IMG/VR virus record: IMGVR_UViG_3300047494_000029
Coordinates: 1-30,174 of that record
DNA: 30,174 nucleotides
Strand: one strand, 5' to 3'
Source: a virus
Shown: piece by piece, positions 1-30,174 of the stretch
How the letters are laid out: each line of letters opens with the position of its first letter
How positions within the stretch are numbered: position 1 is the first letter of the stretch
Notes under the pieces: model-generated
What the model was told of the DNA's origin: nothing
What the model saw: the letters and a program-made list of their open reading frames with translations, nothing else
The model's database searches: none
Program-made: the position numbers and the translations under genes

Positions 1-331
1 CGTTGACGCTCTGCCCGGCCTTGAGCAGGCTGTTCGTGGTCGTCGACAGCGAATTGACACCGGCGATCAGGGTCGTCAGGTCGGCGAAGCCGCCGGCCGC
101 TTCGGTGACGACGCCGCCGCCACCGCCTCCGCCGCCGCCAACGGACGCGCAGTTGCCGCCGGACCTGAAGTTGCAGAGGGTGCCGTCGCTGTTTTCGATG
201 ACGGCTGGCGTCGGCTCAACGCGAGAGCCGTCCGAGCGCATTGGGCCGTTCGGAAGCGCTTGGGCGAAGACCTGGCCGCACAGTAGGGCCAGCGCGGCAG
301 CGAGCGCTATCGCGCGAATAGATCGATGCAT
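1..331 (-). CDS. Secreted-type tail-module protein, partial (3' end beyond window)
   Basis: The frame is open from an ATG at 331 to the left edge, giving about 110 residues. The first 25 residues look like a Sec signal peptide: basic MHRSIR, a hydrophobic Ala/Leu core, then a QVFAQA cleavage-like site. A nine-glycine run follows at about residues 66-74, then a Ser/Thr/Asn-rich stretch of the kind seen in fibre proteins. A GAGG ribosome site lies five bases before the ATG and can form a short 4-bp hairpin with CCTC just upstream. The gene is last of the tail-fibre genes in this window, so a role as fibre, adhesin or fibre-associated protein is inferred. Family not recognised. Confidence 0.65.
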   Translation of the reverse strand, partial: MHRSIRAIALAAALALLCGQVFAQALPNGPMRSDGSRVEPTPAVIENSDGTLCNFRSGGNCASVGGGGGGGGGVVTEAAGGFADLTTLIAGVNSLSTTTNSLLKAGQSVN

Positions 332-364
332 GGGGACCTCGCGGGAGGAAGGTGACTTGGGTTC

Positions 365-394
365 GGTCGATCGCGGGCAACGGCGCGATCGACC
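365..394 (-). promoter_or_regulatory. 11-bp perfect inverted repeat between tail genes
   Basis: The arms GGTCGATCGCG (365-375) and CGCGATCGACC (384-394) are perfectly complementary, with an 8-nt loop. The repeat lies in the 106-bp gap between the Ig-like gene (ends 438) and the signal-peptide gene (starts 331). No T-run follows on the minus strand, so it is not a standard intrinsic terminator. It could be an attenuator, an mRNA-stabilising hairpin or a protein-binding palindrome. Confidence 0.4.
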
Positions 395-437
395 CACTAC
401 GGGCGCGCCGAAATTCACGGCCGGGGCGGGGCCGGGC

Positions 438-902
438 TCAGTCCTCGACGTCGTAAGACAGGTTGATCGAGGCCTCTGCTGTCGCCCCGCCAGCCCCCTC
501 GTCGGTGACGATGACACCCAAGGTGATGCTGAGAACGACATCGCTGCCGGTGTGTCCGCTTACAGTAGGGTTAGCTGTGGTCGCTCCCGTGAGAACCGGT
601 GTTCTGCCGTCATTGAGTATGATGGACCATTCATAGGTCAGCGGTCCGGTCGCGCCCGTCGTGGTGACGGAGATATCGCTCCAGGTGTGGGTCGGCGATG
701 AGCCCGCCGGCACGGCGAGGAGCGCATCCGGGCAAACGATGGTCGCGGTGAAAGCGACGGCCGGCCAGAACTGAGCGACGCCGCCGCCGGCGACACCGAT
801 CCACGCCGCCACCCAGGCGGCATTTCCACTCGCCGTTCCGATGGTCAGCGCGACGGCCGACGCCTCGCCGGTCGCGGTTTGGACGGTCAGCGATTTCGGC
901 AT
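438..902 (-). CDS. Hypothetical tail-module protein with Ig/PKD-like beta region
   Basis: This 154-residue protein starts at the ATG at 902, directly before the stop of the tail-fibre gene (903-905). Residues 1-55 are small and hydrophobic, with several Trp. The second half (residues about 70-154) is Thr/Ser/Val-rich and includes a TYEWSI-type strand and a C-terminal SINLSYDVED strand. This resembles an Ig-like or PKD beta-sandwich as found on phage tail and capsid decorations. No catalytic motif is visible. Its place between the fibre gene and the signal-peptide gene suggests a virion surface or fibre accessory role. The fold is inferred from composition only. Confidence 0.6.
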   Translation of the reverse strand: MPKSLTVQTATGEASAVALTIGTASGNAAWVAAWIGVAGGGVAQFWPAVAFTATIVCPDALLAVPAGSSPTHTWSDISVTTTGATGPLTYEWSIILNDGRTPVLTGATTANPTVSGHTGSDVVLSITLGVIVTDEGAGGATAEASINLSYDVED

Positions 903-1541
903 CTAGGCGTGCTGGATGTAGATCTCGCCCTCGGCGAGGGTGCCGGGAGGGCCGGACGTGCCGTAGGTGATGCGTCCGGAGTTCGCCGTTGGCGAGCCGG
1001 TCAGACCCTCTACGCGGGGCGTCGGGTGGCCGTTCTGGGCGATCGGGAGCGTCCCGTTCACGCCCACGTTGCCGGTGAAGGTGTCTCCAGCCTTATTGGC
1101 GGGCGTGAAGCTCAGCGCCGTCGTGACGTCGCTGCTCGTGAGCGTGACCGCCCCGCTGCGGGTATTAAAGGTCAGCACCGCGGTCTCGAGCGGGGTGTAG
1201 CCGAGCGCCTCGTCCACATCCCCGGCCGTCAGGGTGATCACTCCGGTGCGCCCTTCGAAGGATAGAACCGGTGCGTCGGCGGCGATCGCGTTGCGAAGAT
1301 TGGTCACGAATTCCGACAAATTGCCGTCGTCGAGGACGTTGATGTCAAGGACCTCGGCGATGAAGTTGGCGACGGCCGCCGCGACGAAGGTGGACTGGCG
1401 CCAGGCCTTGTTGCACTTCTGGGATGACGCCACGCCGGACACGAACCCGGTCGCGGTCGCGCTATCCGCCGCATAGGCCGTCTGGCCCTCGACGTTCGCA
1501 CCGGAACCGGTGGCGAACGGGATGAAGTCGATCTCCGGCAT
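903..1541 (-). CDS. Tail fibre protein
   Basis: This 212-residue protein has two related segments at about residues 94-117 and 124-147. Each has the pattern F-x-x-R-(T/S)-G-(V/A)-(I/V)-T-L-T-x-x-D-V followed by AL(G/S)(Y/F)TP. That repeat is characteristic of phage tail fibre shafts (as in H-type and gp37-like fibres), where it often precedes a receptor-binding tip. The C-terminal part is Gly/Pro/Thr-rich and ends in a short EIYIQHA strand. It lies after DUF2612 and the tailspike, the usual place for host-recognition genes. No chaperone domain is evident. Confidence 0.75.
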   Translation of the reverse strand: MPEIDFIPFATGSGANVEGQTAYAADSATATGFVSGVASSQKCNKAWRQSTFVAAAVANFIAEVLDINVLDDGNLSEFVTNLRNAIAADAPVLSFEGRTGVITLTAGDVDEALGYTPLETAVLTFNTRSGAVTLTSSDVTTALSFTPANKAGDTFTGNVGVNGTLPIAQNGHPTPRVEGLTGSPTANSGRITYGTSGPPGTLAEGEIYIQHA

Positions 1542-1550
1542 GCCTGATCC

Positions 1551-2216
1551 TTAAGGTCCGATTTGCTGGACGGCCGCCGGCCGGAAACCGACAAGCTGTT
1601 CAGTCAGTAGGGCTTTGACGATGGGGGGTGGCGGTGTGCCGGTGAGGGCCACCGTGATCGTCATGTTGCCGTTGTCCGCGATGGTCACGCCCGACGGAGT
1701 GAGCAAAGGCTCCAGGGCGTCGTAAGCCTCCTCGACCGACCCATCCCACCCGTTGGCGACCACCTGGGCGCGGAGCAGGATGCGGTAGATGTCGTCCGGA
1801 AGGGACTCGATCCCGGTGGAGGGGTCGAAGGGGCCTTGCCAAACACCTTGATCGAAGCCGACCCCCGAGATGTCGAAGCTGAAATAGACATTCACAATGG
1901 GGACGCCGATCTTCCGGCTACGCCCGATCCATTCGCCGGTCTTATCGAGCTGATCCCCGACCGCGACATCGAGATCGAAGAGGCCCGGCATGGATCGCAG
2001 GACCACGACGGTGTCGACCAGGGGCTGGACCGAGACCGCGACGGAGGCCATGAACCTCGGCTTGTCGCGGTGTTCCGATGTGATCAGATCGGCGACGAGG
2101 ACGGGAATCGGAACATCGAGGGTTTCGGAGGTGGCGAGCTCATCTCCGGCCGCGTCTACCGCGAGGGCGTCACCCTCGGCATCGGCGCCGACCGCGAGAA
2201 CATCGATGAAGGACAT
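1551..2216 (-). CDS. DUF2612-type baseplate/tail protein
   Basis: This 221-residue protein has the DUF2612 signature: ITSEHRDKPRFMA (about residues 45-57), then a region with a GDQLDKTGEWIG block (about 86-99) and a DDIYRILLRAQV block. Family members lie at the end of contractile-tail gene clusters and probably link baseplate wedges to fibres, like P2 gpI/gp53-type proteins. The first 44 residues, rich in Ala/Asp/Glu/Val, look like an extra N-terminal segment. The start at 2216 has TGAGG five bases upstream. The gene sits 7 bp after the tailspike stop. Confidence 0.75.
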   Translation of the reverse strand: MSFIDVLAVGADAEGDALAVDAAGDELATSETLDVPIPVLVADLITSEHRDKPRFMASVAVSVQPLVDTVVVLRSMPGLFDLDVAVGDQLDKTGEWIGRSRKIGVPIVNVYFSFDISGVGFDQGVWQGPFDPSTGIESLPDDIYRILLRAQVVANGWDGSVEEAYDALEPLLTPSGVTIADNGNMTITVALTGTPPPPIVKALLTEQLVGFRPAAVQQIGP

Positions 2217-2223
2217 GCGGGCC

Positions 2224-4074
2224 TCAGTTGATCAGCCCGTGGGCGCGCAAGGCCTGCTCGATGGCGAGCAGGCGCTGTGCTGTGGCGGCGGCGGCATCAT
2301 CGGTCGCTTGGGCCGCCGTCTGGCTGTAGGTCGCGCCGTAGGTTTGGCCGGCGTAGGCCGCAAACGCGCCCTTGTTGGCGGTTCCGGTACCGGCGGTGAA
2401 GCCCGTTACACGGGGGCCGACGACCTGATTGCCGGAATTGTAGACGGCGGCGAAGGTGGCGATGCCGTTGGCCGAGGTGATCCGCCACGTCTCCGATCCG
2501 GCGGCGTAGCCTTTGAACAGACCGTTATTGTCAATGCCCCACGAAAGAGTCGTTTCGGCATCGGTATAGGCCACGATTTGGGCGCCGAAGTTCAGCCGGA
2601 TCGCGGAACTCCCGGCACTGGAGTTGACCGACATATCTACCACGCATTGGGGCGTCGTCTGGACGTCGTAAAGGCAGAAGAATTGGTCACCGGCGGTGGA
2701 CGGGTGAAGGGACAGGCTTTGGAAGTTGAGCGCGCCGATCGATGCGTCGATAAGTCCGGTCTGCGTTAGCCCCCCGTCGCTGTAGAGACGTATGGCCTGG
2801 GCGTTATAAACAGCAATCGGGCCACTGAAGATGTTGGCGTTGTTGCTGATGTTCTGGGTTTGTGAGCCGCTGTGATAGTCACGCACATTGCAACCATTGA
2901 GCGCGGGCTCGTACAGATACATTCCGGCAAACAGAGGGTTGGTGAAGTCGCATCCCTGAGTGCTGGCGGCGATATTGATGTCCCACACGATCGGCAGGCA
3001 ACCATGGGTCCCGTCGTTGTAAGAGCCGAACGCCCAGGATGATCCGCTGATCGTACATGCGGATGGGATCGCGCTCCCCGCCTCCCAATCCGTTCCGAGG
3101 CTGGTGAACGCCTGCGCGTTGAGGGTGTAGCTCCCATCGGCGATATACATGCCCGCTGGCGTCCCGCCCGTGGCCGCCCACAAAGCCTGGGTCGTGGGGT
3201 AGAAGCCGAGCAGGTTGGTCACGCCGGGCGCGATGTAGTGGACGGTCGTGACGCCCGCTGAATAGATCGGCTGAACAGCGCCGCCGATGGTCGTGACGCT
3301 GGCGCATTGTTCCGCGTTCAGCGCTTTGATGTCGGGATTGATCAGGGTGATCGTGGTCGGGTTGTTCGTCCCGTTGCCAAGGCAGTAGACTGCGGCGCCC
3401 TGCACATGATCGAGCAGGGTCGTGTAGGCGCCCGGCCCGAACTTCCAACTCGTCTTGCCAGTGTCGTTCAGCACCCGGACGTGGTGATACTCGGTATCGT
3501 ATTCCTGCCCATGGGAGAAGCCGACGCTCCCAACGGCCATATTGACCATGTCGAGGTCGAGGTCGGCAAACTTGACCCCGGTCACATAACCGCTGAAGGG
3601 CGCGCCGTCGATCCGAATGGCCGGGTTCACCCCGGCGTCGGGGCGGATGACGCATTTGCCGGGCGTGGAGGCGGTCGACGTGCCAGGATCCCCGGTAGCC
3701 CCCGACCCGACCACTTCAAGGCCAGAGGCGGACGGCGCGGTCAGTACCAGGGTAGCAGTCGTCCGGTAGACCCCGTTGCACGACACCTTCGTCCCGGCGT
3801 TGAGCGCCGCCTGCACCCCGGAGGTGTCGTCGGCGATGGCATCGCCCTTCGCGGCGTAATCTCCAAACGAGGGACTGATGAAGAGTCGCAACTGCGACAC
3901 CGTCGTACCATTCAGGTTCGGCGACGTCGGCGACTGAATCGGAATGAGGTCGTTCGCCGCAAACGTCCCGATTCCCGGCAGCGCCGTCAGCGGTACCGCT
4001 GACGCAAGCGCGGCCACCGGCGCAAGGGCGGCGCAAAGAGCGCCAAGCAAGGACGCGGGGATGGATCGCTTCAT
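2224..4074 (-). CDS. Beta-helix tailspike-like protein with predicted signal peptide
   Basis: This 616-residue protein begins with what looks like a Sec signal peptide: MKRSIP, a hydrophobic Leu/Ala core, and an ALASA cleavage-like site near residue 25. Then follow a fibre-like linker and a GDAIADDTSGVQAALNAG segment (about residues 77-94). That segment closely matches the entry motif of pectate-lyase or right-handed beta-helix tailspikes. The middle is rich in short beta-strands with Asn, Gly and Thr, and the C-terminus ends in a helical QRLLAIEQALRAHGLI segment that could drive trimerisation. It probably binds or degrades a host surface polysaccharide. The export signal is unusual, because virion proteins assemble in the cytoplasm. 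Confidence 0.7.
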   Translation of the reverse strand: MKRSIPASLLGALCAALAPVAALASAVPLTALPGIGTFAANDLIPIQSPTSPNLNGTTVSQLRLFISPSFGDYAAKGDAIADDTSGVQAALNAGTKVSCNGVYRTTATLVLTAPSASGLEVVGSGATGDPGTSTASTPGKCVIRPDAGVNPAIRIDGAPFSGYVTGVKFADLDLDMVNMAVGSVGFSHGQEYDTEYHHVRVLNDTGKTSWKFGPGAYTTLLDHVQGAAVYCLGNGTNNPTTITLINPDIKALNAEQCASVTTIGGAVQPIYSAGVTTVHYIAPGVTNLLGFYPTTQALWAATGGTPAGMYIADGSYTLNAQAFTSLGTDWEAGSAIPSACTISGSSWAFGSYNDGTHGCLPIVWDINIAASTQGCDFTNPLFAGMYLYEPALNGCNVRDYHSGSQTQNISNNANIFSGPIAVYNAQAIRLYSDGGLTQTGLIDASIGALNFQSLSLHPSTAGDQFFCLYDVQTTPQCVVDMSVNSSAGSSAIRLNFGAQIVAYTDAETTLSWGIDNNGLFKGYAAGSETWRITSANGIATFAAVYNSGNQVVGPRVTGFTAGTGTANKGAFAAYAGQTYGATYSQTAAQATDDAAAATAQRLLAIEQALRAHGLIN

Positions 4075-4079
4075 GGGCC

Positions 4080-5267
4080 TCAGCTCACATTGATGTCGAC
4101 GTCGGCTAGGGCCAGGCCGGCGGTCTGGTTGAACGGGATCGTCACGTCGGACGTCCCCTGGGTATTGCCGTGAAGCGCGACCGTCAGGGAGGTGATCTTG
4201 TAGGTCGATGTGAGCGTCGGGTCTGGCAGGATGGTCGCGCCGGCGAGGTTGAAATAGTTGACCGGCGCTCCAATCGGCAGCCCGTCGACGAAAGCCTGAA
4301 GCGCGGCGACGACGGCCGATCCGGTCGAGGCGGCATAGCCCGGAAGCGACTGGAGGGCGATGTCCACGACAAGTCGCGCTTGGCCGGTGATCGAAAAAGA
4401 GACCGTTTTGGCCACGCCGTTGCGGTCGGTAATGACCTCGCTGACCGAGCCCCAGGTGCCGACGCCAAGGATTTTCGAGCCGATGGTCTTCGCGATTTGC
4501 TGAACGTCGCCCCCCGTCACCACAAGGTAAATCGAATGTGGCGGCGCTCCGTTGGCGTCGGTCGTCGCCGTGTCGTTCTCGAACGGCCTGACCTCTGTTA
4601 CGCCGGGAAGGTTCGCGACCGCGGCCGTCACCGCCTCGAGCGGCGTGAGCGCAGGCAATGACGTCGAGGCGGCTTGGCGCTGTCTCAGAGCATAATCACT
4701 CTCGACAGGAGAGCCGGGCGTAGCGTCGGCGGAACTGGCCGCGCTCTGCCAGCCGCGCGTCGGGGTGAGGATGGTCGAGATCGAGCCCAAGGGCGCCGAA
4801 ATCGCCCCGGCCGTGGTGCATGTCGCCGTGACCGTGATCTCGCCCTCGGGCGGGATGGTGACGCTCGCCGGAAGCGCCCAGACGTTGCTGTTCTCGTCGC
4901 CGACAGAGGCGCCCGTGATCACCGTGCCAGCCTGGCCCACGATGAGGACCGGGGCGGTCGAGTTCGTCGGGACGTTACGGGCGAGGCCGTTGATCTTCAC
5001 GACGCTGGAGAGCCCTGCCCCCTGCGCGAAGGCCGGCGAATAGGCGTTGTAGACCGCGAGCGCGGCAGCGTTGACCTGGTTGAAACCCTGGGCCAGCACG
5101 GCGAGCCACTGTCCGTCCTGCGAAGAGTCGTCGAGCACGACGTCGGAGCCGTAGATCGCCTGATAGCTGGCCTGGAGGCTCGCCAGGATATCGGCATAGA
5201 CCGGGGCGCTGGCGCCGGTTGGACCGATGGTGACAGCCAGGGTCGCGAGGGGATAGGGGCCGCTCAT
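4080..5267 (-). CDS. Baseplate J-like protein
   Basis: This 395-residue protein matches the baseplate J family (P2 gpJ / T4 gp6 / Mu gp47 type). It has an N-terminal YADILASLQASYQAIYG segment (about residues 24-40), the D-SSQDGQWLAVLAQ motif, and further on the SDYALRQRQAAS block (about 187-198). The central beta-sandwich segments are typical of the family. These proteins form the wedge ring that triggers sheath contraction. The gene starts 10 bp after the wedge gene's stop codon and is followed 5 bp on by the tailspike gene, the expected order for a contractile tail. Confidence 0.9.
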   Translation of the reverse strand: MSGPYPLATLAVTIGPTGASAPVYADILASLQASYQAIYGSDVVLDDSSQDGQWLAVLAQGFNQVNAAALAVYNAYSPAFAQGAGLSSVVKINGLARNVPTNSTAPVLIVGQAGTVITGASVGDENSNVWALPASVTIPPEGEITVTATCTTAGAISAPLGSISTILTPTRGWQSAASSADATPGSPVESDYALRQRQAASTSLPALTPLEAVTAAVANLPGVTEVRPFENDTATTDANGAPPHSIYLVVTGGDVQQIAKTIGSKILGVGTWGSVSEVITDRNGVAKTVSFSITGQARLVVDIALQSLPGYAASTGSAVVAALQAFVDGLPIGAPVNYFNLAGATILPDPTLTSTYKITSLTVALHGNTQGTSDVTIPFNQTAGLALADVDINVS

Positions 5268-5277
5268 GCGCTCTCCC

Positions 5278-5625
5278 TCAGAGGGTGACGGAGATCGGGG
5301 CGGCCCCGTAAAGGGTTTGGACCTGGGCGGTGACGGTGAAGGCGCGACCTTGGACCGAGCCCGAATAGGCGGTGATCGCGGTCACCCCCGGCGTTCCCAG
5401 GATCCTGCTCTTGATTGCGGCGTCACGGGTCGGGCCTGTATTGGCGCCCAGAATGTCCCCGATCCAGGGTGTCCCGTCGGAGCTGTCGAGAAACCACTCG
5501 CCGACGGAGAGCTTCAGCCGGGTCATCACGAGTTGGGCGACCGCTTGGGGCGAGTTGACCAGGAAGTTCGCCGAACCCTGGCCGAACTGCATGTCGCCTG
5601 ACGGATCGAGGGCCCTGACGCGAAT
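5278..5625 (-). CDS. gp25-like baseplate wedge protein, probable ATT start
   Basis: This 115-residue protein matches the gp25/gpW-like wedge family: a GSANFLVNSPQAVAQLVMTRLKL helix and the GEWFLD-x-x-DGTPW motif are clear. The first ATG in frame is at 5592. However, the 11 codons before it encode (I)RVRALDPSGD, which I recall as the usual N-terminus of homologues (MRVRAlDp-GD-M-FG). The only possible start for those residues is an ATT at 5625. It is preceded by a strong AGGAGG five bases upstream. No ATG, GTG, TTG or CTG exists between the in-frame TAG and the ATG. The start is therefore either ATT (as in infC) or a damaged ATG. Confidence 0.82.
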   Translation of the reverse strand: MRVRALDPSGDMQFGQGSANFLVNSPQAVAQLVMTRLKLSVGEWFLDSSDGTPWIGDILGANTGPTRDAAIKSRILGTPGVTAITAYSGSVQGRAFTVTAQVQTLYGAAPISVTL

Positions 5626-5634
5626 GGCGGCCTC

Positions 5635-6312
5635 CTATCCTGTCGGCGCCTCGGTATCGGCCGAGCCAGCGGTGACGCCCGGATGGACGTGGTTTTTCAG
5701 CGAGATCGAGCCGGTGACGACATCCGCGTCCGACGTGATCTGGCCGGTGACATGCAACGTCCCGTTGATCGTGACGTCGGCATTGATCGTGGCCCCGCTG
5801 GGCGCGGTGATGGTGACTGCCTTGCCCGCTGGATCGAGCTCGACGAAGGTGTCGCCGGCGTCGTTGCGGAGTTGCGCCCGGCTCGTTGAAAGGTCGTTGA
5901 TCTTCCGCGGCTGTGAGCGAACCCCTGGCAGGACGAAGCCGTCCGACAGGTCATGCATCCGGGCTTCCATCGGCGGCTGCGAGCCGCCCTGCTGCCACCA
6001 GGCGTCGATGCAGCGCGAGGCGAAGACGACAAGGCACTCGTCGCCCGCCTGGATCGGAAAGGTCAGGGTAACGCCGCCGCCGCCCGGAAAGACGACCGGG
6101 CAGTCCACAAGCAGGGGCAGATCGACGAACGACGTCGCGCCTTTCTGAGTGGTCACCCGGCCCTTGACGGCCGGCTGGACCTCGCACGTCATCGCATCTG
6201 GATCGAAGCTCTGGATCAGGCCCGGCAATGCGGTCCACAGCCGGGTCTGGCGGCCGTCGAGAGCGGCCCGCATGACCTCGAAAGGGTCGGCCGCCCGTTC
6301 ACGCTGATCCAT
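5635..6312 (-). CDS. Gp138-like baseplate spike protein
   Basis: This 225-residue protein matches the Gp138 N-terminal (OB-fold) spike family. An N-terminal segment LIQSFDPDAMTCEVQPAVKG is followed by a LPLLVDCPVVFPGGGG block with a GDECLV strand, then WWQQGG and the DLSDGFVLPG segment. The C-terminal part is a short beta-helix (TINADVTINGTLHVTGQITSD), ending in a KNHVHPGV motif. Such histidines often bind a metal ion at the spike tip. The protein would form the membrane-piercing trimer below the hub. Its ATG shares one base with the hub stop codon. Confidence 0.88.
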   Translation of the reverse strand: MDQRERAADPFEVMRAALDGRQTRLWTALPGLIQSFDPDAMTCEVQPAVKGRVTTQKGATSFVDLPLLVDCPVVFPGGGGVTLTFPIQAGDECLVVFASRCIDAWWQQGGSQPPMEARMHDLSDGFVLPGVRSQPRKINDLSTSRAQLRNDAGDTFVELDPAGKAVTITAPSGATINADVTINGTLHVTGQITSDADVVTGSISLKNHVHPGVTAGSADTEAPTG

Positions 6313-7244
6313 CAGCTATAGCCCCGATTGACCAGGGCCGGCGTCACCGCCTCGCTTGCGGCGATGGTGATCATGTCGGTGTACCACTCGTTGCCCCGGG
6401 TGTCTCCGGTGAACTCGGCGAGGATGATGCGGTAGAGGCCGTCGTCGGCGATTGAGGGCAAAAAGGCGTTCTGATCGACGCCGTTGATGCCGAGACTGAG
6501 CGTCGCATGCTGGATCGACTTGTTGTCGATCTTCACGCGCAGGCCCGGATAGACCTTGGGGTTCAACAGGGAACGGACCTTGATGCCCTCGTTGGTCTGT
6601 TCGGGGAAACCGATCATGCCGGAGGCGGAATTGAGGACGATCGCTTCGTCGGGGAGATAACCCCCGATGGGGATCAGTTGCAGTTGGCCGCCTTGAACGC
6701 GCCAATAGGTGTCGGTCGAAAAGGCGAGGTCGCGGAGGTGATCGCGAGCCATGCCATAGAAGACGCGGCCCCTTGGCAGGGCCGAGCTTGGAAGGTCGGG
6801 AGTGTAGCCCGGCGAGACGCCGTCCATCGCGCCGCCGAGCGCCTGGAAGCGATCCTTGTAGGTCGAGCCCTTCGCCATCGTCTGGTTCACGATGGAGAAG
6901 CATCGGGCGGCGTCGGCCTCGGCCGCGATGATCTCGATGTACGAGTTGGCGGCATCCTCGCGACCGCGCCGGACCTGCACGATGGTGCCGTCGAAGATCG
7001 CGCCATAGGCGCCGGTCTGGTAACCGGCCTGAAGAACAACCCGCGTGAACTCGCTCTGGACCTGGGCGGCGGTCTGGGCGCTGACGTTGCGGACCCGAAT
7101 GACCGCCCGCGTCGGGGTGTCGAGATCGTAGGCCTGAACCTGAAACCGGATCGAGAGGGTATCGGCCTGGTCGGGCGCCAGTTCGAGCGCCCCGGCCCCG
7201 GAACCGACGATCAGGCTGGTCTTGCGGAGGAAGAGGTCGGACAC
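6312..7244 (-). CDS. Baseplate hub protein (gp44/gpD-like)
   Basis: This 310-residue protein resembles baseplate hub proteins of KPP10/Pam3-type myoviruses, distantly related to Mu gp44. It has early beta-strands with a SIRFQVQAYDLDTPTRAVIRV segment, an IIAAEADAARCF stretch, and the DLAFSTDTYWRVQGGQLQLIP motif (about residues 172-192). The latter matches the hub pattern of a rigid helix followed by W-x-(V/I)-x-x-G-x-L. A VRSLLNPKVYPGLRVKID motif follows. It would form the trimeric hub between tube and spike. It starts one base after the plug gene ends. Confidence 0.85.
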   Translation of the reverse strand: MSDLFLRKTSLIVGSGAGALELAPDQADTLSIRFQVQAYDLDTPTRAVIRVRNVSAQTAAQVQSEFTRVVLQAGYQTGAYGAIFDGTIVQVRRGREDAANSYIEIIAAEADAARCFSIVNQTMAKGSTYKDRFQALGGAMDGVSPGYTPDLPSSALPRGRVFYGMARDHLRDLAFSTDTYWRVQGGQLQLIPIGGYLPDEAIVLNSASGMIGFPEQTNEGIKVRSLLNPKVYPGLRVKIDNKSIQHATLSLGINGVDQNAFLPSIADDGLYRIILAEFTGDTRGNEWYTDMITIAASEAVTPALVNRGYS

Positions 7245-7245
7245 G

Positions 7246-7557
7246 TCACCATACCGCGTAGAGGTGGGCGCTGACGCCGAGGTCGGCGTAGGTCGGGGGC
7301 GCCGTCGGGTCGTTGTCGGACTGGACGTAGAGCGCGAAGCCGAGCTCGAGGTGGGCGTACTGCGCGAGGAGGTCCGCCCCGGTGACGAGCGCCATGCCGG
7401 AGATCACGGGGTTCCCGGCATTGTCCGCGAGGTCGAGGATCCATCCGCCGCTAGGATCGTCGCGCCACAGCACCGTCAGCTGGTAGGTTGTTCCGGCCAG
7501 CTTGACCGCAAGAGTCTGGGCGTTCGGCGAGAGCGGGATTTCGTAGGTGCTAGCCAT
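7246..7557 (-). CDS. Baseplate plug protein (Pam3 gp18-like)
   Basis: This 103-residue protein matches the Pam3 baseplate plug family: an N-terminal YEIPLSPNAQTL segment, a TYQLTVLWRDDPSGGWILDL block and a GNPVISGMALVTGADLLAQYAHLELG block. In cyanophage Pam3 the homologue closes the tube at the baseplate. The gene overlaps the Dit-like gene by 8 bp and lies one base before the hub gene, the same order I recall in related phages. Confidence 0.82.
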   Translation of the reverse strand: MASTYEIPLSPNAQTLAVKLAGTTYQLTVLWRDDPSGGWILDLADNAGNPVISGMALVTGADLLAQYAHLELGFALYVQSDNDPTAPPTYADLGVSAHLYAVW

Positions 7558-8074
7558 TGGCCGCCGCTGGGGTCACGCCGGTCGGGATCGCCTGCACCGT
7601 GCCTTGGCTTACCGGCTCGGCGGTTTGCTGAGGTGACGCCTGAACGCTGGCCGGAGGTAGCGTCGTCGTCTGCGTCGAGACGAGGATGACTTCCTTGAGC
7701 GTGATGGTCACCGAGAGTATCGCCTCGGTCTTCTCGTCCGTGGTCTGGGCGAGGCTCTGGATCAGCATGTTCTGGTAGGATCGCTTGCCGGTGACGACAT
7801 CGATCAGTGTCCGGTTCGCCTGGAGCGCGAGAAGCCGGGCGTAGGTGTCGACGGCATAGCTCTCGCTGCCGCCCCCTTGTGCGCTGGAATTCGACCAGCC
7901 GGCGCGCAGCACCAGCTGGGCTGGGTTGCGGTAGGCATGATCGGAGATCGCCGCGCCTTGCTCCACCGGATGCTCGGTGATGGTGAGGGTGTCGGTTCCG
8001 GTTTCCTCGATGGTGCAGTCGATGACGATACCGCCGATGGTCCGCTGCGGCGAGAGGGTGATGTTCTCGCTCAA
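7550..8074 (-). CDS. Dit-like baseplate/tail protein
   Basis: This 174-residue protein resembles the N-terminal domain of Dit-like tail proteins. It begins with a beta-rich RTIGGIVIDCTIEETGTDTL segment and an ITEHPVEQGAAISDHAYRNPAQLVLRAGWSN block. It then has a YARLLALQANRTLIDVVTGKRSYQNMLI motif and an EAILSVTITLKEVILV strand. The last 35 residues are a Pro/Gln/Thr-rich low-complexity tail. It probably joins the tail tube to the hub. Its ATG overlaps the tape-measure stop as ATGA. Confidence 0.82.
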   Translation of the reverse strand: MSENITLSPQRTIGGIVIDCTIEETGTDTLTITEHPVEQGAAISDHAYRNPAQLVLRAGWSNSSAQGGGSESYAVDTYARLLALQANRTLIDVVTGKRSYQNMLIQSLAQTTDEKTEAILSVTITLKEVILVSTQTTTLPPASVQASPQQTAEPVSQGTVQAIPTGVTPAAANG

Positions 8075-9960
8075 GATGCGGCGACCTTGAGCTGCCGGAT
8101 CATATCTCCGTTCACCCTCCCCTGCTCGTTCGCCACGGCGCGGCCGGTCGAGGCCGCATCGCCGGCGCCGTGGACATGGACATCGGTCTTTTGGCTGACG
8201 TGGACCGCGGCTCCCCCGCTTGCGAGGCGGCTATCTGAAAGGGCCGAGAGCGCCGCGGCGCCGCGCGCGAGATCGCCGGCGAGCCCGGCGCCGGGTCGCA
8301 TGAAACGGGCGAGATAATTGGTCATCGTCGCCGAAGCTGACCCAGCGCCCAGGACCGAAGCGCCCGCCTGGTCGCCGCCCTGAAGTTCCCAGAGCAGGTA
8401 CTTGAGCTGTTGATCGAGGGTCGGATTCGGGCCGAATAAACGGAACAGCCGCGCCTTGCGGTCGCCGAGCCATTGGCCGATGCCGAACGCCCCGCTCGTC
8501 GGGTTCACCGCATGGGGGTTGAGTCTGCTTTCCGCCGCGATGCCCGCGGTCAGGCCCCGCGACTGCTCGCCGGACAAACCGGCTTGACGGAAGAAGTCCA
8601 TGACCTGGGCGGCGACGGCGCCGTGGACGGCCTGAGCCCCTTGGGCGATCTGACCGGCGTGGAGAGCCGCCGCGCGGGCCATCGCCGACGCCCCGGCCTT
8701 CGTATCCGGCTTGCCGCTGATGACGTCCCATGCCCCACGCAGGGGATCGACGATTCCGGCCAGAAGGCTCTTACCGGCGCCCAGAAGATGGCCTCCCGCC
8801 GCGCCAGCGTCGCGGCGGGCGCCGACGGCGTCGCCGTGCCAGAGGTCGCCGAGGATGCGAAAGCCGGAGGCGACGGCGCGCACGGTCTCGGCCATGGTCC
8901 GGAGCATGTCGGTGATCTCCGACAGGAAGGTCTTGACGAGGATCTTCATCGCCCCGCCGAAGACCTGGCCGAGTAGCTTCAGGACCGGCGAAAGGGCGTC
9001 GGCGAGATCTCCGAAGGCGCTTTGCAGATCGGACACGCCACCGAGCGCGGCGTCGATCTGGTCCGACCATGCCGACCAGTCGATGAACGATGCCGCCCCG
9101 CGCTTCCAGGTCTCGAAGTCGCTGATCAGCGCGGTGATCCCGAGCGCTAGTGCGACGACACCGGCGACGACGGGACCGAGCAGAGCTAGAATGGGCGCGA
9201 GGACGAGAGCGAGGCCGATCAGCATGGTCGACCAGCCATTCGTCGCGGTGTCGGCCTCTTCGAGCCCCCGGATGACAGCCTCGATAGCCGGCATCACGCC
9301 GATCAGCACCCGGTCGGCGACGAGTTGCAGCATCGCAAGGACGTCGCGGACATCGTTCATGAACTTGTGCGAGGCTTCCGCCGCCGCCTGTTGGTCGACA
9401 CCGAGACGCTTCGCCATCTCGTGGTAGCGGTCGGAGAACTGGTCGCTGTCGCGCATGAGCGCCTGGAGCGTCAGCGCGTCGATCCCGAACCCTTGGGCGA
9501 TGCGCGCCGCCTGCCAGTACGGCAGGTTCTTCATCGCCTTGCCGAAGTCGTGGACGACATCCGTCATATCGCGAAGATCGCCGGTCGCGGTGCGGGTCTG
9601 GACGCCCAGGCTGTTGAGATAGCCCTCGCGCCCCGGGTTCATCCGCAGCGACTCGGCGACGTTCTCCAGCGCCGCTCGCATACCCTTGGCGGTGCCGCCG
9701 ACCTGGCCGAGGGCGAACTCGGCGGCGTGGATGTTCTCCACCGACGCGTGGATGCGCTGCGAGGCGTAGTAGAGGTCTTCGAACTGCTCGCCGATCTTGA
9801 CCACCGCGCCGACGACAACCGCGCCGGCCGCCTCCGTCGCGACGGCGAGTTCGGTAACGACCTTCGTCGCGCGCTTGACGCCTTCCTCGAACTTCTTGGC
9901 GTCGTCGATCTTGAACCCGAGGGCGACGAGAAATTCCTTGATGATGGTGGAATCGCTCAT
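8071..9960 (-). CDS. Tail tape measure protein with C-terminal lysozyme domain
   Basis: This 629-residue protein has a long helical N-terminal half, a hydrophobic segment at about residues 245-282 (likely membrane-inserting on injection), and Ala/Gly-rich linkers. Residues about 453-545 match the phage tail lysozyme family: VMDFFRQAGLSGEQSRGLTAGIAAES, with probable catalytic Glu477, followed by GAFGIGQWLGDRKARL. The tape measure sets tail length, and the lysozyme part opens peptidoglycan during DNA entry. The size fits a short contractile tail. It overlaps its neighbours on both sides by ATGA. Confidence 0.9.
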   Translation of the reverse strand: MSDSTIIKEFLVALGFKIDDAKKFEEGVKRATKVVTELAVATEAAGAVVVGAVVKIGEQFEDLYYASQRIHASVENIHAAEFALGQVGGTAKGMRAALENVAESLRMNPGREGYLNSLGVQTRTATGDLRDMTDVVHDFGKAMKNLPYWQAARIAQGFGIDALTLQALMRDSDQFSDRYHEMAKRLGVDQQAAAEASHKFMNDVRDVLAMLQLVADRVLIGVMPAIEAVIRGLEEADTATNGWSTMLIGLALVLAPILALLGPVVAGVVALALGITALISDFETWKRGAASFIDWSAWSDQIDAALGGVSDLQSAFGDLADALSPVLKLLGQVFGGAMKILVKTFLSEITDMLRTMAETVRAVASGFRILGDLWHGDAVGARRDAGAAGGHLLGAGKSLLAGIVDPLRGAWDVISGKPDTKAGASAMARAAALHAGQIAQGAQAVHGAVAAQVMDFFRQAGLSGEQSRGLTAGIAAESRLNPHAVNPTSGAFGIGQWLGDRKARLFRLFGPNPTLDQQLKYLLWELQGGDQAGASVLGAGSASATMTNYLARFMRPGAGLAGDLARGAAALSALSDSRLASGGAAVHVSQKTDVHVHGAGDAASTGRAVANEQGRVNGDMIRQLKVAAS

Positions 9961-10118
9961 CGCTTCTCCGCCAGCCTCCGGTCATTCTCAGCCCTGACGT
10001 CGAGCGCGTCGTTCATCCTGGCGATGTCTTCGAGGTCGAGGGTGCCGTCCTTCAGGCTCTCATACCGGCACGAACCGGCCAGGACGGGCCGCATCAGCCA
10101 GTCCGTGCCCTCGTTCAT
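9957..10118 (-). CDS. DUF6889-like protein, probable frameshift-expressed tail chaperone part
   Basis: The ATG at 10118 gives a 53-residue protein with the pattern WLMRPVLAGSCRYESLKDG and DLEDIARMNDALD, which I recognise as DUF6889. Its TGA overlaps the tape-measure ATG. The same frame stays open upstream into the end of the preceding chaperone gene. A -1 frameshift at the T-run there (10172-10178) would make a 205-residue fusion. That arrangement, with a short extension just before the tape measure, is the classical G/GT layout. The ORF may be translated alone from 10118, only as the fusion, or both. No good ribosome site precedes the ATG, which favours the fusion. Confidence 0.85.
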   Translation of the reverse strand: MNEGTDWLMRPVLAGSCRYESLKDGTLDLEDIARMNDALDVRAENDRRLAEKR

Positions 10119-10141
10119 GGCGATCAGGCGCGGGCCGCCGC

Positions 10142-10573
10142 TTACTTCGGTAGAGACCGTCGGAACGAAGAAAAAAAACCTTCCAGGTTCTCCTTGAGCA
10201 CGTTCCAGACGATCTGCAGCATCACGGCGCCGTCAATGTCGTCGAACATGAAGACGCCCGGCGCGGTCATCACCTTCTGCCAGCCCCGGTCGCCCTCGAC
10301 CTTACGGGAGACCGTGGCGAGGCTCGCGTTCATGATGGCCTCGACATCCGCGTCCGGCAGACGCGCGAGGGCTTCGAGGCCGGGGCCGAGGTCCGCGGCC
10401 GCAAGCACCTCGAGACCACCTTCCGGACCGCGAGCGGCTTGCGCCATCTGGGAGAGATTGCCGAACCCCGCGACGATCGGCGCGAGCTTGCGGAGGACGT
10501 TGGCCTGGGCGAAGGCGTTCATCCTGGCCGTGCGGTAGGTCTGGCCCGCGACCGCGAATGTGTCGTCGCTCAT
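10142..10573 (-). CDS. Tail assembly chaperone (zero-frame product)
   Basis: This 143-residue protein starts at the ATG overlapping the tube stop codon as ATGA (10573). It has an N-terminal TYRTARMNAFAQANVLRKLAPIVAGF region and then an acidic, helical body (LPDADVEAIMNASLATV). Its composition and place directly before the tape measure fit a gpG-type tail assembly chaperone. A run of eight T lies at 10171-10178, in zero frame GGT TTT TTT TCT, which contains the slippery heptamer T_TTT_TTT. Without a shift the protein ends ten codons later in RRSLPK. Confidence 0.8.
   Translation of the reverse strand: MSDDTFAVAGQTYRTARMNAFAQANVLRKLAPIVAGFGNLSQMAQAARGPEGGLEVLAAADLGPGLEALARLPDADVEAIMNASLATVSRKVEGDRGWQKVMTAPGVFMFDDIDGAVMLQIVWNVLKENLEGFFSSFRRSLPK
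10172..10178 (-). other. Putative -1 programmed frameshift site T_TTT_TTT
   Basis: In minus-strand sense the codons read GGT TTT TTT TCT, so X_XXY_YYZ is T_TTT_TTT, a classical slippery heptamer. Sliding back one base continues as TTC TTC GTT CCG and stays open without a stop into the DUF6889 frame, ending at 9957. The fusion would have 134 chaperone residues and 71 from the new frame. A homopolymer sequencing error of one base could also produce this picture. Confidence 0.7.
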
Positions 10574-11028
10574 CGCGCGGGTGACCCCGTGCCCAGCTGC
10601 ATGGTGAGCTTGCCGACGTTGAAGACCCATTCGTTCATCGGCCCGTCCTTGGAGTAGCCGACCGTGGGAAACTTCGCGAACGCGGCCTGACGGCCGACGT
10701 GGCTGTCGCCCCGCGCGATGTCGTTGCCGGTGATCACGTTCTGACCATGGTTGGCCGAGGACGTGGTCTGGAAGTGGTAGAGCTGGGACAGCTGCTGGTT
10801 GACCGGGGAGGTCTTCAAGAGTCGGATCGTGATCTTGCCTGCCTTGCCGGCATGCAACGAGTGCATCGCCTCGCCGTCGGCGCCGACGGTCATCGTGTCC
10901 TTGTCTTCTTCCATCTCGAAGGTGATACCCTCCTCGGCGACACCGGCGTCGGAGCCGATGTTGAAGGAACCGCCCGGCCCGGAGATCGAGGCCTTGAAGT
11001 CGAGAAAGCTATAGGTCTGCTGGGTCAT
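10570..11028 (-). CDS. Tail tube protein (DUF3277-like)
   Basis: This 152-residue protein begins TYSFLDFKASISGPGGSFNIGSDAGVAEEGITFEM, the DUF3277 pattern seen in KPP10-type myoviruses. A DTMTVGADGEAMHSLHAGKAGKITIRLLKTSPVN block follows, with a HDI-like GQNVITGNDIARGD segment. Family members form the inner tail tube polymer. The gene comes directly after the sheath gene and before the chaperone, the canonical position. Confidence 0.88.
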   Translation of the reverse strand: MTQQTYSFLDFKASISGPGGSFNIGSDAGVAEEGITFEMEEDKDTMTVGADGEAMHSLHAGKAGKITIRLLKTSPVNQQLSQLYHFQTTSSANHGQNVITGNDIARGDSHVGRQAAFAKFPTVGYSKDGPMNEWVFNVGKLTMQLGTGSPAR

Positions 11029-11038
11029 CGGTCAGCTC

Positions 11039-12520
11039 TCAGCGATTGAATGTCAGGGCGACGTTGGCGGTGTCGGTCGCGCCCGCGAATTTAGCGGCGA
11101 CCTGGAACCCCACCGACTTGCGGGCGGCGCGATCGGGCGTCGACTGAAGGGCGATCGGCGGCTGGTAGACGTAGTAGCCGGTCGGCATGAAGTCGCCGAG
11201 CGCGAGCTGGCCGAAGCCGCCCGAGGTCCACACCCCCGGCGCCACCAGACCGTTGACCACGCTCTGATCGAGCGCGGAGGTCGCGGCGTTGGTGATCAGC
11301 GCCTGGCCCGCGTCGGTCTGGGCGACCTTCGTCCCCACGCCCACGAAGAGGTTGAATACGTTGGTCTGGATCGCTCCGGCGAGCCAATCGGCGCCAGTGA
11401 TCTCGTCCAAGTAGGCCGGACCAGCCATGACGCCCGCTTCGAGAATCGCCACCCCGTTGGCGTAGGTTGCGCAATAGTTGCAGCGCTTGGCGTCCAGCGC
11501 GGAGGCCTGAGCCGCCGTGAGGCTCTCGGGAACGATGCCGGGCAGGCTCTGGTACATATAGTTGATCGCGGTTTTCGAACCCTGCCAGTTCACCGTGACC
11601 ATGCGGCCCATGACGGCGCACACCGCATAGGGATCGGTCGAGGAATACAGCACGAAGGTGCGGGTATACCCTGCCGCCATCAGAGCCGACGCAATGTCTG
11701 TGGTCAGCGCGCCGTTCGGAGCCGCCGCCTCCTGGGTGGTCACGAAGTAGACGTGCGGATTGACCGCGTCGGCCTGGACGTAGGCGGCGATCGCGAGGTG
11801 ATCGGCATCGGCCACGGCCGGCGACACCACGCTGAGACCGTAGAAGTAGGTGGCCAAGCCATCGAGGGCCTGGACCGCGGCGATCGCGGTCTCGGCGGCT
11901 TGCCCGGCGACGAGGCGAGCCCCTGTCGCCTGAGTGAGACCCAACAGCGTGGCGATGTTGGTCCCGGCTCCTGGCGTCCCCGGAAAGGCGAGGGTCGAGG
12001 CCGAGCCGGTGGTGCCGGAGGTGATGGTGAAGTTCGACCCGTTCCAAGAGCAGACCGCACCGCCGCTCAGGGCGGCGGTGACCGCGGCCGCCACGGCGTT
12101 GAGGTTCGATGCGGCCGCGAAGCTCAGTCCGGTGAGAGCTTGGACGGTCCCGTTGATGGTCACCGTCAGCGAGCCGCTCGTGATCGCGGTAAAGGCGCCG
12201 AGGGCTTGCGCGGCGGGCGCCAGGGCGCCCCCGATAAGCAGCCCACTTGTCGCGGTCTGGGCCCATCGTCCAATGAAGAGCTGCGTCGGAGACGGCGTCG
12301 CGGCGAAGAAGTCGACCGCCGCGAGATATTCCGGAGCGGTGGCGCCGAAATCGGCCGCGACCGCGCTGATCCCCGAATAGCTCCGCAGCCGCTGGCCGAC
12401 GTCGATGACGTTGGACGAGCCGAGGATCAGGGCGGAATTGACGTTGGCGTATTGAGCGCCGGAACTGCTGATCGTGTAGGCGACATTGATCAGCCTCGAA
12501 ACGGGCAGGCCTTGGCTCAT
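11039..12520 (-). CDS. Tail sheath protein (DUF3383)
   Basis: This 493-residue protein matches DUF3383 sheath proteins. It has an N-terminal INVAYTISSSGAQYANVNSALILGSSNVID segment, YSGISAVAADFGATAPEYLAA, and ATPSPTQLFIGRWAQ. The C-terminal domain contains YVFV/NVFNLFVGVGTKVAQTDAGQALITNA. It would polymerise around the tube and contract on infection. It proves the contractile-tail class of this phage. Its ATG overlaps the preceding stop as ATGA. Confidence 0.92.
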   Translation of the reverse strand: MSQGLPVSRLINVAYTISSSGAQYANVNSALILGSSNVIDVGQRLRSYSGISAVAADFGATAPEYLAAVDFFAATPSPTQLFIGRWAQTATSGLLIGGALAPAAQALGAFTAITSGSLTVTINGTVQALTGLSFAAASNLNAVAAAVTAALSGGAVCSWNGSNFTITSGTTGSASTLAFPGTPGAGTNIATLLGLTQATGARLVAGQAAETAIAAVQALDGLATYFYGLSVVSPAVADADHLAIAAYVQADAVNPHVYFVTTQEAAAPNGALTTDIASALMAAGYTRTFVLYSSTDPYAVCAVMGRMVTVNWQGSKTAINYMYQSLPGIVPESLTAAQASALDAKRCNYCATYANGVAILEAGVMAGPAYLDEITGADWLAGAIQTNVFNLFVGVGTKVAQTDAGQALITNAATSALDQSVVNGLVAPGVWTSGGFGQLALGDFMPTGYYVYQPPIALQSTPDRAARKSVGFQVAAKFAGATDTANVALTFNR

Positions 12521-13107
12521 GGAAGCGTCTCCGCAAGAGGTAGGGTTTGGCCGTTGTCTCGGGCCAGGATTCCGCCGAAGGCAGCGAGGTCGAGAACCGG
12601 GAAGACGCGGGTGATGGCGCGCCGGACGGTCAGGGTGATGTCGTAGCGATTGAGCCAGAGGCTCTTGACGAGCTCGGGCGCGCGGGTGGCGGGGCCGACC
12701 GAGATCAGGCCCATTCCCGCGAGGAAGAGCGGCTCGCGGTTCTGGGCGATCTTCATGCCGTCGCGCAGGATACCGGCGTTCGCCTTCGCGGCGGGGCCGT
12801 AGAAGCTGGCGAGGACCAAAAGGGTTTCATGGGTGGTGAGCTGATCCTGGCCGGCACCCCCGACCTCGGCATGACCGACGAAGGGAAAGTCGTCGGCGGA
12901 CGCCGTGGGCATGACGCCGATCGAGGCCCAGTTGGTCCCGGCCGGGGGAAGGTTGGGCGGCGCCTGCTGGTAGCGCGGGAAGACCATAATTCCGGAGAGC
13001 CCGGTGACGCCGCACACCAGCGCCTGAAAGAAGTCGTCGAGAGCGTCGTCTTCGAGGGGCCCCGAGCCGGACTGGACGAGGGACCCGCCGGTGCTGGAGT
13101 CGGTCAT
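12517..13107 (-). CDS. Tail/neck terminator protein (LIC_12616-like)
   Basis: The start is taken at ATG 13107, which overlaps the previous stop as ATGA; a longer reading to 13143 adds twelve unrelated residues. The 196-residue product has a DDFFQALVCGVTGLSGIMVFPRYQ segment, a PPAGTNWASIGV block and a GHAEVGGAGQDQLTTHETLLVLASFYG strand region. This pattern fits the phage neck terminator (gp12-like) family that caps the tail before joining the head. Its place just before the sheath gene supports this. Confidence 0.8.
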   Translation of the reverse strand: MTDSSTGGSLVQSGSGPLEDDALDDFFQALVCGVTGLSGIMVFPRYQQAPPNLPPAGTNWASIGVMPTASADDFPFVGHAEVGGAGQDQLTTHETLLVLASFYGPAAKANAGILRDGMKIAQNREPLFLAGMGLISVGPATRAPELVKSLWLNRYDITLTVRRAITRVFPVLDLAAFGGILARDNGQTLPLAETLP

Positions 13108-13490
13108 TGCGGGGCTTGGTCGATGCTGTCGATCGACGAGCATTCGGCGACGATGAAGCCCGCGCCGAAGTGGCTGAGATTGTCGACAGAAGTGACGACA
13201 TAGGGGTCGCCGTTCCAGATCACCTGATCGGGGTCATAGCCGGGCGCGGCGCTGCGCAGCCGGAACTGAGTATGGACCACGATGACGTTGGGCCTGAATT
13301 GCGCATCGGCGGAGCGTTCGAGCTTCTCGCCAGACTTGGGCGTCACGACGCCGACGGGCGCCGGACTGATCGTCGTGACGGTGCGGCTCGGCCGTCCGTT
13401 GGTCCCGTTCGCGACCGCGATGCGGTTCACGGTGAGAAACTCGGCGAAATCCGGATCCGCGACGATGTCGGAGACGTCGAGGTTAGGCAT
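13104..13490 (-). CDS. Head-tail joining (stopper-like) protein
   Basis: This 128-residue protein is beta-rich, with N-terminal DIVADPDFAEFLTVNR, a TVTTISPAPVGVVTPKSGEKLERSADAQ region, and the segment PDQVIWNGDPYVVTSVDNLSHFGAGFI. The latter resembles neck and stopper proteins of related myoviruses, where a short barrel domain ends in a YxVxxVxN-type strand. It overlaps the terminator gene (ATGA) and the gp10-like gene (8 bp). The specific role is inferred from gene order. Confidence 0.72.
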   Translation of the reverse strand: MPNLDVSDIVADPDFAEFLTVNRIAVANGTNGRPSRTVTTISPAPVGVVTPKSGEKLERSADAQFRPNVIVVHTQFRLRSAAPGYDPDQVIWNGDPYVVTSVDNLSHFGAGFIVAECSSIDSIDQAPQ

Positions 13491-13998
13491 TGCGCGAACC
13501 CTTCGGTCGGATCACGGAGGTGACAGCGTTTCGCATCTGACCGCTGTCGATCAGGGGCTTCTCGCTGGTGCGCCCCCTCGCCTTGCGCTTCGCGATGGTG
13601 GACGGCGCCAGTGGCGCGAACGGACCGTCGGTAATCTTACGTTTCGCCCCGCGCTCGCCCAGCAATCCGGCGGCGACAAGGGATTTGACCGCGGCGTCGC
13701 GGTGGCCGGAAAGGACCTCGTCGGCGCCCTTCCGCAGCACCTTGACGATCCCCGGCTTCTCATTTGCCACGCCCGGCTCGAGCCACGGCCGCGCCGGAGT
13801 ATTGGTGGCGGGCGAGCCATTTTCCATCAGATAGCCGATCTCGGCATTGTTCAGTGGGTGGGGTTCCGATGGGTCCGGCTGGCGCTCCGCCGTGGACGAT
13901 GGGATGCCGACAAGGACCTCGCTCTTGGCGAGGCTCTTCAGACCGGCGAGGACGTTGGCGACCTTGTCCTTGGTGACCCGCAGGGTCTTGGGGCTCAA
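13483..13998 (-). CDS. HK97 gp10-like neck/tail completion protein, TTG start
   Basis: The sensible start is a TTG at 13998 overlapping the preceding TGA (TTGA), giving 171 residues. A reading from 14070 runs back through the DUF4054 gene and is unlikely. The sequence has SEVLVGIPSSTAERQP, the N-NAEIGYLMENGSPATNTPARPWLEPGV motif (about residues 49-75), KRKARGR and a C-terminal KPLIDSGQMRNAVTSVIR segment. This is the pattern of gp10-like minor tail and neck proteins: E-x-G-x-P...P-R-P-F/W...L-x-D-(S/T)-G-x-L/M. It would take part in joining tail and head. Confidence 0.8.
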   Translation of the reverse strand: MSPKTLRVTKDKVANVLAGLKSLAKSEVLVGIPSSTAERQPDPSEPHPLNNAEIGYLMENGSPATNTPARPWLEPGVANEKPGIVKVLRKGADEVLSGHRDAAVKSLVAAGLLGERGAKRKITDGPFAPLAPSTIAKRKARGRTSEKPLIDSGQMRNAVTSVIRPKGSRNA

Positions 13999-14378
13999 AG
14001 CTGCACGCCGCCGGCGCCAATCAAACGAGCAAGACCGAGATAGCGGCGGCCGTAGCTGGTCGCGTTCCACTCCCCGCCGCCATCCAGGGCGACCGCCCCG
14101 ACATCATAGGCCGCGCTCACCTTGTCCACGGCCTTGGCGGCGAGAGGACCGCTGGACTGGCCCGGAACACCGCCCATGGCCGCCGCCTTCTGCGCCTGCG
14201 CCGAGAGGGCGAGGTTGTGGGCGACGAAGAGTTCGGTGCCGATGGTGAGCAGCGCGCCCCACTGGATCGGGTCCAGCAGGTTCGTCGCCACGCTCAGCCA
14301 TAGCTGGATCGTCGCCGTCGGATAGGCCGAGGCGTTCGCGAACTCCGGAAAGTCCGTGACGAAGGCGGTCGGGTCCAC
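13995..14378 (-). CDS. DUF4054-type head-tail adaptor
   Basis: This 127-residue protein starts with GTG at 14378, with AGGAG four bases upstream. It shows the DUF4054 pattern: F-x-x-D-FPEFANASAYPTATIQLWLSVATNLLDPIQWG, then GTELFVAHNLALSAQ, GPLAAKAVDKVSAAYD and ATSYGRRYLGL. The family is a neck-ring or head-completion adaptor equivalent to HK97 gp6-type connectors. It lies between capsid and neck genes, as expected. Confidence 0.87.
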   Translation of the reverse strand: MDPTAFVTDFPEFANASAYPTATIQLWLSVATNLLDPIQWGALLTIGTELFVAHNLALSAQAQKAAAMGGVPGQSSGPLAAKAVDKVSAAYDVGAVALDGGGEWNATSYGRRYLGLARLIGAGGVQL

Positions 14379-14397
14379 GGCGCGCTCCTGTCAGGCG

Positions 14398-14826
14398 TCA
14401 GGCGCCGTCGACCGATTTGACTTTGGTCTTGCCCCTGGCGTCGGACTGCGGCTCGGAGAAACCGATGGAGACCAGGGCGGCGCTGAAAGCTTCCGCCGTG
14501 ATCTCCGGTTCCGGCTCGCCCTTCGCGCTCGGCTCCCGCATCCCTGCGGCGATCTCGGCTTCCTCGGCATGAGCCGACTTCTCAGCCGCGAGGTCGATCG
14601 CTGCGTTAGCAGCGGCCTCGGCGGCCGTCGCTGCCTTCCGGGCGCCAAGCGCATACTCCCGCGAGCCCATGACAGGCTCGTCGGGATGAAGATGCAGCTT
14701 GGTGTACCAGTGGTCGGCGACCTCGTCGTCGGCTTCTTGGGGGCCGATTCCGATCTCGCTGATGGAATGATCGGACCGAGTGAGGCGGAACGATCTGGCG
14801 ACGTTGATGATGCGCGGGGCCACCAC
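14398..14826 (-). CDS. Hypothetical protein between capsid and neck genes
   Basis: This ORF probably starts with a GTG at 14826 or 14823, three to six bases after the capsid stop codon, giving about 142 residues. A longer reading to 15054 lies inside the capsid gene and is rejected. The N-terminal part includes PRIINVARSFRLT and a DEVADHWYTKLHLHPDE segment. The middle is an Ala/Glu-rich likely helix, and the C-terminus is charged. No family is recognised. Its position suggests a virion or head-completion protein, but this is inference. Confidence 0.65.
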   Translation of the reverse strand: MVAPRIINVARSFRLTRSDHSISEIGIGPQEADDEVADHWYTKLHLHPDEPVMGSREYALGARKAATAAEAAANAAIDLAAEKSAHAEEAEIAAGMREPSAKGEPEPEITAEAFSAALVSIGFSEPQSDARGKTKVKSVDGA

Positions 14827-14828
14827 GT

Positions 14829-15941
14829 CTAGATCCCGTCCATGTACCCGATCGTCTCGGCGTAGACGATCTCGGTGACGCCCATCCGACCCCAGTAGGT
14901 GGTGATCTGATAGAGCGAACGATACTCCAGCGGGGTGCGCTGGAGCGGGGTCATGGCGAAGCGCACACGGTCTTCGTCCTTGGTGTAGGCAACCATGCGA
15001 TCGACCGTGCCGAGCTGACCGGGGGTTCCACCGACACCCTGGCCGATCAGCCATTTCAGCGGCTGGATGTTCAGCTTCTGGCCGTTGTTGACCGCCAGGT
15101 TGTTGTCCATGATGAACTTCATGATGGACTGATTGCCGGCCGAGGAGATCAGCTGGGAGACGAGGTAGCTGTACTGCGCCGGAGGAATGCGCAGCTCGGT
15201 CGGAATGACCGCCCAGCCGGACGCCTGCCAGGTCGAGGACAGCAGCGCGTTGACGTCGGCGAGTATCTGGGTCGGCGACTTGTTGACCCAGGCCGATGAA
15301 CCGCCGGCGCCCACGGCCGGAGCGTTGGTGACATTGGTGACCCGCTGGATACCGCTGTTGGCATCGGCGTTGACCAGACCGTTGAGGCCATAGAAGGCGT
15401 CGCCGATATAGACCTGCTCATCGGTGTCCATCTGATGCTTCAGCTGGAGACCGCGGAACTTCTGCGCGTCGATCGGCTGGCCGAGCTTCTGAGAGCGGAC
15501 CAGTTCGGGCAGAGTATATTTGAGCTCCATCCCCCAGAGGTTCAGGGGATTGGTTGTCTTGCCGATGTCGGCGCTGATGCCGCTGATGGCGTTGGCGTCG
15601 GACGAGATCCAGCTCTTGCCGTTGGGATTGATCCCACCGGGGGCCGCGAAGCTCGAGTTGGTGAACGACGACACGTCGTCTTCGACGGAGACATCGGTGC
15701 GCAGATCGATGTCCCGCGACCAGGTCACCGCCGCCAGCGGATCGTGCAGCTTCTGGTCGAGCCGTTCGAGTTGGCCGATCAGGAAGGCGCCGAGGCTGTC
15801 GATGGTGGCCCGGTCATAGGTTTGCAGTTCGTCCATGGTGCGGACGCTGCGGTACGACCGGATGTCGCGAGGGCCGGCCGAAGCGGCGACCCCCACGAGA
15901 GCGGAGCCCGCCAGGAGGGCTCGCGTAGGCGTATGGAACAT
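14829..15941 (-). CDS. Major capsid protein (DUF2184 family)
   Basis: This 370-residue protein matches the DUF2184 major capsid family. It has a YDRATIDSLGAFLIGQLERLDQKLHDPLAAVTWSRDIDLR segment (about residues 42-81), a NLWGMELKYTLPELVRSQKLGQPIDAQKFRGLQL motif and the LNIQPLKWLIGQG block. The C-terminus, PLQRTPLEYRSLYQITTYWGRMGVTEIVYAETIGYMDG, is typical. It should adopt the HK97 fold. GGAG lies six bases before the ATG at 15941. The first 22 residues are oddly hydrophobic (RALLAGSALVGVAASA), like a signal peptide, but a start there has the only good ribosome site. Confidence 0.88.
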   Translation of the reverse strand: MFHTPTRALLAGSALVGVAASAGPRDIRSYRSVRTMDELQTYDRATIDSLGAFLIGQLERLDQKLHDPLAAVTWSRDIDLRTDVSVEDDVSSFTNSSFAAPGGINPNGKSWISSDANAISGISADIGKTTNPLNLWGMELKYTLPELVRSQKLGQPIDAQKFRGLQLKHQMDTDEQVYIGDAFYGLNGLVNADANSGIQRVTNVTNAPAVGAGGSSAWVNKSPTQILADVNALLSSTWQASGWAVIPTELRIPPAQYSYLVSQLISSAGNQSIMKFIMDNNLAVNNGQKLNIQPLKWLIGQGVGGTPGQLGTVDRMVAYTKDEDRVRFAMTPLQRTPLEYRSLYQITTYWGRMGVTEIVYAETIGYMDGI

Positions 15942-16045
15942 TTGGGGGCTCCGTCTTGAGGGAATGGCGCGTCGTCACGACGGGCCGAGAGCCGCTGCCC
16001 AGGCGGCGTTTGGGGCGGAAGGGGCGGCGCGGAGCCCCGAAGAGG
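15942..16045 (-). other. Intergenic spacer before capsid gene with small hairpins
   Basis: This 104-bp gap is one of the longer spacers in the late block. In minus sense it holds a GGGGC/GCCCC hairpin soon after the cement stop and a perfect small palindrome CGTCG-TGA-CGACG (15970-15982). The GGAG ribosome site for the capsid gene follows. No T-tract or convincing promoter was seen. Hairpins here may adjust capsid mRNA stability; this is speculative. Confidence 0.3.
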
Positions 16046-16792
16046 TTAGATGTTGAAGGCGACCTCGGTGTTGTTCGAGGCGTCGGCCGGACCCGTGAAG
16101 TACGAGCTCGGCAACGGGATGTGGTTCATCTGGATTGAGAACGAATCCCCCGCCACGAAGGCTGTGCCACCCGCCGTGAGGGTAAATCCTAGCTGGGCGT
16201 TGCTATATGGCGCGCCGGTCGCGCCGGCGGGGAGGACGGCGCCATCGGGGTTGGTCACCGAGAAGGTGGTGGCCGTTAGCATGGCGACCTTGTAGGCGCC
16301 GGCCTTGAAGCTGGAGCCGGGCACAACGGTCCCAAAGGTTCCGTTTCCGGTGTTGCCGCCGGTAGCGGTCACCGTCGCGTCGGGCGCGGCCTCGACGCCG
16401 CTGATCGGCTTACCCGCCGAGGCATTGGCGCAACGAGCATAGACCTTGCCCTGTTTCACCGACGGCGCGGTGCCGCCGAGGACCGTGGTGATATAACCGC
16501 TGTTCATCACATCCACGGGGCCGGAAGCGACCGGGGTGGCGACGCTGAGCGGATCGGTGCCGTTGCCTTGGATCGGGAAGGCGCGGACGAGGAAACCCTC
16601 GATCGCGGTATCGGTCGGGATCAGGGTGCGGACCTGGTGCGTGGTGGCGTCGATCTGTACGGCCTGACCGTAGGCGGTCGGGGCGTTGGGCTGACCCGCA
16701 GGGGTGATGATTTGGGTCTCGACGTTCGCGGCCCAGGCTCGATTGATGTCACCCGGAATGCCGGCAGGCATCCGGCGGTTGAAAGCGACCAT
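16046..16792 (-). CDS. Capsid cement/decoration protein (gp24-like)
   Basis: This 248-residue protein begins MVAFNRRMPAGIPGDINRA and continues with AYGQAVQIDATTHQVRTLIPTDTAIEGFLVRAFP. That pattern fits structural cement (gp24-like) proteins encoded beside DUF2184 capsids. A Gly/Thr-rich insert at about residues 145-170 and a C-terminal PSSYFTGPADASNNTEVAFNI end are seen. It probably binds the capsid lattice from outside and stabilises it. AGGAG lies seven bases before the start. Confidence 0.8.
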   Translation of the reverse strand: MVAFNRRMPAGIPGDINRAWAANVETQIITPAGQPNAPTAYGQAVQIDATTHQVRTLIPTDTAIEGFLVRAFPIQGNGTDPLSVATPVASGPVDVMNSGYITTVLGGTAPSVKQGKVYARCANASAGKPISGVEAAPDATVTATGGNTGNGTFGTVVPGSSFKAGAYKVAMLTATTFSVTNPDGAVLPAGATGAPYSNAQLGFTLTAGGTAFVAGDSFSIQMNHIPLPSSYFTGPADASNNTEVAFNI

Positions 16793-16843
16793 GGTGGTTC
16801 TCCTTGAAGTTCGGATGCTTGACGGTGGAAGGGAGGGCCCCGC

Positions 16844-18220
16844 TTAGCGGTTGGCCCAGTACTCGCGATTGCGAGCGTTGATGTCGGCCGGGGTCACGGC
16901 CTTGGGCGCCTCGCCACCACCCCCGCGAGTATCGACGGTGGTGGTCCTGGTCGTGTTCGCGGCCTTGGCGCCTTCGGCGGCGGCGTTGAAGAGAACGCGA
17001 GCGGCGTCGCAGGTCATGCGGGCGACCTGGGGCTTGCCGCCATAAGCCTTGATGACGTGCGGTGACGCTGCGTCGAGGGTCAGGGCGCGGGCGAGGACGC
17101 GCTTGCGGAAGAGGCAGAGCGCCTTTGTGGTGTCCGCATGGGGGGTCTTCGCGTCGAAGGTCGGCAGCTTGACACCGGGGACTAGAATCTCGGCGCGGCT
17201 CATCGCGTTGCGCCACGCCCCTTGCAGGCCGGCGGAATCGGTCGTGCCCTTCTTCTCATCTTCCGGCTCTTCATCGCCGGTCTCGACGTCGCCCAGGTCA
17301 ACGCGATCTTCGTCCTTCATCTCGGCGGGCTTGATCTCTTCGTCGTTGACCTCACCGGCGCCGGTGGCGGCTTCGGTTCCGGTGCGAGTCTTGTTGGCCT
17401 CTTCCAGGGCGGCAAGACGCGCGGAGAACGGCTTGTGCCATTCCGGCTCGGCTTCGTCGTCCGTGGTCTTTTCGTCGTCGCCCTTGCTCTCGCTCGACGA
17501 CTCCCCGGCGGGGCCGTTGACGTGGACGTGGACGTGGGTGTCGCCGCCCTTGTCGTCGGGATCCTCGACGCCGAACTCATCCTTCGCCGCCTCGAGCTCT
17601 CGGGTGAAGGCGGTCTCGTCCTTGGCCTTGAAGGCGGTCATAAGCCGGTCCAGCGCCGTCATCCGCTTCGCGGGAATGGTCTTCGTGGTGGTGGTGCGCA
17701 TCGCGTGGTCTCCTATGGCGCATCGGGGTCCGCACCGGCCGTCTTCGACCAGGGCGATGTGATTGCCGGTGATGTTGAATTGGCGGGCCTTGCCCGGTTC
17801 GGACTGGTCGTAGTCGGCGTCGTAGCCGATGGAGATTTCGCGCTTGCCCTTGCCGATCGCCTCGATGGCGACCGGGCAGGTCACCATGATGTCGGAGAGG
17901 AGGAGGTCGCCGTCTTGACGGACGTTGAGGCCGAATCCGGCGGCGATCTCGCGCCAGCTTTGCAGGTTGACGAACTCTTCCGGATGATCGTTCGTGAACG
18001 GCTTGCCCTGGAAAGAGGCTATGGTCGAGGTGGCGAAAAGGTCCTCCGCTGAGCGGGTGACCCGGATGACGCCGTCCTGATCGGCCTCGACGTCACCAAG
18101 CTCGCCGGCCGCGTAGAGCATCTCGCCGGTGCGTGCGATCGGCACCTCTTCACAGAGCAGATAACCCTCGGGAGTGATCGTGCGCTTGGGGCCGAGGCGC
18201 TCAGTGGTGTAGAACCGCAT
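16844..18220 (-). CDS. DUF2213 head maturation protease/scaffold-like protein
   Basis: The start is set at the ATG at 18220, which has GGAGGG about five bases upstream; a reading to 18277 adds 19 unrelated basic residues. The 458-residue protein has a DUF2213 N-terminal domain (TPEGYLLCEEVPIARTGEMLY...GKPFTNDHPEEFVN...REISIGYDADYD). The conserved His in NDHP and Ser in REISIGY are candidate catalytic residues by analogy with herpes-type prohead proteases. Residues about 220-350 are very acidic and Lys/Glu-rich, fitting an internal scaffold. The gene lies upstream of cement and capsid, the standard position. Confidence 0.85.
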   Translation of the reverse strand: MRFYTTERLGPKRTITPEGYLLCEEVPIARTGEMLYAAGELGDVEADQDGVIRVTRSAEDLFATSTIASFQGKPFTNDHPEEFVNLQSWREIAAGFGLNVRQDGDLLLSDIMVTCPVAIEAIGKGKREISIGYDADYDQSEPGKARQFNITGNHIALVEDGRCGPRCAIGDHAMRTTTTKTIPAKRMTALDRLMTAFKAKDETAFTRELEAAKDEFGVEDPDDKGGDTHVHVHVNGPAGESSSESKGDDEKTTDDEAEPEWHKPFSARLAALEEANKTRTGTEAATGAGEVNDEEIKPAEMKDEDRVDLGDVETGDEEPEDEKKGTTDSAGLQGAWRNAMSRAEILVPGVKLPTFDAKTPHADTTKALCLFRKRVLARALTLDAASPHVIKAYGGKPQVARMTCDAARVLFNAAAEGAKAANTTRTTTVDTRGGGGEAPKAVTPADINARNREYWANR

Positions 18221-18246
18221 GCGCCCTCCCCTGTTGCGATGAGCCG

Positions 18247-18633
18247 TTGGACCGACTGATTTCCTTCGCCGAGGCAACCGCGATGCTCGAAGCGCTGGCG
18301 CGCGATCCGGACCTGATCCGCGCGATCCGTCCCGCGAACGAGTGGGAAAGCGGGCCGGTCCCGGTATTCGTCGTCGTCGGCGCCGATGAGGCCGAGTTGA
18401 CCTTCGGCTACAGCATGGGCGCGATAACCGAACTCACCTCGATCAGGTTCGGCGACCGCTTCGCCAACGCCCATGACTGGGATCGCCAGCGCGGCTCCAA
18501 TCCATGGGATGCGGTTGCCGAGCTAAAGGCTGGCCTGCTGGAATCGATGATCAGTTCAGCGTCGGCCCAGATCGGCTCCGGTACCGAAGCAATCCCTGCA
18601 GGCCGTCGTGGTCGTGACGACCGGGTTGTTTGA
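18247..18633 (+). CDS. Plus-strand hypothetical protein inside the late block
   Basis: This ORF runs opposite to all neighbours and fills the 335-bp gap between the DUF2213 and zinc-ribbon genes. It has 128 codons from a TTG start; a shorter start at ATG 18283 has GAGG eight bases upstream. Codon third positions are overwhelmingly G or C, as in real genes here, and the product has globular composition (FVVVGADEAELTFGYSMGAI, then FANAHDWDRQRGSNPWDAVAELK). Its 3' end overlaps the converging minus gene by 78 bp. No family is recognised. It may be an independently expressed accessory gene. Confidence 0.5.
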   Translation: MDRLISFAEATAMLEALARDPDLIRAIRPANEWESGPVPVFVVVGADEAELTFGYSMGAITELTSIRFGDRFANAHDWDRQRGSNPWDAVAELKAGLLESMISSASAQIGSGTEAIPAGRRGRDDRVV

Positions 18634-18768
18634 GACCTCTGCGAGCGCCCTGATCTCGACGGGCGTAAAGGGCAGGACACGCACATAGCTCGCCCCGTTG
18701 CAGTTCGGGCAAGGAGCGGCGCGCTGGTCGATCCGAGCGGGTGCGTTCCAGTCGGCTACGGCCCTCAT
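18556..18768 (-). CDS. Small zinc-ribbon protein
   Basis: This 70-residue protein has two Cys pairs, CPNCNG (about residues 20-25) and CRDCFGTG (57-64), spaced like the DnaJ-type or zinc-ribbon fold. It would bind one zinc ion. It starts where the upstream gene's sequence context overlaps (ATGA with 18768) and is followed downstream only by the antisense ORF. Role unknown; small zinc-ribbon proteins are frequent in phage head-gene clusters. Confidence 0.7.
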   Translation of the reverse strand: MRAVADWNAPARIDQRAAPCPNCNGASYVRVLPFTPVEIRALAEVSNNPVVTTTTACRDCFGTGADLGRR

Positions 18769-19040
18769 CAGCCCAGCCCCTTGCCCTGGCGAATGGCCGA
18801 GACATAGACCGGGACGGCGCGCGCCAGCCCATCCTGCCCGACCCTGATCATCTCAGCGACCTCGGCCGGGGAGGCGTTCTGAGCGGTGACCGCGATCAGC
18901 TTGGCGTAGGCGCCGCCGAGTAGTTCCAGCGAGGCGCGGTGGGTGTCGGACGGCGCGATGCGGGCGGCCAGCTTGAGCGCCATCTCGATGAGGCGGTTCG
19001 AAGCCCTGGCCGGCAGGACGGTTTGTGCGCGCTGGGTCAT
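18768..19040 (-). CDS. Hypothetical small helical protein
   Basis: This 90-residue protein is Ala-rich and predicted mostly helical (LIEMALKLAARIAP, SLELLGGAYAKLIAVTA, EVAEMIRVGQDGLARAV). It overlaps the MuF-like gene by 4 bp (ATGA) and the zinc-ribbon gene by one base, so it is clearly part of the operon. No family is recognised. Confidence 0.7.
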   Translation of the reverse strand: MTQRAQTVLPARASNRLIEMALKLAARIAPSDTHRASLELLGGAYAKLIAVTAQNASPAEVAEMIRVGQDGLARAVPVYVSAIRQGKGLG

Positions 19041-19822
19041 CGCGGGAATCTATCCGATTGGGCATCGTCGATGAAGGGGATGATCGGTTCCGGGTAGCAT
19101 CGGCAATTGTAAATCTGCCCGGCATGGCAGGTCGTCCCATCCGATAGGGTCGGCGCCCTCGCCCAGTCGATGACCTGGCCTTCCATCTCTCGGTGAGACT
19201 GGCGGACGTCGGAATCGTGCGAGGTTCGCCAGATATACTGGTTTGCCCCGATCGAGGTCGCCCTGACCATGACGAGGGCCGAGGCGGTGCGGGCGACTTC
19301 GGTTCGGGCGATCAGGGTGGCGCGGCTTGCGGCGACCTCACCGGACCGCATGATCTCTTTAGCGATCTCGCTGGCGCGGGTGGAGTCCGCGAGCCCTTCG
19401 AGGGTCAGCTTATGGGCGCGCTGGCCAGCCTCGATGGGAAGAGACCGGATGAGATGAACCTGGCTGTCGAGAAACCCTTTGAGGGCGTTCCCGACCGGGG
19501 CGCGGTCGAGCTGGTCCCGCATCGCCCTGCTCATGAGCCTCGCGTGTTCCGCCCAGCCCCGCCGTTCCTTGATCGAGATTTCTTGACCGATGCGGGCCGC
19601 GGTCGCGCGGGCCCAAGGCGTGACGACCTCGGCGTAGCGGTTCAGTTGCTCCTGCAGGCTCTCCGACGCGCCGGAGGTGAAGACCTCGCCGTGGCTCTTG
19701 GCCCACGCCTCGATCAGCATGCCGACCTGGCGAGCAACCTTACGGAGTTGGCGACCGTAGTGTTCCTCGAGCCGGCGGGCGCGGATCAGACCGGCCGCGC
19801 TGCGGTCGGCGGTGCGGGTCAC
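19037..19822 (-). CDS. Phage head morphogenesis protein (MuF-like)
   Basis: This 261-residue protein has the MuF C-terminal signature: ASRATLIARTEVARTASALVMVRATSIGANQYIWRTSHDSDVRQSHREMEGQV, then PTLSDGTTCHAGQIYNCRCYPEPII. The R-T-x-H-D-x-x-V-R-x-x-H and C-H-x-G-x-x-x-N-C-R-C-Y pattern is diagnostic. The N-terminal half is helical. Such minor head proteins lie next to the portal in the packaged capsid. It overlaps the portal stop by 4 bp. Confidence 0.9.
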   Translation of the reverse strand: MTRTADRSAAGLIRARRLEEHYGRQLRKVARQVGMLIEAWAKSHGEVFTSGASESLQEQLNRYAEVVTPWARATAARIGQEISIKERRGWAEHARLMSRAMRDQLDRAPVGNALKGFLDSQVHLIRSLPIEAGQRAHKLTLEGLADSTRASEIAKEIMRSGEVAASRATLIARTEVARTASALVMVRATSIGANQYIWRTSHDSDVRQSHREMEGQVIDWARAPTLSDGTTCHAGQIYNCRCYPEPIIPFIDDAQSDRFPR

Positions 19823-21270
19823 TGAGCCTCGGGCTCCGGCTTCTGGCCCTGGCCTTCCTCGCCCTCGCCGCCGCCCTCACCACCGTCGCCCGGCTCCTGC
19901 TGGGTTTCCATGGCGAGCGGCGGCTCGGCCTCGGCCTCGGCGATGTCTTCATCGGTGATGGAGCCGAACAGCCCGGTGACCCGGCTGGTCGCCTTCAGTT
20001 CCCTCAGCGCCGTAGACCGGTCGATGATGGCTCCATCGGCCATGCGTCCGATGGACGTGGTGGTCTTATCGGCGATCTCGGCGCGGTCGGTGTCGCTGAG
20101 TTGCCAGAGCGGGACGAAGTCGAAGTCGAAGTCGGGCGGCGGATCGGCCCCGAAGGTGGAGCGGAACAGGATCGGCAGCAGGCGGGAGAGTCCTGGACGG
20201 AGCTCGATCTCCTGGCGATTGGAGATGCCGTCGTAATAGTTGCGAAGATCGCTCTCGCCCGAGGAGTTGAGCCCCGCCGGCGACTGGCCGAAGAGGCGGA
20301 CCAGCGGGATTTCGGAGGCGCCGGAGAGCTGCTCGCCGAACTGCATCAAGATGTCGGACAAGCCGGAAAACGCGTACTGGTGGGTCTCGAACTTGTCCTT
20401 GGCGTCGATGAGGGTCAGCCCCTCGTTCGACTGCATGAACCGGATCATCTCGAACATCTTGGTCAGCGCGGCCATGGCTGGCCCGCCGGCGGCGATGATC
20501 TCGCGGAGGTTCTCGACCGAGACGGTGCGCAGGTGGGCCTTGTAGACCAGCTGAGCCGCGCCCTGCGTCGTCGAGTCGAAGGCGAGGAGCCGATCGAACA
20601 GCCGCTCGATCACCGAGAGGCCCCAGCCATTCTCGTATTGGCGCTGGAAGAACGGGAGGCGGACGCCTTCGAGGCGCACGACCCGGCTGTAGTGGATGGC
20701 CTGGTTCTGGGTAAAACCGGTATCGCCGGCGTTGACCTTGTAGAACGTCGGCTTGCCGAAGTCGGGGCCGGGCGCCTGCACCAGGTCGGAAAACGATGGG
20801 TTCAGCATCCAGCGATCGAGGACCGCGATGCCCTGGAGCTGGCCCTTGGCGACCGTTTCCGGCCGCAGCGGCGTCGACGTATCCTGGCCGTTGATCTGGA
20901 TGACACCGACCGCGCCGCCGTAGAGTCTGGCCCATTTGGCGACGTCGTTGACCTCTGCCCGGAGACCCAGGCGCCGCGTCTCGGCCGCCATCTGGGTATG
21001 CTGTTCCGGGGCCAGCGTTCCTTTGTATTCGACCCATTCGCGGGTCATGTCCTCGGCCGGAGCATCGACGACGCGACCGACCAACCAAGATCCCCGATAC
21101 ATCGCTTCCAGTTGGATGCGATTGCGGGTGATCGGGTTGAAGCCGTAGCTACCGCCGTCGGCCTGGTTGCCGGTCCCGACGCCCAGTCTCGCGACGAAGT
21201 TCTGGTAGCTGTCCCGGGTCACCAAGTTCTTGGTCGAGCCGGCCGCGACCCTGACACGGGGCTTGATCAT
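19819..21270 (-). CDS. Portal protein (DUF1073 family)
   Basis: The start is placed at ATG 21270, four bases after the terminase gene; upstream residues to 21393 come from reading through terminase. The 483-residue product matches DUF1073 portals: YRGSWLVGRVVDAPAEDMTREWVEY, WARLYGGAVGVIQINGQD, SRVVRLEGVRLPFFQRQYENGWGLSVIERL, GAAQLVYKAHLRTV, and PLVRLFGQSPAGLNSSGESDLRNYYD. It forms the dodecameric DNA gate of the head. The last 40 residues are a Gly/Glu/Gln-rich disordered tail. Confidence 0.92.
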   Translation of the reverse strand: MIKPRVRVAAGSTKNLVTRDSYQNFVARLGVGTGNQADGGSYGFNPITRNRIQLEAMYRGSWLVGRVVDAPAEDMTREWVEYKGTLAPEQHTQMAAETRRLGLRAEVNDVAKWARLYGGAVGVIQINGQDTSTPLRPETVAKGQLQGIAVLDRWMLNPSFSDLVQAPGPDFGKPTFYKVNAGDTGFTQNQAIHYSRVVRLEGVRLPFFQRQYENGWGLSVIERLFDRLLAFDSTTQGAAQLVYKAHLRTVSVENLREIIAAGGPAMAALTKMFEMIRFMQSNEGLTLIDAKDKFETHQYAFSGLSDILMQFGEQLSGASEIPLVRLFGQSPAGLNSSGESDLRNYYDGISNRQEIELRPGLSRLLPILFRSTFGADPPPDFDFDFVPLWQLSDTDRAEIADKTTTSIGRMADGAIIDRSTALRELKATSRVTGLFGSITDEDIAEAEAEPPLAMETQQEPGDGGEGGGEGEEGQGQKPEPEAQ

Positions 21271-21274
21271 GCTG

Positions 21275-22522
21275 TTACCCCGCGAGCCGCTCCCAAAGCG
21301 CGAGGCCACCGCGCTGTTGGATGACGCCGTCGAGGCCGTAGCGGATGGCGTCGATGGTGTGGTTATCCTTGTCCAGCAGGATCGGCAGGACATCGCCGGT
21401 CAGCTTGTCGACCTTGTAGCTGTAGACCCGGAACTCACGCGCGGTGTGCTCGCAGCGGGGATGGATGACGATGCGCCGGAAGCCCTTGAGATGGGCGATA
21501 CCGTCCTCGACCGAGCCCGACCATTTCTTGGCGCCGTCGATCTGGAAATCGCGCCGGCGCATGTAGCTGATGGTTTCGGGCCGGGCGCTGTCGGCCTTGA
21601 TCGGCCAGAACTTGACGTCGGGCACACCATCGAATTCGCGGCCGTCCGTGATCTTGCCGCCCGTGAACATGGTCGGGAGGTCCTCGATCTCGACCTCCGC
21701 GCCGACCACCTCATGGGTGATGAAAAGGCACTCGTCCTCGATGTAGAACCGGATCAGCGCGGTTGGGTCTTTCGAGAAGCCCCAGTCGGCGCCGAAGTAG
21801 AGCCGGGCGTTCGGGATTTCCTCGAAGGGCTCGATGGTGACACGGTTGCGGAAGACGATGGCCTCGGCGAGGGTGAGGTAGTCACCGAGCCATGTGTGGC
21901 CGAATTTCTGGACGTCGCGTTCCCGGTCGCCTTCCATCTCGTCGCGGAGGACGTCCGGGAACCAAGGGTTGTCCGTATAGTTTGCCCGCACGACGCAGGA
22001 GTTGCGGGGCGGTGCGTCGCCGCGAAGGAGAACGTCCACGGGGTCCGTGGCGACCTCGGGGTTCCATGAGAACCACAGCTCGGAGCCGGGCTTGCGGATC
22101 GTGGGACGCAGAAGATCGATACTGCGCTGTGAGAGCTTGTGTGCTTCCTCGCCCCAGCAGACGTCGATGCCTTCGAGTGACTTGATACTGTCGGCGGTAT
22201 AGTCGTTCATCCCGGCGTAGATGATGGAGCCGCCGCCGGGCGTGACCGTCAGCTCGTTCTGGCAGTCGAAGAGGTGGCCGACGCCGAATTGTTCGATCTT
22301 GTCTTCGATCAGTCGCTTCGCCGACTGTTTCAGTGTCCGCTGCACCTCGCGGACACAGAGCCCTCGAAAGCCGGGCCGCAGGATGGCCTGCTCGACCATT
22401 CCCCCTGCGAAAAAATGGCTCTTGCCGGATCCCCGGCCGCCGAACGCGCCCTTATACCGCGCCGGCTCCAGCAGCGGCTGGAACACCTCCGCTGTCGGGA
22501 TCTCCAGGACGGACGATGACAC
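21275..22522 (-). CDS. terL: Terminase large subunit
   Basis: This 415-residue protein has a clear ATPase Walker A, GGRGSGKS (residues 28-35), and a Walker B-like GIDVCWGEEAH near 118-128. Its nuclease part has GADWGFSKDPT (about 243) and a terminal DNHTIDAIRYGLDG motif, with the acidic metal-binding residues intact. It belongs to the PBSX/T4-like large terminase group. It drives DNA packaging and cuts concatemers. It overlaps the small subunit by 71 bp. Confidence 0.93.
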   Translation of the reverse strand: MSSSVLEIPTAEVFQPLLEPARYKGAFGGRGSGKSHFFAGGMVEQAILRPGFRGLCVREVQRTLKQSAKRLIEDKIEQFGVGHLFDCQNELTVTPGGGSIIYAGMNDYTADSIKSLEGIDVCWGEEAHKLSQRSIDLLRPTIRKPGSELWFSWNPEVATDPVDVLLRGDAPPRNSCVVRANYTDNPWFPDVLRDEMEGDRERDVQKFGHTWLGDYLTLAEAIVFRNRVTIEPFEEIPNARLYFGADWGFSKDPTALIRFYIEDECLFITHEVVGAEVEIEDLPTMFTGGKITDGREFDGVPDVKFWPIKADSARPETISYMRRRDFQIDGAKKWSGSVEDGIAHLKGFRRIVIHPRCEHTAREFRVYSYKVDKLTGDVLPILLDKDNHTIDAIRYGLDGVIQQRGGLALWERLAG

Positions 22523-22871
22523 GCTTGATCTCTCGGATGACGTTGACGTTCCCGGTGTGCTCCATCCGCTCGACGTAGCCGCGCGAGCGCCCCTTGGTCT
22601 TCAAGAGGAAGATCACCGCGGTCATGTTGCCTTCACGGAGCGCCTTGATCAGTTGGCTCTCCGCCAGATCGACAATGCTCTCGCTGACCTCGGCGCGGAC
22701 CTCCTGAAGCTCCTCGTGCTGCTCGCACATGCGCCGGACCGTGGAGCGGGCGCAGCCGAGCTTCTCGGCGGCATGGGCGATGATGCCGCCGCTCAGTTCT
22801 AGGGCGGCCCTGACTTCCGCGACGGTATGGGCCTCGGGACGGCCTCGACCGCTTTCAGCTTGGCTCGCCAT
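22452..22871 (-). CDS. terS: Terminase small subunit
   Basis: The ATG at 22871 has GGAAGG five bases upstream; a GTG two codons earlier lacks spacing. The 139-residue protein has a helix-turn-helix (GGIIAHAAEKLGCARSTVRRMCEQ, about residues 27-50), a helical middle (EVSESIVDLAESQLIKALREG) and the motif AVIFLLKTKGRSRGYVER. The last is typical of small terminases. It recognises viral DNA for packaging. Its start overlaps the ParB-fold gene by 17 bp. Confidence 0.87.
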   Translation of the reverse strand: MASQAESGRGRPEAHTVAEVRAALELSGGIIAHAAEKLGCARSTVRRMCEQHEELQEVRAEVSESIVDLAESQLIKALREGNMTAVIFLLKTKGRSRGYVERMEHTGNVNVIREIKRVIVRPGDPDSGGVPAAAGAGAV

Positions 22872-23640
22872 CGTCACCTTCCAACTGGGCCAGGCGCTCG
22901 GCGGCGAGATCGACGACGTAGCGGATCGCCATGGCGCTGTTCATGATCTGGGCCTTGGTCTTCGCCTTCACGACGAGGTCGAAGAACGCGGCGAAATCGG
23001 CATACGCCGCTGCGTGGATAGTCGCCTTCGGTCCAAAGCCCTTCAGCGCCGTGGTCACGACCGCCTCGTCGTCGGGCAGGAAGAGCAGCGTGATCTCGCG
23101 ATAAGGCAGACCGACCGAGACGCCCGGCAGGGGACCAAGTTCGGCGCCCTTCAAGATGCTGTCGTCGAGGCCGCTGTAGAGCTTGGCGCCCATGTCGAGG
23201 CCCTGGAACATCTGCGCCAACAGACCTGGTTCGTCCTGACCGGTGATGGCGTTGTGGCTGATCTGGAGCGCGACCTTGCGCTCTTCGCTCAGGAAGGAAG
23301 TGATGCGGATCACCGCGACCTTTGGCAGGTCCGCCGAGATCGCCGCATCGACCCGGTGATGACCGGAGATGATCTCTTCGGCCATATCCCCGAAGCGGTA
23401 GGTCAGCGGCGTGGAGGTCAGGACCCCGTCCTGGCGGACGTTGGCGTCGAGACGGTCGGCCTGCGCCTTCGTCATGAACCGCGCGTTGATGGCTTGGCGC
23501 TTCAGGCTCCGAGGATCGACCTCGACCAGTTCGGTTTCGAGCGGTCCCCAGCCGTCAGCGACCGCGGCCGCCCCGGTTGCCGGCTCCGCCGTCGCGTTGC
23601 TGGAGCCACCAGCGGAGGGCGGCGTCGAAGGTTTCGTCAA
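22855..23640 (-). CDS. ParB-fold domain protein upstream of terminase
   Basis: This 261-residue protein has a ParB/Srx-type N-terminal domain: ELVEVDPRSLKRQAINARFM, ADRLDANVRQDGVL, and a SGHHRVDAA motif (residues 92-96 at SGHHR, equivalent to the GERR box of ParB). It then has RITSFLSEERKVALQISHNAITGQDEPG. Its C-terminal half is helical and lacks an obvious partition HTH. Similar proteins are often encoded beside terminases. They are thought to bind DNA or nucleotides; the role here is not known. The ATG reading overlaps the upstream gene by 86 bp. Confidence 0.78.
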   Translation of the reverse strand: MTKPSTPPSAGGSSNATAEPATGAAAVADGWGPLETELVEVDPRSLKRQAINARFMTKAQADRLDANVRQDGVLTSTPLTYRFGDMAEEIISGHHRVDAAISADLPKVAVIRITSFLSEERKVALQISHNAITGQDEPGLLAQMFQGLDMGAKLYSGLDDSILKGAELGPLPGVSVGLPYREITLLFLPDDEAVVTTALKGFGPKATIHAAAYADFAAFFDLVVKAKTKAQIMNSAMAIRYVVDLAAERLAQLEGDDGEPS

Positions 23641-24892
23641 TGCGGTCGCCTCGATACTGCAGCTGGTAGCCCGCCCCGGTGCTGGTCCGCTTGATGACGT
23701 CGTAGACGCCGCGGTACTTCATCGAGGCCGCGCCGTCCGAGACGGCCGTGGTCTCGACGCCCTCCCATCGGCGCATCGAGCGGGCGCCGGCCAGATCGAG
23801 GATCGCGGCGTTGAGGCTGAGGCGTGAGACCAGCTTCGAGAGCCTGCCCTCGCGAGAGGTGGCGACGTCGCTCATCAGGTAGAGGTCGGGCCGGCCGAAG
23901 TTCGGCAAGGTGTAGGTCAGGACGCCGGCGAGGCGACGATCCAGCCATATCAGGAAGTTCCACATGCCCGGCGACGCAGCGATCGAGCGCTTCAGGAAGA
24001 TGCTGCGCACAAACATCGCGCGGGCGCCATCGATCTCGGTGACCTCGACCTTCGAGGCCTTCGTCGCCTTAAGCGGTTCCGCGCGCTCGAAGGGGAACGC
24101 CTTCATGGGACGGCGGCCGACCCGCAAAGCGGACTTGGCGTCGGAGGCATAGACCCGATAGCGCTTCTCGCTCGGCATGATGCAGAGCGCCGCCGGCTTC
24201 ATGCCGTCGATCTCGACGTCGGTCACCAGGATGAATTGAGCGCGCTGCTCGGCTAGGCCTCGCACGGTGGCGACGATCAGGTCTGGGGTGATCTTTTCGA
24301 AGGCCGGAGCCGCCCAGGTGACGTTCTCAGCGAGGCGCTTCACCGCCGGCGCTCGCCCCTTGGCGCCGACGAAGGGAGGAAAGGCGAGGATGGGCCGGTC
24401 CAGGTCGATGGCCGCCCGGAGCTGGGTTGTCCAGTCGGAGGCGAGGAATCCGGACAGCAGCGGGAGATGAGGGAACGCCGAAGCGATGTGGGCCTCGAAC
24501 GCATCCAGGCGGGCCGCCAGGTCGCAGCTCAGCGCCGCCCGCATTCCGCGCTTGTAGGCGCTATCGCTCCCGCCGAGGAAGCCAGCATATTCCAGGCCGA
24601 AGTGAAGAGCCGCCAGACGTCGGCGAGGCTCCGGGCCCGCCGCCACCTCGAGGAACGCCAGCGGGCCCGTGAACTGGAACGCCAGGGCGCGCCCGGCCAG
24701 ATACTCCCCGGTCGCGCAGGACAACAACGAGACATCGTTGCCCCAGAGATCGGCCGTCGGCAGCGCCTGCCCGATCAATCGCTCGAGCTTGAACGCGCCC
24801 GAGCAAGCCACCCTCCACTCATCTCCCCCAATCCGAGAAATGAGCGGGAAGACTTGCTCGACTATTGGCTTTGCAAGTGTACCTAGAGACAT
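23555..24892 (-). CDS. Putative DNA-modification protein: methyltransferase-like N-terminus, Mom-like C-terminus
   Basis: The ATG at 24892 gives 445 residues; a TTG at 24904 is also possible. Residues 28-39 (VACSGAFKLERL), 51-62 (GNDVSLLSCATG) and FPPF (171-174) resemble motif I, acidic motif and DPPY-type motif of adenine methyltransferases, as in the family annotated as putative antirestriction adenine methyltransferase. The C-terminal part has LYLMSDVATS, RLSKLVSRLSL and SMKYRG (390-395), which I associate with Mu Mom-like GNAT proteins acting on adenine in DNA. The resemblance is from memory. It would protect phage DNA against restriction. It heads the late block and lies divergent from the plus-strand module. 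Confidence 0.6.
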   Translation of the reverse strand: MSLGTLAKPIVEQVFPLISRIGGDEWRVACSGAFKLERLIGQALPTADLWGNDVSLLSCATGEYLAGRALAFQFTGPLAFLEVAAGPEPRRRLAALHFGLEYAGFLGGSDSAYKRGMRAALSCDLAARLDAFEAHIASAFPHLPLLSGFLASDWTTQLRAAIDLDRPILAFPPFVGAKGRAPAVKRLAENVTWAAPAFEKITPDLIVATVRGLAEQRAQFILVTDVEIDGMKPAALCIMPSEKRYRVYASDAKSALRVGRRPMKAFPFERAEPLKATKASKVEVTEIDGARAMFVRSIFLKRSIAASPGMWNFLIWLDRRLAGVLTYTLPNFGRPDLYLMSDVATSREGRLSKLVSRLSLNAAILDLAGARSMRRWEGVETTAVSDGAASMKYRGVYDVIKRTSTGAGYQLQYRGDRIDETFDAALRWWLQQRDGGAGNRGGRGR

Positions 24893-24898
24893 AACCTC

Positions 24899-24926
24899 TT
24901 GCAAAATAAGAAGAGAGTGCTATGTT
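24899..24926 (+). promoter_or_regulatory. Promoter-like sequence for the plus-strand module
   Basis: TTGCAA (24899-24904) and TATGTT (24921-24926) are separated by 16 bp. Transcription would reach the ATG at 24962 after a short leader. The same -10 and spacer recur at 27068-27095. The region is the only gap between the divergent blocks, so a late-block promoter for the minus strand probably also lies within 24893-24961, though none is clear. Confidence 0.45.
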
Positions 24927-24961
24927 TACAATGTCTTAAACCCGCAACCTAGGAAACGACC

Positions 24962-25330
24962 ATGAAGACCGCATCTTGGTTTACTTACAAAGGCCTCGGC
25001 AGAATCGGCATCTCACAAGGAACGCCACGTTTCGCTCCGGCCGGTTACCGCAAGTTTATTACCCTCGCGCCCGACCGCGCCTGGATGCACGAACCCCTCG
25101 ACGTCTACGAACCGCTTTACCGGGCCAAACTGGCGGCGCTCGATCCTCGGAAGACCTGGGACGAACTCCATAAACTGGCCGGGGACGCCGAGCCGGTCCT
25201 GCTCTGTTTTGAGAAGCCACCCTTCATCGGGGCGAACTTCTGTCATCGCCGCATGGTGGCCAGCTGGTTTACCGACACCCTCGGCCACCACGTCCCCGAA
25301 TTCGACGCCTCGGCGGCCCTCGCGGCCTAG
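24962..25330 (+). CDS. DUF488-like protein
   Basis: This 122-residue protein has the DUF488 pattern: ISQGTPRFAPAGYRKFITLAPDRAWM, YEPLYRAKLAALDPRKTWDELHKLAG, VLLCFEKPPF and FCHRRMVASWFTDTLGHHVPE. The Cys-His-Arg cluster at the end is conserved in the family. The function of DUF488 is not established; members occur on mobile elements. AGGA lies seven bases before the ATG. It is the first gene of the plus-strand module and is followed by a long inverted repeat. Confidence 0.78.
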   Translation: MKTASWFTYKGLGRIGISQGTPRFAPAGYRKFITLAPDRAWMHEPLDVYEPLYRAKLAALDPRKTWDELHKLAGDAEPVLLCFEKPPFIGANFCHRRMVASWFTDTLGHHVPEFDASAALAA

Positions 25331-25341
25331 GAGTTATTCGA

Positions 25342-25381
25342 GTATTGGCGGGCTTTTCTTGTTTACAGAGCCCGCCAATAC
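25342..25381 (+). repeat. 13-bp inverted repeat with a promoter -35 in its loop
   Basis: The arms 25342-25354 and 25369-25381 are perfectly complementary over 13 bp (GTATTGGCGGGCT / AGCCCGCCAATAC), with a 14-nt loop. It begins 11 bp after the DUF488 gene's stop, so it may terminate that transcript, although no T-run follows the second arm. The TTTACA -35-like box lies in the loop, so folding or binding could influence the next promoter. Confidence 0.55.
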
Positions 25382-25399
25382 GCTAACTTAACTAAGTTA
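25362..25399 (+). promoter_or_regulatory. Promoter with overlapping operator-like palindrome
   Basis: TTTACA (25362-25367) and TAACTT (25384-25389) have a 16-bp spacer. A perfect 7-bp inverted repeat, TAACTTA-AC-TAAGTTA (25384-25399), covers the -10 box. A repressor binding there would block transcription of the LPD29-RadC genes. The small HTH protein at 26834-27031 is a candidate binder by proximity only. Confidence 0.45.
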
Positions 25400-25402
25400 C
25401 TT

Positions 25403-25418
25403 AGCCCCATCGGGGCGC
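25403..25418 (+). promoter_or_regulatory. Leader hairpin element, copy 1
   Basis: AGCCCCATCGGGGCGC forms a 5-bp GCCCC/GGGGC stem with a three-base loop. It lies in the leader of the LPD29-like gene, exactly 18 nt before its ATG. An identical 16-nt copy with identical spacing lies at 27105-27120. Confidence 0.6.
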
Positions 25419-25436
25419 CCAGCCAAGGAACAAGAC

Positions 25437-25829
25437 ATGGCCTACATCAATCAGCAGAAGAAATCGGAAATCGTCGCGGCGGCCAAGGCGGCCCTGCCAA
25501 AGGACTGGACCGTCAGCTTCAGCATCTCGCACCACTCTACCCTCGTCGCCACCATCACCAAGGCTCCGGCCTCGGTTCTCGACGACTACAAGGCCCCGGA
25601 GGCGGGCTACAGCCGCCCCTACGTCAACCACCACCATCTCGCCAACTGCTGGTCCGGCGAGGCGTTCAAGGTTCTCGACGCCCTCCGTGGCGTCATGATG
25701 ATCGGCAACCACGACCGCAGCGACAGCCAGTCCGACTACTTCGATGTCGGCTGGTATGTCGAAATCCAGTTCGGCAAGCGGAACAAGCCCTGCGTCTTCA
25801 CCGCTTCGGCCGAAGAGGTGGCGGCGTGA
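25437..25829 (+). CDS. LPD29-like protein
   Basis: This 130-residue protein begins AYINQQKKSEIVAAAKAALPKDWTVSFSISHHSTLVATI and ends with MMIGNHDRSDSQSDYFDVGWYVEIQFGKRNKPCVF. This matches the LPD29 domain found on plasmids, phages and large polyvalent proteins. The GNHDxSDxQxDYFDVGWY block is the clearest part. Its molecular function is unknown. AAGGA lies seven bases before the start. Its stop overlaps the radC-like start (ATGA-type overlap). Confidence 0.82.
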   Translation: MAYINQQKKSEIVAAAKAALPKDWTVSFSISHHSTLVATITKAPASVLDDYKAPEAGYSRPYVNHHHLANCWSGEAFKVLDALRGVMMIGNHDRSDSQSDYFDVGWYVEIQFGKRNKPCVFTASAEEVAA

Positions 25830-26473
25830 CCCAGCGCGACCTCTTCGTTTCCGAACCCATCGCCGCAGTAGAGCCGATCTTCGGCGGCGACGTCGAGGGC
25901 CACGATTTCCGCGTCCTCGCCGACCTCGTGGGCTCCGGCGCGGCTCGGACCCTGCTCGCCCGCTTCGGCAACCTCGCCGACGCCGCCTCGGCCGATCCGG
26001 TGGCCGTGGAACGGGAGGTCGGCGCCACGGCCGCGAAAACGCTTCGGGCGGTGCAGCGCGCTGCCTACGCCATGGCGGGGTCTCGGGTAAATCGTCGGCA
26101 ACTCCTGACGACGTGGGGCGCCCTGACCGAATACCTGATGACGACCCTGGCGGGTCTGCCGCGCGAGCAATTCCGGGTCCTGTTCCTCGACAAGAAAAAC
26201 CAGCTCATCGCCGACGAACTCATGGGCATCGGCACGGTGGACCATGCTCCGGCTTATCCGCGCGAGGTCATCCGTCGAGCCCTCGAGCTCAACGCCTCAG
26301 CCATCTTCCTGACCCACAATCACCCGAGCGGCGATCCGGCGCCGTCGCCCGGTGATGTCTCCATGACGCGCCAGATGAAGGACGCCTGTAAGGCCGTGGG
26401 CCTGACACTCCACGATCACGTCGTCGTCAGCCGCGCGGGCTGTGCCAGCCTCCAAGCGCTGGGGCTAATCTGA
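25826..26473 (+). CDS. radC: RadC/JAB-family protein
   Basis: This 215-residue protein has the full RadC domain: an N-terminal helix-hairpin-helix-like region and a C-terminal JAMM metalloprotease-like domain with FLTHNHPSGDP. His164, His166, Ser174 and Asp177 fit the HxH-x7-S-x2-D zinc motif, so the site is intact. GHDFRVLADLVGSGAARTLLARFG is the N-terminal part, and the family's V(V/I)SRAG-type end is present. RadC-like genes are common on phages and plasmids; the in vivo role is unsettled. It is overlapped at its end by a small ORF. Confidence 0.92.
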   Translation: MTQRDLFVSEPIAAVEPIFGGDVEGHDFRVLADLVGSGAARTLLARFGNLADAASADPVAVEREVGATAAKTLRAVQRAAYAMAGSRVNRRQLLTTWGALTEYLMTTLAGLPREQFRVLFLDKKNQLIADELMGIGTVDHAPAYPREVIRRALELNASAIFLTHNHPSGDPAPSPGDVSMTRQMKDACKAVGLTLHDHVVVSRAGCASLQALGLI

Positions 26474-26616
26474 TGCCGGCCGCCCTGAAACGAGCCGCCC
26501 CGCCGGACACCGCTCAGCTACGCGCCTGGCTCGAATACGTCGCGCAGACCGCGATCGACTGGCTGGACGAACTCGACGCCCCGACCATGGACCTAGAAGA
26601 GGAAATCGCAGGATGA
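26473..26616 (+). CDS. Small hypothetical protein (47 aa)
   Basis: The ATG at 26473 shares its A with the radC stop codon, and its own TGA overlaps the next ATG (26613). The 47-residue product is PAALKRAAPPDTAQLRA followed by a helix with Trp-Leu-Glu-Tyr and an acidic C-terminus. Coupled overlaps on both ends and G/C-rich third positions support it as real. No family is recognised. Confidence 0.6.
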   Translation: MPAALKRAAPPDTAQLRAWLEYVAQTAIDWLDELDAPTMDLEEEIAG

Positions 26617-26837
26617 AGGTCTACAGCAATACCTACCAGCGGGCGGCCGTCGCTGCCTATGGCTCCGATCCGATCACGGCTCACAAGGGCGACACCCTGG
26701 CGCTCTTCGTCTTCCGCGAGATGTCCGACGTGGAGTCGGCCGACGAAGCGGTGGCCAGGATGGAGACGGCGATCGAAGACCTGACCCGGTCGCGGGATGC
26801 CCTCGTGCGCCTCGCGCATGATATAGGTCCGCCATGA
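26613..26837 (+). CDS. Hypothetical protein (74 aa)
   Basis: This ORF overlaps the preceding and following genes by ATGA. The 74-residue product starts MKVYSNTYQRAAVAAYGSDP, continues with a hydrophobic DTLALFVFREM strand, then ends in an acidic helix (SADEAVARMETAIEDLTRSRDALVRLAH). A short alpha/beta protein is likely, with unknown function. Confidence 0.65.
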   Translation: MKVYSNTYQRAAVAAYGSDPITAHKGDTLALFVFREMSDVESADEAVARMETAIEDLTRSRDALVRLAHDIGPP

Positions 26838-27031
26838 CAGCCGACGAACTCGCCGCCGCCCGCCGACAGCTGGGCTGGAGCATCTATGAACTGGCCGACG
26901 CCCTACAGCTCAGCGGGACCCGGGAACAGGCCGGAAAACGCGTCCGCGAAATGGAGAACGGAGCCAGAGAGATTTCGGGTCCGGTCGCCGTAGCTGTCGA
27001 GGCCTTCATTGCCGGTTACAGGCCGAAGTAA
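26834..27031 (+). CDS. Small XRE-like helix-turn-helix protein
   Basis: This 65-residue protein reads ELAAARRQLGWSIYELADALQLSGTREQAGKRVREMENGAREISGPVAVAVEAF. This fits an XRE/Cro-type HTH: a first helix, a G-W-S-x-x-E-L-A-x-x-L turn, and a recognition helix ending in MENG-R-x-ISGP. It may regulate this module; the palindrome at 25384-25399 and the promoters nearby are possible targets. It ends the overlapping run. Confidence 0.72.
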   Translation: MTADELAAARRQLGWSIYELADALQLSGTREQAGKRVREMENGAREISGPVAVAVEAFIAGYRPK

Positions 27032-27067
27032 ACCCGAGTAAATCTCCCCCGTAGGCGCATTTTCTAC

Positions 27068-27095
27068 TTGTCAGAGTGCGCCAGCTTGCTATGTT
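27068..27095 (+). promoter_or_regulatory. Promoter-like sequence upstream of the ParB operon
   Basis: TTGTCA (27068-27073) and TATGTT (27090-27095) are 16 bp apart, matching the architecture at 24899-24926, including the shared sequence GC-TATGTTTA. It would drive the gene at 27139, ParB and the last ORF. The leader contains the hairpin at 27105-27120. Confidence 0.5.
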
Positions 27096-27104
27096 TAATT
27101 CATC

Positions 27105-27120
27105 AGCCCCATCGGGGCGC
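27105..27120 (+). promoter_or_regulatory. Leader hairpin element, copy 2
   Basis: The sequence AGCCCCATCGGGGCGC is identical to 25403-25418 and again ends 18 nt before an ATG (27139). The 5-bp GC stem may help mRNA stability or be bound by a regulator. Confidence 0.6.
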
Positions 27121-27138
27121 TCTTCGGAGATTAGGCCA

Positions 27139-27522
27139 ATGGCCAGAACCCGCCGCTCTTACGACGCCCGCACCGGCCGCGACAGCCGGTCAGCCTCCAT
27201 CCTCGCCGCCGCCTTCTGCGCCAAGCCCGAACCTCGGGTCTATGACCTCGACGGAAACTGGCTCCGGGTCTGGAAGAAGGACGAGCTGCAGCGCTGGACG
27301 CACGACCAGGTCGCCTCGGCCCTTGGCGGCAAACGCGCCTTTGAGCGGGTCGAACTCAACGAAACCATCCCCCCGACCGCGGTGAAGCATGCCCTAACCA
27401 AGGGCTGGTTGTGGGCCGACGCTTCCGACCTGCTTTGGGTCACGGAAGCCGGCGCCACGGAATTGAAGTTGCCCCGCAAGGTCGGCGGCGTCACCATCCG
27501 CTTCCTGAAGAAGGCGGCATGA
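27139..27522 (+). CDS. Hypothetical protein upstream of ParB
   Basis: The start is the ATG at 27139 with GGAG nine bases upstream; an ATG at 27091 is inside the promoter. The 127-residue product has a basic N-terminus (ARTRRSYDARTGRDSRSA), a DLDGNWLRVWKKDELQRWTHDQV segment, and a C-terminal TAVKHALTKGWLWADASDLLWVTEAGATELKLPR part resembling a winged-helix domain. A DNA-binding function is possible but not shown. Its TGA overlaps the ParB ATG. Confidence 0.65.
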   Translation: MARTRRSYDARTGRDSRSASILAAAFCAKPEPRVYDLDGNWLRVWKKDELQRWTHDQVASALGGKRAFERVELNETIPPTAVKHALTKGWLWADASDLLWVTEAGATELKLPRKVGGVTIRFLKKAA

Positions 27523-28376
27523 CCATGGTCGACGTCCTTCCCCTCGACCAGATCGATCCGAACCCAGATCAACCCCGCAAGGAGTTCGACGAGGCCGCGC
27601 TGCGCGAGCTGGCCGACAGCATCATCGCCGAAGGCCTGATGCAGCCGATCACCGTCACGCCCCGCCGAGGCCGCTACATGATCGTCGCCGGCGAACGGCG
27701 CTGGCGGGCTCACAAGCTCGCGGGTCTGGCCACCATCCGGGCCCAGGTGCAGGAACTCGACGACGCGGCCGTGATGGTTCAGGCGCTGATCGAGAACGCG
27801 GTCAGGCGCGACGTCAATCCGCTGGAAGAGGCGGTCGCCTATCAGCGGTGCCTGGACTTGGGCGTCACCACGGAGGACCTCGCCCGACGTCTCGGCATCC
27901 GGCAGGTCTGGCGGATCGACGAGCGGCTCTGTCTGCTGCGGCTTCGGCCGGAGTACCAGGACCTGCTACGGAAGCGGCAGATCGGCAACTCGGAGGCCTA
28001 TGAGTTGGCCCAACTGTCGCCATCCGGGCAAGACCGGCTCTTCGCCCGTATCCGAGCCGGCGAGTGCCGAACGTTCAACGAGCTTCGCGCCGCCAGCCTC
28101 GAAATCAGGGAGAGCGAGCGGGTGGTGGATATGTTCGCCCAGGACGCCGACAAGCTGACCGAGTCGGAACGCCGCGCCGCCCGATCGCTGGAGAGCCGTT
28201 TCGCCCAGGTGGTGAAGCTGTTGCGGGCCTCGACGGTCAACAACGAGGTTGTCGCGATCCGGAAGGTCAACCCGGACCGGGCCGGCCATCTCGCCGTCTT
28301 GGCCCATGAGATGCGGGCCGAGCTGGCGAGGATCGAGCGGGCGCTGGCGACCGCGGCTCTTGCGGAGGCGGCGTGA
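27519..28376 (+). CDS. ParB/RepB-like partition protein
   Basis: The start is the ATG overlapping the previous stop (27519), giving 285 residues; a reading from 27411 goes through another gene. It has LPLDQIDPNPDQPRKEFDEAALRELADSI, the QPITVTPRRGRYMIVAGERRWRAHKLAG box (GERR at residues 58-61), IENAVRRDVNPLEEAVAYQRCLD, and an HTH-like GVTTEDLARRLGIRQVWRIDERLCLLRL. These are the standard N-terminal and HTH motifs of chromosomal and plasmid ParB proteins. No ParA lies nearby. Possible roles are DNA binding, phage-plasmid maintenance or regulation. Confidence 0.88.
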   Translation: MTMVDVLPLDQIDPNPDQPRKEFDEAALRELADSIIAEGLMQPITVTPRRGRYMIVAGERRWRAHKLAGLATIRAQVQELDDAAVMVQALIENAVRRDVNPLEEAVAYQRCLDLGVTTEDLARRLGIRQVWRIDERLCLLRLRPEYQDLLRKRQIGNSEAYELAQLSPSGQDRLFARIRAGECRTFNELRAASLEIRESERVVDMFAQDADKLTESERRAARSLESRFAQVVKLLRASTVNNEVVAIRKVNPDRAGHLAVLAHEMRAELARIERALATAALAEAA

Positions 28377-28780
28377 TGAGCCCTCAGACGGAACACTGGC
28401 GTGAGGCCAAACCTCACGAGTGGGACGCCGAAGCCTATGCCGAGGGGGCGATCGCCAGGATCCAAGGTGGTCGCAACCCCTACCCCTTCGTCAGTCCGAG
28501 CGGCTCCTGCTGGCAGGCGGGTTGGAACGATCAGGACGAAACCATCGAATTCCACCGCGCCGCGACCGAGCGGGCCAGGTCCGGTAGCGTCGGGCTCGAG
28601 CGCGTCCTGCTCGCCAATGGCGCCGCCGAGCAGGCCCTTGTTCCAGGCGTCGAGGCGATCGAGCCGTCGGCTGCGATGATCGATCGGGAACGCCGTCGGC
28701 GCGAGGCCAAGCGCCGAGCGTCGGCAGACCTCGGCCCACTGTTCGACGAGACGGTCAAGGCGCAGGCCAGCCTGTTCTGA
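28376..28780 (+). CDS. Hypothetical protein downstream of ParB
   Basis: The ATG at 28376 shares one base with the ParB stop; a GTG one codon earlier is also possible. The 134-residue product has WREAKPHEWDAEAYAEGAIARIQGGRNPYPF and SGSCWQAGWNDQDETI, then a C-terminal charged helix (DRERRRREAKRRA). No family is recognised. It is the last gene of the plus-strand module and is followed after one base by a tRNA-like sequence on the other strand. Confidence 0.65.
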   Translation: MSPQTEHWREAKPHEWDAEAYAEGAIARIQGGRNPYPFVSPSGSCWQAGWNDQDETIEFHRAATERARSGSVGLERVLLANGAAEQALVPGVEAIEPSAAMIDRERRRREAKRRASADLGPLFDETVKAQASLF

Positions 28781-28781
28781 T

Positions 28782-28849
28782 TGGAGCGGGGGGCGGGAAT
28801 CGAACCCGCCAGGATCAAGAGGGTATCCCGACCCGTCGCCAGAACCCGC
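28782..28849 (-). other. tRNA-like remnant: intact T-arm and CCA end
   Basis: In minus sense, 28809-28793 is a perfect T-arm (GCGGG-TTCGATT-CCCGC). It is followed by CCCCCGC, T and CCA. A GCGGGTT at 28849-28843 pairs with only five bases of the acceptor strand. Between them only 33 bases remain, too short for normal D and anticodon arms, and no 7-nt anticodon loop forms. This looks like a tRNA 3' fragment, such as an attachment site, or a decayed tRNA gene. Not a functional canonical tRNA. Confidence 0.55.
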
Positions 28850-29077
28850 GTGGATGTTGCAGTGTGCGCGGGGGTTTCGCGCCAGCCCGGTCTCAACCCC
28901 GGTTTTTCGCAGCCTTTGAGGCGCCTGAGTTTGCGGGCTGCGGGAGTTTGCGACCCTATCGCGCGATTTAAGCTGGCGAGAACGGCGGAAATCGGCCGCA
29001 AAGATGGAACGCGGCGCGGTCCTGCGTCGTGTGTTTAAGCTCTGAGCTTTGATGGAGACGTGACCGGCCGCGTGTTT
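28850..29077. other. Non-coding region between plus module and tRNA
   Basis: No gene is supported here. There is a weak GGGGTT...AACCCC pairing at 28871-28900 followed by five T (28903-28907). This could be a poor terminator for the plus-strand genes. A perfect palindrome ATCGCGCGAT (28958-28967) and a short direct repeat GAGTTTGCG are present. No other structure was seen. Confidence 0.4.
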
Positions 29078-29154
29078 TGGGTGCGGGTGCCGGATTTGAA
29101 CCGGCGGCCTTCGGATTATGAGTCCGACGCGCTACCGAACTGCGCCAACCCGCG
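29078..29154 (-). tRNA. tRNA-Met (CAU), initiator-like acceptor end
   Basis: A full 77-nt cloverleaf with encoded CCA fits. The acceptor is CGCGGGT/ACCCGCA, so pair 1-72 is a C-A mismatch, the hallmark of bacterial initiator tRNA. D-arm is GCGC-AGTTCGGTA-GCGC, anticodon arm TCGGA-CTCATAA-TCCGA with CAU at 29120-29118, variable loop AGGCC, and T-arm GCCGG-TTCAAAT-CCGGC. Other features are elongator-like: A31-U39 ends the anticodon stem, and base 11-24 is C-G. The discriminator base is C73, unlike host initiators with A73. A modified or phage-adapted Met tRNA is likely; tRNA-Ile with CAU (lysidine) is less likely. Confidence 0.9.
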
Positions 29155-29253
29155 ATGATGGGGGACTACGGTGGGGCCGCTCGTGGGGCTCGGTCACCGC
29201 GTTATCGACGCATTGCGCCGCTTGGTGTTGGATGTCTGTGTTCGGCCGGGGCG

Positions 29254-29904
29254 TCAATGCGACATCGCATGGGTGGCCATGTGGCGCTTTGTCGCACGTT
29301 GGTAGGCTCCGGCCAGGTTCTCGCAGGCGACACGGAGGATCGCGCCCTGAGCGTCGGGCAGTCGCTCGCCGGTTACGCGCACAACGACCTCCCTCCAGTC
29401 TACGCCTCGGCCTTCGATGACCGCGGGTTCGCACAGAGCGACCAGGAGACGGGCGCTGGCGGGTCCGACGCGATCGAGCACGGCTTCGATCCGGGCGCCG
29501 GCGGCGAGACGGGCATCGGTCAAGCCGTCGGGCTTCGCGGTACCACCCACCCGTGAGCCGAGGTCGCCCCCGCTGCTGACGACGCGATGAAGGACCGCGA
29601 TGTCATCCTGAAACTTGCGGATCGCGTCATAGGCCCCGGCTCCGAGCTTACCGCGTGACTGAAAGAGGTCGAACACATCCTGGCGGCGGGCGCGGACGAT
29701 GCGGCCGGCGACGTCGTTCCGGACGGCGACATCGCCGTTGGCCGCCAGTCGCAACCGCTCCGCCTCGATCGGAGCGTCGGGCTGGGCTTCTTGGCGCGCC
29801 TCCTGTCGGCGCTTCACGATATCGGCGGGTGAAGTGGGGCGCTGACGCTGCTGATTGCGGCGCTGAGCCCGATTTCGCTGTTGGATCTTCGCGGCCTTAC
29901 TCAT
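29254..29904 (-). CDS. Hypothetical protein, DUF6456-like C-terminus possible
   Basis: This 216-residue protein has a very basic, Gln/Arg-rich N-terminus (AAKIQQRNRAQRRNQQRQR). Residues about 90-200 contain AYDAIRKFQDDIAVLH, then RIEAVLDRVGPASARLLVALCEPAVIEGRGVDWREV and GAILRVACENLAGAYQ. The last half vaguely resembles the alphaproteobacterial DUF6456 domain, which pairs with regulators. I am not sure of the family. It overlaps the CtrA-like gene by 4 bp (ATGA), so the two are probably co-expressed. A 99-bp gap separates it from the tRNA. Confidence 0.6.
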   Translation of the reverse strand: MSKAAKIQQRNRAQRRNQQRQRPTSPADIVKRRQEARQEAQPDAPIEAERLRLAANGDVAVRNDVAGRIVRARRQDVFDLFQSRGKLGAGAYDAIRKFQDDIAVLHRVVSSGGDLGSRVGGTAKPDGLTDARLAAGARIEAVLDRVGPASARLLVALCEPAVIEGRGVDWREVVVRVTGERLPDAQGAILRVACENLAGAYQRATKRHMATHAMSH

Positions 29905-30174
29905 TCGCTCCCCCGTGCGACCCGACGTCCAGAATTGCTGCTAAGTATTTCCGACATCTGAATATTCATGGCCTCTCCGAGGCGCAGGCCTTGGCCCCAA
30001 ACCGTCTGGATGGTGTCGCGGCCGAGCCGCTTTTTGATCTTGCAGAGAAACACGTCGACGATCTTCGCCTTGGGCTCTTCCTCGGCATCGCCGTACAGGG
30101 CGTCCATGATCGCTCCCTTGCTGACGACGCGGGGATATCGGCGGTGGAGAAGCTCGAGCATCCGGGCCTCTGAC
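29901..30174 (-). CDS. CtrA-like winged-helix regulator, partial (5' end beyond window)
   Basis: The frame is open to the right edge, with SEAR before the internal ATG at 30161, so the true start lies outside. The sequence MLELLHRRYPRVVSKGAIMDALYGDAEEE, then KIVDVFLCKIKKRLG and TVWGQGLRLGEA, matches the C-terminal DNA-binding domain of OmpR/PhoB-type regulators. It is closest in pattern to CtrA (MLELL...LYG...KIIDVFICKLRKKL...VWGRGYVL). A receiver domain cannot be judged. Such CtrA-like proteins in phage of Caulobacterales and Rhizobiales may tap the host cell cycle. A tail of about 20 residues after the domain is unusual. Confidence 0.75.
   Translation of the reverse strand, partial: SEARMLELLHRRYPRVVSKGAIMDALYGDAEEEPKAKIVDVFLCKIKKRLGRDTIQTVWGQGLRLGEAMNIQMSEILSSNSGRRVARGSE

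Follow-up and report, generated by a model that had tools for sequence, protein, structure and literature searches.

A conserved putative -1 frameshift joins a Phage_TAC_15 tail assembly chaperone to DUF6889 next to the tape measure gene

Introduction

Is the small DUF6889 region, which in the virus genome studied here lies between a tail assembly chaperone gene and the tape measure gene, a gene of its own or the end of a longer chaperone made by a shift of reading frame? The production of a second, longer protein by a one-base slip of the ribosome is well known among tailed phages. In phage lambda, the short form of such a chaperone has the tape measure protein as its binding partner, and the extension has tail tube subunits (PMC5009743). 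An earlier note on the present DNA had proposed that a -1 frameshift at a T run joins the chaperone to DUF6889 in a G/GT-type layout, and had warned that a one-base homopolymer error could mimic it. Here, we evaluate this proposal in the window (the whole stretch of DNA analysed, 30,174 nucleotides) and in its relatives.

Results

Locus layout and slip site

The chaperone gene lies between the tail tube gene and the tape measure gene (Table 1), which is the position of a G/GT-type chaperone, and the tape measure protein is its presumed client. Its product belongs to Phage_TAC_15 (78.9 bits, E 6.2e-22, cut-off 22), also matches PHROG 1688 (tail assembly chaperone), and ends at a stop codon at 10144-10142 (minus strand). 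Beyond the tube gene, the DUF3383 gene occupies a position that is labelled tail sheath in the records of phages Magia, BgManors32 and SEN34. Elsewhere in the window, a single predicted protein (23555-24904, minus strand) combines phage DNA-adenine-methylase-like and phage GNAT-like domains and may belong to a DNA modification module, while RadC-like and ParB (ParB_N + HTH) genes (25826-26473 and 27411-28376) are found on the plus strand, opposite to the structural genes.

Table 1. Features of the tail locus in the window
Feature	Coordinates	Strand	Basis
Tape measure protein with tail lysozyme domain	8071..9960	-	PHROG 2276 E 1.5e-58, TIGR01760, Phage_lysozyme2
Predicted frameshift product (TAC-NC, 'GT'-type), 205 aa	9957..10573	-	Joined translation
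-1 frame extension (TAC-C, 'T'-type), 71 aa after slip	9957..10172	-	Open frame, TGA 9959-9957
DUF6889 region (PF21829), inside the extension, from first in-frame ATG	9957..10118	-	Pfam 69.5-70.5 bits
Tail assembly chaperone, short form (TAC-N, 'G'-type), 143 aa	10142..10573	-	Phage_TAC_15 (PF21822)
Slippery heptamer T_TTT_TTT in chaperone frame, part of T8 run 10178-10171	10172..10178	-	Sequence
SD-like AAGGAG, 11 nt upstream of heptamer, candidate frameshift stimulator	10190..10195	-	Sequence
Tail tube-type structural protein (KPP10_Orf10)	10570..11028	-	PF11681, 173 bits
DUF3383 protein, tail sheath position	11039..12520	-	PF11863, 394 bits

At the end of the chaperone, the minus strand reads GAG AAC CTG GAA GGT TTT TTT TCT TCG TTC. 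As the earlier note had it, the codons GGT TTT TTT TCT are present at 10180-10169, and the heptamer within them (10178-10172) stands in the chaperone frame. The T8 run to which it belongs is the longest A or T run of the window, the sole other run of at least six being a T6 at 22415. Besides, GGT TTT TTT is atypical usage, because in the main minus-strand genes of the window phenylalanine is mostly encoded by TTC (223 of 261 codons; TTC:TTT 223:38) and glycine by GGT in 108 of 749 codons.

Shine-Dalgarno-like elements upstream of a slip site are known to stimulate -1 shifts, as established for dnaX. The AAGGAG of the window stands at such a stimulatory distance and forms a duplex with the anti-SD of -8.5 kcal/mol, compared with -6.3 for synonymous shuffles. 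An SD-like tetramer occurs at this position in only 42% of the relatives, so that the signal is not family-wide. No significant structure was predicted in the downstream fold after the slip site of the window (z above 0), and across the family downstream folding is modest (mean z -0.95 versus -0.23 in a control region).

After a -1 slip, the new frame stays open for 71 codons from 10172, without a stop until the TGA at 9959-9957, and ends adjoining the tape measure gene, which starts at 9960. The ATG of DUF6889 (10118-10116) is in this -1 frame, 54 bases downstream of the slip point, and the coordinates that the earlier note had given are confirmed. The extension contains DUF6889 (PF21829, 70.5 bits; cut-off 23.9), and its DUF6889 region also matches PHROG 4364, for which the function is listed as unknown. 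An open -1 frame in the window alone is weak evidence, because base shuffling leaves the 71 codons free of stops in 12.8% of cases, and the portion upstream of the ATG in 69%. The codon usage described above is more suggestive. The comparison of this sequence with its relatives is far stronger evidence for the putative shift.

Register and slip site in the relatives

Relatives were gathered by aligning the chaperone and the extension, with the best 80 matches of each scan retained, and from phage records, resulting in 166 loci including the window, or 92 after crude dereplication; these loci are related to each other, and the counts given here ignore their phylogenetic non-independence. In all 166 loci (92 dereplicated), DUF6889 is encoded in the -1 frame with respect to the chaperone, and this frame has no stop back to within the chaperone end, so that a conserved second domain lies in a -1 frame that is open from the slip. 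No phage among the 166 loci had DUF6889 out of register or a -1-frame stop between the slip and DUF6889. All 54 extensions scanned matched PF21829, and all 42 chaperones scanned matched PF21822. Since 29 of the 92 loci (window included) entered through the chaperone search, the presence of DUF6889 behind the relatives in this group was not selected for, and a canonical heptamer is found in 27 of these 29. Among 385 sampled genomes of the class to which a Kaistia genome belongs, DUF6889 was found in the Kaistia genome only, so that sampling on the host side contributed no further loci.

An in-frame X_XXY_YYZ heptamer is present at the same place, the end of the chaperone domain, in 85 of the 92 dereplicated loci. 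The most common types are TTTTTTT (35), TTTTTTC (23), TTTTTTG (10) and AAATTTT (7), with GGGTTTT (3), GGGAAAT (2), CCCTTTT/C (4) and AAATTTC (1) as rarer forms. The heptamer falls in the chaperone phase in those 85 loci versus 35 and 7 loci in the other two phases, part of the 35 deriving from T runs that exceed one heptamer. Among the codons for phenylalanine, TTT is enriched over TTC, with TTT:TTC of 136:46 at the slip zone (set by the domain end, not by the heptamer) versus 182:280 elsewhere in the chaperone genes (Fisher P 3e-16). The seven loci without a canonical heptamer retain a TTT or TTC able to re-pair in the -1 frame (e.g., CCT TTT ATC and AAT TTT ATG). In two loci (L003 and L165), the slip site is GGGAAAT followed by ACT TTC, without a T run, indicating that the slippery function is retained there despite the changed bases. 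The comparison of homologous loci that the earlier note had called for, thus, found both the -1 register kept and the slip site conserved among the loci compared.

Expression of DUF6889

DUF6889 might also be a separate small gene with a start codon of its own (ATG 10118), its translation being coupled to termination of the chaperone. In-frame ATGs are indeed present in the window and in 47 of the 92 relatives, and a separate CDS has been annotated in BgManors32 (gp60) and in Hafnia phage yong1. On the other hand, 30 of the 92 loci contain no ATG, GTG or TTG between the slip and the DUF6889 core, a further 15 contain GTG or TTG only, and the start is preceded by an SD-like tetramer in only 5; in the window, no SD-like sequence was found before the ATG. 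Besides, the residues after the slip are best conserved in the -1 frame (mean BLOSUM 0.14, compared with -0.31 in the 0 frame and -0.52 in the +1 frame), with the pattern FF-x-R-x-P, and an own start leaves this open and conserved frame upstream of any start unexplained. We therefore regard own-start translation of DUF6889 as unlikely.

Production of the long form by slippage of the RNA polymerase on the T run, rather than by the ribosome, appears even less likely. The run of eight T's in the window is close to the size from which RNA polymerase starts to slip. Transcriptional slippage cannot, however, be the mechanism shared by these loci, some of which carry GGGAAAT (without a T run), CCCTTTT, CCCTTTC or AAATTTC at the slip site instead of a long homopolymer, and the shared mechanism must therefore be ribosomal. 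The least likely explanation, although homopolymers are error-prone and the window comes from one record of an uncultivated virus, is that the T8 arose by a sequencing error or a recent frame mutation, the real gene being either one in-frame fusion or a pair of unrelated frames. Neither protein domain is disrupted, and eight T's give exactly the -1 register common to all 166 loci, while seven (+1) or nine (in-frame) would violate it and give registers unseen in the relatives, which makes the homopolymer error that the earlier note had feared very unlikely.

Predicted structures

The predicted structure of the chaperone (10145-10573) has a mean pLDDT of 84.9, and that of the extension (DUF6889) is a small three-helix domain with a mean pLDDT of 83.1. 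The best match of the chaperone model is PDB 5ir0, ORF19 of a Vibrio cholerae PICI-like element, and is borderline (Z 8.7, 96 residues, 2.9 A). Comparison of the DUF6889 model with solved and viral structures gave no convincing match (best Z 2.8), and sequence searches of solved structures with the chaperone and the extension gave chance-level matches only.

Discussion

Based on the conserved register and slip site, we consider it very probable that the locus encodes a tail assembly chaperone in two forms by -1 programmed ribosomal frameshifting. Most ribosomes would keep the chaperone frame and terminate at its stop codon, giving the 143-aa short form. From the sequence, we infer that a shift would take place in vivo with an efficiency at which a minority of ribosomes slip back one base on T_TTT_TTT, with the tRNAs re-pairing after the slip, and continue in the -1 frame, which would add DUF6889 at the end of a 205-aa form. 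On the model of lambda gpG/gpGT, the tape measure protein would then be coated by the chaperone part and tail tube subunits recruited through DUF6889, and both forms would leave before the tail is completed. Position and predicted mode of expression point to DUF6889 as the probable T-type extension of the chaperone.

The programmed frameshift predicted at this locus is well conserved and belongs to a known kind. The locus shares with lambda gpG/gpGT the layout of a -1-frameshifted two-form tail chaperone placed before the tape measure, but unlike lambda it is of the contractile-tail type, combines Phage_TAC_15 with DUF6889, and has its slip usually on phenylalanine codons (T_TTT_TTN). Direct homologues have been annotated independently as tape measure chaperone frameshift products in Klebsiella phage Mulock (MN098327) and Burkholderia phage Magia (MT701587), where a joined -1 CDS covers the homologous chaperone and extension in the same layout as the joined translation of the window. 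The programmed frameshift is stated in the announcement of Magia (PMC7883833). The slip site of Mulock (AAT TTT TTG) differs from the T_TTT_TTT of the window, and both records are single-genome annotations in which DUF6889 is not named. In many other phage records, the DUF6889 region is unannotated or called a separate gene.

A comparative study of 2025 on the Pakpunavirus Adele, Vandenendeviridae and Andersonviridae also demonstrated a -1 frameshift in a TAC-N/TAC-NC locus, where the end of TAC-N carries a GTTTTT motif (PMC12846349). Phage KPP10, which has tail genes of the Pakpunavirus Adele type, carries a Phage_TAC_15 chaperone like that of the window, and in its locus (7660-8288) we found a GTT TTT C site followed by an open -1 extension that does not match DUF6889. 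Phage_TAC_15 chaperones are therefore followed by at least two different -1 extensions. The frameshift reading of the G/GT-type layout proposed in the earlier note holds in every relative examined, but the arrangement is not new, having been annotated in Mulock and Magia and described for related Pakpunavirus-type loci.

It is likely that the whole DUF6889 family is a frameshift-only C-terminal domain of Phage_TAC_15 chaperones, and one of several interchangeable extensions. No papers on DUF6889 or Phage_TAC_15 were found in the literature searched, and within that literature the assignment of DUF6889, across the family, to a frameshift-made C-terminal domain appears to be unpublished, which is the modest new part of this work.

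Conclusions

In the current study, the general knowledge of tail building in tailed phages is left unchanged, and the findings concern the DUF6889 family and its slip site, which seems to be kept by function while its bases vary. They would also correct a frequent mis-annotation in phages that infect many different hosts, in whose records DUF6889 is missing or called as a separate gene. Overall, these results indicate how DUF6889, for which Pfam lists no known function, is probably expressed and which role it probably has.
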